A stretch of 64,000 nucleotides of DNA, taken from positions 1,240,001 through 1,304,000 of the forward strand of contig OZ025782.1 of the NCBI GenBank assembly GCA_964019425.1, read 5' to 3'. How positions within the stretch are numbered: position 1 is the stretch's first letter; each line of letters begins with the position of its first letter. The notes beneath the pieces are model-generated. The model was not told the origin of the DNA and did no database searches. It saw nothing but the letters and a program-made list of their open reading frames with translations. Both the position numbers and the translations under genes were made by a program. Positions 1-64,000 of the stretch are shown here, piece by piece. This DNA is from Flectonema sp. DT1601 (lineage: Eukaryota > Euglenozoa > Diplonemea > Diplonemida > Diplonemidae).

Positions 1-1127
1 TCCATGAGAGGTTCAGAATGGGTTTCAAGTAACCCTCTTATGAATTCCATCGCCTTCGTGAGGTCAGGATCTGATATAACGTAAGCTGTTGTAGATAACG
101 ATGGAGGGTTAGAATTGAAAATAGTATCCAGAAGTAGACCTAAGGAATCACTAAGTGGTGAACCTGACTTAGTCCAATTAGTGCTACACGACACAGCAAC
201 GTCTGGAAAGTTTGTTAGCTGTTTTAAAACAGCACAAAGCCCATCCATTTGCTCTCCAAAACCATTACTTCCTCCGATCATAATCCAATTATCTAGAACT
301 CCCCACTCATTAGGATTCTTTAAAGCAGGTAGAAACCAACAGTTAAACAACAAATGTTTTATCATAACGTTATTTGTTATTTCCTTTGCTAGCGGGTTGT
401 TGTATTCTTTAGTTCCTTTCACAGTGATCAAACGAATATCGAAGGCTGGATCTTCTAAAAAACGAAGAACTCGATCATTGTGAAGCCTTTGCGTGAGAGA
501 CAATACAAACCAAACAATGGAAGGAAGTTCCGATAGGATTATCCTCATCCTGTTTATGAATGATATTGCTCCAGACAGGATTCCCTCATCGGTTACAGCA
601 TGGTGTTCAGCGTGAAGATCTGTGCGTGTGATGATTTGTGATATATCTCTTCTGGTTGTTACGACTGTTTTAATATTTCTAACACTTGCACCTAATACTT
701 CCTGAAGATAGTCTTGTCCTTGCAAGACGCAGAGCTGTGTAAATAACAAAGTCACTACAGAGCTGTCAGGTATTCGTAAGACTTGCATTGTTGTGATTGG
801 AGTCTTCATCTCCTCTCCTAACAACACTGATATTAAATTATTATTATCATCTCTGTTGTTTCTACCGTTTACCTGTACAAGTGCTAGTAGTAGTTTTGAT
901 CTGTCAGTCACTGACGTACAGCAATTCAACAATTTTGATAAATGAATATAACCATATAAAGGATCCTCAATCCATCTCATAAGTGGTACGTAGTCACAGG
1001 CTTTCCTCACTACATATGTATCTCTCCAACTGTTCATTGGATATGTGCATCGTTGCCATCGTTTCATGTATAAATTTCTCCATTGAAAATCATTCCCCAG
1101 GGTGGTTTGAAAACGTACTTCTGACAT
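1..1127 (-). CDS. RasGAP-domain protein, GAPVD1-like (3' part beyond window)
   Basis: The frame is open from an ATG at 1127 to the left edge (about 375 codons), so the C-terminal part is missing. The start is preceded by an in-frame TAA. Near the N-terminus, residues about 15-24 (WRNLYMKRW) and a second W-R-x-x-Y motif resemble the tail that follows many F-boxes, but I see no F-box. The rest reads as a RasGAP helical domain: a VLRIPDSS loop where the arginine-finger loop should be, then YLQEVLGASVRNI, then LLFNCWFLPALKNP where classical RasGAPs have their FLR...P motif. The Arg of FLR is absent, as I remember for GAPVD1/Gapex-5, and a trailing TTAYVISD...AMEFIRGL segment also matches that family's layout. 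Its likely role is control of a Ras/Rab-type GTPase in membrane traffic. The true start is uncertain: a CAG just inside the ORF could be a splice acceptor, putting the first exon further upstream. Confidence 0.72.
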   Translation of the reverse strand, partial: MSEVRFQTTLGNDFQWRNLYMKRWQRCTYPMNSWRDTYVVRKACDYVPLMRWIEDPLYGYIHLSKLLNCCTSVTDRSKLLLALVQVNGRNNRDDNNNLISVLLGEEMKTPITTMQVLRIPDSSVVTLLFTQLCVLQGQDYLQEVLGASVRNIKTVVTTRRDISQIITRTDLHAEHHAVTDEGILSGAISFINRMRIILSELPSIVWFVLSLTQRLHNDRVLRFLEDPAFDIRLITVKGTKEYNNPLAKEITNNVMIKHLLFNCWFLPALKNPNEWGVLDNWIMIGGSNGFGEQMDGLCAVLKQLTNFPDVAVSCSTNWTKSGSPLSDSLGLLLDTIFNSNPPSLSTTAYVISDPDLTKAMEFIRGLLETHSEPLM

Positions 1128-2031
1128 TTACATTTACATTTTTTTTTTTTTTTTTTTTTAAAGATAAGTTTTTATCTATTGATCCAAAGAATAGTTTTAG
1201 TACAAAATGATATTATAAAAATGATTACCACGGAATCTGCTTGGTGATGACTACTAGAACGTTTTTTTTTTTTTTTTTTTTTTCTTCTTCCCCTATTTTT
1301 TTTTTTTTCCATTCTGTGTCAAGCTCACACCTTTAATCGGTGCCTTCAAGACTCAAATAATTACTATCGCAAGCAGATTGCCACCTAGAATCGCAACGTT
1401 AAAAAGTTTTTCAACACAAAAAGAAAACTTTCCCATCTGGGAAAACACTCGCTGAGCACAATATGTAACAAATACCTGATAGAGAAACATGTCAAAAAAA
1501 AACATTTATTTTATTTTTTTTTTTTTTTTTTGAAAGAAGAAAATGAAAAAAAAAAAAAACCATTTCCCGCAAATGTTTTGTTTGTGCACGAAACCGTGAA
1601 CCGACTTAAACTGATAAAGCTAAAGGAGGTTTACGTGTGCTGCCAACATTCTTTTTCGTTCTTACAATACTTGTTAAATGCAAAAAAAAAAGAAGTCTCT
1701 TTGCGCACTATTAAAAAACAACAACAAAAATGCTACCTTGACTTTAACTTTGCGGAACTCGGTGGTTGAAAAACACTACCGAGTATTGCTTGTAGTAAAC
1801 ACGACCTGTGCGCGAGCGGAGATTTTTGTTGCTATCACAGTATAACACCTCACTTGCAATGCAAACAACAAAAAAATATAAAATAAAAAAAAACAACAGG
1901 CTACAATAATCACGAAGGTAGAGGTCAAAACCACGACCCGCGTAGCAAATAAGTTTTTTTTTTTTCTTATCTTAATAAAGTTGGTTTGATTACCCTTTCT
2001 AACCTCCGTGTTCGTAGCCTGAAAGGCAATT
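1128..2031. other. Intergenic, homopolymer-rich
   Basis: No convincing gene. It contains T tracts of about 20 nt at 1139-1159 and 1262-1283, another T tract near 1514-1531, and A-rich stretches. Short frames on both strands here are low complexity. I see no F-box-like coding sequence that could be an upstream exon of the RasGAP gene. Confidence 0.6.
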
Positions 2032-2049
2032 GGGGGGGGGGGGGGGGGG

Positions 2050-2252
2050 TAGGGGGGGGTACAAGCATCGATTTTACGGAGATTTTGGGCACTTTCGGTT
2101 TTTTTCCGGAGAACAAGTTTTTTGGGCACCCAAATTATGAAAACTGCAACATATACCCCAAAAATGGGGATTGCGATCCAAAGAAACAGTTCTTCAGCAC
2201 TTTAGAGCAAGTCTTTGAAAAATCTCAAAAAGTGTGGACCGTGTGGTACCTG
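2050..2252 (+). repeat. Left terminal inverted repeat of the 2032-4041 element
   Basis: The outer 17 nt (2050-2066) and inner 36 nt (2217-2252) are exact inverted matches to 4010-4026 and 3834-3869. The middle about 150 nt is only partly alignable with the right arm. Confidence 0.85.
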
Positions 2253-3833
2253 AGGGGGGTGAAAACAAGGGGTGTGTTAGGAGGGCTCTCAAAAATCATA
2301 AGTAATTCCGTGCATTGAGCAATCCATAACCAGGGTTTCCCTCTGAGTTGAGTGGGGAATGAAATGGGAACCCAATTTTTATTTTTATCGGCCTGATTTG
2401 AACCTTAATAATATGCTCCACCAGACCGGGCTTGTTAATTCCCCCATCTTCGATGCTTAGGCTACTGGCCTTCTCTTGAACATCCCATGTGCTCAGCTTT
2501 TGAAATTCGGCTCGAAGCTGTGCTTCTTTCTGTACAAGATAGACAGAGGACCAATCCTTGGATGCGGATGGCAGATTAGCATTAGGCCTTGCTGTCTAGA
2601 GGTCTTCCCTGTGAGGACGGAGTGGTACTTTCAGCCCCTGTAGCGCTTCCTGTTGTGCTTGTTCTTGCCAATCTGAAGAGGGTTGGTGGTCCTGCGTTGA
2701 TGTGGTAGCCTTTGGAAGTCCGTGTGCCTCTGGAATATGTTGTACGTTATCAGTAGGGCAGCCCTCACTCCAATGGTTCCATCAGTTGACTAAGAACTAT
2801 CAACAACACTGAATAACCTCCCCATCCCTTGAGGGGTGCAGGATGACAACGAACACAACGGTTGTTAGCTTCAGCCCACGAGCATGACGGGCACTAGAGG
2901 AAGTATCATGTTGCAGCGATGTGATGGAGGGTGAGGAGGAAGCTGCTGCTTCAAGAAGTCAGGTCACTGACAGATCACCTGTGAATTCATCAACAAGTCG
3001 GACTGTCCTTCGAGATATAGTCGGGGACTTCGACCCGCTTCCCTTCTGTCTGTGCACCGGCGACGTCAACTGTGTCACTCACTCAGGGCTTTGTTGGATG
3101 TCTCTGCGCCGATCCCTTCTTGCCGCAATATCTGCAGTGTAGTTACGACTCCAAGACTTTAGGAGTAAATCCCCCTCGCTTGGGTACAGTTGCAAGCGGA
3201 TGTCTCTTCCGTACTTCTTCGAATGCTGCATGTACTAGAGTGTCTTGTATGCCCCGCTGGTGAGTATGGTTGGGTCTTCTGAAGTGATGCCTCGAACGGC
3301 TTTTTGGATGGGGCATGTTGCCCTATGTCGCTGCTGCTTATCTATGGCACTACTATTTGAGGCACTACCACTACAGCTGTCTTCAGGCTTATCCCTGTTT
3401 GGGGTACAGACGTGGCGCTTTCTCTATTCTCTGAGCCTTCTGTGATCGCGATTCAGATACTGGACGTTTCTTGACCCCTTTCTCACGCGTATCTTACTTC
3501 TGACTGTCCAAGTGCTGTTGAGTGACTTCGGGGATGTCTCGGGAGGTGTTTTCATGCACTCTGGGATCAATGCTCTCCTCCGCAGAATGACTTTGTGAGC
3601 TGCCCTGCAGAACGTTGTTTTCCGCTGCGATATCCTGCCCGTGAGCCTCGTGGCCTCAAGCATGGCCGAGCGAGAGCGCTGTTCTTTTTCGTGGCGTGTT
3701 CTTGAGGCGGAAACTGATACGGAAACGGTATATTAGCAAACTGCGCATACAGGGGCACACCAAGACTCACCTCTTCTCATTGTAAAAAAAGATTATTTGA
3801 AGGTGCATTTCACAGGCCTCAAAATTGGACCCC

Positions 3834-4026
3834 CAGGTACCACACGGTCCACACTTTTTGAGATTTTTCATTCCTTTGCCGAAATCAGCCAAATCGAGGT
3901 TTTTTCGGCCCCGAAATCACATTTTTGGGGGTTCTGATGGGGTCCTGGGTATTTTTTGCCCCCGGGAAGGTTATATTTACCAAAATTCGGAAAAAGTACT
4001 TTATCGACAGCTTGTACCCCCCCCTA
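3834..4026 (-). repeat. Right terminal inverted repeat of the 2032-4041 element
   Basis: Inverted partner of 2050-2252. Its outer part contains a perfect 18-bp palindrome when the first eight bases of the G run are included: eight C, TA, eight G at 4017-4034. Confidence 0.85.
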
Positions 4027-4128
4027 GGGGGGGGGGGGGGGTTAACTGTTTGAGCGTATTTATAATGATATAAATTTATGTATTATATCAAAGTTGACAA
4101 ATTGGGGGTTAAAATAAAGGTCATGGGA

Positions 4129-5577
4129 CTAATTGTATTTCGAAAGGAACTCTTTCTGAAAATTTTCCATCCGAGAGACAACCTTGTCAAGGAGATCTTC
4201 AGGTGGGAGAATAGTAGTTCTGAAATGATGTGTTCCATCTGCCTGTCCGAATCCAGAACCAGGAACAACAAGAATACCCGTCTTCTCTAGAAGTTGCAAA
4301 CACCAGAATGCATCTGGGACCATACCCTGTTCCTGAGCAGCTTCAATCGCTTTTTTAGGTAGTTCTAGTTTTGGAAAAGCATACATCGATCCAGTTACCG
4401 GCTGAGTAGAAATACCAGGAATGTTATTGAATCCGTCAGTTACGGTTTTCGCACGGCGACGAAGACTCTCTTTGAGTTCATTCACTTCCTTGTTGAAAAG
4501 ATCAAATGAGATATCTGTTTCCTTCGGAGGAGTCATCATAAGATCAACGAGGATTTGACCATTAACGTTTGGACAAAGACTAATAGATTGAAGCTTTAAT
4601 AGAAGGTCTTTAACTTCGGGATTCAGATGACAGACTTCCATGTATCCTCCTCTCTTTCCACATTCAGCAATAACACCTTTAGAAACAGAATGGAATGAAA
4701 CTAGTGGTAGTTTTGGGAAATTCTTAGCAACAACTTCCTTAAACGATACGAAGTTCAAGTCATCAACGTAGATGTTGTTTTGGTAAACCTCATCAGCGAG
4801 TACCATCAATGAGTTCTTCTCAGCGAATGCACACACTTCTATCATCTCTTCTCTAGTCATAACTTGACCAGTTGGATTGCCAGGGTTAATAACGACTATA
4901 GCTCTTGTTCTGATACCCTTTTCCTTGGCTTTATCAACTGAAGCCTGTAGCTGTTCAATGCTTGCCTTCCATTGGTTATTTTCGTCAAGGTAGTACGGAA
5001 CAGGTGCTCCATTCAAAGTAGTCAGAGTTGCACTATATAACGGATACTGTGGAAGAGGGATAAGAATACCATCTTGGCTGTTTGTTATTAAGCAGTTCAA
5101 CACTATTTTAATACCTGGTGATGCTCCGTCAGTGAGGAAAATGTCACTCGCCTCCGCAGGTACTCCGTCACGCTTTGCTAAAGCATCTGCTAAGTTTTGA
5201 CGTATCCATTCATAACCTTGAGAGTGAGTGTACGCACCTGTTTTATTGAAATGACCAACACCTTCAAGCATTAACCTAGCCCTCGCTATGACATCTACAG
5301 GGAACTCTCTGGTGATGTTTTCATTGTCCAGTAGCCAAGGACAGTTAATCAAAGCAGCTACTTGTCTGTAGTACGTTATTGGCTTTTGAAGAAGTGCCTG
5401 TGGATTTCCTATATTACAAGCAATGACTTCATCGAATGGAAAAGAATCTTTATCCTTTGACAATGCCTTTTCAATCTCTGATCCCCTTGCTACGATCTTT
5501 CCTCTAACAGCGTATTCAGCCGCAACCAGGTTTTTATTCATAGTTGACAGCCCATGGGTTTCATCCCAATTCGTCAT
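4129..5577 (-). CDS. Alanine aminotransferase
   Basis: Complete 482-residue PLP-dependent class I/II aminotransferase of the alanine transaminase type, interconverting alanine and 2-oxoglutarate with pyruvate and glutamate. Family signatures are clear: GNPQALLQKPITYYRQV near residue 57, LTDGASPGI at 148-156, NPGNPTG at 231-237, ADEVYQNN at 261-268, and the Schiff-base lysine in HSVSKG at residue 300, followed by the RGGYMEV segment characteristic of alanine rather than aspartate transaminases. The length matches the family. The N-terminus has no obvious mitochondrial presequence, so a cytosolic enzyme is likely. A CAG acceptor lies 20 nt upstream of the ATG (AG at 5598-5599). The 3' end lies about 90 nt from the transposon at 2032-4041, which therefore sits beyond the stop codon and does not break the gene. 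Confidence 0.95.
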   Translation of the reverse strand: MTNWDETHGLSTMNKNLVAAEYAVRGKIVARGSEIEKALSKDKDSFPFDEVIACNIGNPQALLQKPITYYRQVAALINCPWLLDNENITREFPVDVIARARLMLEGVGHFNKTGAYTHSQGYEWIRQNLADALAKRDGVPAEASDIFLTDGASPGIKIVLNCLITNSQDGILIPLPQYPLYSATLTTLNGAPVPYYLDENNQWKASIEQLQASVDKAKEKGIRTRAIVVINPGNPTGQVMTREEMIEVCAFAEKNSLMVLADEVYQNNIYVDDLNFVSFKEVVAKNFPKLPLVSFHSVSKGVIAECGKRGGYMEVCHLNPEVKDLLLKLQSISLCPNVNGQILVDLMMTPPKETDISFDLFNKEVNELKESLRRRAKTVTDGFNNIPGISTQPVTGSMYAFPKLELPKKAIEAAQEQGMVPDAFWCLQLLEKTGILVVPGSGFGQADGTHHFRTTILPPEDLLDKVVSRMENFQKEFLSKYN

Positions 5578-5838
5578 TATATGTAACTTATAGTAACCTG
5601 ATTAATTAAAGATAAAATGATATTAAGATAAAAAAAGTAACAGATAAAAAAATAATTGCATTATTATTATTATTTAAATAGACGATCAACAAGGCAAGAA
5701 GGGAATAAATCGATCATTACTACAGATTCTAAACAGTAAGTATTTCCTCCCCCTTTCTTTAGTGGGACGGTATTTTCCTTATGTTTTTTTTTTTTTTTTT
5801 TTTTAAAAACTCAAAAAGGCGGAAGCTATATCATATAA

Positions 5839-6486
5839 TCACGTAAAAGCTGGTTTCTTTCCAACAGGCTTTGCTGAAGTCACTCTGTGTATGGTAGTGT
5901 ACGTTGGAACTTTTGCCTTTATATGTTTTGATGCGTCTGGTCCTCCATTTTCTTCCAATAATATCAAAACAGATTCTATTGACTCCCGATAAGTCTTACT
6001 AGAGAGATGTCTAGCAATACCTTGTAATAGACTTGGGAGGTATTTATTAAGATGAGGACCAACAGCTGATGATATAAGACCTATTGCTTTAACACCTTTT
6101 GAAAGGCATTCAGGTTCGTAAAGAACAGCTCTAATATGAGGTATTATTTTATCAATAAGAGGAACGACTGTTCGTTCTCCTATTCCCGGACGCACTAGTA
6201 TACTTTCGAATAGAGCAGGAGCAAGGAAAACACCTGGATGAGCTGTTTCTCGAAGTCCTTCAGCTGCTAACATCAGTAGTCGACCTTCTTCTACTTCTTC
6301 AGGTTTACAATCCCAAACTAGTCTCATCGTATTACCTGTATGACCGATGTGTACTGGGATACTTCCAGCTGAGTGTTCTTGTGAAAATGCGGTTTTACAT
6401 CTTGACTTCTTGCCTCCAAAAGGATCAGTAAATCCTCCAGTTGGATCCAATCGAGTTGACAACTTCTTCTTCGCAGTTGTATTCAT
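5839..6486 (-). CDS. PACRGL: PACRG-like protein (PACRGL)
   Basis: Complete 215-residue protein. After a basic N-terminus with a DPFGGKKSRCKTAF segment it carries the helical-repeat core of the ParkinCoregulated family. The segments LAAEGLRETAHPG, LIDKIIPHIRAVLYEP, GLISSAVGPHLNKYLPSLL, LEENGGPDASKHIKAKVPTY and the terminal TIHR match my memory of PACRGL rather than PACRG itself. PACRG-family proteins are linked to axonemal microtubule doublets, so its presence implies a flagellated cell. A clear splice acceptor (ATTACAG, AG at 6501-6502) lies 14 nt before the ATG. The gene follows the cyclin-like gene on the same strand. Start and length agree with the family. Confidence 0.92.
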   Translation of the reverse strand: MNTTAKKKLSTRLDPTGGFTDPFGGKKSRCKTAFSQEHSAGSIPVHIGHTGNTMRLVWDCKPEEVEEGRLLMLAAEGLRETAHPGVFLAPALFESILVRPGIGERTVVPLIDKIIPHIRAVLYEPECLSKGVKAIGLISSAVGPHLNKYLPSLLQGIARHLSSKTYRESIESVLILLEENGGPDASKHIKAKVPTYTTIHRVTSAKPVGKKPAFT

Positions 6487-6817
6487 TTTTTATAGAAATC
6501 CTGTAATGGTAATTATTTAATTGAGTGATTAAGTTAACAATAAATATATCAATAGAAAGTAAACCGGTAGAATACCCGCAAGACTGTGAGAGGAAGATAA
6601 TGAGAGATGGTGAGGCGAATGGCTCTCCTTTATGTAACAAGCGGTAAATAAGGAATTGGTAAATGTGATATGTGAGATGAGAAGAAAGTAAAACACGCAA
6701 TAGCGTGTCGTCTCCCTCCAATATGGTAATGGACAGGTCGGAGAGGTCGCAGAGGGAAGGATTGGCAATTTCATAAAAAAGTTTAATTGTTTTTGAAATC
6801 AAAAAAAAAAAAAAAGA
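6487..6817. other. Intergenic between PACRGL and the cyclin-like gene
   Basis: 331 nt. It holds the short leader and splice acceptor of PACRGL at 6501-6502 and, at the far end, the A-rich 3' flank of the cyclin-like gene (A14 near 6800). I see no further gene. Confidence 0.6.
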
Positions 6818-7708
6818 TTATTTCGATACTTCCAAAACAATAGTTTTCGAAATTTTCATTCTCATGTGTGATATTTCTGATTTGTCTCTCTTTCTTTTTG
6901 AGTCGCTAGACCTACTCGACACCGGTCGTGATGTCGGTCTGGAAGGTACCGAAACAGTAATACATGTTGACAGCGCACCGCGTAATTGAATTGTAGCTAC
7001 TCGGAGTTTTTGGGTATTCAATTTGAGAACTGACGAGGCTTCAGCCTCAACATCTACAGAACTTCTTCGACAGTCACATGATAATATCATCGCAGCTGAG
7101 AAATAACGAACATTCTCACGACTAAAATAGAATTCGAGGAGACTACGAACACCATTATGAGAAGAGCAGATCTTTAAGACACACCAAAAGGTTTTGGAAC
7201 ACTGATCTCTAATTGCCTGAGGCTTTGATTCATTGACACGGTGTAAGAAGTACTCAATCCAATCCCATATAGGAAATGTTACATCAAACTTAAAGTTAAG
7301 TTTATTTAATGTGTAGCATTCTGTTGCAGCGAAGTCATGAGCTGTGAGTTGTGTTACTTGCAGATGTTCAGCAGTGGAAATCATTTCAAACTTCCCTAGA
7401 AGCTGACTCAGAGAGGTAAGTACTTGTCTCGTTGTCACGTCTCGCTCCCATAATTTACCAGATATCAGAAGACAAGATAAGCCAATCTCAATTGCTTGAG
7501 TTCGAGACATTGCCTTGCTGTTATTACACATCCGTACGAATAACACAAATGATGAAAACAGTGTTGACTGTCCTAGTCGAAGTAACTTACAGCAGACGAC
7601 TACAATTTTCAAGGCTGTGAGGTGTTCAGCAACAGCTTCAATGAACTTACTTGCATCACCGTCAGTTCTTGAAAAGAATAATTCTGTTCTTTCTAACAAG
7701 TGTTTCAT
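6818..7708 (-). CDS. Cyclin-like protein
   Basis: Start set at the ATG at 7708, giving 296 residues. A longer frame upstream has no ATG, and a CACAG acceptor (AG at 7722-7723) sits 13 nt before this ATG. The middle of the protein looks like a cyclin box: AIEIGLSCLLISGKLWERD, then LTAHDFAATECYTLNKLNFKFDVTFPIWDWIEYFL, which fits the helix-4/5 pattern ending in E...L..L.F....TP of cyclins. A second helical part (YFSAAMILSCDCR) could be a C-terminal cyclin fold. The last about 45 residues are basic and Ser/Arg rich (SRPTSRPVSSRSSDSKRKRDK), plausibly a nuclear-localisation tail. It would be a CDK regulatory subunit, but I cannot assign a cyclin class and no destruction box is obvious. Confidence 0.65.
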   Translation of the reverse strand: MKHLLERTELFFSRTDGDASKFIEAVAEHLTALKIVVVCCKLLRLGQSTLFSSFVLFVRMCNNSKAMSRTQAIEIGLSCLLISGKLWERDVTTRQVLTSLSQLLGKFEMISTAEHLQVTQLTAHDFAATECYTLNKLNFKFDVTFPIWDWIEYFLHRVNESKPQAIRDQCSKTFWCVLKICSSHNGVRSLLEFYFSRENVRYFSAAMILSCDCRRSSVDVEAEASSVLKLNTQKLRVATIQLRGALSTCITVSVPSRPTSRPVSSRSSDSKRKRDKSEISHMRMKISKTIVLEVSK

Positions 7709-8277
7709 TATTGTTATATACCTGTGTGGGGTGGGTGACTCGATAACTAAAGCAATATGAAACTGGCTAAAACGAATATAGGATTCGGGGTAGGAGGACA
7801 AAGCAATTTTGTTCAAAATATCGATAAGTTCTCAGCGTGTGAATACATGTTTTCTATTGTGTAAAAATAACAGAATGGATACTTAAAAAACTAAACAACA
7901 CAACACTATCTCACGCAAGACAAAAACTTCCAAAAAAAAACACACACACACACACACACATGATGTGTCGTCAAGAAAACCGGAGTAGCCGGCAACTTTA
8001 ACACAACTTATGCTAGCAACCAGACACGCTTATAACTCACGCAACGGAGAACAACGATTCTCCTTTATTAGCAACCTTGAGGCATAATAAAAGAACGAAA
8101 TACACAATACAAATTGATTAATATTTTTTTTGTTTCATGCCTTTTTTTTTTTTTCATCACACGGCGAAGACACATGCTTTGGAACAAAGCATCGAGTGAT
8201 ATACAATAAATAGAAACAAACAGCAACATAAAAAAATAATTGCGTAGATTTTTATGTTATTAAAAAAAATGCTTTAA
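7709..8277. other. Intergenic before the piggyBac remnant
   Basis: Holds the leader and acceptor of the cyclin-like gene, a CA microsatellite at 7941-7960 and A/T-rich DNA. No gene seen. It ends in the TTAA target site of the transposon (8274-8277). Confidence 0.6.
7941..7960. repeat. CA dinucleotide microsatellite (10 units)
   Basis: Ten uninterrupted CA units preceded by an A run. Confidence 0.97.
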
Positions 8278-8485
8278 CCCTTTAAGCCCTGAAGGCCACT
8301 ATAGTGGCCTTTCGCGTTTTTTTTTTTTTGACAAAGGGGAAAAATGTACCTTGTGAGTACAAGGGTGGAGCCAGAGCTGCCCAAAAACGACAAATTTTAT
8401 GTGGGATCGTGCTGCAAAAATCACCAGCTTTTTCTGAGAAAAAGTTCATTTTTTTTTTTCTGCACTGGGAACAGTCTTAGCCAGG

Positions 8486-8776
8486 TTGCCCATGACTATC
8501 CCATGTTTTCAGCCAAAAATTAAAATCCCTAAAACTATTTCCATCGAAAATGATTCAGTAGGGTCACCTATCCCAGATTCGGGTGCTCCTGAGTCTTCTT
8601 CGAGCGATGAAAAGAGTACAATAGAGCCAAGCATTTCCCCTCTGAAATGGAGCAAGAAAATCACCAAGGTAAGACGACACACGTTTCGGCGGTCCTTGCA
8701 GGACATGTCAGACCTGAAATTGATGAAGGAACTGCAGAAATTTGAACTTGTGTTCACCCCAAAGGTGATGAGATGA
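8486..8776 (+). pseudogene. piggyBac transposase N-terminal fragment
   Basis: 96-codon frame inside the piggyBac element. It is acidic and serine-rich (PDSGAPESSSSDEKS) then basic (KWSKKITKVRRHTFRR), as expected for the poorly conserved N-terminal region of these transposases. Assigned by position rather than by a diagnostic motif. Confidence 0.5.
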
Positions 8777-9244
8777 TTTCGCACTGCAGCAACAACTAGG
8801 CACTCAATCTTAACGTAGCTGAACTCAAACTCTCTTTAGGACTCAATATCCTCGTGGGTCTCTGTGATAAACCAAATATCTCAGATTACAGGAACGGTAC
8901 ATCAGACCCAGCGTACACACCCCACTTCGCTTCCTGAGATCGGTTCCTCTAAATTCGAACCAATCTAAAGTTTTACACTGTCACCAACCCCGTACCTACT
9001 GACAAGCTCTACAAAATCCGCAGCTTTTGGGAAACAATAGTTCCCAAATGGTCCGAGATCAATAAGGCGGAGGCGCAGGGACGGGTGGAGAAGTTCTCTG
9101 CCTCGTACTTTCAGTCCTAGCACAATGTGCATCACATAAATTCAGGGACAATCCAAAAGAAGTACATGTCTTCAGCACATTGCCTCTCGAGGAGAATTAT
9201 GAGACAGCCACGTGATGGACTAAAATAAGGAAATCTATCAAAAA

Positions 9245-9487
9245 GTGACTATCGACTTACCGGTACAGATCCATCAGTACAACAAGCTAATGGGTGGTGT
9301 TGACCTCGTAGACGGTATCAGGGGGAAGGCAAGAAGAACTCTGATGACAAAACGCTGGACCCTGAAAGTCTTTCACTACTTGTTAGAGATTTCTATCTTC
9401 AATGTTTTCACCCTCCAAAAGAAGTCTGAAAAAAGACGTCGGGACATATGCTCAGTTCAAAAAGAGGCTATGTTCTCAACTTATTGA
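9245..9487 (+). pseudogene. piggyBac transposase fragment with the MGGVD block
   Basis: 80-codon frame. QIHQYNKLMGGVDLVD followed by RRTLMTKRWTLKVFHYLLEISIFN is the signature C-terminal part of the DDE_Tnp_1_7 (piggyBac) domain, including the third acidic catalytic position in GGVD. The first two catalytic aspartates are not present in the preceding sequence. Downstream, basic frames up to 9790 may derive from the transposase tail, but no intact C-terminal zinc-binding motif is visible. Confidence 0.85.
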
Positions 9488-9995
9488 TCACGGAACACAC
9501 CAAACTCACACAAAATGTCACTACCTACGAAAATTCGGTATTTTTGGGGACTGCAGTTCACGGATTTGTTCTCAAAAAAAGTAAGGTCATCGATTTCTTG
9601 TTCAAAAAGCGAGGTTTTCTTATGCATGGATCCCTGCTTCGAACAATATCACGAAAATATTGACAAGTATTCAGCCCCTGTTTGCAACAACCATACCTTT
9701 GCTACACACAATCATATCCCACCGAAAAACATGAAACGGAAGCACTCTACTCCTACAACATTGCTAAAATCAAAGCGAACCCAGGGGTCCTAAGTAACAG
9801 TGTTTTTTTAGGCTGTTGTTGCATTTTCTCAAGTTATTTTGGCCCCCTTGCGGGCTGACCTCAGTTTTTTTTCAATGCGCGGGGGGGTGTCTTTCACCCT
9901 GTAATTTTTTTGTATTTTTCCCCACACCCCTTTTCCCCTTTGTCAAATTTTTCGATTTTTCTCAAAAACAGGGTTTTTGGCCTCTTATTAGAGGG

Positions 9996-10325
9996 TTAAA
10001 AAAAAAAAAAAAATAACATACATACACAATACAAAGGAGTATCGAGGAAGTAGTAGTAAAAAGACCAATAAAAAAAAAAAACAAAGGGAGACAGCGAAAT
10101 GGTTAATTGATTTTATTCATTTTTTTTTTTTTTTTTTTTGAGAAATGGGTGTTCGGACATACTGAGACAAGGCCTTCCAATAGGAGGTTACCACGCATAA
10201 TATATGACAAATAAAAACAAAAGGGAACACAAGATCTTCTTATTAAGGAAGTACAATACAAAGCATTCCCAGAAAACATCAATGCCGTTAGAAAAGTATA
10301 ATACAGGCGGCATAACGTCAAGTGA
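9996..10325. other. Intergenic after the piggyBac remnant
   Basis: 330 nt of A/T-rich sequence with several A and T runs (for example T18 near 10122-10139). This is the 3' flank of the TBC gene; nothing else seen. Confidence 0.6.
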
Positions 10326-11309
10326 TCAATCTACGACTTTACCGGCAGCTTTAAGTTTGTCGTATTCTTTGCCGAATTCTTCCAACTTTGCTGTTCGCAA
10401 AGGTATCTTATGCATCTCTGTCATAACGTGGGCAGCGTCTTTGTTGTTTTGCAAGTTCTTTAAGTGAGGTAGAATACCTTCCATTCCCATTCCTAGTAAA
10501 GTGTTTTGCTCCATTTGAAGAAGGCAAACAGCAACACGATACATAACTTTCCAACCTTCAGTCATAAAGACGTCAAGAATCCTCATAAGCAAATGAGGAT
10601 GATTCGGAAACTGATAAATATAAAGTGTGAGAAACCATTGAGTTGCTATGTGAGTCCAGATTACTCCTTCTTTCTCAAAGTGGGCATCTAATTTTGGTAG
10701 AAATTGTTTAATAAGTTTTGACAACACAAACTTCATCCTCTGTAGACCAGGAAACCCAGGCAGGTAAAGCTGTTCCATGTGATACCTTGGGTGGTACATT
10801 AACTGTACAAAACTCCAAAATACCACTTCCTCATCCATCTGAGTTATCAGCATGATACTAACGATAAAACCCATTCCTTGAACGTAGTCGAGGTTACTGT
10901 CATAAGCTGCAAAAGCATTTAACACACGTCTGAGGATATCTTGTCCACCTGTTTGGTTATCTCTAAAAAATGTGTGATTTGGTAGCGTTCTATGCAAATC
11001 TCTTTCGATAATATCTCTCGCAGTTTCACTGCATCCAACCTTTAGCAGTCTCTGGTACTTACCAGGATTGTCATTCTTTTCTTTTATAGCACCCGTGAGC
11101 AGTGGCCAAGCCATCGTTCTCATTGTCTTGGGAATCCCCTTCCTGCTTCTCTCTTTCACCTTTTTCGGTGTTACTCCAGTTTTTTCCCATTCTTTTATCA
11201 TCACTGCCCATTTCTTTGCTCTTGACGCTTCGACTTCGGGGTTTATTTCACCAGTTTTCTTATCCATATAGAATCCAAAATCATCAATAAATTCACCTTC
11301 TTCTGCCAT
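10326..11309 (-). CDS. TBC-domain Rab GTPase-activating protein
   Basis: Start set at the ATG at 11309 (327 residues, MAEEGEFIDDFGFYMD), because a TATCACAG acceptor (AG at 11332-11333) lies 22 nt upstream and sequence beyond it reads as leader. TBC domain spans roughly residues 70-290: RKGIPKTMRTMAWPLLTG at the start, IIERDLHRTLPNH containing the arginine finger (I-x-x-D-x-x-R), and DSNLDYVQGMGF with the glutamine finger (YxQ). Both catalytic residues are present, so it should stimulate GTP hydrolysis on a Rab. The compact layout with little outside the domain resembles the GRTP1/TBC1D10-type small TBC proteins, but I cannot name the Rab. The gene lies about 350 nt downstream of the phosphodiesterase gene on the same strand. 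Confidence 0.92.
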   Translation of the reverse strand: MAEEGEFIDDFGFYMDKKTGEINPEVEASRAKKWAVMIKEWEKTGVTPKKVKERSRKGIPKTMRTMAWPLLTGAIKEKNDNPGKYQRLLKVGCSETARDIIERDLHRTLPNHTFFRDNQTGGQDILRRVLNAFAAYDSNLDYVQGMGFIVSIMLITQMDEEVVFWSFVQLMYHPRYHMEQLYLPGFPGLQRMKFVLSKLIKQFLPKLDAHFEKEGVIWTHIATQWFLTLYIYQFPNHPHLLMRILDVFMTEGWKVMYRVAVCLLQMEQNTLLGMGMEGILPHLKNLQNNKDAAHVMTEMHKIPLRTAKLEEFGKEYDKLKAAGKVVD

Positions 11310-11656
11310 AGTTTGACTCAGAGATGCTGTTCTGTGATAAAAAGTGACATTACTTCTTAAGGCAAACATTCTCAAAGAGAGAGACACACTACTCAGATTC
11401 GCGAAATAGAGGAAAATAATAAATGTAAATAAAGTGTTTTTAACTTTTTCCTGTAAAGGAATGAATCGCAAACTACAAGTTTACCCTAAGTATACTCCTT
11501 AATTGGATGCCGTTGGAAAACGACCAAGTTTATGACAGAAGATGTTGAACATCAATTCCTTGTCACATGAGTATAGTAAAACAAACAACGGATTAAAAAT
11601 CACAGTTTATGGAACCAGAAGTTCCCACACTCCACGCATAAAGTTGGTTAGTTTGT
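11310..11656. other. Intergenic between TBC and phosphodiesterase genes
   Basis: 347 nt containing the leader and splice acceptor of the TBC gene (AG at 11332-11333) and the 3' flank of the phosphodiesterase gene. The open frame that continues upstream of the TBC ATG lacks supporting similarity. No other gene. Confidence 0.55.
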
Positions 11657-12398
11657 TCAGCTTTTTGCAGTGCTTGCTAACTCGTTTTTCCAGGTGTCTC
11701 TGTTTCGTGTTAGCTGATCAACGATTGGTTGCAGTTCTGGAATCCCTTTGACGAGAAGTTCGTACATTGGAATCCCAACATTATCCATGAAACCAATCTG
11801 ACCTTGAGCTAATTCTATTCCATTCTGTCTATTAAACATCGGAGTTACATCTAACCCAACAGCTTTCTCAGTGTCACCTTGCCAATGAAATTCCGAAGTA
11901 ACATACTGAGCCCACGTTTTACTAATAGGAAACGGTCGAGTTATATTGGAGATATCTGCAGCCTTCAGCAGCAGCAACAACATCGAACGACGATGTGCAA
12001 TGTCTGAAACATCATAATCTAAACACATGCTTTCAAAGTCAGTGCAGATCTCTTCGTGTCTGTGGGTTTTTTTTTTCTTTCTGCACATTTCATACTTTCG
12101 TATTTTCAAAATAAATATATACCTCGCCATGTCAGTTCCTAGAATACATTCTATGATTGTTTTCCAAGCGTCTTTGGCTTGTTGCTGATCGAGACCACTA
12201 AAAACATTCGTGGAAGGGTCGCTGTGATGTTGTTAATAAGGATCTCTGTGACATTATGAATCATAATAATAGATTTTTATATAAAAAAACAATACCTTAA
12301 AATATCAATAGTCATGTTACAATGGTGAACTTCAAGAACTGACCTGCTACCAGAAGTACTGTTTTGATGATTTTTGTTAAACCACCAGAGCGACTTGA

Positions 12399-12435
<37 letters not shown>

Positions 12436-15354
12436 TGCATACCTTGATAAAACCCCTAGAGGTGTTTCAGCCTTTAATTGAAAAGAGTTATTCAACCCCA
12501 TGTGATCAATGTCATGACAAAGTGCTGTAACAATTAGAGCAAACCTCTCCAAGTTAGTTAAATATTTTCCCTCAGGCATCAGTTTTAAATAAACACACAG
12601 AGCTTGAGTGACATCAAAAGCATGAGTAAAATTATGATATGGAACATTTCGATATTTTCTCTGAACTACTTTAACGAACTGTAAAATCTGAGCTTCAGTG
12701 ACGCTGAATTCTTGAGGGACATTAAACGAATAGAATAGCTCCACGGCTAGTCTAGGAAGCCTACCATGACCTGTTGCGTTTGAAATATTATAATTGTGGA
12801 TTGGAAATTCAGGTTTCAGCAGTAAACTCATCTCATCTTTTGTTAAACATTCTGCTTTCGCACGAAAGGACGGTGAGTCTACGAAGTCTTTCAATTTTCG
12901 AATTGTTCCTGCCTTGTGCGTCAACACAGACTGTGTCTTCTGAGGTTGTCCCATTAGCCTCATTAATCTACTGCGAGCATCACCTGCACTCTTCATGAAC
13001 TGTACTAAGGATGATGTTCTCAGACACATGGAAGCGAAACTTATAAAAATATCCATCATATGTAAGTCAGAGCTACTGAAAAATCCAGTTTCGGAATCTC
13101 GATTACAAAGGACTGATACAAAGATTACTTCATCATCAAGACTTTTTATTGGAAGGCATAGAAGTTGTCGTATACTAGGAATATGACGACATATTAAATC
13201 CGATTGTATCGCAACTGATTTATCATCTATGCCGAAAACAGCTCTAGTACCTGACATAACAGCTGGTTGGATTATTGTTTCCTCTAGTTGGATAGCTTCA
13301 ATAGGTCTGGCGACGTTGACTAATCGATTTCGCTCTTTTTCAACCATCCAAAGATCGCTTGCTTCACATGGCATGAATATTTTCGCATTCTCTTTCACTT
13401 TCATCTGTATAGCAGACATGTTCATAATGTCAACTCTTTGGAGAGATTCAGCTGCTTCTACCAGTCGTAAGTTTGTTTTTCTTTCCTCTAATACTCTCCG
13501 ATGTTCGAAAGCATTTCCTAAATGTGCTCCACAGAAAGTATTAAATCCAACAAACGTCTTCTCGTCTTCAATGGTAAAACCATTAAGATCATTCTTATTG
13601 ACTAACTGCGTCACAGCGATGACTTTATCCTGTCGTAGGATAGGAGCACATAAGATACTAGTCGTCTTACGGTCAGTTAATTTATCTAATGAATCACTGT
13701 AGTGTGGATGGTTAAGTGCTTCATTCGTTCTTACAACTTCACCACTTCGAGCAACATAACCTTCAATTCCAGTATTAATATCAAACGTGTGGAGTGATCC
13801 GTTTACAACAGTTTGAAGTCCTTTTCCATCGTCAGACATTAGATATAAATTATTACTCTCACTGTTTAATAAGTCATTAGCTGTGTGCATAATGGATTCG
13901 CATAATTTAGTTGCGTTGAGGGAATGCTCTCCAAGGTGTTGAGTCATATCTAGTAGTCTTTGAGTATTCCCATGAGACTTTTTAAGATCTCTGTATAAGA
14001 AACAGTTCTTACTGCAAGCGCTTGCAAATATTAAGAAAGCTGAGAGTAAATTTATATCGTCATCACTGAACTCTGTACCGTGAGATCGAAGTTTGTTGCA
14101 ACATTTACAGACGCCTACAACCTCACCATCCATTTTAATTGGAGCGTACACAACTTCAGTGACCGGTAGTTTCTCAGTATGTTTGTGTTTTGATGCTCTT
14201 ACGGTTGTTAGCGATACAGGACAGGCACTCTTTATAACTACTGCTTCAGGGCCTTCAGTCGGAATAGGCATGCTTAATTCTATTAGGGCACTGTTTCTTC
14301 TTGCTTCTCCACTATAAGCAAGTCTTTCTTGATCTTCGGATGCATCAGCTGTACTTCCTACAGCAGTGACGTCTGCTGTTAGTTGGTTAGTCTCTTTGTC
14401 CATCCACCAAATTGTGCATGTTCCGGATTTCAAAAGCCAGTTGACTTCCTTGCAAATATATTTTGAAAGATACTGTCGGTCACTTGTTGCGCATCCAACA
14501 ACCTCTGCTGCTGAAGTCAAAAGATTAAATTCAGGAACTTCAAAATCGTCGTCGTCTCTCTTTGAAACAACCCTCCGACCACCACCAGCAATGTCAGAGA
14601 GAAGTTGACTGAAGCAACTGGAACGTGATTCCAGACTGTCTCCGAGGTCGTCATTATCGAAGCTGTCTGCAGGAGACCAAGCCGTGTTATCAAATAGCTG
14701 CGGTTTTGATGTTGTATCATTTACTAATCCAACAAGGCTGTCTTCCATATCTTCACCACCAAGAGAGTTACTACCTTCAACTATTTCACATTGAGTTGGC
14801 TTTACGTTCATTATTTGTTTTGTGAGGTTTTGTATATCAAAATCTTCAGACAGCTTAGCATCTGACTGTACAAGATCGAGAGCCTCTCTTAATCTCTTCA
14901 GGACGAACTCCCGCTTATCAGCTGTATTACGTGACAGGATCGCCTTGAATGAATTGCAACTTGTAAGTTTAAGTTTACGACCTGAGCTTTTAATCTTTCT
15001 TATGTTCGGCTTGGATCCAAATTCATTAATCTGACGAGCCCTTTGCGGACTGTTGCCAGGTGATTCGTTGCCCAGTTGAGTTATTTCTTCGACTTCAGTT
15101 GTTTCCTCACAGATGGGTTTCTTTAAATCTGGGATGTCATTCTCTTGGATCACCTCCTTGTGGTTGTCTGCTGCGCTCGTTTCTATTACGCATTCCGGTT
15201 TTTCGTATTTACTACTGCTGATGACCGGTAAGTTTACGGGGTTAGAAACCTTCTTTTCAGTAGTAACTTTATCATTCTGTTTATTCTTCTCGCTTATCGA
15301 CTTTGTTTCATATTTTTCTCGGGGTGGTGCGGGTTTGCTGCTTCCTGCTCCCAT
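11657..15354 (-). CDS. Class I cyclic-nucleotide phosphodiesterase with three GAF domains, four exons
   Basis: Exons 15354-12443, 12343-12296, 12221-12123 and 12059-11657 join in frame to 1153 residues; introns of 99, 74 and 63 nt have GTAT donors and CAG acceptors. The start is the ATG at 15354, encoding MGAGSSKPAPP, a textbook N-myristoylation signal (Gly2, Ser6-Lys7 region), so the enzyme is probably membrane-bound. An acidic low-complexity region (to about 275) is followed by three GAF domains at about 280-450, 470-620 and 635-785. The second GAF carries an NKFDE-type motif (NKNDLNGFTIEDE) typical of cyclic-nucleotide-binding GAFs. The catalytic domain (about 870-1150) has YHNFTHAFDVTQ, ALCHDIDHMGLNN, LLKAADISN and GQIGFMDNV, i.e. 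the metal-binding His/Asp residues and the invariant purine-binding Gln. Whether it hydrolyses cAMP or cGMP cannot be told. Intron 1 holds a 27-nt homopolymer. Confidence 0.95.
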
Positions 15355-15603
15355 TCTCAAGTCACAACATCAATTTTTTATTCTTTTTATTAGAGTGTGC
15401 CTTGCTCGTTGGGAGCGGGTATCAAGTCTACAATGAAGGAATGTTTATAATTCTCGTTATGATTTGAATCTAATGCAAAATGTAAGTGTTTGGCTCTGGT
15501 TGTAAAAGAAAATGAAATATAATGACACAAAGAAGTTTTGGTTACGATAACGAGCAACAGCTGTGGATAGAAGCTGTTTGCAAAGAAGGCGAGAGTCACT
15601 ACA

Positions 15604-16248
15604 TTAAGAAGCTTCGTTTAACTGAAGTAATAAGTTTTCTCCAGCTTCAGCCAGACACTGTCCACTACGAGTCGTTACAAGAACTTGTTCTGCAGTAACA
15701 GGCCTGATGAGTTGCAAAGCAGAGATGGCATGTTGGCGATTTAACTTGCCAGCTGATCTTAGTGCCAGGTAGGCTGCTATCCCTGATCGATGCATACCTG
15801 CAGAACAGTGGATTACTGTTTTATGATTATTTGGTAGATTATAAAATATTCTCGGAATAGTAGAAAGGATTGCTGTGTCATTAGAAGTAAAGTGTCTTCC
15901 TGAAATAGGAAGATGAACCCATGAGATGTTCAACAGATTACATGTTTCTCCGATTTCAGTACAAGTTCGTTCATCGTTTCTCAAAAGAGTTATAACATTG
16001 GTAACTCCGCTATCCTTCCAACTGTGAATAGAATTGGTAGAAGGTGCACCTGTTACAGTTATCATTCCATTACCAAGCCTTCCCCAACAGCTATTAGCCT
16101 TAGCGTTCTTCTTACTCTTTTGAAGGATTGCTGCTGTCGGCTTAAGAGAAACATCGTGATGTGAGAGGAGCCGTTTACAAATCTCACACACCCAGACATT
16201 CTCATCTGTTGGTTTAAACCCACTGCATGGATCAAGACATTGCTGCAT
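15604..16248 (-). CDS. Dual-specificity-type protein phosphatase
   Basis: 214 residues from the ATG at 16248; an in-frame TGA lies just upstream and a TTCACAG acceptor (AG at 16256-16257) 7 nt before the ATG. The C-terminal two thirds form a compact cysteine phosphatase: WKDSGVTNVITLLRNDE, then the active-site loop HCSAGMHRSG (Cys148, Arg154), fitting H-C-x5-R-S. The general-acid loop (around HLPISGRHFTSND, 112-124) is unusual and the Asp is not in its common place, so activity may be altered. The N-terminus has Cys4, Cys8, a VCEIC pair (Cys21, Cys24) and HH at 30-31, which could bind zinc. Substrate unknown. It sits between the PAN-module protein gene and the phosphodiesterase gene on the same strand. 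Confidence 0.85.
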   Translation of the reverse strand: MQQCLDPCSGFKPTDENVWVCEICKRLLSHHDVSLKPTAAILQKSKKNAKANSCWGRLGNGMITVTGAPSTNSIHSWKDSGVTNVITLLRNDERTCTEIGETCNLLNISWVHLPISGRHFTSNDTAILSTIPRIFYNLPNNHKTVIHCSAGMHRSGIAAYLALRSAGKLNRQHAISALQLIRPVTAEQVLVTTRSGQCLAEAGENLLLQLNEAS

Positions 16249-16399
16249 GTGTCAGCTGTGAAATAAAATATTGTATTCGTTGCCTGAATGCTCCTAAAAT
16301 GACGACGTGGGTGAACAACGAAAAGGCACACACATCGCGGCATTGTACAAGAAGTGCCGTCAATAAAATAAATTAACAGGGGTACATCTGCACCAAATG

Positions 16400-17836
16400 C
16401 TACCAGTTGGATCTCGGTCCCCAAACCCCGGAAGAAATCGGAGTGTTTGGCAATAGAACCACCCCAGATATCCAGGGGGTTATTTCAGGTGATGAGGGAT
16501 GTCGTTTTCGAAAGGCAGCGGACTGGACACCTCTCATGTTGACTTCAGGTAATTGTGGATGTTCAGTAAACCGTAGCCAACAATCTCCAGCTGTGTGAGT
16601 GTGAGCATCTGGTTCAAAACAAACAGGTGAATCAACTGGACAATAAACCCATGAATTACAAGGTAAGTTACTACCAACTCCTCCATCAGCACGGGGCTTG
16701 TACCTCACACATGAGAGCGCACATTCTTCAGAAGACGATTTCTTATTTCCAATTCCCCAGAGTACTGTAATTCCATCATACGAAGCATGCTGTTCTCTGT
16801 AGCAGATCATCGTTGATGCAGAGTTAGATTTCATGTATTCGCTGTAAGCTTTGTTCGTATTACTCTCAACCAAACATTTATTTGAAATATTAAGATAGGC
16901 ATTTATTGCTGGGCTACCACAACTTCTTGAAAGGAATGAAGGTGGTTTTGTTTCAGAAGGTAAGTAACTAACATCTCGACAGGTGAAGGAACTGGTATCT
17001 TGCTGTGGATTGTACCGTTGTTTTGATCGGGTAGTCTTTCCAGAAGTCCAGGGATTTCCTGGACCACTACCTCGTAATGGTGTGTTTTCAGGATCACTTT
17101 GATACTTTAGCCAACACTGTTGGTATGTTCCTAATTTTGTACATTTCTTTTCATCAGCGCAGTAGACCCAGGCATTACATTGTGACCCGTCAGTTGCTTC
17201 ATAAGATCGACACTGCTCACAGCAATCTTCAACTGTGGGTAACAAATTATCACTTCCCCACTTCACTACATCTCCTTCTAATTCAACGTTTTGGTGACCG
17301 ACGCAGATTTCTTCTAATTTGACAGTGACTAAAATATCCTGAGGAGGTACAATTCCAAAGTTTGAAGCCGTCAAGGGAAACGAGTCTCGTTCACTACTGG
17401 TCAGTAACTCATACGACATTGACAATATGGTATCATTATTGCATGCTCTGTGTGACTGCAACAAACTAACAAAATCATCAAATGATTTTGATGATGATTT
17501 TAGTTTCACAGCGTACCTCCTTCCAGTAAATTGAATGAGGTAGGTGTGTAGTTGAGTACTACTTTTAAATGTTGGAAGGGATATTTTTGGAGCCCTAAGC
17601 CTCGCTTCTCGTCGTTTTCTAAGAATAACTCTCACTCTCTCAGCGTCGAGGTATCGCTCTTCTGCGACGGCTCGATCTTTTACGTCGTGTAGTTCATCAT
17701 CGGATCTCTGATCAATAAGCTCGGATGTATTCTTACTGTATAAAGTTTCAGAGATGTATTCCCTAACAGATATATACAGTGATACCACTACTAGTATTAG
17801 TATTACCTTACGCCTTGAAGGCATCACCGACGTCAT
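16400..17836 (-). CDS. Type II membrane protein with two PAN/apple-like modules
   Basis: Complete, 478 residues. Residues 10-24 form a single hydrophobic signal anchor after a basic start (MPSRRK), predicting a type II protein with the bulk in the secretory lumen or outside. A charged stretch (about 40-85) includes EERYLDAERVRVILRKRR. Two cysteine-rich modules follow a shared plan: DCCEQCRSY...CNAWVYC...CWLKYQ (about 203-250) and EECALSCVRY...CNSWVYC...CWLRFTE (about 370-430), each ending near a PW-T/I-SG motif. They resemble PAN/apple domains, which bind proteins or glycans. No enzymatic domain is recognised between them. An acceptor (GTTGTAG, AG at 17849-17850) lies 12 nt before the ATG, separated only by an A run. 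The GT92 enzyme at 58733-60187 carries a related module. Confidence 0.75.
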   Translation of the reverse strand: MTSVMPSRRKVILILVVVSLYISVREYISETLYSKNTSELIDQRSDDELHDVKDRAVAEERYLDAERVRVILRKRREARLRAPKISLPTFKSSTQLHTYLIQFTGRRYAVKLKSSSKSFDDFVSLLQSHRACNNDTILSMSYELLTSSERDSFPLTASNFGIVPPQDILVTVKLEEICVGHQNVELEGDVVKWGSDNLLPTVEDCCEQCRSYEATDGSQCNAWVYCADEKKCTKLGTYQQCWLKYQSDPENTPLRGSGPGNPWTSGKTTRSKQRYNPQQDTSSFTCRDVSYLPSETKPPSFLSRSCGSPAINAYLNISNKCLVESNTNKAYSEYMKSNSASTMICYREQHASYDGITVLWGIGNKKSSSEECALSCVRYKPRADGGVGSNLPCNSWVYCPVDSPVCFEPDAHTHTAGDCWLRFTEHPQLPEVNMRGVQSAAFRKRHPSSPEITPWISGVVLLPNTPISSGVWGPRSNW

Positions 17837-18421
17837 TTTTTTTTTTTTCTACAACAGTTAATAGCCAGAGTTGGTATCCATTTTGTTCTTGTCTGTATAA
17901 GAAGAAGGTTGCATAACAAAAAAAAAAAAAGAAACGTATTTTTTTTCATAATCCGTCTACGATATGAACTCGACAACGTCCTCAGCTGTTCAATCGATCT
18001 TAAATAAATTGAGAGAGAAATAGTAAACTTCCACAGCTGGTTCTTACCAGAAGAAAAAGCTCATTCAACACAGAGGGAAACACTTCGGCCCCTGGTGTAT
18101 AACCAATTACTTGGTACTGAGCCATCTTAGTGATAAACAGAACCAGAAGATGCAAAGCATTTTTAAAATAAAAATTAAATTAAAAAAAAACAACTTCGAG
18201 GATAACATATCTTCGGTTAAGGCATCCCCTGAACGCAGAGATATGAGAAATAGGAAATCAACGAGACTACGAGTTAGGTGATTGCTGTATACAGGAAGAA
18301 CATTAGTCAGCTCTTCGGTAATAGCAACACAGGTATCGTAATCTGTGGAATGTATAGTGGAATAGTTCTTTAAGTTAATTAAAGATTTCAATCATTTCGT
18401 TATTTTTAATAGTCCTGACAA
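17837..18421 (-). other. Intergenic with a possible unassigned exon (about 18197-18342)
   Basis: Between the PAN-module gene and the LVIVD gene. On the minus strand a CCACAG acceptor (AG at 18343-18344) opens about 145 nt of coding-like sequence (YDTCVAITEELTNVLP...LRSGDALTEDML) up to about 18197. A further acceptor (CACTAAG) precedes a short frame MAQYQVIGYTPGAEVFPS near 18120. No ATG in the first frame and no second donor is certain, so this may be part of a small gene, an alternative 3' exon or chance. Confidence 0.25.
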
Positions 18422-19897
18422 TCAAGGAGGACAGTTAGCAGCACATCCAACTCCACTGATAGCTGGACCATGTTGCTTGTAGCACCAAGAGCCTGACTGG
18501 GTTGCAATGGCACCATTCACCGCAAAAATGGCCAAGTAATCAGTCGGACTGGTCGTCGTGAAGCTGGTGGTGCCTTGAGGAATGTGTTTGAAAAATGTCG
18601 TCATTGCGTACGAAGAGTCGCTTGCCGCTGCCATTGCTGGCTGAAATCTAGGAGCACAACTGCCCGACTGCCACTGCGAGGTCAGCAGAGCAGCTGGAAC
18701 ACCACCATTGGAAGCTGAGCACGCAGGACAAGTGAACACAGAGATGAAGAAGTCACATCCACTTGGGTCGCTGCACGACAGAGAGATCTCAGTACCGTCG
18801 CTGATTGGGTATGAGGTAGATAAGTGAACTGTCACGTCTCCAGCAGCATTGTCAAGAAACTGCGGGAACTGCACCAAGTCGAATGAAGTACCTCCAATCC
18901 TTTGTCCACTAAACTGAAACGACTGCCAGTTGCTTCCTCCACTCAAAACCACCGGTGCGAGCGGAGTCGGAGGGGTTTCGATGGCGGACACAACGCCACC
19001 CCAGCCATCAGCTATGAAGGCGTAACCGTTGGCGAATTGCACTTCCGCTACTATCCACGACGCCGATAAGGTTTGCGTGATCTGAACAGTAGCAGCGTCA
19101 GTGACATCCTCAACTACTCTCATTCCCCCCTGCCAGTCAGCCAGGTATCCATGAGTTCCATCAAGTGACAGACGAGTGGCAACAGTGGTGGCGAATGATT
19201 TAACAAATATTGGTGCTGTTGGTGTAGTCGACACATCTGTCACGTATGTAATAGTGTTAGTCAAAACATACAACACTCCATTAGGAGTGACTGCACAATA
19301 CTTCACAACACCACCTGGTGAATAAGTACCGACTACCGACGCAGTAGAGATGGTACTGATATCAATAATATGAACACCTCCTCCCTGATTACTAACGTAA
19401 GCATGATTGTTATGAATAGTAACAGCTCGAGAGATGTCTGCCATTGGAACGTTCTTTACGATTGCCATAGTCGAGAGATCAATTATCTGAAGACCTTCGA
19501 ACTTGTCAGCAATGAAAGCATACCCTCCACTGATATCACCCATGTAAGCTGTTCCAGGAGTTATTGTAGTGGCTGACACAGATGGAGTTGGAGTAGAAAC
19601 ATCAATCTTATGAAAGCCTCCATTCCAACCAACAACATAAACAAACTGTGAAGGGTTTGGGCCTAGTATGACATCTCTTCCATTACTACCAGGAAGTGGT
19701 AAGGTGCTCTCTAATAACATGTTAGCCGGATCAGTCACATCGACAACTCTGAACCCACCACCACCGTCAGCCACGTACATCTTGTTGCCGAATATCTTAA
19801 TACCGTAAGCATTCGTTGTTCCGACAGTATCAACAGCTTGCCAATTAGCGTTGACAGCTGCAACGATTGAGGCAAAAGCGAGGAGCAACTTCGACAT
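18422..19897 (-). CDS. Secreted LVIVD-repeat beta-propeller protein
   Basis: Start chosen at the ATG at 19897 because it begins a clean signal peptide (MSKLLLAFASIVAAVNA, cleavage before NWQ) and an AAATCAG acceptor (AG at 19915-19916) lies 17 nt upstream; the frame continues above it without support. 491 residues. Residues about 18-330 hold repeated strands of the type AYVADGGGGFRVVDVTDPA, YVVGWNGGFHKIDVS, AFIADKFEGLQIIDLS, AYVSNQGGGVHIIDIS, GYLADWQGGMRVVEDV and AFIADGWGGVV, i.e. LVIVD repeats forming a propeller. The C-terminal about 150 residues are a separate cysteine-containing domain (CDFFISVFTCPAC, then CYKQHGPAISGVGCAANC). No membrane anchor, so probably exported or lysosomal. Function unknown. 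Confidence 0.85.
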   Translation of the reverse strand: MSKLLLAFASIVAAVNANWQAVDTVGTTNAYGIKIFGNKMYVADGGGGFRVVDVTDPANMLLESTLPLPGSNGRDVILGPNPSQFVYVVGWNGGFHKIDVSTPTPSVSATTITPGTAYMGDISGGYAFIADKFEGLQIIDLSTMAIVKNVPMADISRAVTIHNNHAYVSNQGGGVHIIDISTISTASVVGTYSPGGVVKYCAVTPNGVLYVLTNTITYVTDVSTTPTAPIFVKSFATTVATRLSLDGTHGYLADWQGGMRVVEDVTDAATVQITQTLSASWIVAEVQFANGYAFIADGWGGVVSAIETPPTPLAPVVLSGGSNWQSFQFSGQRIGGTSFDLVQFPQFLDNAAGDVTVHLSTSYPISDGTEISLSCSDPSGCDFFISVFTCPACSASNGGVPAALLTSQWQSGSCAPRFQPAMAAASDSSYAMTTFFKHIPQGTTSFTTTSPTDYLAIFAVNGAIATQSGSWCYKQHGPAISGVGCAANCPP

Positions 19898-22266
19898 TTT
19901 TAGGAATGTGAAAACTGATTTGAGAAAATTACAATACGATCTGAGACATGTCTCCTCTTCAGTTGATACGAACACTTTGAATACTTCCCTAAAAAGCAAC
20001 TTCATATTATATTAACCTTAAACAATGAATTCCATCACAGCAGTGAGTACTTCTCGCACATGCATGACCTATATAATAGCATATGAGTAATGATTATGTT
20101 TTGACAAATCGTAGCAATCAAAAAAAAAACAGCAACACGATATTAGTTAGAATATGAGTTTATTTAGTTAGTATCATTAATTTTAGAACAGAAAAGTGAG
20201 AATAAGAAAAGTAAAAATCAATAAAAGAAAAGTATTCATTTCTCAGAGTTTATTTAGTTAGTTATATAACCCAAAGTTGTTGTATATTATGTGTGCTAAA
20301 AAACTCACGGCAACAGACGACCCAATTCGTAGCCGTTTCTGAAGATTCGGCATGAGCTTCAAGTGAAAGATCGATGAAACAATCTCCAGCTTTCCACCTC
20401 GCCTAGCTTATTAAATGTTCGAACTAAATAAAGAAATAAGCGACGATTTCTTTTTTCGGTTGGTAAATAGGAAATATAAGACAAATGTTGTCTTTTGTAA
20501 GAGAGTAAATTGCATGAATCCGTGGTGAGATTCGTGGTAAAAACAAAATATATTATAATAATAAAAAATTAAAAAAAAACATCACAACTAAACATGTGAG
20601 AATAAAAGTTCGCTGTGTTCCCCTCAGGAAGTGTGAAGAACACTTGAGGAGTTCGCTTTAGGCACAAATGTACCATTCTATTCTGTTTTTCCCCTCGAAG
20701 TCAGAGAAGTCAACCTCAGGAAGCTCATAAGGGGTAACAGGAATTCAGTACCGCAAGAAAAGACATAAGTTTACTGACAACCCAAACTCAAACACCCACA
20801 ACAAAAAAAAAGAATAAAAAAAAAAAAAAAAAAAAAAAAAATTATTCAAAAAAAAGATATAATTGAAGTGCCATCATGTGATGAAATCGTACGCAATAAA
20901 ACACACAGGCTTCACTGAAGCATGAACCAAATTGCCGAAAATATTCCCGACATGTATCAGTTGGTAGTCAGTAACCAGAGCTTCTTCCCGGGGGGTAATC
21001 CGTAAAAAACAAAACACTCAAACAACAAAAAGAGGAGGGAAAAGTCCATATCAGGCCTGGTAAGAGTATTGATATTTAGTTTAGTTTAATTAGCAAAATA
21101 CAAACTGATGACTACGAGGGGTCTGGGTAGCCCGCATCAGTAAGGACCCAATCGCGAAGATTGTAGTTTCATAGTATTGGCTGGAAGTGATCGACTTCCA
21201 GCCTCCACCTTGCCCAGAGGCTAACAGGTTGTAAACAAGAAAAGAAAATAAAAGAGAAATGATCTGGAAGTGGGGGGAAGGTGAAAAAAATAAAAAATCT
21301 TCTTTCTTTCATATACATCTTTCTTTATAATACGACCACATGTGCCATATTCCCACACTCCACGAAAGAAAATAGAAACCCCCGGAACAGTACCGAGGAT
21401 CGTTCACCCCCAGTTGTCCAAAAAGCATTATAAGTGTACTGTGGGCTTACCGAAAAGCTTTAGAAATGTACCACAAAAGATTTGGGCAGCACATAGCCAT
21501 ATCACTCAGCAAGAAATGAAAACCAAAAGGATCAGGTAAGATGACAGTCAGTTTAAGGTCATAACTGCGCCGGACCTGATGTGTGAAACAAAAACTAAAT
21601 TATAAAAAAAAATTACAATTAGTCGTATTTACCCAGAATCGGAAAGGAAATTTACTCGACGGTCGGGGAAAGTTCGAAGAACAAACAGTCCTGAGAACTT
21701 AAGAACCCAACAGAGGGCAGAATTGAGGAGAGTCTTACCAGAACGTAATAATTTGATTAAAGCTTCTCAGAAAGAATGTATTTTCTATGACTTTAGAAAT
21801 GTTATTCCTGTGAGAGGAAGTTAGAGAATCACTTGTTACAAGGTGCTTTTTCGCCAGAAGCTGGTCCATGTTAGCGATGCAACTAGAGAAAAGAAAAAGG
21901 GAGGAAAACACGGAGGCCAAACGGAAAACGGAATTGAGTAATGGTCAATTATATTTTCTTTTTAAATTTTTAAACAAAAAGTGTGGGCGCAAAAAAAAAA
22001 AACAAGATCATGTATCAAGCCTAAAAGAAATGATCACCTAACACGCTCATATGAGAGTTTGAGGTAACAAGTTCCTCAATTCTCTTTGTGCTGTAACGTG
22101 AATACCAACCAATTGGCTTATTGTTCTTGTTCGTAACGTTTAAAGAGAAAGATGGAGAGGAGAGAGCAATATGAGACAACAAAAAATAATTGTTCAACTT
22201 TGCTGATCTCACATATTTTATACATAAGTCAAAGAACTGGATGACCTCTAAAAGGAAGGGGGAAAA

Positions 22267-22298
<32 letters not shown>

Positions 22299-22367
22299 CT
22301 AATGATAATGATAATAATGTTACTATAAAGGCAATACGACTTACAATAAAACAGACCAACATCGTAG
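19898..22367. other. 2.5 kb gene-free stretch
   Basis: Between the LVIVD gene and the lectin gene. It holds the LVIVD leader, A runs (about 23 nt near 20819-20841 and 22263-22285), a candidate structured RNA at 21118-21226, and an imperfect hairpin at 20623-20650 (AAGTGT/ACACTT and CCTC/GAGG) flanked by direct copies of AGTTCGCT. Short frames on both strands look non-coding. Confidence 0.55.
21118..21226. ncRNA. Candidate structured RNA (strand uncertain)
   Basis: A GC-richer island in A/T-rich DNA with three nested stems. A perfect 10-bp hairpin is at 21179-21188/21194-21203 with loop GATCG. A 5-bp hairpin CAATC/GATTG is at 21149-21153/21159-21163 with loop GCGAA. A 6-bp outer stem pairs TCTGGG (21122-21127) with CCCAGA (21213-21218). 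An ACA trinucleotide follows at 21224-21226, so an H/ACA-like RNA is one possibility. It does not match snRNA, SRP or RNase P sequences I remember. Confidence 0.35.
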
Positions 22368-25163
22368 TCATAGAGAATAGTTATTGTACAGCACGTATTC
22401 GACAGAGTGTTCACCCCATCTATTAAGGTTGTCATCATTTATCCCCTGCAATACTGATGTTTGTGGTGGTGCTACGGAAGGTTGCACTCTAGTACTGGAG
22501 TTCATCGAATTTTCACAACTGCTGCTAACACTTGGTTCTGGATTTGATTGCAAGAGAGATGGATGCTTTGGTAATCTGTAACATGAATCAAATCCCTTCA
22601 AAGGCTTAGAACAGTTTTCAAACACAACAGAACCCACTAAAGGATGAATATGACCATTCTCTTCAGATCCCATGTCGCTAGTAGTGACAATATCTCTATC
22701 AAGTTGTTTTTTCTTTTCATCATTTCTAAGATTACCCTTAAACCCCGATGATAAATCCATACAAACAGAAAACATATCAAAAACAGATCTAATCAACGTC
22801 AAAGTCACTGAAGCACTAATACAATGCTCTGATAACGTTCCCGGTAAGTTACTCACATTAAGAGCATACCCGTGTAAGGACCAAAGCTGAAATCCAAGTC
22901 CAGCTACACTGGCTATTCCTGCTAAGACGCTGAGGTGTTTTAGCATTTTTGATATGAATAAGTTTTTTGCCATTGTTATGAGGGTTTGTACTAGTAAGAC
23001 AACAATCATTAATGAAATTTTCATCGTGCAAGTTCCCTTATTATCATCAGGAATCCAAGAGAGAGTTACAATAGCGACGACAGATCCGAACTCAATCAAA
23101 GTATAATGCCCTCGGATAATATCTACTGGGAGGTACACATCATAAAGAGGACCTCTACGAGACACGTAGTCATCATCGTAAGTGTTGTGCCAAGTGCCTG
23201 CTCCAAATATGTAAATCATCGCAGGCGAGTAGTGCGATAAGCCCTCTTGAGAGATAGGTGCGAAGTATGTTAAAGAATCATCCGTGCGGAAGAAGAAGAA
23301 TATAACAGCTAGCAACCCAATACAAAATACTACTCCAGTGATCCCAACGACAACAGCAACAGCTTCACCCTCTCCTCGAAACAATAACTCTCCACTGTAT
23401 AGTAATATAGAAGGGAATAGAATTAACATCGGAGGTATTAGGATTCCTGGATAACGAAGTTTTGCCTCGATAGACTGTAAGTCACCAGTCTTCCACGCTG
23501 TAGCTCTACAAATAATCGTAAGTATGATGTACATTACTAAGCAAACACCAATGTTTCCAATAATACAACCTGACCAGTAGTCATCGTTAATAGAAAACCT
23601 TGTCGGGTGTATTGCGAAGGGTAAAGGAGTACCAGGGAACTCTCTAATGCAATGCATCTCTAATGAGATAACAATCGTACTGGTCACGGCTCCGCCACCT
23701 GAACTGCCGACAATACCGGCGACTGCTGTGGTTCCTATCGCAACGCCGCCTGTTGCAGAAGACTTGAAATTAGTAAATCCCGAAGGGAATGTCTCGTGAC
23801 CTGTCGGTACTGATGTTGGTACCAACGTCGGATCAACGCTGGAGCCACTGTTGGAGCCACTGCTGGTATCAACGTCAGAGCCAGTAGTGTTGGTATCAAC
23901 GTCAGAGCCAGTAGTGTTGGTGTCAACGTCGGAGCCACTGTTGATATCAACGTCGGAGTCAGTGTTGGTACCAACGCCGGAGCTACCATCGCTGGAGCTA
24001 CCAATGTCGGAACCAGTGTTTACCAACGATGGAGCCAGTGTTGGTACCAACGTCGGAGGCAGCAGTGTGGGTACCAACGTCGGAGCCAGTGTTGGTACCA
24101 CAGTCGGTATTGCCGTTGGTGAAATAGTTGATGGGATACAACTCCCCACCCAAGTACACAAATCTGTTGTCCGACATGCTGTCTCCAAAATGAATTCCTC
24201 ACAAGATGAAAAGATAACTTGTGTCATAACAATGTCTGATAGGCTACTATTAAGAGAACCAACCCCTCCCCATTCACAGATGTAATTTTCATTTAAGTTA
24301 GAAATGAAGGGGAAGTCTGACCATCCCAAATTAAACTTAGAATTAACGGATAAATAATCCTCACCAGTTTTAAAGCAGGATCCGCCGTGTTGAGGACACG
24401 GAGCAACTACATTATTCGGCTCACCAGAACTCCAGTTACCGAAGAGAATATCCACCCCTCCCGAACGGAAGAGACTGCCTTGCCCACATTGAGGATATAA
24501 TGTGTTATTACAGCCAATCCTTTTTTTTTCAATGGGTCCCATGTCGCAGCCGGAGCGGGCTGCTGTTGTGAGGCTGGTGTCGTAAGGAGGGCAGCCTTCT
24601 GGTCCAGTGACCCAAACCCAATCCCCTTCTACAGCATTATCAGTTCCTCCAGTTAACCCACTGAGGTTTTTATCCAGAATGAAATCATTCTCGCTTGGAG
24701 ACGTCAAAGTTACCAAATATCCCGCCAGCCCAAAGTAATCATTCGATGTTAACGCACACCTTTTTATTGCTTCTCCCCAGTCACACGCTGGGCTACAGTA
24801 TTGGCGACTATAAAAGTGTTGATTCACACTATTATAGAAAACCTTTCCCCAATTATATCTAATTGTTCTGGTGCCGTTACTTGCTGCTCTGAACTCAACA
24901 CCACCCAGAATAGAAGCAAACTGTCTAACTGTTCCTACACCGTCGAGTACATATCGTCCTCCTTGAATCATTTGAAGACCCGTACAAGTTGTACAGCGAA
25001 CATTATCTCCAGGCTTGAACCCATTTATGAATTCTATCGTGACACCATCGATGGTCTCATTACAGACAGCTCCACAGTCCACGTTTGGAAAGAGATTCAT
25101 GAATACACCATTAGTATACATCACACTCAGAGTGACCGGGAGTAATAATGCTATCCCCAACAT
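22368..25163 (-). CDS. C-type lectin domain fused to a multi-pass membrane domain
   Basis: 931 residues, ATG at 25163, with a strong CT-rich tract and CAG (AG at 25177-25178) 13 nt upstream. Signal peptide about 1-20. Residues about 105-298 form a C-type lectin domain: WGEAIKRC, YLVTLTSPSENDFIL, DWVWVTGPEG, then GNWSSGEPNN (EPN motif at 248-250, usually mannose/GlcNAc-type, calcium dependent), YLSVNSKFNLGWSDF and NYICEW. A mucin-like linker follows (about 345-460) with VPTL repeats and GSDVDTNT repeats, likely glycosylated. From about 475 on there are 7-9 hydrophobic segments, including FSINDDYWSGCIIGNIG and KLRYPGILIPP, then a hydrophilic cytoplasmic tail of about 115 residues. The membrane part recalls the C-terminal domain of trypanosomatid DGF-1-type surface proteins (from memory, not searched). 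It is probably a cell-surface glycan sensor. Confidence 0.85.
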   Translation of the reverse strand: MLGIALLLPVTLSVMYTNGVFMNLFPNVDCGAVCNETIDGVTIEFINGFKPGDNVRCTTCTGLQMIQGGRYVLDGVGTVRQFASILGGVEFRAASNGTRTIRYNWGKVFYNSVNQHFYSRQYCSPACDWGEAIKRCALTSNDYFGLAGYLVTLTSPSENDFILDKNLSGLTGGTDNAVEGDWVWVTGPEGCPPYDTSLTTAARSGCDMGPIEKKRIGCNNTLYPQCGQGSLFRSGGVDILFGNWSSGEPNNVVAPCPQHGGSCFKTGEDYLSVNSKFNLGWSDFPFISNLNENYICEWGGVGSLNSSLSDIVMTQVIFSSCEEFILETACRTTDLCTWVGSCIPSTISPTAIPTVVPTLAPTLVPTLLPPTLVPTLAPSLVNTGSDIGSSSDGSSGVGTNTDSDVDINSGSDVDTNTTGSDVDTNTTGSDVDTSSGSNSGSSVDPTLVPTSVPTGHETFPSGFTNFKSSATGGVAIGTTAVAGIVGSSGGGAVTSTIVISLEMHCIREFPGTPLPFAIHPTRFSINDDYWSGCIIGNIGVCLVMYIILTIICRATAWKTGDLQSIEAKLRYPGILIPPMLILFPSILLYSGELLFRGEGEAVAVVVGITGVVFCIGLLAVIFFFFRTDDSLTYFAPISQEGLSHYSPAMIYIFGAGTWHNTYDDDYVSRRGPLYDVYLPVDIIRGHYTLIEFGSVVAIVTLSWIPDDNKGTCTMKISLMIVVLLVQTLITMAKNLFISKMLKHLSVLAGIASVAGLGFQLWSLHGYALNVSNLPGTLSEHCISASVTLTLIRSVFDMFSVCMDLSSGFKGNLRNDEKKKQLDRDIVTTSDMGSEENGHIHPLVGSVVFENCSKPLKGFDSCYRLPKHPSLLQSNPEPSVSSSCENSMNSSTRVQPSVAPPQTSVLQGINDDNLNRWGEHSVEYVLYNNYSL
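23820..24130 (-). repeat. Coding minisatellite in the lectin-protein linker
   Basis: Imperfect tandem units of about 24-30 nt (GTTGGTACCAACGTCGGAGC-like on the + strand) encode VPTLAPTL and GSDVDTNTT repeats. Length variation between alleles is likely here. Confidence 0.85.
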
Positions 25164-25420
25164 TGTACGTTGATAACTGAGGGAGAGAGAGATAGAGATA
25201 AGAGAGAAAAAAACACTAAATCAAATAATTGTGTCACCTGAAAAGAGAAAAAAAAGTACTTCGTATGGCTAAACTGACAATATCGTCTTTTGTTACGAAT
25301 TATTATGAGAAATCGTGTCGCGAAATCCCGTGAAAACGGGATAAGATTGCAGAAAGTGTTTACAGAAGTAACATCTGTGAAACACTAAACTGCGTGTAAG
25401 TGGTAATAATATAAGTGTAA

Positions 25421-26806
25421 TCATTCCCATGGCTTGGGTGGTATAACACAAACAAGACCAGACTCCGGAAGCAGTCCTGTACTGAGCATGGTATCGAGAG
25501 GATGCAGAGTCCTGCCTTCCTCATCAGAAAGCAGTGCTTCGTGAGTACCGATTCCAGTCATGCACCAAATTAGATTTAAGATTTCTTGTGATGTATGAAT
25601 TGGAGACAGAGGGATTTTAATAACGCTCGTTGAGAGACCAGACTTCTTTATTGCTATTGATATTTCTGTTTTGTCTGGATGGTCGGGGTGTTGAACTTCT
25701 GATGACCAAATTCGATCTGAAGGATTCCAAAAAGAAAGATCAACACTACAACCCGGACATAATCCAAGATCAGATAAGTGAGGTATTAAATAATTATCAT
25801 TTATTGATATAAACCTTAGCATTCCATCATCAACCGCTGATAATGTCAGAGGAGGTGGATGAAATGTCAAATACGAAACTCCACGTTCTAAATCTGCACA
25901 TGGCTGATACCCAACACTGTTAGGTGTTCGAAGGTACACTTCATGAATACCACATGGAGAGATTGTTTCATCCTCGTCATCGTATGATATCGATTTCTTT
26001 GATTCGCTATTAGCTAATGACTGTTTGTTAGGACGAAGTACACCCGCTACCCATCCATCATCAAAGAATCTCTCTTGTTCTTTCATCTGCATATTCAGTA
26101 CTGATTCTGTTACTTTCTTTATAGTGGCTGACCCAGTCATTGGAAGAATAATTATTTTAGGTTTTCCATCTTGGCTTCGTCTAAACTTGACAGTGCATGG
26201 TTGGTCTTCACTGGTTGTAAGTCCAATGTCGTAGAGTGTCGCATTGCTGTCGACAGTTCCTTGATTAAGTCGATAGCATTGCTCTAGAGGTAGGATTTTA
26301 TCATTGTATGTGAGTCGCATTAGACCAGGATCTGTTGGTCTTTTTGTTGTAGAACAAAGTCTACTATGAATAGAAGTCAACAAGTCTGAGAGCGTCGAAT
26401 GAACATTCCATCTCATTGACATACTTGAAAGAGAAGAACCAGTAGTAACTGTGATATCATGATAGCCTCCTCGTACCATTATCAGAGGAACAAATCCTCC
26501 TATTGCGTACTTCGACATTTCATCGTCTAAATCCATAGTACCTCCTTCAAGCCAAAATTCAACTGAATCTTCACCAGCTTCAAAATCCTCTTGCTCTTGT
26601 AACTCTTTTCGTACTTGTCTTACTGTTGATGAGAGAGGCATTCTTATTACGGCTTGAGCTCTTTTTTTAGAACAGCTTGGCAGTCTAAACATAAAACTAA
26701 CAACCTCATTCTTATCTCTGTAGCTAACTATCTCATCTGTCAGTATCGATGGATGGGATCCGTCTTCTGAATAGTAGATGTTTCTATTCTTATCGAGTAT
26801 GGGCAT
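25421..26806 (-). CDS. Protein with tandem ubiquitin-like (beta-grasp) folds
   Basis: Start set at the ATG at 26806 (461 residues): a TCTTTTTTCCAG acceptor (AG at 26817-26818) lies 10 nt upstream, and the upstream frame is a YS repeat encoded by an intronic or leader GAATAA microsatellite. Several segments follow the ubiquitin-like pattern of a strand, a helix and a loop: AQAVIRMPLSSTVRQVRKEL with a following LEGGTMDLDDEM (about 50-105), a second with MRWNVHSTLSDLLTSIHSR and LTYNDKILPLEQ (about 125-195), a third with IIILPMTGSATIKKVTESV (about 220-250), and a last one with SVIKIPLSPIHTSQEILNLIW and LLSDEEGRTLHPLDTMLSTG (about 395-455). No catalytic motif, membrane segment or Gly-Gly end. I cannot name a family; an adaptor or scaffold role is a guess from the folds only. 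Confidence 0.6.
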   Translation of the reverse strand: MPILDKNRNIYYSEDGSHPSILTDEIVSYRDKNEVVSFMFRLPSCSKKRAQAVIRMPLSSTVRQVRKELQEQEDFEAGEDSVEFWLEGGTMDLDDEMSKYAIGGFVPLIMVRGGYHDITVTTGSSLSSMSMRWNVHSTLSDLLTSIHSRLCSTTKRPTDPGLMRLTYNDKILPLEQCYRLNQGTVDSNATLYDIGLTTSEDQPCTVKFRRSQDGKPKIIILPMTGSATIKKVTESVLNMQMKEQERFFDDGWVAGVLRPNKQSLANSESKKSISYDDEDETISPCGIHEVYLRTPNSVGYQPCADLERGVSYLTFHPPPLTLSAVDDGMLRFISINDNYLIPHLSDLGLCPGCSVDLSFWNPSDRIWSSEVQHPDHPDKTEISIAIKKSGLSTSVIKIPLSPIHTSQEILNLIWCMTGIGTHEALLSDEEGRTLHPLDTMLSTGLLPESGLVCVIPPKPWE

Positions 26807-27065
26807 ATTTGTAGTCCTGGAAAAAAGAGATGAAAAAAAAAAATATGAATAAGAATAAGAATAAGAATATATAACAACAAACACAAACCGTTTATTACCG
26901 ATTACAAGACTGCTATAAAGAAGTATTAATTATAGTTATCAGAGAGTACATGTTTTAATAAGGTTGGTAGAATCGACGACTTGGAAAATTGAGAGGTGGG
27001 TGGGAACACAACTCAAACGATCAAGTCTTGTGAGCTATTACTACACACAATGAGGAACAAATGCA

Positions 27066-27122
27066 TTGTCGGTGGGGTGAAACTTTGACAATGTAAAAAC
27101 AGTAACAACTTTGTCGGTGGGG
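27066..27122 (+). repeat. Copy 1 of a 36-nt dispersed repeat, with 12-nt flanking duplication
   Basis: The core starts TGAAACTTTGACAATG at 27078 and continues AAAACAGTAACAACT to 27110. It is bracketed by direct repeats TTGTCGGTGGGG at 27066-27077 and 27111-27122. Confidence 0.8.
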
Positions 27123-27384
27123 GAAAAACAATCAAGCGCAATATCGGAATTCATTTTTCATTTTTTTTTTTTTTTTTCTCTTTTCTTTTCTTTTTCATTT
27201 TTTCTTCCCATTTCGAGTTTTTTTTTTCTCTCTTTTTTTTTCTTTGCTGAGCCCAAGTGGACCACTCTGCATTTCTTCAATTTCAGAATTTAGATCAGAA
27301 AATAGTAGTTAAATGCAAATAATAACTCCGTTCGAATAAAACTTTTAATTTGCATAATATTCTCAACAGGAATCAATAGTAGTA

Positions 27385-27444
27385 CTTCAATGGGGGTGAA
27401 ACTTTAACAATGTAAAAACAGTAACAACTTTGCTTCAATGGGGG
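27385..27444 (+). repeat. Copy 2 of the 36-nt dispersed repeat, with a different 12-nt flanking duplication
   Basis: Core 27397-27432, differing from copy 1 by one base over the shared length. It is bracketed by CTTCAATGGGGG at 27385-27396 and 27433-27444. The flank sequence differs from copy 1, which is what an insertion with target duplication would give. Confidence 0.8.
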
Positions 27445-27832
27445 AAAAAAAAGTGAGGCGATCGTATCTAATAGATGGTGGGGACGATGAAAAAGTTTTT
27501 TTTTTTTTTTTTTTGATTTTTTTTTAATATATTTTTTGAAGTTTTTTTTTTTCATCTAAATGTTGATGCAACATCACGCTTTTTTGAAAGTATGACCACC
27601 GTAGAATTTGAACGTGGGTGACGACAGTATTTAAAATTCTTCTTGTTTTTTTTCTTTTTTTCCATAACATTTTTGCCCAGCCACTCGAATAAACTTATTC
27701 TGAGAAAAGACTCTCGGAACAACAAAAATTTTAAAGACCACCGGTTTTCTCAGAGAGAATTCCAGCAGACAAAGAAAAGTAAAAGAACTGTACTACCATG
27801 CGGTTTCTTCCCGGCATCTTCGCTTCGGCGAG

Positions 27833-27863
<31 letters not shown>

Positions 27864-29093
27864 AAAAAAGAACTCCTACGATAAAATTGGTGTACAAAAG
27901 CAACTAATTCTCCACCGTAGTTATGACAGATCAAAGGTAATTCAGTTTTAAAAAAATAAATAAATAAAAAAGAATGCATTGCATGCCCCCATGCCTCAAC
28001 TAACCAGAAAGTCTCCTAAATGAGATACGTACAGCAAATGAAATAAAGACTCAAAATAAGATAAAAAAATAAAAACGCTACCAATAATGGTCAAAAAGAA
28101 AAAAGGGCGATAAATTTGTGTCATGCAAATATGAATGTGATATCCAAAACTAAATATCATCATCATCCAGCGTGAGAAAAAGATGACAACAAAGAGGAAA
28201 ACAAAAACACCCAAAAAAAAAAAAAAAAAAATTGTAAGGCAGAAACGTAAAAAAGTGAAAAATGCTGTTTTCTTTTTCCCGAAAAAACATCCTCACATTG
28301 ATTACCAAAACAGTGAAATGCTTGCTGTTGAAAGACTACAAACAAACACGTTGTGACCAACAGAAGAAGAAGAATAGTAACATAGCAGAGGCTTGCGCAA
28401 AATACCTTTGCAAAAAAAATAAACAAGAGTTTTTTACTTTATATGTGAAGAAAAAGAAAACATTTACTAACTTTTCCACCTTACTTCAACGTTTTAGTTC
28501 TCTAAGCTGCTCTAAGGAAAAAGGAGCATCGCAGGAATAATCAAGAGATAACCAGGCGTTGAATTCTATCGGAAGCGCGTGAGGGAGGGAGGATGAAAAA
28601 ATGAAAACAAAACAATCGACCTTGTGAATGATTGACTTAAATAGCAATTGAAAAAGGAAAGTTTCTTCTGTTCGCACAATAAGGTGGAAAGGGAATGGGA
28701 AAGCAGGTACATCACCACATTCGAGCCGGCTACACAAAATTATGAGCTGATGTGCCCAGCACTGATCACTCGTCCAATGGCAGTATTCTGTAACAGATTG
28801 AGTGCACAGTTTTGGTTTCTGAGAAAATCACTGCGTCGTCAGCTCCATCGGAGTACTACGACAGCAGCAGTAATTACTGATGAGTAAGTTGGAAAGGGTT
28901 ACTAAAAAAAAGGAACGTTTGCTTCAGATTTTATCGCTGGACTTTCTCAGCATTTTCAATATTTCATTATGCACTGCGACCACCAATGATGTCAAGGTAT
29001 CCCAACTGAGTACGAGTAATCATTAGAAAGCATTGTATAAGAAGGTATGGCAAAGCCGCAAGTGTTTAGCGCAAAGAGTTTTGATTTGTGCGA

Positions 29094-30460
29094 TTATTTA
29101 TTCGTTTCTTCTTCTTTTGCCTCACCTTCAATATCAAGGACAGGCTGGTCACCCTGATCACCCCTTCTGTAGGTATCGATAATACTTTGGACGTAAGGCA
29201 AACTATGAGTGCGAGTATAGATTGTCATTGGGTTAAGGAAGTCTTGATTATCGAATACGATACACCAGTCGGATCTGTGTTGTTGTTTTGTGATGACATA
29301 ACTCACAACTTGAATATTGTTGAAAACACTCAAAAATACAAAAATACATACTTTGTTGGGTCCATAAAGTATTGGATCGCTCTCATTGACGCCTCCCACT
29401 TCTCCCACGTTCCATCATTCCAACGACCGTTTTCATGAGCTCTGTTTAGAGCACGTGCACGTGCCTCTTTGTACGATACAACAAGACCGATAACATCAAT
29501 ACGGTAACCGTGCTTTCTAACTTCCTCAACTTCTCTTTGCAATTTTGCAAAGTTAGATGCTGTTGACGGAAGGACGATGTTCTTACGAGCGGCAATACAC
29601 TCAGCGTGAAGACGTTTCTTCAGCTTTCTGGTGTACGGAAGCAAAATGTTTAACGCATCCTTGTAACCAGTTGTGCGATCTGAAAGGACTGACATCCATC
29701 CTTTGTGTTTGTTACGAAACTCATCTCCATCAATTTCAACGTAGTCGTCAAGATTGATTTGAAGCATACTTTCAGTTTGTGGTCTGACAGCTGACTTACC
29801 AGCTGCTGCTGGTCCAATTACAAAGATTGCTCTCGGATCGATGTCTTCCGTCATACTTGGAGCGCTTCTGAAGTGAATCGCTTCTTCAATTTCGTGGATC
29901 TCCAATTCATCAAAATCCCTGTCCACCTTCTTACGAACATCTTCCGGCATTGTGTCCTGCCAAACTCTACCAGGAAGGCATCTTTTAGTTTTGAAATCCC
30001 AATAGATATTAGCACAAGGGTGATCGACGCAGTCATGTAGACTCTTAATTCCAGCGACACGGTATAAGATAGAATGATAGGTCTTTACTTGTTCGCGGGT
30101 AATTAAACTGCTCTGGTCTATGGTGTCAGCAGCACCTTTCCAAGCCTGCAGTGACCTCTCCATTAGCATAGTCTTTCTTGCTCCTTCAGCGACAGACTGA
30201 ATTCTGGCTTCAGCGAAATTACGACCTCTGGCTGAACCTTGTCCAACATCTGTGGTGCTATTCCTTCTCAGCGCTGGTGCAGTTGTTTTCCTCTCCAAGT
30301 CAGATTCACTTGAGATTACCAACTGCGATGTGGAAGCAGCTTTTCCTGGAATATCCAAAAAGCAAGGCTTGCTCTCTTCTGGAGGTTCCAACTCTGGCTT
30401 TGAGGCCGCAGCTGCGTTTGCTCCAGCAGTTTGAAACTTCTTTATAGAAAAAGACACCAT
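29094..30460 (-). CDS. P-loop kinase of the zeta fold, two exons
   Basis: Exons 30460-29352 and 29274-29094 join in frame to 429 residues across a 77-nt intron (GTATGT donor, ACACAG acceptor), completing the sequence TKSDWCIVFDN. The N-terminal third is low complexity with SR-rich parts. The P-loop is GPAAAGKS at residues 216-223, followed by INLDDYVEIDGDEFR, the acidic motif expected in the zeta-type sugar/nucleotide kinase fold, and later VLPSTASN...RIDVIGLVVSYKEARARALNRAHENGR, matching the strand-and-arginine end of that fold. The gene looks whole. Proteins of this fold occur widely in protists as ordinary host genes. No antitoxin-like partner is nearby, so a phosphotransferase role is more likely than a toxin-antitoxin role. 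Substrate unknown. The start has a GGCAG acceptor (AG at 30484-30485) 23 nt upstream. Confidence 0.82.
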
Positions 30461-30750
30461 TATATAGATGAAAAAAAACGTGTCTGCCGAGGGGGGTAAA
30501 ATGTTACTGAGGTTTAATAAACAACTACTATGTAAGAAGTAGTACGAAAGACCTTTATTGGTTTCCGTTTCTTTGCTTCCTTCTCACAAAGGATCATTTC
30601 ATCGTCACAGGACAGATGCATTCAAAAAAATATTAATCCGGTTTATGCCTTTTTAATGTTCGTAATAACGGTTGGTAATATTCACTTTTTTTTTTTTTTT
30701 TTTTTTTTTTTCCCCCTCAATATAAAAAAAAACAAAAAAAATTATCTGCC

Positions 30751-31596
30751 TCAAAAACTGTTAAAGTAAAGCAATGCCCTCTGTCTTGCTTGTTGAGTGC
30801 TACTGGTTATCCATTCAGATATCAAACAGGAAGTATCAGTGTACGAAATCGGTTCAGAAATATCTATCGGAGGTTCTAAGGAATATCTACCATGAACAAC
30901 ACTACAAATACTTACAACACCAGCACTGCAACAAAGCTTTACTACATTAGTGAGGAACCCTCTGAAGACATCCCATACAGATATTTTACAAGATTTTATT
31001 TTGTTATTTTGAGGAAGACATGCATGCATTAGAAGCCTACGTTTTACCACATCGAACGGCTGAGATAACCCACACAACAATAGTGAGACTACAAGAGGTC
31101 GAAGAAACCCTGGAACCTCCAATCGAGATTGAATCCAAGATGAAACAACTGGTTTTACCATATGAAGAAGAAGCTGCTGGATACCATGAACAGCAAAGAA
31201 ATCACTATGGAATAATATTCTTGGACGTGTGAAGGCTCCTGAACAACTGTCACTAAGAAGAAAAGTTCGTGTAATCTCTACTGGGTGTAGTAGTACACAT
31301 CGTATTGCTAAGGACAATTCTGGTGAAGCTGCAACTTTAAGCACTTCTTCACAAGTCAGTAGAAAAACACTATATCCTGTTCCCCTCCATAGACACCAAT
31401 ACGATCTTCGTTGTAAAAGCATTTTTGTTATTCCGAAAATCCCAGTTTGCTCTTCACTCTTAGTATCAATCCCTCCAGTCTGCTGAATACATCTTACCCT
31501 TTCTAGGGGAGCAGTTACAAATCGAACTACAGCACCGACCGCTACTAAATAAGTAACCTGAGCATATAAAGTATCTCTGGTAGTTTTGTCAGACAT
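30751..31596 (-). CDS. Divergent mitochondrial carrier (SLC25 family)
   Basis: Start at the ATG at 31596 (281 residues); a long CT-rich tract ending GCAAG (AG at 31602-31603) lies 5 nt upstream. Three carrier half-signatures can be seen in order: FVTAPLERVRCIQQ (about 26-39, matching P-x-[DE]-x-x-[KR]), a weaker LLHPVEITRT in the second repeat, and SQPFDVVKRRL in the third. Length is normal for the family. The second signature and the glycine motifs between helices are degenerate, so the substrate cannot be guessed and transport activity is uncertain. Membership in the inner-membrane carrier family is well supported by the first and third signatures. Confidence 0.75.
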   Translation of the reverse strand: MSDKTTRDTLYAQVTYLVAVGAVVRFVTAPLERVRCIQQTGGIDTKSEEQTGIFGITKMLLQRRSYWCLWRGTGYSVFLLTCEEVLKVAASPELSLAIRCVLLHPVEITRTFLLSDSCSGAFTRPRILFHSDFFAVHGIQQLLLHMVKPVVSSWIQSRLEVPGFLRPLVVSLLLCGLSQPFDVVKRRLLMHACLPQNNKIKSCKISVWDVFRGFLTNVVKLCCSAGVVSICSVVHGRYSLEPPIDISEPISYTDTSCLISEWITSSTQQARQRALLYFNSF

Positions 31597-32335
31597 TATT
31601 ACTTGCAAAGGGACAGGGGGGGAAAGAAAATATAAAACTTTAGAGTGAACCAGCGTAGTAATACGCAGCTTTTAACGGGCGATTTGCAAACTATTTTTTT
31701 TTTTTTTTTTCAACATAACTGATATGGAAATATAGATAATTAAGATATAGTTTTCCTATTCGGGTAAAAGAAATTTCGAAAGAGATAATGTTCTCAGACA
31801 GGTAAGGCGTAACAGCTAATAATAAAGTAATTAACAAAAAAGGTAAGCAAGCGAATAGCAAAGGGTGTGCGATATCGAAAAATATTTTTTTTTTTTTCTT
31901 TTCCCCCCCTTTCTCCCCTTCTTTTCTTTTGTTTTTTTCTATTTTTTCCCATTCTATTTCTACATCATTGAATCTGTTGCAGTATTCTAATAGCCTCCAT
32001 TAAAGGCAAAAAAAAAAAAAAAATAAATAAATAATTAAAAAAAATTCCGACATCCGTTAACGATCACAATCAGTTTTCGTAGAAAGGCTGCAGAACAGTG
32101 AATTTGGGCAAGTATACGGGAACAGGTCAGGTTTAGGGATATCGATAATTAAAGCAACCGTTATCAGTTAGCAGGTTGTGACCATAACAGATTGTTACAG
32201 TGATAGCTGCCACTGACTGTTAGCTCAGAAGAATCCATTTCATAAGTATAGAATGCGACATTTATGACAGCGGTCTGCTGCATTGCAACGTATTGATACA
32301 AAACAAAAGAAGTGAGTACCTGATGAGGACTTATA
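31597..32335. other. Intergenic between the carrier and BSDC1 genes
   Basis: 739 nt of A/T-rich DNA with T/C tracts (31880-31960) and an A run near 32008-32024. It contains the carrier leader and the 3' flank of BSDC1. No gene seen. Confidence 0.6.
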
Positions 32336-33141
32336 TTACCAATTAGCAAGAGTATCCCAATCTCCACTTTTATCATCACCAGAAGTACCATCAGCAGGAG
32401 AAGGTGAAGATTCCTCTTCGAGTTTTGGTTGCTCTTCTGGTTCACTGATTTCCGTGGCTTCTGTTGCTTCGGTTGTTTCTCCTGCTTGCTCTTTGTATTT
32501 TTTTAATTCTGACTCTACAGATATCAACTTCTCTTTCAAAGCTTTGCACTCTCTCCTACTCTCAGCTAGCAGTGTCGCCAACTCCTCTCTGTCAGTGTTT
32601 GAGCAGTCTATCCACTCATCACTTGCATCTTGTTTCTTATTCTTTTTCTCTTTTTCTTCAATTTCGCGTAGAAGTTTCTTACGCTCTTCTTCTCTGATTG
32701 ATGTTTTTTTTGTTTTGTTTTTTGTTGTATTATGATAAACAAAACACACCAACACAAGAATAACATAATAACAACTATCACATACTTTTGCAGCTTATCA
32801 AGTCGAAAGAAGTACCTTTTCCAGAAGTCGGATTCAGATACAGTGTCTGGTACCAACTCATAGTAGAAAGTGTTTACTCGAACCCTCTTTTCGAGGGTCT
32901 CAGAAGCCAAGGATTTGATATTCGCAGGACAGAAGTCTTCGTATCCCTCATCAGTTACTTCTGTTGTGTATGTTGATATGTCTTCTTCGAACTTCTCAGT
33001 GTATCCAAGTATATCATTTCTACTATCAGTAGTCTTTACTAGTGATTTAGTGTCATTTTGTACAACAGCTGCAAACTCGGTCAGGTCTTTTGAAATTGTT
33101 TCGCTGACTCCCGCTGCTTGTTGCTTCACCCAACTTAACAT
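32336..33141 (-). CDS. BSDC1: BSD-domain protein (BSDC1 homologue), two exons
   Basis: Exons 33141-32786 and 32693-32336 join in frame to 237 residues across a 92-nt intron (GTATGT donor, CAG acceptor), giving LDKLQKEEERKKLL at the junction. The start is the ATG at 33141 (MLSWVKQQAAG) with a TTCAACAG acceptor (AG at 33153-33154) 11 nt upstream. The N-terminal DLTEFAAVVQNDT segment and the BSD core (VSESDFWKRYFFRLDKLQ, with the conserved F-W pair) match vertebrate BSDC1 closely; the tail is coiled-coil, Glu-rich, and ends KSGDWDTLANW, echoing the EDWE-type end of the homologue. BSD-domain proteins of this group are poorly understood and have been linked to membrane traffic and, in the TFIIH subunit, to transcription. 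The gene is shorter than the human form (about 430 residues), missing the long linker. Confidence 0.9.
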
Positions 33142-33890
33142 GTTATCGTGCGCTGTTGAATAGTAGTATTGATAATAATAATACGGAGTTAATGGTTGCT
33201 TGGTCACTCAATTAAAAAAGTACTGAGTGCACATGTTTATTGAAAACTACTAACCGTCATGCAGGCAAGGGAGGGGTACTGTGTGCTCATGATCATCAGG
33301 CCAGAGTCTGACTCACGACAAAATCGAAGAAAGTAAAGCAAGAAACCAAAATTTCGACTTTCTTCACCAGAGCTTTTCGTGTTAAGCTTCTGCATGAGAA
33401 GTTAAGGTTAGAAAATATAAACAACAGCTGATAATAACGAATTAATTGACTCAATATATTCTCATTCAATCCTTTGGTTGAAGAGTCGTAACTATTTTTA
33501 GTCAATATTCGTACTTCAGAAAAACTAAATACAAAAAACACATTTCAGTCTTCAGGTGTGAAGAAGACGAGGATTCAACAACAACAACAACAACAAAAAA
33601 AAAAAAGGGGGAAAAAAAACCTAATTCAACCAAAAAAGTCTCCAATTACATACAAAAAAAAGTTGTCTACTGGGGTTCGAACGCGGGCGGAATTTCTGGA
33701 TGTGAGATTTGAAGAAAGTTGCCTCACGGGACTCGAACTTGACAACATTTTTACGTGAACAATTGTGAAATTACTGATTAGAGGCTTTTACAAAAAAACA
33801 AAAAAAAACGACGCGCATAGTACGAAAAAAAGTGAAACAAATCCGAATACAGAATGGTGATAGTAATGATGAATGGTTTAAAGTAAATAT
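33142..33890. other. Intergenic between BSDC1 and the PH/coiled-coil gene
   Basis: 749 nt. Contains the BSDC1 leader, A-rich tracts and two weak tRNA T-loop-like segments on the minus strand (about 33665-33685 and 33720-33740) that share GTTCGA...CCC...CAACTTT. They do not fold as tRNAs. No gene. Confidence 0.55.
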
Positions 33891-36800
33891 CTACAACACG
33901 CTTTCCTTCGTCTTGTTTTCTGCTGTTTTGCCTCTCAGAGGACTTTGTACAGACACACCAGGATTGTCCTTTTTCTTTAGTATATTACGAAGCCACCTAC
34001 TAGCTTTTCCTGGTTCTTCACTCTCCCCTTTGTCAGTATCTGTTTTGGTACCGTGAACCATTGTTCTTAATTGGTCAGCTTCCTCTTCAACTGCTGCAAG
34101 ACGTTCCGCTGTTGCTCTTACCTCTTCGAATCGGTCCTGCTCATCTTTCATTGCGGACTCTGCGTCAGCACGGAGACGAACGGTTTCAACCTGTTTTTAA
34201 TTAGTTATAATTATTGTTCACTGTTACAAAATTGTAGGTACAAAAAATAATCCATAAGTAATAAAAGGTTTCCATACCTGGGCTGCTACTAATCTCTCAC
34301 TGAGTTTTTTGACTTGTGTTTCAAGACTTGTTTTTTCACGAGTCAGTTTGCACGGTATCAGTCCTAGTAAGATCTGTTGTAGGTGTTATGATGTTTTTAT
34401 TATTAAAAAAAAGAAAAATATATGAAAATGTCATAAAAAAAAAATAATAAAAAAAAAACATACGTCAGTCGCATCCAGTCGAGCTACCAAAGTTGAAACC
34501 TGTTCGTAAACAGTTACTGATGTATTTGATGAAGAGTGTACAAGGAGATTATTGAGAGTCTGAATATTAGTAAAAGGTTTATCATCAACAGATGTTACGA
34601 TCATTCCAACTCGGAGACCTTTTTGATCGGAAATACTTCCATCCTCAACTGATGTAATCATGTTGTTCTCATCTACTATAATTTCAGATTCTTGACTCGA
34701 CGAGGAATCGAACATGATGGTAAATTCAATTTTATTATCTCCATCATCAATATCATGAAGGGTTTTCTTTAATTGTACGTACGTTTGGATGATCTTTTCT
34801 TGAATTGCTTCACTGTCAACAACGTGTGTTCCAGATGCTAAACATAATTGTTCTTGGAGGGCGTCAACCTGAGACTGAAGAGCAATTACTGAAGCGTCTG
34901 GTGCGCTGTCTCTGGCTTGTTTTAGTTTGTCTTTCCACATTTCTCTTTCGTCGGAGAATAGTTCCTTCATTTTAGAATCAGTTTTCATCTCTAATTCTTC
35001 GATATCGGAAATTAGATTTGAAACATGTTCCCGAAGCTTGAGATTGTTCTCAACAGTTTCTTCTGTTTCACAATTCTGTTTTGCCGATCTCATTTCATTA
35101 GTCAAAGAAGCGACTTTGAAATTGGCATCTGACAGTTGTGATTCCATTTCATCTAATTCAGCTTTTGATTTATTCAATTCATCCGTAGCAGTGGTGAGTT
35201 GCTCTTTTAGTTGCTCCGCATCAGATGATGATGTCTGTAACTGTTCCGTAAGAAGAACTATTTCTGATTCCTTTGAATTAGTCTCCGACGAGAGTCTCTG
35301 TAAGTCGTCGGTTTTGCTGTTCAGCTCCTGATTAGTATTTTCAAGAAGTTCGTGTGATGATCGTAGACAAGCCAGTTCAGCAAGAGACTCTTCAAGTAAA
35401 TCTTTCGCTGATTTCAATTCCAATCCGAGAACTGCCTTTTCCTTATCAACAGTAACCTTTTCAGCAATGGCTTCTGTTAAAGAAGTGTTTAAATTATCCG
35501 CCTGATCTTTAATTGTTGTTAATTCCAAACTCAGTTTAGACATTCCTTCTTCACCTCCCTGAGTTAAGGTTTCAACTTCATCAGTTAACTCTTTAATTCT
35601 TTCTTTTGATTCCTTCAACTCAGACTCAACAGAGAGCGATAATTCATCTGATTGTTGTTTTGATTTGTTTATTGACTCTTCCAGAGTTGTTATTTCTTGT
35701 TGTGATGTTTTCAGCTGTTCTTCCAACTGCGATTGTTCATTAGCTTTCTTTTCTTTTAGAGCTTCCAACTCTCCAGATAATGTTGTGATTTGTTCATTGG
35801 AGCTGCTGACAGCTTTTTCTAAATCACCCTCAAGTGTAGCAATCCGTTGGTTTGATAGTTCCAGTTGCTTGGACACATCTTCTGAAGTTTCTTTTAACTT
35901 TTCCAACTTTGTAGTAAGCTCAGTGATCTGCTCTTCAGAGTTGACTTCTGCGTTCTTTAAATCATTTTCAAGAGTTGTAATGTGTGATTTCAATGATTCT
36001 AATTTCGCTTCAAGATCTCCAACCGCTTCAGACTTTTCCAAATCAATCTCCGTTTGCTTATTTTCAAGCGTCACAATAAGATCCTTAGAGCTCAACAATT
36101 GTTGTTCTAGTTCACTGATGGCTGTTAAGTTGCTTGTTGATTCTGTTTCTGCTGAGGTAGCTGCGCCTTTCAGTGATTCAATTTGTTGCTTTAAATCGAC
36201 CAGTTCAGTTTTGGTTGTTTCTAACGTCTTTGTGAGGGATGAATTCTCCTCTTTGATTGCCGTTAGAATAGTATCAGTTTCTTCACTTTCTAACTTTAAT
36301 GTAGTGAAGTCAACTTCATGTGTAGCAAGAAGTTCGTCTTTCTCACTGACTTGCTGCTGTAGGTTAGTGATATCAGTATTTAATAATAAAATCTTGTTAT
36401 TCAACTCTTCTTGAAGTGATTGTTTTGCTTCCATCAAAGCAGTAGTTCCTTCCTCAGCTCCCTGTTTTGATAATTCAATATCCAACTTCAAAGTTGAGAT
36501 ATTCTCATTTGCGGTTGCTAATTCATTTTGCAACAGAGACTTCTCAGTCACCAAGTCCCTCGATTGCTCCTTAGCAGTACTGAGTTCTGTTGTCAACATT
36601 GAGAGTTTTTCATTATTGGTGTCTAGCTGCGACTCTATTGTCGTATTTTTTTCTAAAATTTCCGTAAGGTTATTGTTAGCATCTGTCAACAACCCAGATG
36701 TGGTAGAAATCTGGTTTTTCAAATCTGTATTCTCCTCCAACAGTTTTTTTGCCTCTTCGGTAGCAGACATAATCTCATTTTCCATAACTTTATTCTTCTC

Positions 36801-39134
36801 TGATTCTGCGGTGAGCTCCTCTCTGATGTCATTGAAGGATTTCTCACCAGATAGTTTCTCCTCAGTTAGTCTGCTTATATCATTTTCGTGGGTTTTTTGG
36901 TTCCCTGATAACGTATCAGCATGCTCTTGGAGTGTGGACTTCTCTTCGGTTAATTTGATTATGTCTTCTTCAAACTTAGATTTTTCTTCGGAAATCGTAT
37001 TGAGTTGAATCTCTAAGGACTTATTTTGATCCTCCAGGGTACTGATTTGCGACAGTTGCTCATCAAGCGTTGAATTCTTTTCAGCAAGTGAGGTAATTTT
37101 CTCATTGGCTTGAGACACCTGCAACTCGAGTGACATTTTCAGTTCGTTGAGTTTGACGTTCGCTTCAGTGGATTGGGCTAATTTGATTTCCAGAGCTGAG
37201 AAGTCGTCTCCCATCATTGCGGATGCGTCTTCCGCAGACTGCTTTGCTTCAAGAACTTCACAAGTAAGTTTTTCAATGACTTCTTTATTGTATTGAGTTT
37301 CCTTCTCTCTGGTAACTAACTTGTCTTCCAACGTTGATTTTGCTTCCATGAGTTCAGCCATCCCATCTTCGCTATTCTTTTTGAGCTCTTCCAAGTCTGC
37401 TGTTAATGTTTTGCATTTTTCAGTTGTTTCACAAAGATCTTTCTCACTGATTGATAATTTCTCTGTTGTTGCTGTTAATTCTTCTGATTGCGCAGACAGC
37501 TGCTCTACTTTACTTTCAAACGATGTTTGCTTCTCTTTTAAAAGAATTAATTCATCTGTAGTGTCTGAGAGCTTCTGTTTGACAGAAGACAATTCGTCTG
37601 TTTGTGAAGCAACTTTATTATTGAGATCTGTTTCCATGACTAGCTTGTTATCGAGTTCAGTTTGTATCTCTGTTTGCTTGTTTTCTGAGCTGAGTAACTT
37701 ATCGCTGATTTCTGTTATATTATTTGAAGATGTTTCTAACTGCTCAGTCAGTGAAGTTATTTTCTCTGATTGTGTAGTGAGTTGCTCATTGAGGTTCAAT
37801 TCCAATTGTTCTTTTTGTTTTATGATTGCGGCTGTTCCTTCTTCAGCACCCAACTTTGAGGTCTCAAGAGCTGATGTGAGTGAAGTAACCGTGTCTTCAC
37901 TTTGAGATAGTTTACCTTCAAGTAAATCACGAGAATTCGTTAGACTACTAATCTCATCTGTTAGTGTAGTAACTCGTTGATTTGTCTCACTGAGATTTTC
38001 TTCAAGTGTACAAAATACTTTACTTTGATCCTCGACAGAGCTATTTGCTGTTTCAAGCTGAGATTTCAGTTTAGTAATTTGATGTTCAAGATTGTTATTA
38101 GAGTCGGTAAGTGATGTGACAGATGCTTTTGATTCAGTTAGTTGAATCTCTAATGCGGAGATGTCATCATTCGTCATGGTCGATGATTCCTCAATTGAGC
38201 GTTTTGCCTCCTCCAGTTCTGATGTTAGTTTTTGTACCGTCTCACTACTTTCTAATAGGTTCCTCTCGGATGTGCTGTACTGAAGTGAAATTTCTTTTAC
38301 TGACTTTGAATTTGATTCGCATGTTGTTTTACTTTCCTCCAATTCAGATGTTAAATTTGATAGTTCTTGTTCGAGAGAAGAGATGCGAGTTTTATTGTCT
38401 GTCTCGGATCCCATGAGATTTTCAATCTTAGATTCCATTTCAGAAACGAGTTTCTTGTTAGTATCGAGGTCAGCTTCGTATTGCTGAATTCTCATATTGG
38501 AATCGAGAAGCTCTGCGCACATTTCTTCCATTGATTTGGTTGCGATTCTGGCTTTTTCGAGCTCATCGCTAATGCGATTTGCGCGGACATCAGATCTCCG
38601 CGATTCCGACATGGTATCGAACTTGAGAGCTTCATGTGATTTTGAGATTTCTGAAATTTGATTTTGTAGCTCTCCATTTAACATGTTTGCTGCTGCCAGT
38701 CGGTCAGCCATTTCACTAACTCCGCCATTTGTTGATTGAGCGGCTTCCCTCGCATCTCTTAGAAGTTTTAATTCACACTCCATGTCGCTAACTTTCTTTT
38801 CTAACTCTTCTCTATCCATACGTGAAATAATCTTTTGTTCCCTTCGATACTGTGCAAGTGCCTCCAACAGACCGGATACTTGCATTGTATGTTGATTCGC
38901 TACTAAGGTATACGGCCGTCTAAGTTCTTTTCCTGTTATAGTAAGTTGGGTGACGCTCTCATTTATGATCGTTGATTTTTCTAAGTCGATCACACCAAGT
39001 GGTTTTTCATTGTAGTAAACTAATTTACTACCTCGTAATTCAAACCATCGATCATGGTCTCGTTTAAGTGCGCTACCTGCTTGCTTTTTTAGAGATCCCT
39101 GCCATGTAGTGCCTTCACTGATGCGGGACTCCAT
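33891..39134 (-). CDS. Giant coiled-coil protein with PH and PDZ domains, three exons
   Basis: Exons 39134-34464, 34373-34278 and 34190-33891 join in frame to 1688 residues; introns are 90 and 87 nt. The start is the ATG at 39134, 9 nt after a CT-rich CATCACAG acceptor (AG at 39144-39145). Residues about 9-105 are a PH domain (WQGSLKKQAGSALKRDHDRWFELRGSKLVYYNEK, ending before the coiled coil), which suggests phosphoinositide membrane binding. About 110-1460 is an almost unbroken heptad-rich coiled coil with recurring SLTDEISSL/ITSLTEQLE/EEGTTALMEAKQ units, implying internal duplication. Residues about 1465-1550 form a PDZ-like domain (EFTIMFDSSS, then ITSVEDGSISDQKGLRVGMIVTSVDD), followed by a short second coiled coil and a basic tail (SRWLRNILKKKD). 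It would be a long tether or cytoskeletal scaffold. I know of no named orthologue. Confidence 0.88.
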
Positions 39135-39823
39135 GTGGAGGTTCTGTGATGAAGGGAAGGGAAAGTTTTTTTTTTTCAATTAAACAACCAAAAGACCATA
39201 ACACGTAGTAGTGAGCGCGAGTGTCGCTTTTCTAAATTTCTTACTTTTTTAACCAAAAAAAAAAAAACGCTTTTCCCTGTACAGGAAACAACAATCTACG
39301 ACTTTAAAAAAAAAAAAAAAAAAAAAAAATCAAACTAATTTTCTAATCACATTCCTACCAAGTAGTTTATAAAAAAAACACGTTTAGTTATGATAAGGAT
39401 AAAGAAATCAATCCGATAAAATAGTGAGAATGAAGAAGCAAATAGTACCACAAAGCAAGAATAGAAAGTGGAGCTAAAATAAAACAGATACTTGACAAAA
39501 GGGTAATGCTAGTGTATGTAAACACCTCGCATTTTGGTTAACTATTACTCGAGAGTTGAGAAACAAAGTGGGCAACCTTCGGAATACGTTTTAGAAAAGA
39601 AAGAACATCATGTGAGTGAGTTCATGCTTCACAGCACAAAAAAAGAAAAAGCCAAAACAAATTGAAACCAATCAAAACTTTAAAGAAGAGAGGGTCTCAT
39701 ATAATATAAATCAGAACAATAACGTTCGGTCATCGTCAACACATAAAGTGCGTACGAGAACTTTTATAAACTAAGGGGAAAAATAGATTAGATAAATAAA
39801 AAATAATAATCAACATCATGTTG
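39135..39823. other. Intergenic between the PH/coiled-coil and double-PDZ genes
   Basis: 689 nt, A/T-rich, with a 25-nt A run near 39305-39329. It contains the leader of the coiled-coil gene. No gene or repeat of note. Confidence 0.6.
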
Positions 39824-40429
39824 TTAAGACATTGAAAAGGGATTCTTGCGGACTACTAAAGTTAGTTTCTCTCCAGGTGAACTTTCAGACCAGATTTCCT
39901 GAACGTAAGCCGAAGTTGAAACAGGCTCTCCACCCATGGCAACAACATAAAATCCAAGGTAATCACTGAGACCTGCTCGTGAAGCAGGTGTATCAGTTGC
40001 AACTTTGCGGACGACTACACCACCATCCCTAGGTTCGAGGAAGCAGCCCAAAGGACCAGGAACACGAACAAGAGTAAGAGTTGCTTGTTGGTATTTGTAA
40101 AACAATTTAGAAAAGCCTAACCAAACCCCAGTAACCCCATTAGATATTCTCAAAACATCTCTACGTGAGTTGACAGGTAATCCGTTGATACTTGCTAAAC
40201 ACTTTCCCTTAAACAATGCAACACCAAACTTATGACAAGGAGACCCCTGATGAACGTTAGTTAGCATCATTCCTTTCAACTGAAGACCCAGAGGTTCATC
40301 CACCTCCTTCGACACCCAACAAGAATCAGAATTAGGATCCGCTTCCTCATGAGGTATAAACCGATGACTAAGAGGTGTTGTGTTCTCATCAGTGTGTTGA
40401 AGACTATGCCATACAGAACCGGTTTCCAT
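39824..40429 (-). CDS. Small protein with two PDZ domains
   Basis: 201 residues, ATG at 40429. PDZ 1 (about 38-115) begins EVDEPLGLQLKG, where GLQL is the carboxylate-binding loop, and has GSPCHKFGV...FKGKCLASINGLPV. PDZ 2 (about 125-198) begins PGPLGCFLEP and has VVVRKVATDTPASRAGLSDYLGFYVVAMGGEPV. No other domain. The first loop is canonical; the second (GCFL) is acceptable. Unlike most neighbours, no AG acceptor is visible in the 40 nt before the ATG, although a long T-rich tract is present. It is probably an adaptor that gathers C-terminal tails of membrane proteins. The adjacent coiled-coil gene also ends in a PDZ-like domain, but the two do not look like recent duplicates. Confidence 0.82.
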   Translation of the reverse strand: METGSVWHSLQHTDENTTPLSHRFIPHEEADPNSDSCWVSKEVDEPLGLQLKGMMLTNVHQGSPCHKFGVALFKGKCLASINGLPVNSRRDVLRISNGVTGVWLGFSKLFYKYQQATLTLVRVPGPLGCFLEPRDGGVVVRKVATDTPASRAGLSDYLGFYVVAMGGEPVSTSAYVQEIWSESSPGEKLTLVVRKNPFSMS

Positions 40430-43124
40430 TAAATTACGATAGTTGGGAACACAAAAAAAAAAAAAAGAAAAACACCTGGTTTCAGAGATAAATTATACGC
40501 CTACCATTCCACTAAGAAATCCATCACGACACTAACAACTCAAATATTCATTTGTGTAGAAGAGGTCCTGTATTATAAAAGAAACAAAAAGATTATTACT
40601 GCACAGTTACAAACCTACTAGTACTAAGCAGCTGCAGTGGGGACGCAAAAAAAAAAAAAAAAAGTGAAACTGGGCTCCGGGAGAAGGGTATTAACTAAAA
40701 AGAAAAACGGCGGCTGGGAGTGGAGGGTTCAACGTATTACTAAATCTCGCAGAGTTCTTGAGTCTCACTGGGCACATAGGCACCGCGGTGGAAAGTGTTT
40801 TCATGCACAACAGGGAAGGGCTGAGCAATAAACCTAATTTACTACTACAGAAATCTCAGAACAATAATTAACTTAGAGCAGGATGGTGTTGCAAAACTAT
40901 ATTTCTGTACGCTAATGGTGCCAGCCACTGTTTCTTGTACTGAAATAGCTGATCACTACCAATCAAATTATTACTGACTGAGTTCTAAGAGAGCTTTGAA
41001 CACAATTTTTTGTTCTTTTTTGGAAACAAAAACATAGCTAAAAAGCTCCTTCATTGAATTTTTTTTTTTTTAGTATATTTTTTTTTTTGTTTTGATTTTG
41101 TTTGGTTTTTTTTTTCTTTTTTTTTCTTTTTATTGCATTTTCCAGACTCATAATAATGAACTCTACGATTAGGGTGGGAAAGAAAACAAGACAAGGGTAC
41201 AGAGAACGGGGAACAACCAAATTGATGACCGGATGGAGACAAGAGGTCGGATGTAGACCACTTCTACCACCGTGTTCTATTTCACTTGTTCGCATTGCGC
41301 ACTCATACTTGGTTTGGGAATTCCCACCAGATTGCGAAGTACAACACTCAAAACAATCTTCACAAGCATGCTACGAAAACGTCGTTCACTCTCCTTAACA
41401 CGCGCGCAAAGCAGAATGATTCAGCAAGTCATTCATTCGTGAGCTGTATTCCAATCCAGAAAGCGCTCCAAATGCGTTACTTATCGCGGGAGGTTCAATT
41501 CCCGCTCAGGGATAAAACCTATAGCTAACTACTGCCAGCTGAGTACGAGTTTCATTGACAGGAACAACCAGAAGGAATACGAATGACAAGAATAACAGAA
41601 AAAAGAGGGAAAAGTGAGCGGGGGCACCGAACCGCTATGCGGCTACGTAACGGACAACAAGAAAAGCAATAACGAGAATGAAATTGAATAAGGCTATAAG
41701 TAGTTTTATTGAAAACCATAATCACGTACAGAAATAAACAAGACTCACACCGCCAACATTTCATTTATTACTGAACTCTATACAGCTTTTTTTTGTTGAA
41801 GCAAGAAAAATAAAAAAAAATAACGGAAACCTGGGGAAAGCAGAGCCTGTGTACAGATTCTACACAAACCAACTCTTTAAGGAAAACAAATAAGTTATAA
41901 TGAAGCGAGTCACCAAAGTAGACACATGAAGAGGTCTAACATCACACTAAAAACAATGAGCAAAAAGTTACATGAATAGAATAATACACAAAAGGCTTAA
42001 CACTAGTTCTCTTACACAAAAAACAAATAAAAAAAAAACTCTGAATTTTCAGAGGGCTTCATCGTCTTCTTCAGCCACAAAACATAACACGTAACAGGAC
42101 AAGTGGTTGGCAGTGTGCCCTTTCTTTGTGTGTTCAGCATACAACTAGGGGAACCAAGCTTAATGTGCAAATAAATAATCGTGAATTTCTCAACATCGTC
42201 TAAACAGGTGTTCACGTAATGAATTTCATCCCAAAAAGCAAAGGAAGGGGAGAGCGGTGTCAGTTTATCGCAAGTACTTTGAGCAAAATCGTTGTGTTGA
42301 AAAGAAGGAAGGCACTTGTTAATAGCCAGCTGGCGTTTATATAAATACGAAATACACAAATATGTTATGCAAATGTGTTTTTGTTAATTTAACGCGACGA
42401 CCTCAGGCAGGCTTGTTTTTCATTAGAAAACAGCCAGTGTTCGCCCACTGTATTTCCAAGTGGCGCGTACAGGGAAGACATTCTCACTAGCAGATTTTTC
42501 CTTCGCATTTCTTTTTTTTTCTTCTTGTTTTTACAAAGATTTACTGTGTCATCAAAAATCGGAAAAAAAGATTCATCGCCGTGAGTTTTTTTTTTTTTTT
42601 CTTTTTTTTTTTCTTTGTTCTTTTTTTTTTTTTTTCCATGCGCAAACGGAGATTTTCTGCAATTGCGAAAAGAGTTGAGAATTTTCCTTAAAAATAAATA
42701 GTAAGATGGATCATTCCATAATATACGTTTATTTAAATACTTGTAATTTATATTTTTTTTTTTTTTTACTTTGAGTATATTGCACTGCCATCGATCAGAA
42801 GTACGCAGTGTTATTCTTGTAGAGAAGAGATATTTTAGTTGTTATTATTTTTTTTCCCTTCTGTGTGCTGAATAGTCGCACTTTTTTTTTTTTTTTTTTT
42901 AAATTTTCCCATTGTTGCCGACGTATTTACGAAAAAAAAAAAAAAAAAAAAAAGGTTGAAATTGAATTAATAGGTGCTCTGGGGTTTTTTTTTGTTTCTT
43001 TTTTTTTTTTTTTTGTGTTAATTGTCAAGGAAAGAAAAAAACGATATTCAAGTAGGCGCTTGCGCCAAATTCCCATCACAACAAGATTACGGGGGAGGTG
43101 AGGTTTTTTTGGAAGGACTGAACG

Positions 43125-43156
<32 letters not shown>

Positions 43157-45347
43157 GTATATACACCAACAACCACACTGAAGTCAAGAAGAGGCGTGGA
43201 CTACCGTGCACCCCTCTATTGCCCCATGCACTGTGAGGTGCAACCACAAAACCCATAATCAAAGGCAAATCTCCATTATACATGTTGGAGATCGTCCTTT
43301 TTTTTTTTTTTTTTTTTTTTTAAAAAATTCTTTCCATTCCCTTTTCCCCCGCCCTCTCTTAGATATTTTTCTTCACCTTTCTTCAGTGGATGACCTGCTG
43401 CTGTCTTGCCTCTTTTACTTTCTAAAAAGAGAAGAATTTCCTGCTCCAAAGCTAAATCTAACTCACAGACAGAGCGACGATGGTCCGATTAGCTTCAGAG
43501 GGAAACAGCAACATGTTATATACAGAAATTAGAAATCGGCAAGTGGATGAAGAGAAAGGGATAAAAGAAAAAAGTGTACCGTGTTACTTGCATCGGTAGG
43601 TGTAGAAAAAAGATGTTATTGCTCATTATCATCTATTTTTTTTTAGTAGACTTGCCAACAGCATCCGAGCCCATCTAATATTGCTATCTTTTTTCCGGTT
43701 ATACAAAAAAAAAAAAAGAGAAAAAAAAAGGAAACCCCTGCTGCCAATAAATATATTCAATTAAGAACCATCATTACTATTTTTGGCGAAAAAAAGGCTT
43801 AAAGGGAGATCATAAGAAAGAAAAAAAAAAAAGAAAAAGAAAAGAAGAAAAAATTGGGGGGGGGAAAAAAAAACTGCAGCCGCGGAAAGCTCGCGGGCTA
43901 ATAGGAGCGCTAAAAAAAGATTCATCATAAAATATAAAGAAGAAACTGAGGGAAAAAAAAAAGAGAAAAAAAAAAAGGCGGTATTAACCCACCCAACAAG
44001 TCAAACCAGCGGTGGCTGACCTAATTACGTAACGTTTTGGTGTTCCTTTTGCGGTAATATTTTATCGGCATCATCTCTTTGCTTTTTGTAATCATTTTTA
44101 AAAAGTTGTTTTCCTACCCCCATGCAATAAATTATTGACGTTCCACGCTCGTTGCCTTCTATTAATTCCAGTCCCAATTAAGCATAGCACGTTTCTGGCA
44201 CGCTTTTAGGGAGATAAAGAAACGAGAACAGGTTGGAAAATAAAAACTAACAACCTTATTCCGAGGGGATCGGAGTAAAGTAAACACCGTTCCTTTTTAT
44301 TGTAAACAGGATAGGTACGAAACAACACAAGTAGTATCATTACTTTTTTTTTTTTTTTTTTTTTTTTTCCTTTTCACGGATCCCCGTCCTACTCGAAGGA
44401 AAACAAACTGCGGGGTTATTTGCTTGTGCAATAGCTTGTATTTCTTCAAAATGAAACGTGAGGAGAGAAAAAGATGAAGAAAAAAAAAAAGAAAAAAAAG
44501 AGGGAAAAAAAATGAACCAATCAAAAATTGCGCATTAAACACCTTATGTCAAGAAACCCTTAAAGATTTTCTTGAATGGAAAAAAGAAATTTTTTTTTAT
44601 TTTTTTTAATTTCTGTAATTTCAGTAAAGAATAAAAAAAAAAAAAAAAGACGGACTGAAGAGGGCTCTACTATTTTATATTTATGTTCCTTACCAGGATG
44701 GTTTGTTTTCTTTATTTTTTTTTTTCCTTCTTTTCCTTTTTTTTCCTTTTTTTCCTGTATCCCCTGGGTTAAGACATAACTGTCGGACACAGAAGATTGT
44801 TGCAGTTCCCCAACTTTAGGTACACAGGGGTCCAACACACACACTGAGACGAAGGCACTAATACCGAGGGGAATAAAGGAAACAATACTCGAAAAAAGAA
44901 TCAAATAAAAAAAAAAAAAAAAAGAAATGAAGACTATACGCAGCAGGACTAATTCGAAAGATCTGAAGCTAATTTATTTGACGCAGCGAAGCAGCACCTC
45001 ATTATTTACAACTATTTCCTCCTTGTCGATTTTCTCAAGGGTTTATTCTCTCTCTTCTCAAAATTATTTTTTTTCGTTTTTTTTAAAAAATTATTTTTTT
45101 TTATTATTTTTTTATAAGATTTTGCTGAGACCGTCAACCAGCATTCAAGAGAACAAAGAATGAAAAAAAAATCACACGGGGAAGAATAAAAAAAATAAAT
45201 AAATAAAAAAAACAACCAATTTGGATCTACAGAAAAAATGTTTTTAGAGGCATCATTCACGATCACAATTATCAGTAATCACATTGCTAGAGGTATATCA
45301 AAGCAGAAAGGCGAATTGAAGAAAAAAAAACTAGAATGTTTCACTGA
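40430..45347. other. 4.9 kb gene-free stretch, homopolymer-dense
   Basis: The largest gap in the window. It holds many A and T tracts of 10-25 nt (for example 41059-41071, 42879-42900, 42932-42953, 43298-43321, 44344-44369), pyrimidine tracts, and an imperfect hairpin at about 41483-41505 (GCGGGA and TCCCGC around GGTTCAA) that looks like a tRNA T arm but has no matching acceptor or D arm. ORFs here are homopolymer-driven. No gene, transposase or reverse-transcriptase sequence seen on either strand. Confidence 0.55.
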
Positions 45348-48300
45348 TTATATGTCTTCGTCTTTAATTGGCTCCTTGTCAGCCATCTCAGAGTATGGTG
45401 TTGTAGGAGCGTCGTCGGCATCCATAGGATCACCTTCGACATTCTCGTCAACCTGCGCATGGAATTGTTTGTTCCACTTCTCATCATCAACGTCTCCTGC
45501 ATTCTTGCGACGACGCCACCACAGTGCCGCCAAGATCAAGAAGCAGCACAGAATAGCTAAGATAATTAACAAAATACACCACCATCCACAGTCATCATCG
45601 TCGTCACCCAAAGCAGCACCAAAGATATTGCTATCGTTAGTTGATAAAGTTAATGTTAGTGTTGGGGTAAGTGTTCTCACTCCGACACAAAGAACTCCGT
45701 TGTGGAAGCAACGTTGCTGTAAATTGCACGTTGACGGGTCGTTGTTCCACCTTCCACAACCATTTGTCGGTGGCTTATCAAGACAGAGAGTGTCGTTGTG
45801 GTAGCAGTCAGCTTGATTATCACAAGTAACGTTGTCATTATTCCATCTCGCACATCCAATAACAGGAGGTGATGTAGTACAGGCAACTCCATCGTGGAAG
45901 CAACCGTCCAATTCATTGCACTTAACTGGCTCATCGTGAAAGTCTGAGCATCTTACTCCAGTGCAGGAAGCAAGGCTCATTGCCTCTCCCTTTCCTACCT
46001 GTGGTGGTAAGCACTCACAGTACCAATCACCTGATGTAGTCTTGTCAGGGTCAACACATTTCTGCTCTTCCACAACACATAATTTCTTACTGGTGCTGTT
46101 TACCTGCTGGCAAGTGTCACAGATGCTGCTGCACTCGTCCTTACCGCAGAGAGCTGGCTCCAACACTGCGCTACCCTGAAGTGGTGCAACACAAACACAT
46201 TCAAATTCAGTTGCTGTTTTTGGAACACAACGCTGTCCAGCATTAGTACAGACTTGTCCCCTCTCAATACAAATTCCAACTTCTTGGCAAACTGCCGCTG
46301 CGGCGGTGGCGTTACCCGTTGCTGGTGCGAAACAGTTGCATCTCCAATCGTTTCCAGCAACCTCATTTCTGTATGGGTCAGTACACTGTTTAGGTTGTGG
46401 ATTTTTAAATAATATTTCAAAAGAAGTAAATAATTAATAACACCAAACTCCAAGTATACATACATATTGACCGTTGTCAGCGCAGACCTTGGCGTTGGCT
46501 GCAACATCACACTCGTTGATGATACAATTCGCAGGCTTCATGAGAGCAGACTCGTCAGGGTTCATTGGACACTGGCACACCCAATCATTGGTGCTGGTAG
46601 TGTATGGGTTTGGATCAACACAAGTCTGCTCATCCCTAACGCAAACCATTTTGTTAGCTTGTCCATCAGTTCCCAGTTGCTCACATTCATTAAGGGCTGT
46701 TTGTTTGTTTTGTTTTGTTATTTATCCAGATTGAGCAGAGTTAACACAGTCTCTCAAGAATAAGTTTTTAATAACAGTTTTTAATAAATATAATAATGAA
46801 ATATTTCAGCAAACTCTTTCACTGAATGAATAAGAAACATACCACAGAGAGCAAGAGCAGCAGCCTGCGATCCAGAACTTGGTGGTGGGCAAGAGCACTC
46901 CCAGTCTCCGAGAGACTTCGATCCGATGTTTGGGTCGTTGCAGAGTTGGCCACCCGCGTAACAAATGTTTCCCTTGCCACTGTTGGCGCACGATGGGCAG
47001 ATGGAAACGCATTCGTCAATTTCACAGATGGCTGGTTCTTTCAAACCGTTGAGTCCGTCCTTTGGTGTGGATGGTTCAACACAAGCACATTCCCATTCAC
47101 CCATTGAAAATCCATCCACGCAGTACTGTCCAGCAGCAGCACATGTGCTTCCGAATTCCGTGCAGGTTGGTGAATCTGGGTGGGTGCAAGTTGCTACTTG
47201 AGCCACAGCACTTCCCTTCGATGGCTCATGGCACTCACACATCCAATCACCCAAAGATGTTGAGAGAGTGTTTGGATCTTTGCAAATCTGTCCGGCATTA
47301 CTGCAAACTGTTCCGTTATACTTACACTCGTCGTAAAAGCATGTTGCGATATCAGTTAATTTCTCACCCTCAGAGTCAACGCAAACACATTTCCAGTCGC
47401 TGTTAGCACCTGGTGACTTATCTGGATCAACACACGTCTGACCGGCATCAGTACAGATGTTGCTGCCGAACTTGATTACTGGTGCGCCAGTTGGAACCGG
47501 TTCATGAACTCCTGTACATCTCTGCTGAGTGGCAGGCTGACACTTGGCTCCTTGTTGCATGTTCCATGCTGATGCTGCGAGGAAACACCAGTCGTACCCA
47601 GTAAAGTCTGGATCACAGCATCCTGAAGTGCAAGGTGTTTTGTATCCTGGTTCACGTGAAGGACCAGGAGTACCATCCCATACCATACTCCATTGACAAG
47701 AGCACTCACATCCATCAACACTGTACCTTGGTCTATGATTACATCCAACAGCTGATGTTTCAGTGCGAACTCTGCACTCATCAAGCATACAAGAATCAAC
47801 TGGTGCAGCAACATTGCTGTCAGATGATGGAGGAGGACATCTACACTGCCAGTCACCTGTTGAAGTCGACGACTCATTTGGTTCGTAGCAAGTCTGTCCA
47901 GCAGCAGTACAGGCGTCTTGTGCTCCGTCAGTCTTCTTTGCGCAGTGTGAACAAACATCAGTACACTCGTTTATAATACAAATAGCTGCCTTCATAGTTC
48001 CTGGTGTTCCGCGTCCTTCTCTGCAGACACACTGCCAGTCATTTGTAATACTGAGATCAGGGTCAACACAGGCCTGCTCAGCACGGATGCAGATAATCTT
48101 ATTTTCTTCTACATCACATTCACCCTTGTACTTACAGACAGCAGGGGCACCAACAGCGAAGCCCTCAGCTGGTGGTGGGCACTCACATTGCCAGTCACCA
48201 AGGGCTGAAGGAGACTGGTTAGGATCTCTACAGTTCTGACCGACAGCAGCGCAAACTCTCTCCTTTTCAATACATTCATCAACAGTACATTCAGCTGCTC

Positions 48301-51300
48301 CAACAAGTTGGGATGGACCTGGAGGGTCAGTGCACGTGCAGGTCCAATCACCCAAAGAATAAGCGGAAGTGTTTGGGTCGGCACATTTCTGTCCAGCGGC
48401 ATTGCAGATTTTCTTTCCAGTGAGTTCACACTCGTCGATGACGCACTTCGCCGCACCAGCAACCTGCTGTCCCTTACTTGGCTTGTTGCATACGCACATC
48501 CAGTCGTTTAGGCTATCAGCAGATTTGTTTGGATCAACACACGTCTGTCCCTCAGCAGCGATACAAGTCTTTTCATTCTGAGTACATTCATCAACAATAC
48601 AAGTAGCTACTCCTTCTTTAGTCATCACACCTTCTGATGGAGGTTGGCATTTGCACCACCAAGTGCTGTCAGCTTCAACGCAAATTTGCTTGGCGGCTTC
48701 GCAAGTGGCAGCACTCTGAGCTGAACATTGGTAAGGTCCACAGCCAGTTGCCTGAGTCATGAGACCAGGCTTGCCAGCAGTTGGGTCGAGACATTGGCAA
48801 ATCCAGTTGTTAAACTTATCAGCAGCAAGTTGCGGATCAATACATTGTTGATTAACACCACAAACTTGAACTCCGACTGGTGAGTTATCAATACTTTTAT
48901 AACATTCATCCAATTCACAAACAGCTGCTGCACCAGTTTGTGGAGATCCAACGTATTCACTCTTACACTCACACTTCCAGTTGTTAAGAGATGTTTTGAT
49001 CTCATCCACACAAATCTGAACAGTGTTACCATCCTTTCCTAATTGAGCTTCACAGATCTTCTTAATGTTTGGATCTTTGCATTCGTCAACTTCACAAACA
49101 GCTGCTGAAGCTGTAGCGTTGATCGCCCTGTTTGTCGGACAGATACAAACCCAGTCGTTGAAACTTCCCACCAACGTATTTGGATCAACACAGAGCTGCT
49201 CATTTAATTTACAAGTGTGTTGCAGAGATCCAGTCTTCTGGGCACAAGTTGGACACTGAACGTTGCATTCATCGATGTGACATTCTGCTGGAACCTGCAT
49301 TCCAGGAACACCTGTTTCAGGTGCTACACATCTACATTCCCAATCTCCAGAAGTCATTACATTAGGATCAAAACAAGTCTGTCCCTTGTTGGTACAAATA
49401 GTTGAAATAGCTGTATCATCGCAGTCTCCGACGTATGTGCAAACAGCTGGTGCTCCAGTTGCTTCACCAACAGCAGGGGACGGGCAGATACACTTCCAAT
49501 CTCCAGAGGACTTGAAGTCATCATTTGGATCGAAGCAAATCTGACCTTCAGCAGTACAGATGCCTTCCCTGTCAATACACTCGTCGTAAACACACTTCTC
49601 TACTACTCCAGCAATCTTTCTACCAGTAGATGGTGGATAACAGTCACAGTGCCAGTCACCTAAAGCTGAGGTACTTGGATCTGGGTCGGTACAACGTTGC
49701 TCCTCGGCAATACAAACGATACCTGGTTGACCAGGTTCGCATTCATTCTGAGTACATTCAGCTGGTCCAAGTGGTTTAGTATTTCCACCAATCAAACACC
49801 TGCATACCCAATCAGATAATCCAGTCACTGGGTTAGTGCTTCCTTCGATACAAGTTTGTTCATTTTGGATACAAACATTTCCAGTTCCAGTGTTAGCACA
49901 AGTAGGACATGTTTCAGTGCATTCATTCAATTCACAAGTTGCAGGCTTTCCAAGAGCATCATCACCAACCTGTGGAGGAATACACATACAGAAACCTGTC
50001 TTTGTGATATCTGGTTGAGCATCTCTACACAACTGTCCAGCGCTGGTACAGATCTGGCTGTTTAAGAAACACCAAGCCTTAGGAGGTTCAACACAGAGAG
50101 CTGGGTTAGTAACATTAGTAGCAGCAGTGTTAACACACTTACAGTACCAATCATTTAATGAACTGCCATCGTGAACAGGATCAATACAAAGCTGACCAGC
50201 TTCATAGCAAACCTTTGACTTGGAAGCATCCTGACACTCGTCAACATCACACACAGCTGGCTTTCCTGATGCTACACCCGATCCTGGGTTGCACTTACAT
50301 TGCCAGTCACCCTTGACCTTAGAGTCAGGATCTTGGCAGACCTGTCCGGCATCAGTGCAAACCTTTCTAATAGACGGGTCTTGGCACTCATCAATTTCAC
50401 AGATATCAACAGGTGCTCCCTGCTTCTCACCAGTTCCAATCATGCAGACACACTTCCAATCGTTAGTTTCAAAGAATGAAGTTGATGACTCTACGCAACG
50501 TTGTTCATTCTGAATACAAACATTTCCGAATCCAGTGTTAGCACAAGTTGGACAAATAGCAGTACACTCATTGAGCTGACAAGAAGCTGCTCTGCCCTGA
50601 GTAGCTGTACCAGTTGCTGGAGGAACACATTCACACAACCAGTCGCCTACTACTTTCACATCAGGGTCAACACACACCTGACCCTTGGCAGTGCAAATCT
50701 GAGAGTTCTTAATATCGTCACACTCACCCTTAAATGTGCAGGTAGCTTTCTTAGCAATTGCTTCACCATCACCTGCCAAACATTTACAAACCCAATCGCC
50801 TGTCTTGTTTGTGTAAGGGTTTGGGTCCTCACACGACTGACCTTCTTCATAACAGGTGTGTCCATTCTTCTTACACTCATCAAGTATGCAAACAGTAACT
50901 CCTCCGTGAATTTCAGGTCCGGTGCTTGGAGGTGGGCAGGTACACTTCCAATCACTAACAGAGTTAGTAGTCTTCTCATTATCAATACAAATCTGACCAG
51001 CCATAGAACAGATATTAACTGGACTATCAGCTGCTAAGAATCCAGAGCTGTTGTCGATGACATTTGGTCCTGGAGCTCCAGCAGGCTTTGGGGTCATTGG
51101 TGAAGTGCAAGTTCCACGAGCTGGATTTTGCATAGTGGCTGCGTTAATCTTTGCCAGACAAGCTGGAAGGTTTTGGTTGTATGAAACCGTAGTATCCAAG
51201 TAACACCACTCTGATGGGCTATTGTCTGTGTTACAGCATCCTCCTGGACAGCGTGCCATGTTACACTCACAGATGCATCCATCAGTGTCAAATCTACGAG

Positions 51301-54300
51301 TAGCCTGACAGTTGTTCGCACCAGTTCCAGCAAAGTCAACACACTCATCAAGTGGACAGTGAGCAACACTTGTAATTCCAATTGTGGACTCGTGAGGAGC
51401 AGCACACTTACAGAACCAATCATTTAATTTATCTGGCTGCTTGTTTGGGTCTTCACAGGTTTGTCCAGCCATAGTACAAACATTACCTCCTCCCTTATCA
51501 GCGCAGCTAGCGCATCCAATAACCTTACACTCGTCCAACAGACAAACAGCTACAGCAGCTACTTGAGTTATGTTCTTGTCACCTGGGCAGATGCACATCC
51601 AGTCATTCAGACTGTCTGCTGCCTTGTTTGGATCTTCACAAGTCTGACCTCCATCAACGCAAATACCTCTCTTTTTCTCACATTCATCAACTTCACATAC
51701 AGCTGGCTTACCCAGAGCAGTTCCAGTCGCAGAACCCTTACAAGTACACCACCAGTCATCAAGGGATGCAAAAGTTGCATTTCTGTCACCACAGATCTGG
51801 TCAGCCCCACAAATGGCGTCGCCCTTGAATTCACACTCATCGTAGTAGCAGCTTGCTGCCACAGCAGTGGCTTGTCCAGTTCCGTTTACGCAAGTACAAG
51901 TCCAGTCACCAAGGTTTCTAGAATCCTTGTTTGGATCGTTACAAAGTTGTCCAGCGGCTTCGCACGCGTTTTGCAATCCAGGCAACTGACATTCATCAAT
52001 CTCACACAGTGCTGGCTTACCGGTTGCCTCGCCGAAGGTTCCAGAAGCCTGACACACGCACTTCCAGTCGTTAATATTTTTATCATCAGGTGTCGGGTCG
52101 ACGCAAGTTTGACCTTCCTTTGTGCACACATTGCTTACAGTTGGTCCCACAATACCTGCGCAGTGAGAGCAAACATCGGATGTCAGAACACATTCGTCAA
52201 GAGGGCAAACAGCTGGGGATCTGACGTTCTTTCCGACTGCAGGAGAAATGCAGTGGCACTCCCAGTCACCAGTTGTTGTTGGATCAGGGTCAACGCACGC
52301 TTGACCTTCTTGGATACAAATTTGTTCGTTGGCAGAGTTTTCACATTCGCTCATTGGTGGCGGAGTGCAAGTGGCAACTCCCTGCATTCCTGTTCCCTGA
52401 CTTGGAGGGACACAGACACAAGTCCAATCACCAGGTGTTGTAGAGGATGGGTCATTACACATCTGTCCAGCCTTGTGGCAAGTGTCTTCGTTGTCGCGGC
52501 ATTCATCCTTCTCGCATGCAGCGGCTTGTGCAACAGCGTAGTTAATTCCACCGCCTCCTATAACGGTGGTAGGAGGTGGGCAAATACATCTCCAGTCACC
52601 AGTACTTTCAGGGGTAGTAATCGGATCAAAACAATCTTGACCTGCTGCCTGACAGACAGCAGCGTGTGGCAAAGTTGAGTTACACTCATCAAGATGACAA
52701 GTTGCCTGTTGGGAAATAGCCATTCCAATAGTTGGAGCCGGGCAAGTGCAAGTCCAGTCGCCATCAACCCCCCGGTTAGGGTCGTTACAAGTCTGGCCGC
52801 TGTTATCTTCTCCACACACATGTGTTGCAGGTGCCTTTGGTGCTGCAATAGCTCCAGCTGGCGGGGTGTTCAGAGGAACACAGAACTGTTTAACATCTTG
52901 TCTACCCAATTCACGGCAGTGCGGCTTATCGCGGTTAGGACCGTTTGGAGATGGGTCGATGTAACAGTAGTCTGTTACTCGGCCGGTGGTATCCTTTGAG
53001 CCGTCGTTGTTGCAGCATCCTCCCCAGCACTTCTCTGTCCAGTCTTGCTTCCAAAACTTCTCCTGCCAGAAGCACTGACATCCACATCCCTCTGTAGTCC
53101 ATCTGTAGAAGTGTCTTCCACAAATGTGAGCTGACTTCTCAGATGGAACAGCGCACTCATCAAGTCCACAGTCGGCGACACCCATCACCTTTCTTGCGGT
53201 CAATGGTGGCTGACAGAGACATTGCCAGTCGTCTGGTGTGGTCAGGCTATCATCCTGACAAATCTGACCAGCGTTTCTGCAAAGCACTCCGTGTTTGTCA
53301 CATTCGTTAATCTCACACACAGCAGCCTTCAAGTATGCAGTTTGAGTGGCTGGCGCCTCACAATTGCACTTCCAGTCGTTGAGTGATGTCGCAGCAATGT
53401 TATCATCAGTACAGGTCTGTCCAACAGCAGTACAAACAGGTCCGTTAACAATACATTCATCAAGGTCACACACTGCAGGCTTGGCGGTAGCTTTACCAGT
53501 TCCCTGTCTGCAATTACATGTCCAGTCCTGTGGCTCTCTTGGATCAGGATCGATACAGTCTTGTTGAGCAGCAGTACATGTAGAACCATGAATAGCACAT
53601 TCATCAACATCACAGATGGCTATCCTTCTAACTGCCTGACCACCTCCATTTGGACACTTACAGATCCAATCATTTAGACTTGAAGGAGAGGTGTTTGGAT
53701 CGACACACTCCTGAGTATCACACTTACCCTGAGCACATGTAGGGCAGCTAGCAGTACATTCATCCAACTTACAAATGGCTGGTCCATTAGTGATAGAAGG
53801 ACCAGTAGATGGAGGAGTGCAGGCACACATCCAGTCACCAAGAACTTTGCTACTTGGGTCAAGGCAACGCTGACCAGCGGCGGTACAAATAGAGCTCTTT
53901 GTAATGTCATCACAGTCTCCAATATTTACACAAGTTGCTGGTTCCAAAACTAGTGATCCATTTGCTGGAGGTACGCATCTGCACTCCCAATCGTTTAGGC
54001 TATTTGCAGTCTTAGTAGGGTCAAAGCAAACTTGTCCTGCTGCTCCACAGATGGATTGTTTCACGGTACACTCATCAAGTTCGCAGTCAGCTGGCTTTCC
54101 AAAGGCAAAGCCAATCTGACCATCCGGACACAAACAGCCCCAGTCGTCAAGGGTCTGGTGGTTTGCATCTTTGCAAGTTTGCCCAGCGTTTCTACAAGTG
54201 TCCTCATTGGCCTTGATAAGACATTCATTAACAGTACAAACAGCTGCTGCAGTAATAGCAGAAGCAGTAGATGGAGCCTTACACTTACAAATCCAGTCGG

Positions 54301-57300
54301 ATAATGATGCGAGTGTTGGTACTGGATCAACACAATCTTGTCCCTTATCAGAACAGGTCGTCTTTGCACAAGAATGGCAATCAGCTGCGCATTCATCGAG
54401 CATGCAGGTAGCAGCTTTTGTAACTCCTGTACCGCTTGCAGGATCGTTACATCTACATTCCCAGTTATCAGAAACTTTCTTGTCAGGGTCAACACAAGTC
54501 TGAGATGGGGAGGCACCAACACAGATGTTTCCAAACTGTTGACATTCATCAACATCACAGTCAGCAACAGCCTGGTTAGCAAAACCTACAGCCGGTGGTA
54601 GACAAGTACACTTCCAGTCGAGCGGCTCTGGTCCGTCAATGCATTTCTGACCGGCAGCGCTACAGATAGTGTTAGTCTTGCATTCATCAATATTACAGTA
54701 AGCAATTGACATTAACTTTGATCCTGTTCCTGGAGCAACACATTCACATCTCCAATCGTTCTTTGTGGTGACATCAGGATCAACACATGTTTGAACTCCA
54801 CACACAGATTGTCCGTTAGGCATAATGCTTGTATCAGTACACTCATTGATATCACAATTAGCAACTGAAGTTAGCATTGTGTTTGCATTAGTAGGGCAAG
54901 TACACCACCAATCACCAGTACTAGTGGGGTCGGTGTTCTTGTCATTACAAGTTTGTCCAGCAGCCTCACAGCGGTTCCTTACATCAACAGCACCTTGTCT
55001 TGCACAGGTAGGGCAAACTACAACACACTCATCAAGTATACAATCAGTTGATGTTGTTAATGATCCAGGAGTACCAGTTTGTGGAGCTTTACAGCGACAC
55101 TCCCAGTTGCTTGCTACTTTGTGGTCAGGGTCGACGCATTCCTGTCCAGCGGCACTGCATGTAGTTCCGGCACAGGTGGTGCAATTAGCAACACATTCAT
55201 TTGTTTCACAAGCAGGAACTGGTCCTCCATTCATAACTCCAGATGCAGGAGGAAGACATCTACACTGCCAGTCATTAGTAGTTGTAACGGAAGGGTCATG
55301 ACACTCTTGACCTGCTGGACAAGTGTTAGCTGCTATAGAACATTCATCAACTGTGCAACTAGCAACTACGTTAGCCTGTGCTTGGTTGGTTGATGGAGAG
55401 CGACATTTGCAAACCCAATCGTTTATGTACGCAGCATCAGTTGACCCTTCAACGCAGTCTTGACCAACTGCACTGCAGTTCTTGGCACCAGATGCACAGT
55501 GATCACAAACCGTGTTACATTCGTCTAATTGACAGCTAGCGTAAGCGATAGCTTTAGAACCAACAGCAGGTGCCGTACATCTGCACTCCCATGTGTTTGT
55601 TGTAGACTTGTCGGTATCTTGGCAAGTCTGCCCAGCATTCTCACAGGTTAGCTTGTTGCAAGTGTGACAGTTAGCTGTACATTCATCAAGTTCGCAAACG
55701 GCAGCAACCTGATTTCCTGGAGTAACAGTTGTCCACCCCGGAAGACAAACGCATGTCCAGTCACCCAACATATTTGGATCTGGATCAACACATGTTTGTC
55801 CAGCAGCAGAGCAAACAGCGACATTCATAGCATCTAAGCAATCCCCTGTTGCCATACAAGTAGCTGGTCCCTGGTTACCAGCAGTACCAGTAAGTGGAGC
55901 AACGCATTCACAGATCCAGTCATTCTGAACAGCCGTGTTAGGGTCTGAACAAGTTTGTCCTTGATCAGTACAGATCTTTTCGTTAGTGGCATCACATTCA
56001 TCTTCAATACAGGTGGCGGCCTGAAACTTTCCAGGAGCACCAGTCATTGGTGGGATGCACTCACACTGCCATTCTGGCTCAAATGGACTTGGTTGAACAC
56101 AGTTCTGCATAACCGCTGAGCAAATGGTGTTGTTCGCGCATTGGTCTACTGGACAGGTTGCAACACGAGCAATTGCTCTGTTGGTTAATGGATCTGGACA
56201 CTTGCACTGCCAGTCACTAGTTGAGGAGTCAGTCTTAACAGGGTCAGTACATATTTGACCGGCAGCAGTGCAGACATTTCCACTTCCGGTGTCCGCACAG
56301 TGAGAGCAAACAACTTGACACTCATCCAAAACACACTGCGCTGGAGCACCCAAGCTAGTAATCGAGTCAACTGGAGGTGGGCACTTACACCTCCAGTCGC
56401 TGAGTGAGTCAGCAGAATCATTTGGATCTTCACAAACCTGACCAGCAATCGTGCAAACGTCAGTTGGGTTACCAGGAGCCTTAGCACATGTTGTACAGTC
56501 AAAATTGCACTCGTTCAGTCTGCAGTCAGCTACAACTTGATTACCATCAGCTCCCGTCTGAGGAGATTTACACTTGCAAACCCAGCTGTTGTCAACTTTT
56601 GTGTCTAAATCTTCACACACCTGCCCTTTGGCTTCACAAGTGGCTCCGTTAGTTACACACTCATCATGTTTGCAATCAGCTGGTACCATTACAGCATTAG
56701 TTCCAATGTTTGGGAACGTACACTGACATTCCCAATTGTTTAAGTGATCTTGGTTAGTGTCAATACACGTTTGTCCCTGATCAGTACAGATTTTACTCTT
56801 AGCGATGTCTTTACACTCGTCTTCAGTAGTGATACAAATAGCTGCTGCTATAGTGTTTTCAGTTTTACCATCAGGGCAGATACAAACCCAGTCATTAATA
56901 GAGTTGGCGTTGGTGTTACGATCTTCACAAGTTTGCATAGCCAACCTACAAATATCTTGCTCACAGTGAGGACAAAGAATATCACATTCATTAAGTTCAC
57001 AGTCAGCGATTCCCTTGTCTTTGAAACCAGTTGCTGGAACCTTACACTTACAACGCCAAGTTCCTAAAGTTGTTCTGTCAGTATCTTCACAGACCTGGTC
57101 TGCAGTGTCGCAGGTGGCCTGCTTGTCAAGACACTCATCGAATTCACATGTTGCTGGTTTCATGACAGCAGTCTGACCAGTAGGACATTTACAAATCCAA
57201 TCACCACTTTGAGAAGGGTTTGGATCTTCACAAGATTGACCCTGGGCGGTACAAACGTTTTCATTGACAATGCATTCATCTTCAACACATGCAGCAACTC

Positions 57301-58117
57301 CCATCAGTGCCTCTCCCTGAGCTGATCCCTTGCACTGACATTTCCAATTTTTGTGTACTTCATCTGAGCCTTCGATACAGACCTGACCATTTACCTCACA
57401 AATGTTACCGTTACCGTCTCCCTTATCAGCGCAATGGGTACAGGCAGTTGTACATTCATTAATCTTACAAATAGCACGTCTTCCAGTAGCCTCACCCTGG
57501 TATGGAGTTGGGCAAGCACACTTCCAGTCACCAATGCTCGTAGGGCTCGTAGTTGGGTCACTGCAAGTCTGAGTAAGTGTACCAGTGCTACAGAAGCTGT
57601 TCCCATACTCAGTACATTCATTGAGGGTGCAGGTAGCAACATCCCACATTTCTGGAGTTCCTGTGGCTGGCGCGATACAGTGGCACTCGATACTTTCCCT
57701 GTCCGGCATCTCACATCTCTGACCCTGGGCTGTACACAATGAACCTGAAGTAACACAAAGTTGACCAAGAGGAGTTTGTGGAACACAGACAGCTGGAAAT
57801 CCTACCATAGGAGTACCGTCGTATAAAGTAGGGCAACTGCAAGTAAAGTCGTTGGTTTTCGTTTTGTCAGGGTCGGAACACGTCTGACCAGCTTTTGCAC
57901 AGACATCATTATGCATGCATTCATCGTATTCACAAACAGCTTTAACCATCTCTCCGATTTGTGTGGCTGGCGCTTGGCAAACACACTGCCAATTTCCATC
58001 AGTTTCTGGATCCGGGTCCTGGCAAACCTGGTCAGTAGTACCACACACGCTACCGTTTTGAAAACACTCATCAGCAGCCATGGCTACCGCAAACAAGGTA
58101 GCGACGATTACTCTCAT
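45348..58117 (-). CDS. Giant EGF-like-repeat type I membrane protein, three exons
   Basis: Exons 58117-46843, 46696-46464 and 46385-45348 join in frame to 4181 residues; introns are 146 and 78 nt with GTATGT donors. The reading across both junctions restores the repeat consensus (ALNECEQLG, then NGQYCTDP). Signal peptide MRVIVATLFAVAMA. I count about 68 six-cysteine repeats of about 47 residues with the plan DEC...C...GQxC-x-DP...DWxCxC-xPxxG...AxC, an EGF-like arrangement. Three copies of another cysteine module are inserted in repeats 32, 41 and 61. After the array come three short copies of the motif C-x-R/D-x-x-x-WNND...C...CYHN...C, then one transmembrane helix (CILLIILAILCCFLILAALWW) with a stop-transfer RRRK and an acidic 60-residue cytoplasmic tail. 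It is probably a very long adhesion or surface-coat molecule, extending perhaps 100-200 nm if rod-like. No AG acceptor is clear upstream of the ATG. Confidence 0.93.
47510..47755 (-). other. Inserted cysteine-rich module, copy 3
   Basis: Placed within repeat 61. Plan: VGC, 9 residues, GCECSC, a long loop, PCTSGCC, then DWCFL, ending AKCQPATQQRC. Confidence 0.7.
51105..51325 (-). other. Inserted cysteine-rich module, copy 2
   Basis: Placed within repeat 41. Plan: NNC, 9 residues, GCICEC, CPGGCC, then EWCYLD, ending with ACLAK...GTC. The same cysteine spacing as copies 1 and 3, with a shorter central loop. Confidence 0.7.
52880..53130 (-). other. Inserted cysteine-rich module, copy 1
   Basis: Placed within repeat 32. 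Plan: HIC, then 10 residues, GCGCQC, a Trp-rich stretch, CWGGCC, then DYCYID and two further Cys. Absent from ordinary repeats. Confidence 0.7.
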
Positions 58118-58732
58118 TTTAAATATTTCTCTTTTTCGTATAAGGGATTATGAGTTTATGTTTTCCCAACAAACAACGTCCTCTTATGAGAACAGGGATC
58201 GGGGTTAAGATGACTGTGAGGAGAAATGATTATTGAAAGGGGTGAAACCTTTAACAATATAAAAACAGTGTCAACGTTAAGTATCAAAACCAAGATTAAT
58301 ATCAAAGTACCTGATAGACTGTAGTGAAGGGGGTGAATCTTTGACAATGTAAAAACAGTAACAACTTTAGGTATTAAAGAAAACAAAATTAATATCAAGT
58401 ACTTGACTGAAAAATATTTGTAGTTGTTAATCAAAGAAAATTACCTTTAGAAAAAAGAGAAAATAAAAAGAAAAAATATAAAGAGATAACTATATTTTTT
58501 GTCTTATTGACCAGAAAACGTTGTCGAATCTGGTAATTCGGGGACCACGTACTAACAGGTTGAGCGTCCCATGCATGTATTGAAGGGGGGAAAGTAAAGT
58601 TATTGAACTCGCCACACAACTAGACTGAACTCACGGGCGTCACTTTAAATTAAAAAAAAGGCTTCGAAAACCTCCTTCATCATTATCACTAACTTCCTAC
58701 GTAATCCACAACGTCCTTAAGAACAACTATCG
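58118..58732. other. Intergenic upstream of the giant EGF gene
   Basis: 615 nt. Contains a tandem pair of about 90 bp (58234-58410) that includes two more copies of the 36-nt dispersed repeat, 126 and 217 nt upstream of the giant gene's ATG. No gene. Confidence 0.6.
58234..58410 (+). repeat. Tandem pair of about 90 bp containing copies 3 and 4 of the dispersed repeat
   Basis: Cores begin TGAAACCTTTAACAAT at 58243 and TGAATCTTTGACAATG at 58334, each preceded by a G run. The following ATTAATATCAA...GTAC segments are also shared, so the two are tandem duplicates that have diverged. Confidence 0.75.
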
Positions 58733-60187
58733 CTAACAAGAATCTCTGATTGGAGTTCCAGAAATGTAGCCATCGACTGACTTTCTGTCTAATGGTATCG
58801 AATGAGGTGGCCAACTATGAGAAGAAGATACAAACAGTGAACACATATCGTGTGATGGTCGGTAAGTGAAAGCGCGACAGGTAGAGTTGTGATAACAAAG
58901 TGAACAACAAACAGCAGCTGAACTAATAAAATCTGAAATATCAACAACCGCAGTACCAGAACGAGGTGTGTAACGAAAGCTTCGTTCTGTGAAGCAGTCA
59001 AAGTTCGTTTGATTCGAAATAGAAATTGTTTCAACATTTGTCAACTGAGAAACACTACCAGCATCAGTCTTACGTAAGGCATTTCTCAGACGTTTTGCAT
59101 ATTTTAGAATACCTGGACTGTATACCCAATTGAGATCTCGTTTATCCATTTGAGGTGTTTGGTTTCTGTCATTGTGAAGTCCATTCCTCATCTTTCTTAC
59201 AGACCTCCATCTTCGAGCTTCCTGACTCTTTGGTGCGTAGTGCTGAAGAGCAATACCTGCCTTACAACACTTCTTAGGATCTGCGATGTCCTTATTGTGA
59301 TAAAACCATAATTTACAATCATCGTTAACATCCGACTCAGACTGAGGACTGCTACAATTCCCCAACGTGAGTTCTAATCTGCTGGGGAAGTGGTTTGCAC
59401 AATGTTCGTTACTTGGCATACAGTTCATATTCGCAATGTATTTGGTATGTCTACATTCTTTACAATGTCCATTAAAAGGTTGACAAGAAACCCCCCAAAT
59501 ATCAACGTATTGTGAACAATCACCTCCAGACAACAAGAAGTTTTCTGTTAGTAATCCAGGAGGATGTAATAAAAAGTGATTAGAACCAAACATTTCCCAA
59601 TCAAGTAAAAAATGGGTGGATTTTTGATTACATTGTCTAATGTGCTGAGAAAGAGAACATCCTTGACGAGGGAAAATATATTCATCGGAATCAACTAAGA
59701 CAAGCCAGTCTAACTTATGCCTCGCGAATTCGATACACTTGGATATGTATGCGCTGTCACGTGCTGTTGGTTTCTGACAGCGGGAATCACCTTCAGGAAC
59801 ACTTCCAGGGATAAGTTGGATGAAATTATTATTTTTTTCAGAATAAGACTTTATTATCGAAAGAGTTTCGTCAGTACTGTTGTCATCGATTATAAATATC
59901 TTCTCAATGCCGACTAGTTTATGAAACTCAATCCATTCACGAAGCCATCTCCCGTCGTCCTTTACAGAGAGACAAATACCTAAAAAAGATTTTTTATCGT
60001 CTTGGTGATCTGTTTGAGTATCGAGATGAACTGATCTTTTATTTTGTGCATCGATGATGGAATTTGTTGCCTGTTTGACGCCTGCCCCCATCAACAACAC
60101 CCCTACCAGGGTCACCACAACAGCAGAGGCTACCAGGACATAAAGTTTTGGGAGTTTAAAAGTTACCTTTATGGGAGATCTTCCCAT
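58733..60187 (-). CDS. GT92-type glycosyltransferase with C-terminal PAN-like module
   Basis: 484 residues. ATG at 60187, 3 nt after a TTTAGCAG acceptor (AG at 60191-60192). One N-terminal membrane helix (about 14-36) makes it a type II Golgi-style enzyme. The catalytic part (about 65-330) begins FLGICLSVKDDGRWLREWIEFHKLVGIEKIFIIDDNSTD and has LVLVDSDEYIFP with the metal-binding DSD at 166-168, both characteristic of GT92 (DUF23) galactosyltransferases. Later segments (FHFLLDWEMFGSN-like, CCKAGIALQHYAPKSQEARRW) also fit. A C-terminal module (about 397-484) has CCSLCYHNSTCRAFTYRP...CSLF, a PAN/apple-like domain that may bind the acceptor glycoprotein. GT92 enzymes usually add beta-galactose to N-glycan cores. 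The PAN tail is not usual in the animal enzymes I know. Confidence 0.88.
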   Translation of the reverse strand: MGRSPIKVTFKLPKLYVLVASAVVVTLVGVLLMGAGVKQATNSIIDAQNKRSVHLDTQTDHQDDKKSFLGICLSVKDDGRWLREWIEFHKLVGIEKIFIIDDNSTDETLSIIKSYSEKNNNFIQLIPGSVPEGDSRCQKPTARDSAYISKCIEFARHKLDWLVLVDSDEYIFPRQGCSLSQHIRQCNQKSTHFLLDWEMFGSNHFLLHPPGLLTENFLLSGGDCSQYVDIWGVSCQPFNGHCKECRHTKYIANMNCMPSNEHCANHFPSRLELTLGNCSSPQSESDVNDDCKLWFYHNKDIADPKKCCKAGIALQHYAPKSQEARRWRSVRKMRNGLHNDRNQTPQMDKRDLNWVYSPGILKYAKRLRNALRKTDAGSVSQLTNVETISISNQTNFDCFTERSFRYTPRSGTAVVDISDFISSAAVCCSLCYHNSTCRAFTYRPSHDMCSLFVSSSHSWPPHSIPLDRKSVDGYISGTPIRDSC

Positions 60188-61399
60188 GTCCTGCTAAAAA
60201 AAAAAATGGTTTTTTTTTTTTATATAAACGACCAGATAAGATTTAGCAACTAAACTGCTTGCGGTGTTCTAAGGAACAGTTTTTTTAAAAAAAAAAAAAA
60301 AGAGTGAAATGACTTGATTTTTTATATTCCATAATTTAAGAAGGCAAATCTCACCGTTAGCATCAGCGTTGGTACGGTTTGTGTGGTGAATTTGGGGGTG
60401 AAAAAAAAAAAGGGGGAAAAAAAATTTAAATCTAGAAAACAATTCATGGAACATACCCCACACTGTAGCAGGAGGAGTTGTGTAATAAATTATTTTGTGA
60501 GTACTAAGTAGCTCTACACAACCAATTTCAGGTACGAAATAAACCTATTTCCTTATTTGAGTTTAAGTTTATTAAAAAACTATAACTAAACAGACGAACA
60601 ACAACAAAAAAAATGCTAAAAGACAGACAGAGGGAAAAAAAAATGACACGATTTATAAAAATAAAAAAAAGAGAGAGAGCGGTTCGGTAGTGTTGCATTT
60701 TGTAGTTCACTTCTGAGGCTGCTTGCCGACGGTAAGACAACAAAGTTACTGCAAAAAAGTAAGAATAATTCTCATGAAAAAAATATTCTCGTGAATTTGG
60801 GCTTCTTCGCAAGATTGCCTTATAGAAAGGAAATCCGTAGCAGTAAGTTGAAAAAAAAAAAAAAAAAAAAAAAAAAACATCTATCTTGATCAGGAACCCA
60901 CTCGTGAGGAAAAATTCTCGTAGAAATAATCGGGAGATTTTTTTTTTTTTTTTTTTTTGAATAAAATTAATGAACATTTTCCTCACGAGAATAATTCTTG
61001 TTACACTACACAGCAAGGGTAACTCACCGCAGTAAGTCTTTTTATATTCCTTTTTCTCTTTCTTTTTTTTCTTTTTTGTGTGTAAAATACAATATATAAA
61101 AAAAAAAAACTGAACGTCTGTGAAATATTTTAGACAGAACAAATAAATGAAACTAACCAAAACAATAAATGCGGTAACCGCCAGTTGTTAAAAAGACTCA
61201 TCAAACTCGAATATTTCGGTTACGTTGCAGGGAGGCTGCTGATAACCTTAATAAGTAAACAATGTGGAAGGCGGAACATTAGGGAAGATAGAGTACATTC
61301 TATTTGGTTGAGTAGCTATACAACTAAAAAAAATAGTAAAGTAGGGTATTCCTTTTGCACATTGAACGTCCACTTAGGTCTGCATGATATGTTTTCTTT
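60188..61399. other. Intergenic between the GT92 gene and the channel gene
   Basis: 1.2 kb, A/T-rich, with a 26-nt A run at about 60852-60877 and a T run at 60940-60958. It includes the GT92 leader and the channel's 3' flank. Frames here are poly-Phe/poly-Lys artefacts. No gene seen. Confidence 0.6.
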
Positions 61400-64000
61400 T
61401 TAAATAAATCCTTCTAACTCCTCATCAGTCATTTCTATGACACTATGAAATGTGGCTGGTTTGGTACGATGAGGTTGCTTGTATCGACGATGCTTACTGT
61501 TGCTACTGCTACTGCTACTGCCATTGCTGCTGTTTTTCGACTGCCAAGGTGGAGGCAGAGGTGGTGGTCGTGGTGGTGGAAGTGGAGGTGCAGGAGGAGG
61601 AGGAGGAGGAGGAGGAGGAGGGTGAGGATCAACATTTCTAAATCCAGGTATTTTATTATAATCAATAAAAGTATCAAAATTGTCAGGAATTTTCAACGGC
61701 TTCCGAGGAACCGACCGAGGCGGTGGCGGAGGCTTCCAAATCCTCCTCTCTGGAGGAGATATGGTCGGATGGCCTACAGGCTGAGATAACTTATATTTAA
61801 ATCCTGATGTACGCTGACCTTTCTTTGGAGGAGTTCGAGAACGCACTAAAGGATTCACTTTCTCATAGACAGCTTCACTTTGTTCTGATGCATATCTAGA
61901 AAACAGTGGCTGATCTCTCTCACTTGGTTCATAGAGTAGTTTGTCTTCAGCAGGTATTTCCATTTCATTAACATCTTGAGTGTCATCAGTGTTGTCAATG
62001 TTGTCAGTGTATAAAACATTAAAAACACTATCAGGATTATGATGCTGTGCTATGAGTTCATTTTGTGGTTTTTCTTCTTCTTTTTCAGATTCAATTTGTT
62101 CATTTTGTGGATCTCTCATCCGCTCTTCCATTTTACGTTGTTGCAGTCGAAGTCTTGCTCTTGCTAGTCTTCCTCTCCAAACTGCTTGAACTAACATAGC
62201 AGTGTGATGCATAATTATGTTATTCTCTCTTAATGTTTGTACTTCACCTTTTGATTCTTCTGGGTCATCATCCTTCCCGTGGTAGTAAGCTTTTGCTAAT
62301 TGCTTTTCAAAATCTTCTCTCATCTTAGCTCCAACAGTCCTACCCGTCGTTTTTTCAAAACTGAGTAGACACAAATGAGCTAATAACTTTTCTTGAGTTA
62401 ATTTTCCTTTAACAGTTCTGGTATGCTGCATTGATGCTAAGTAATGTTTTATGATATAGTAATCTGAACAGTCTTGATAAATAGGTCCCAAAGGAGGTCC
62501 AATTCTTCTTATAAAAGCAGGTATGTCAGTAACCTGAATTAAACACGATTGAAGCGGATCAAATTCCCTCCAAACTGTGAAGAATCTGTCGGTTTCTTCA
62601 TCTGTTAAATGCTGTGCCATGACTTCGTCGGCGACGACGTCGTTGAATTTATCTAACAACACAGCAATGAATAAGTTTAGAATGACGTAAGTCTCAATAA
62701 TAACGAAGGATACGAAGTATATATAGCTAACTAAGGGATCTCCGCATTCTCCTGTCTGTCGGTTGCATTCTGGTGGTTGAACTGCGGAGTCGTGCATTAG
62801 ACCTGGCCATGCTTCACCAGTTGATATTCGTACCAGAATTAGAATAGCAGAACCGAAATTGTGAAAAGTTGCTCTATCTCGGAGCTGATCACCGTCTTTA
62901 ACCTTCGCAAACAAATTAACACCCAAAATAGCATACACAAAGAAAATAAGCAACATCACACCAGCCACGTTAACCATAGTAGGAAGAGTCAGGAATAGAG
63001 TTCTTATTAATGATGAGACTCCCTTAGCGCTGTGAACCAAACGAAGTAGTCGAAGTAGTCGCAAAGCCCTAAATACTGAAGCAGCACCACCAACTGAATT
63101 ACCACTCGCAGCATAACGAGATATGATTCCAGCTACTGAGACTATGATGATAGCGAAGTCAAATTTATTTACCGGAACTGACAGATATCCTTTAAAAGTG
63201 TAGGCTTTAATCTTTAAAATGCATTCAACAGAGAATAACAACACAAACAGATCATTTAAAATCTCAGACAGAGTTGACCACCAAGAAGGTTCCTCATGAT
63301 GCTCCGCGCTAAGTATAGCCACATTGGCAATGACAGCGATATTTATACCAACTTCAAAATATTTATTTGTGACGATCTGAGCACACCATAACTTAAACCC
63401 AGATAGGTCGTCATTCGTTCTGATAGGCGTCTTAACGTGGCGTACTAATACTTTTTGAATTGCTTCCCATCCGGGATCCTTTTCATCTTCGTCGTCGCTG
63501 TCAACTTGAGAACCTGCTAAGGATTTTTTTCGATCTCGTTTTTCTTTTAAAACCATAACACCTTGTTCTTGAAATGCATCAACCAACGCACTCACGAATA
63601 AATTTATAACAAAGAATGCTCCCAACAACACAAACGAGACGAAATACAGAGCAACTATCGGTCTGTTGTCTTTTTGAGGAGCCTCTTCACTGCTGACGCT
63701 ATCCATGCCGATGTACATGATATCGACCCAACCTTCTAAGGAACTCATCTCAAAAAGAGTAAGAAACGCGTGTAGTATGTTATCAAAATTAGTATCGAAA
63801 GCCCGCCACTCTAATTGTCCGTAGAGTTGAGTGGCGTTGCTGTGAAGACAGTCAGACTTGAATCTGAGGTTGTATGGTTCATTACTCTGTTTTGTTTTAT
63901 TGATTTTGTTATTGTCTTTAAGAAAGTAATAACATACGAAATCACCCCATTCATTCTTTGTACAGCTACTAAATGTTCCAGAGAAAAGTTGAACTCCCAA
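61400..64000 (-). CDS. Voltage-gated calcium-type channel, four-repeat family (5' part beyond window)
   Basis: The frame is open at the right edge, so repeats I, II and most of III are missing; 866 residues are visible. The visible part starts in the repeat III pore region: FDTNFDNILHAFLTLFEMSSLEGWVDIMY, with Glu in the selectivity filter, then S6 (ALYFVSFVLLGAFFVINLFVSALV). After an acidic/basic linker comes repeat IV: S1-S3, an S4 sensor with regular arginines (FRALRLLRLLRLVHSAKG), a filter ISTGEAWPGLMHD, again Glu, and S6 (YVILNLFIAVLLDKF). Glu in both filters points to Ca2+ rather than Na+. The tail has the pre-IQ EF-hand-like segment (FFTVWREFDP...IRRIGPPLGP) and an IQ-like motif (MLVQAVWRGRLARARLRL), so calmodulin control is likely. 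A long proline-rich stretch (61560-61740) could bind SH3/WW-type or profilin partners. Probably ciliary or plasma-membrane excitability. Confidence 0.95.
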   Translation of the reverse strand: MGVQLFSGTFSSCTKNEWGDFVCYYFLKDNNKINKTKQSNEPYNLRFKSDCLHSNATQLYGQLEWRAFDTNFDNILHAFLTLFEMSSLEGWVDIMYIGMDSVSSEEAPQKDNRPIVALYFVSFVLLGAFFVINLFVSALVDAFQEQGVMVLKEKRDRKKSLAGSQVDSDDEDEKDPGWEAIQKVLVRHVKTPIRTNDDLSGFKLWCAQIVTNKYFEVGINIAVIANVAILSAEHHEEPSWWSTLSEILNDLFVLLFSVECILKIKAYTFKGYLSVPVNKFDFAIIIVSVAGIISRYAASGNSVGGAASVFRALRLLRLLRLVHSAKGVSSLIRTLFLTLPTMVNVAGVMLLIFFVYAILGVNLFAKVKDGDQLRDRATFHNFGSAILILVRISTGEAWPGLMHDSAVQPPECNRQTGECGDPLVSYIYFVSFVIIETYVILNLFIAVLLDKFNDVVADEVMAQHLTDEETDRFFTVWREFDPLQSCLIQVTDIPAFIRRIGPPLGPIYQDCSDYYIIKHYLASMQHTRTVKGKLTQEKLLAHLCLLSFEKTTGRTVGAKMREDFEKQLAKAYYHGKDDDPEESKGEVQTLRENNIIMHHTAMLVQAVWRGRLARARLRLQQRKMEERMRDPQNEQIESEKEEEKPQNELIAQHHNPDSVFNVLYTDNIDNTDDTQDVNEMEIPAEDKLLYEPSERDQPLFSRYASEQSEAVYEKVNPLVRSRTPPKKGQRTSGFKYKLSQPVGHPTISPPERRIWKPPPPPRSVPRKPLKIPDNFDTFIDYNKIPGFRNVDPHPPPPPPPPPPAPPLPPPRPPPLPPPWQSKNSSNGSSSSSSNSKHRRYKQPHRTKPATFHSVIEMTDEELEGFI

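Follow-up and report, generated by a model that had tools for sequence, protein, structure and literature searches.

Titin and nebulin are built from super-repeats, in which a second-level period runs above the first-level repeat; the repeats themselves are cytoskeletal, of the Ig/Fn3 or actin-binding kind. Tandem arrays of EGF domains occur in Notch, fibrillin and LTBP, and published work on fibrillin FUN-EGF3 (PMC3794157) and LTBP1 (PMC3906135) describes some interdomain junctions as flexible and others as rod-like. Protein tandem repeats can also be deeply conserved, with unit number and order kept over long times, as set out by Schaper et al. 2014 (PMC3995336). The present study concerns a giant protein encoded in the window, the whole 64,000-nucleotide stretch of DNA that was analysed. 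The window lies in a genome of 89.5 Mb (92 contigs) from a single-celled marine protist, which we take for a diplonemid on the strength of its named homologs, all from Diplonema papillatum. Like the arrays of Notch, fibrillin and LTBP, the protein consists of tandem EGF-like repeats with a C-x-C core, D/N-E-C starts and short linkers. Its repeats fall into distinct types, and the order of these types is nearly frozen among its relatives while the remaining sequence has largely diverged. The literature search, which took in few subscription journals, gave no description of such a protein among the papers listed, and a term search of PMC10161547 gave 0 hits for 'EGF' and 0 for 'Notch'.

Gene layout and repeat types

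An open reading frame on the minus strand (58117..46781) encodes 3778 amino acids, the exon-1 ORF, and two introns then carry the frame to the stop. Removal of these GT-AG introns (146 and 78 bases), which were inferred from their GT-AG ends and from the repeat spacing that their removal restores, yields exactly 4181 residues. The gene model is supported by a transcriptome-derived homolog, P0002 (4214 aa), which pairs with it at 68 of 68 repeats.

45348..58117, minus strand: whole gene model; ATG at 58117, end of the stop codon at 45348, 4181 residues, introns 46842..46697 and 46463..46386
58073..58117, minus strand: signal peptide-like N-terminus, recognized by a hydrophobic stretch only
45963..58072, minus strand: array of 68 EGF-like repeats, from cysteine parsing
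45672..45956, minus strand: Cys-rich segment on the membrane side, made up of three short units that include two of the C-x-RWNND type, from the sequence
45510..45578, minus strand: predicted transmembrane helix (hydropathy 3.41 over 19 residues), then a short acidic tail

A type I membrane protein combines a signal peptide with a single C-terminal transmembrane segment, features judged here by hydropathy only, and the giant protein probably sits on the cell surface. Among 20 relatives, a C-terminal transmembrane segment is clear in eight, doubtful in two and missing from ten, the last perhaps because their gene models are cut short. The exon-1 ORF matches no Pfam family at an E-value of 0.001, and repeats 45-50 score 14.7 bits against EGF_CA (PF07645), below the cut-off of 27. 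Identification as a Notch receptor was rejected: LNR and ankyrin domains are absent from the exon-1 ORF (Pfam, E 0.001), and the tail after the transmembrane segment is 57 residues long. The title 'Neurogenic locus Notch protein' borne by some Diplonema papillatum homologs is a database name.

Cysteine parsing gives exactly the 68 repeats that an earlier note on this DNA had counted, and every one of them has the six cysteines, C4-x-C5 and short C6-C1 linker by which we recognize an EGF-like repeat. The linker is typically 4 residues, and the C3-C4 loop has about 13 residues, usually ending in D-W-x. Extra cysteines bring 18 of the 68 repeats to eight cysteines and three to 16. CxxC pairs are found in repeats 5, 8, 11, 12, 16, 17, 19, 20, 24, 28, 36, 40, 44, 48, 52, 60, 64 and 68, that is, at 14 of the 17 multiples of four (absent from 4, 32 and 56) with extras at 5, 11, 17 and 19, and the counts in the earlier note are exact. 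A D/N-E-C start is present in 56 of the 68 repeats; the others are 3, 13 (DQC), 15, 27, 35, 43, 47, 51, 55, 59, 63 and 67, so that 11 of 12 lie at 3 modulo 4 (phase 3), again as had been claimed, with 13 the exception. Phase-3 repeats that do begin with DEC or NEC are 7, 11, 19, 23, 31 and 39.

Counted over the four phases, CxxC repeats are distributed [2,0,2,14] and non-DEC repeats [2,0,11,0], the latter totaling 13 because the script added repeat 9, which has DEC but a longer linker. Chance was rejected as the source of this pattern, since none of 20,000 shuffles (with repeat 1 left out of the non-DEC marks) reached the phase concentration of either marker (p 5e-5). The two markers are also coupled, a CxxC repeat directly following a non-DEC repeat in 9 of 13 cases against 3.4 expected (p 3.5e-4). 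Towards the membrane, phase-3 non-DEC repeats, referred to below as joint repeats, are spaced by 12, 12, 8, 8, 4, 4, 4, 4, 4 and 4. The four-repeat block measures about 215 residues (202-231 in 14 module-free blocks), and the 190 or so previously suggested for this unit is too low.

57629..57784, minus strand: repeat 3, the first non-DEC (joint) repeat, non-DEC in 19 of 19 relatives covering it
49754..50398, minus strand: repeats 45-48, one complete four-repeat block of 215 residues, with joint repeat 47 and CxxC repeat 48
49094..50398, minus strand: repeats 45-52, two successive blocks, the input of structure prediction

Repeats often break assemblies, and this counts in favor of the register being an assembly or counting artefact. 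Such an origin is barely conceivable here, as the transcriptome-derived P0002 has the same count and register over all 68 repeats and the repeats are too unlike one another for easy collapse; a counting error was rejected on the same match.

In three repeats, 32, 41 and 61, a module is inserted that adds ten cysteines.

52697..53167, minus strand: repeat 32 with 10-Cys module, shared at this position by the window and P0002 alone (18 relatives have coverage here)
50888..51355, minus strand: repeat 41 with 10-Cys module, found in 18 of 19 relatives
47339..47788, minus strand: repeat 61 with 10-Cys module, found in 16 of 18 relatives

The module has no Pfam match up to an E-value of 0.5 and only matches with E above 1 in the PDB, and among the 58 matches listed in its own genome none outside the window spans its first 86 residues. 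At repeat 9, relatives carry an extra joint together with the module, which splits the first spacing into 6 and 6; the window's own repeat 9 lacks the module, starts with DEC and has a longer linker.

Conservation of the order of types

A protein search at an E-value of 0.001 returned 56 proteins, the window's own match included. Homologs with organism names are from Diplonema papillatum, among them P0007 under the name DIPPA_70101b, the others come from EukProt and ENA, and two labeled Hpha we take to be from Hemistasia phaeocysticola. A six-repeat fragment used as query finds one D. papillatum protein at 27% identity. The homologs were coded as strings of repeat types, and 20 were assigned to the window's family; these relatives are proteins, most without a species name, and some within one family may share one species.

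The resulting barcode is nearly unchanged in the 20 relatives, which bears out the earlier statement that the pattern has been kept: with repeat 1 left out, 1159 of 1219 positions paired repeat by repeat have the same CxxC state as the window and 1179 of 1219 the same DEC state. Relative to the window, 12 of the 20 relatives show no repeat insertions or deletions and 16 show at most one, the worst case being P0016 with eight. At every phase-3 joint, no more than one of the relatives with coverage departs from the non-DEC state. Outside these marks little likeness persists, paired repeats being 0.41-0.46 identical against 0.38-0.41 for unpaired repeats in 19 relatives; P0002, excluded from that comparison, pairs at 68 of 68 repeats with 77% identity. 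When starts and C1-C2 loops were removed, the same offset was recovered in all seven relatives tested of the 20, one of them, P0002 (79% identical), being a trivial case, and the next-best offsets lie mostly multiples of four away.

Departures from the barcode are concentrated at a few places. Of the 60 CxxC differences, 19 fall at repeat 4, 18 at repeat 37 and 16 at repeat 56 (53 together), repeats at which CxxC is present in nearly all relatives and absent from the window and P0002; the other seven belong to P0006, P0007 and P0038 and lie partly at alignment gaps. Repeat 13 accounts for 18 of the 40 DEC differences. Only the window's lineage has the gaps at repeats 4 and 56, except that P0026 too is without CxxC at 56, and the relatives follow the period even more regularly than the window. 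At repeat 32, CxxC is found in none of 18 relatives. It is simpler to suppose that the window's lineage lost these CxxC pairs, except if the family is rooted on the window's branch; in the tree, from which the partial sequences P0032 and P0038 are left out, deep branches are poorly supported (0.48-0.50).

Conservation of order was tested in two families, that of the window and that of L038 (family C), one of four same-genome paralogs, L037-L040, each of which has its own string of repeat types. Joints recur every 2-3 repeats in L037 and L038, largely every 3 in L039, and alternately every 3 and 4, then every 3, in L040. The joint order of L038 is matched at 50 of 50 positions in P0010 (one of the proteins labeled Hpha), P0020, P0027 and P0033, at 49 of 50 in L037, P0017, P0019 and P0024, and at 36 of 37 in P0036. 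All of these exceed their own shuffles (at most 39 of 50); P0030, at 33 of 37, does not exceed its best shuffle. P0019 and P0027 are perhaps the host genome's own proteins under a second record, and may not be independent. Each mark might also be conserved for the sake of the single repeat that bears it, and not for the order as such.

Origin of the period of four

The earlier note attributed the period to growth by copying blocks of four repeats, with higher identity expected at offsets 4, 8 and 12. Mean identity is indeed raised at multiples of four (0.376 against 0.364 elsewhere; permutation p 2e-4), although the effect is small, and period 4 is the best among periods 2-16 (z 5.9), followed by period 2 (z 3.9). 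In the window alone, the expectation holds for offsets 4 and 8, which together with 16 are the highest (z 2.7, 2.5 and 1.9), and only weakly for offset 12 (z 1.0), which ranks below offsets 7, 9, 14 and 17. With both markers masked, the period-four signal persists (z 7.7) in a scan of the C3-C6 half of each repeat in 8 of the 21 family proteins. Only the non-DEC and CxxC classes, in phases 3 and 0, contribute to this masked signal: among the 31 unmarked repeats, those of equal phase are not significantly more alike than others (z 0.29, p 0.32), and the same holds when phases 1 and 2 are taken by themselves (z 0.13, n=29), in a test of limited power at the present divergence. Of the two marks of a super-repeat, the array thus has higher similarity at multiples of the period and lacks a resemblance of every block position to its phase mates. 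Since the similarity at offset four stems from the marked repeats, growth by four-repeat blocks is not shown. Recent amplification of the window array was likewise rejected.

Block copying is nevertheless at work elsewhere in the superfamily. One open frame of 18,591 residues, in the portion that was sampled, shows repeat identities of 0.80 at offset 6 and 0.70 at offset 3, compared with roughly 0.46 wherever the offset is no multiple of three, and in L040 identity climbs to 0.54 at offset 7; six-repeat blocks thus occur in part of a giant paralog frame and seven-repeat blocks in another paralog. Given these blocks, it is plausible that four-repeat copying in the window array has been erased, was older or took a different form. 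Some memory does exist, because orthologous unmarked repeats score 9-17 units above non-orthologous ones (4 of the 20 relatives tested), and any block copying would then predate the spread of the family, or retyping came after it.

Two accounts of the period that do without a higher-order function or without block copying can be weighed against these data. In the first, four-repeat blocks were copied in the past without any higher-order function, and the marks persist only because each repeat concerned requires its extra disulfide or its linker. The masked offsets 4, 8, ... 32, which are all positive, fit this account, as do the strength of the signal in repeats 41-68 (z 5.0, against 1.6 in 1-20, 1.4 in 13-40 and 2.1 in 21-44) and the fresh blocks of the giant paralog frame and L040. 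We regard it as rather unlikely, as the unmarked repeats have no phase memory, the joint spacing of 12, 12, 8, 8, 4... is not uniform, and joint types match in two of three paralog families, so that the types may predate the window array. In the second, typed repeats were placed or converted singly under selection for period four, without block copying; phase similarity is limited to the marked classes, and the differences at the lone repeats 4, 37 and 56 show that a type can change singly, but many independent changes would be required and the paralogs do show block copying, which makes this account quite improbable.

The match of types between families was scored directly. Joint repeats of the window score 62.7 against joint and 56.7 against plain repeats of family C, and 69.4 and 59.3, respectively, against those of family D, while plain repeats of the window score 61.2 and 68.0 in family C and 64.3 and 70.1 in family D. 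Family B is an exception, with window joint repeats scoring 66.4 against joint and 67.9 against plain repeats, and hence no joint preference. To judge from the matching in C and D, repeat types seem to predate the split of families A, C and D.

Joints and a proposed segmented stalk

Plain and joint repeats differ in their linkers. Across the family, whose cases are non-independent, with repeat 1 and units of unusual cysteine number left out, the C6-C1 linker of the DEC repeats (n=1051) is exactly 4 residues long in 99%, and all of these repeats have an acid at C3+2, while non-DEC repeats at 3 modulo 4 (n=196, likewise non-independent) have a linker of 5-7 in 97% and the C3+2 acid in 68%, with G replacing D/N in about half. 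In the window alone the contrast in the C3+2 acid is weak (p 0.06 and 0.05). A calcium-binding EGF repeat is expected to have D/N-x-D/N-E/Q before C1, D/N at C3+2 and an aromatic residue before C4. Among the 54 DEC repeats of the window that were counted, C3+2 is D in 91% and E in 9%, and C4-2 is W in 98%; at position -4, E and D make up only 28% and 9%, the classical calcium-motif acid not being conserved. A parser without module merging finds the C3+2 acid in 51 of 53 DEC repeats of the window. A general loss of calcium at joints is weakened as an explanation, since paralog joint repeats mostly retain the C3+2 acid (for example 20/21, 19/22, 14/14 and 16/19).

In fibrillin the seven-residue linker of EGF1-EGF2 is flexible (PMC3794157), and in LTBP1 the five-residue linker of EGF3-cbEGF15 is not (PMC3906135). 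The rigid LTBP1 linker and the acid kept in paralogs suggest that the joint could be a fixed bend and not a hinge. At the lengths given in the fibrillin paper (2.7 nm per cbEGF and 2.1 nm per non-calcium EGF; PMC3794157), 55 DEC and 13 other repeats would give a rod estimated at about 176 nm. AlphaFold predictions were of low confidence both for repeats 45-52, aligned with six in-phase window blocks (mean pLDDT 44.8), and for repeats 60-62 with the module, from three alignment rows (pLDDT 36.2).

We propose, with moderate confidence, that the protein is a segmented giant stalk of typed EGF-like modules in a frozen order, with special joints. Three observations underlie this model: the order of types, the conservation of that order and the difference in linkers. 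The window protein would belong to a diplonemid superfamily whose giant members are probably type I membrane proteins, secreted and anchored in the membrane, with the stalk as ectodomain. The stalk's alphabet would consist of the plain repeat, which starts with DEC; the joint repeat, which lacks DEC and has a longer linker; the CxxC repeat, with its two additional cysteines; and the repeat into which the 10-Cys module is inserted. In the window's family the order would be one of period four, a joint repeat and then a CxxC repeat. Most simply, purifying selection would have maintained each family-specific order as the other sequence diverged. Packing between domains, perhaps together with calcium, most likely stiffens the plain junctions, and junctions before joint repeats would have another geometry or flexibility, perhaps without calcium, giving a segmented rod of roughly 180 nm with special joints that become denser towards the membrane. 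An adhesion or spacer role may follow: a von Willebrand A (VWA) domain is precomputed in 8 of 20 relatives (its position in the protein unchecked) and laminin-G in one, which fits a stalk presenting a binding head, and no such head domain is found in the scanned exon-1 ORF of the window protein (Pfam, E 0.001). The failure of type matching in family B and a clear transmembrane segment in only 8 of 20 relatives slightly lower our confidence in the stalk and in the extension of it that follows.

A bolder and tentative extension, which we put somewhat short of probable, is that the mechanics are written in the order of repeats and not in their sequence, a family-specific heritable 'sentence' under selection setting the places of joints along diplonemid surface stalks. 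The array offers a natural example of repeat types keeping their arrangement while the repeat sequences drifted almost to background, and it helps to tell selection that acts on order apart from selection that acts on sequence. Moreover, the paralogs of one genome, with periods of 2-3, 3 and 4 and young blocks of six and seven, permit a direct comparison of how arrays grow and how they freeze.

Among known systems, the window array is set apart from the EGF arrays of Notch, fibrillin and LTBP by its linker of 4, the C3-C4 loop of about 13 residues, the CxxC type, the 10-Cys module and the periodic order of types. With titin and nebulin it has a second-level period in common, whereas its repeats are disulfide-rich and probably extracellular. 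Compared with the deeply conserved repeats of Schaper et al. (PMC3995336), it is the order of types that survives here, with unit identity near background.

The 10-Cys module and the membrane-side segment

In the window protein, the 10-Cys module, with the cysteine pattern C.C.C ... GCC ... C, is an insertion that interrupts an EGF-like repeat within its first half. Pfam and PDB searches returned no Pfam match and no significant PDB match for it. All copies common to most relatives (repeats 9, 41, and 61) occupy phase 1 of 4, phase being the repeat number modulo 4. Two of the three short Cys-rich units beside the predicted membrane segment, identified from sequence, are of the C-x-RWNND type.

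47339-47788, minus strand: repeat with the 10-Cys module
50888-51355, minus strand: repeat with the 10-Cys module
52697-53167, minus strand: repeat with the 10-Cys module
45672-45956, minus strand: three short Cys-rich units adjoining the membrane segment

Paralogs and giant open frames in the same genome

In the genome that holds the window (G000), the paralogs L037 and L038 have the same order of joint repeats, which lack the DEC start and have a longer linker, at 49 of 50 positions. Elsewhere, open frames with EGF-like repeats run uninterrupted for 10,470 to 18,591 residues.

C58:423501-433500: L037
C59:657501-667500: L038
C59, about 377-399 kb: 18,591-residue frame
C3, about 1,367-1,445 kb, outside the window: three 12,447-residue frames
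C10: four giant frames
C23: three giant frames
C31: one giant frame
C56: two giant frames
C70: one giant frame

Several giant frames have identical match scores and lie at regular distances on one contig, which suggests that they are putative gene copies. The sampled part of the 18,591-residue frame contains a young higher-order array with a 6-repeat unit.

Neighboring genes and domains of relatives

A glycosyltransferase family 92 gene with a PAN domain (58733-60187, minus strand) adjoins the array gene, and a second PAN-domain frame lies at 16400-17836. Unlike the window protein, which has neither feature, the family relatives P0012, P0014, P0015, P0018, P0021, and P0025 (5,867-6,497 residues) carry a precomputed VWA domain and, in their repeat-type strings, a Cys-rich stretch ahead of the array.
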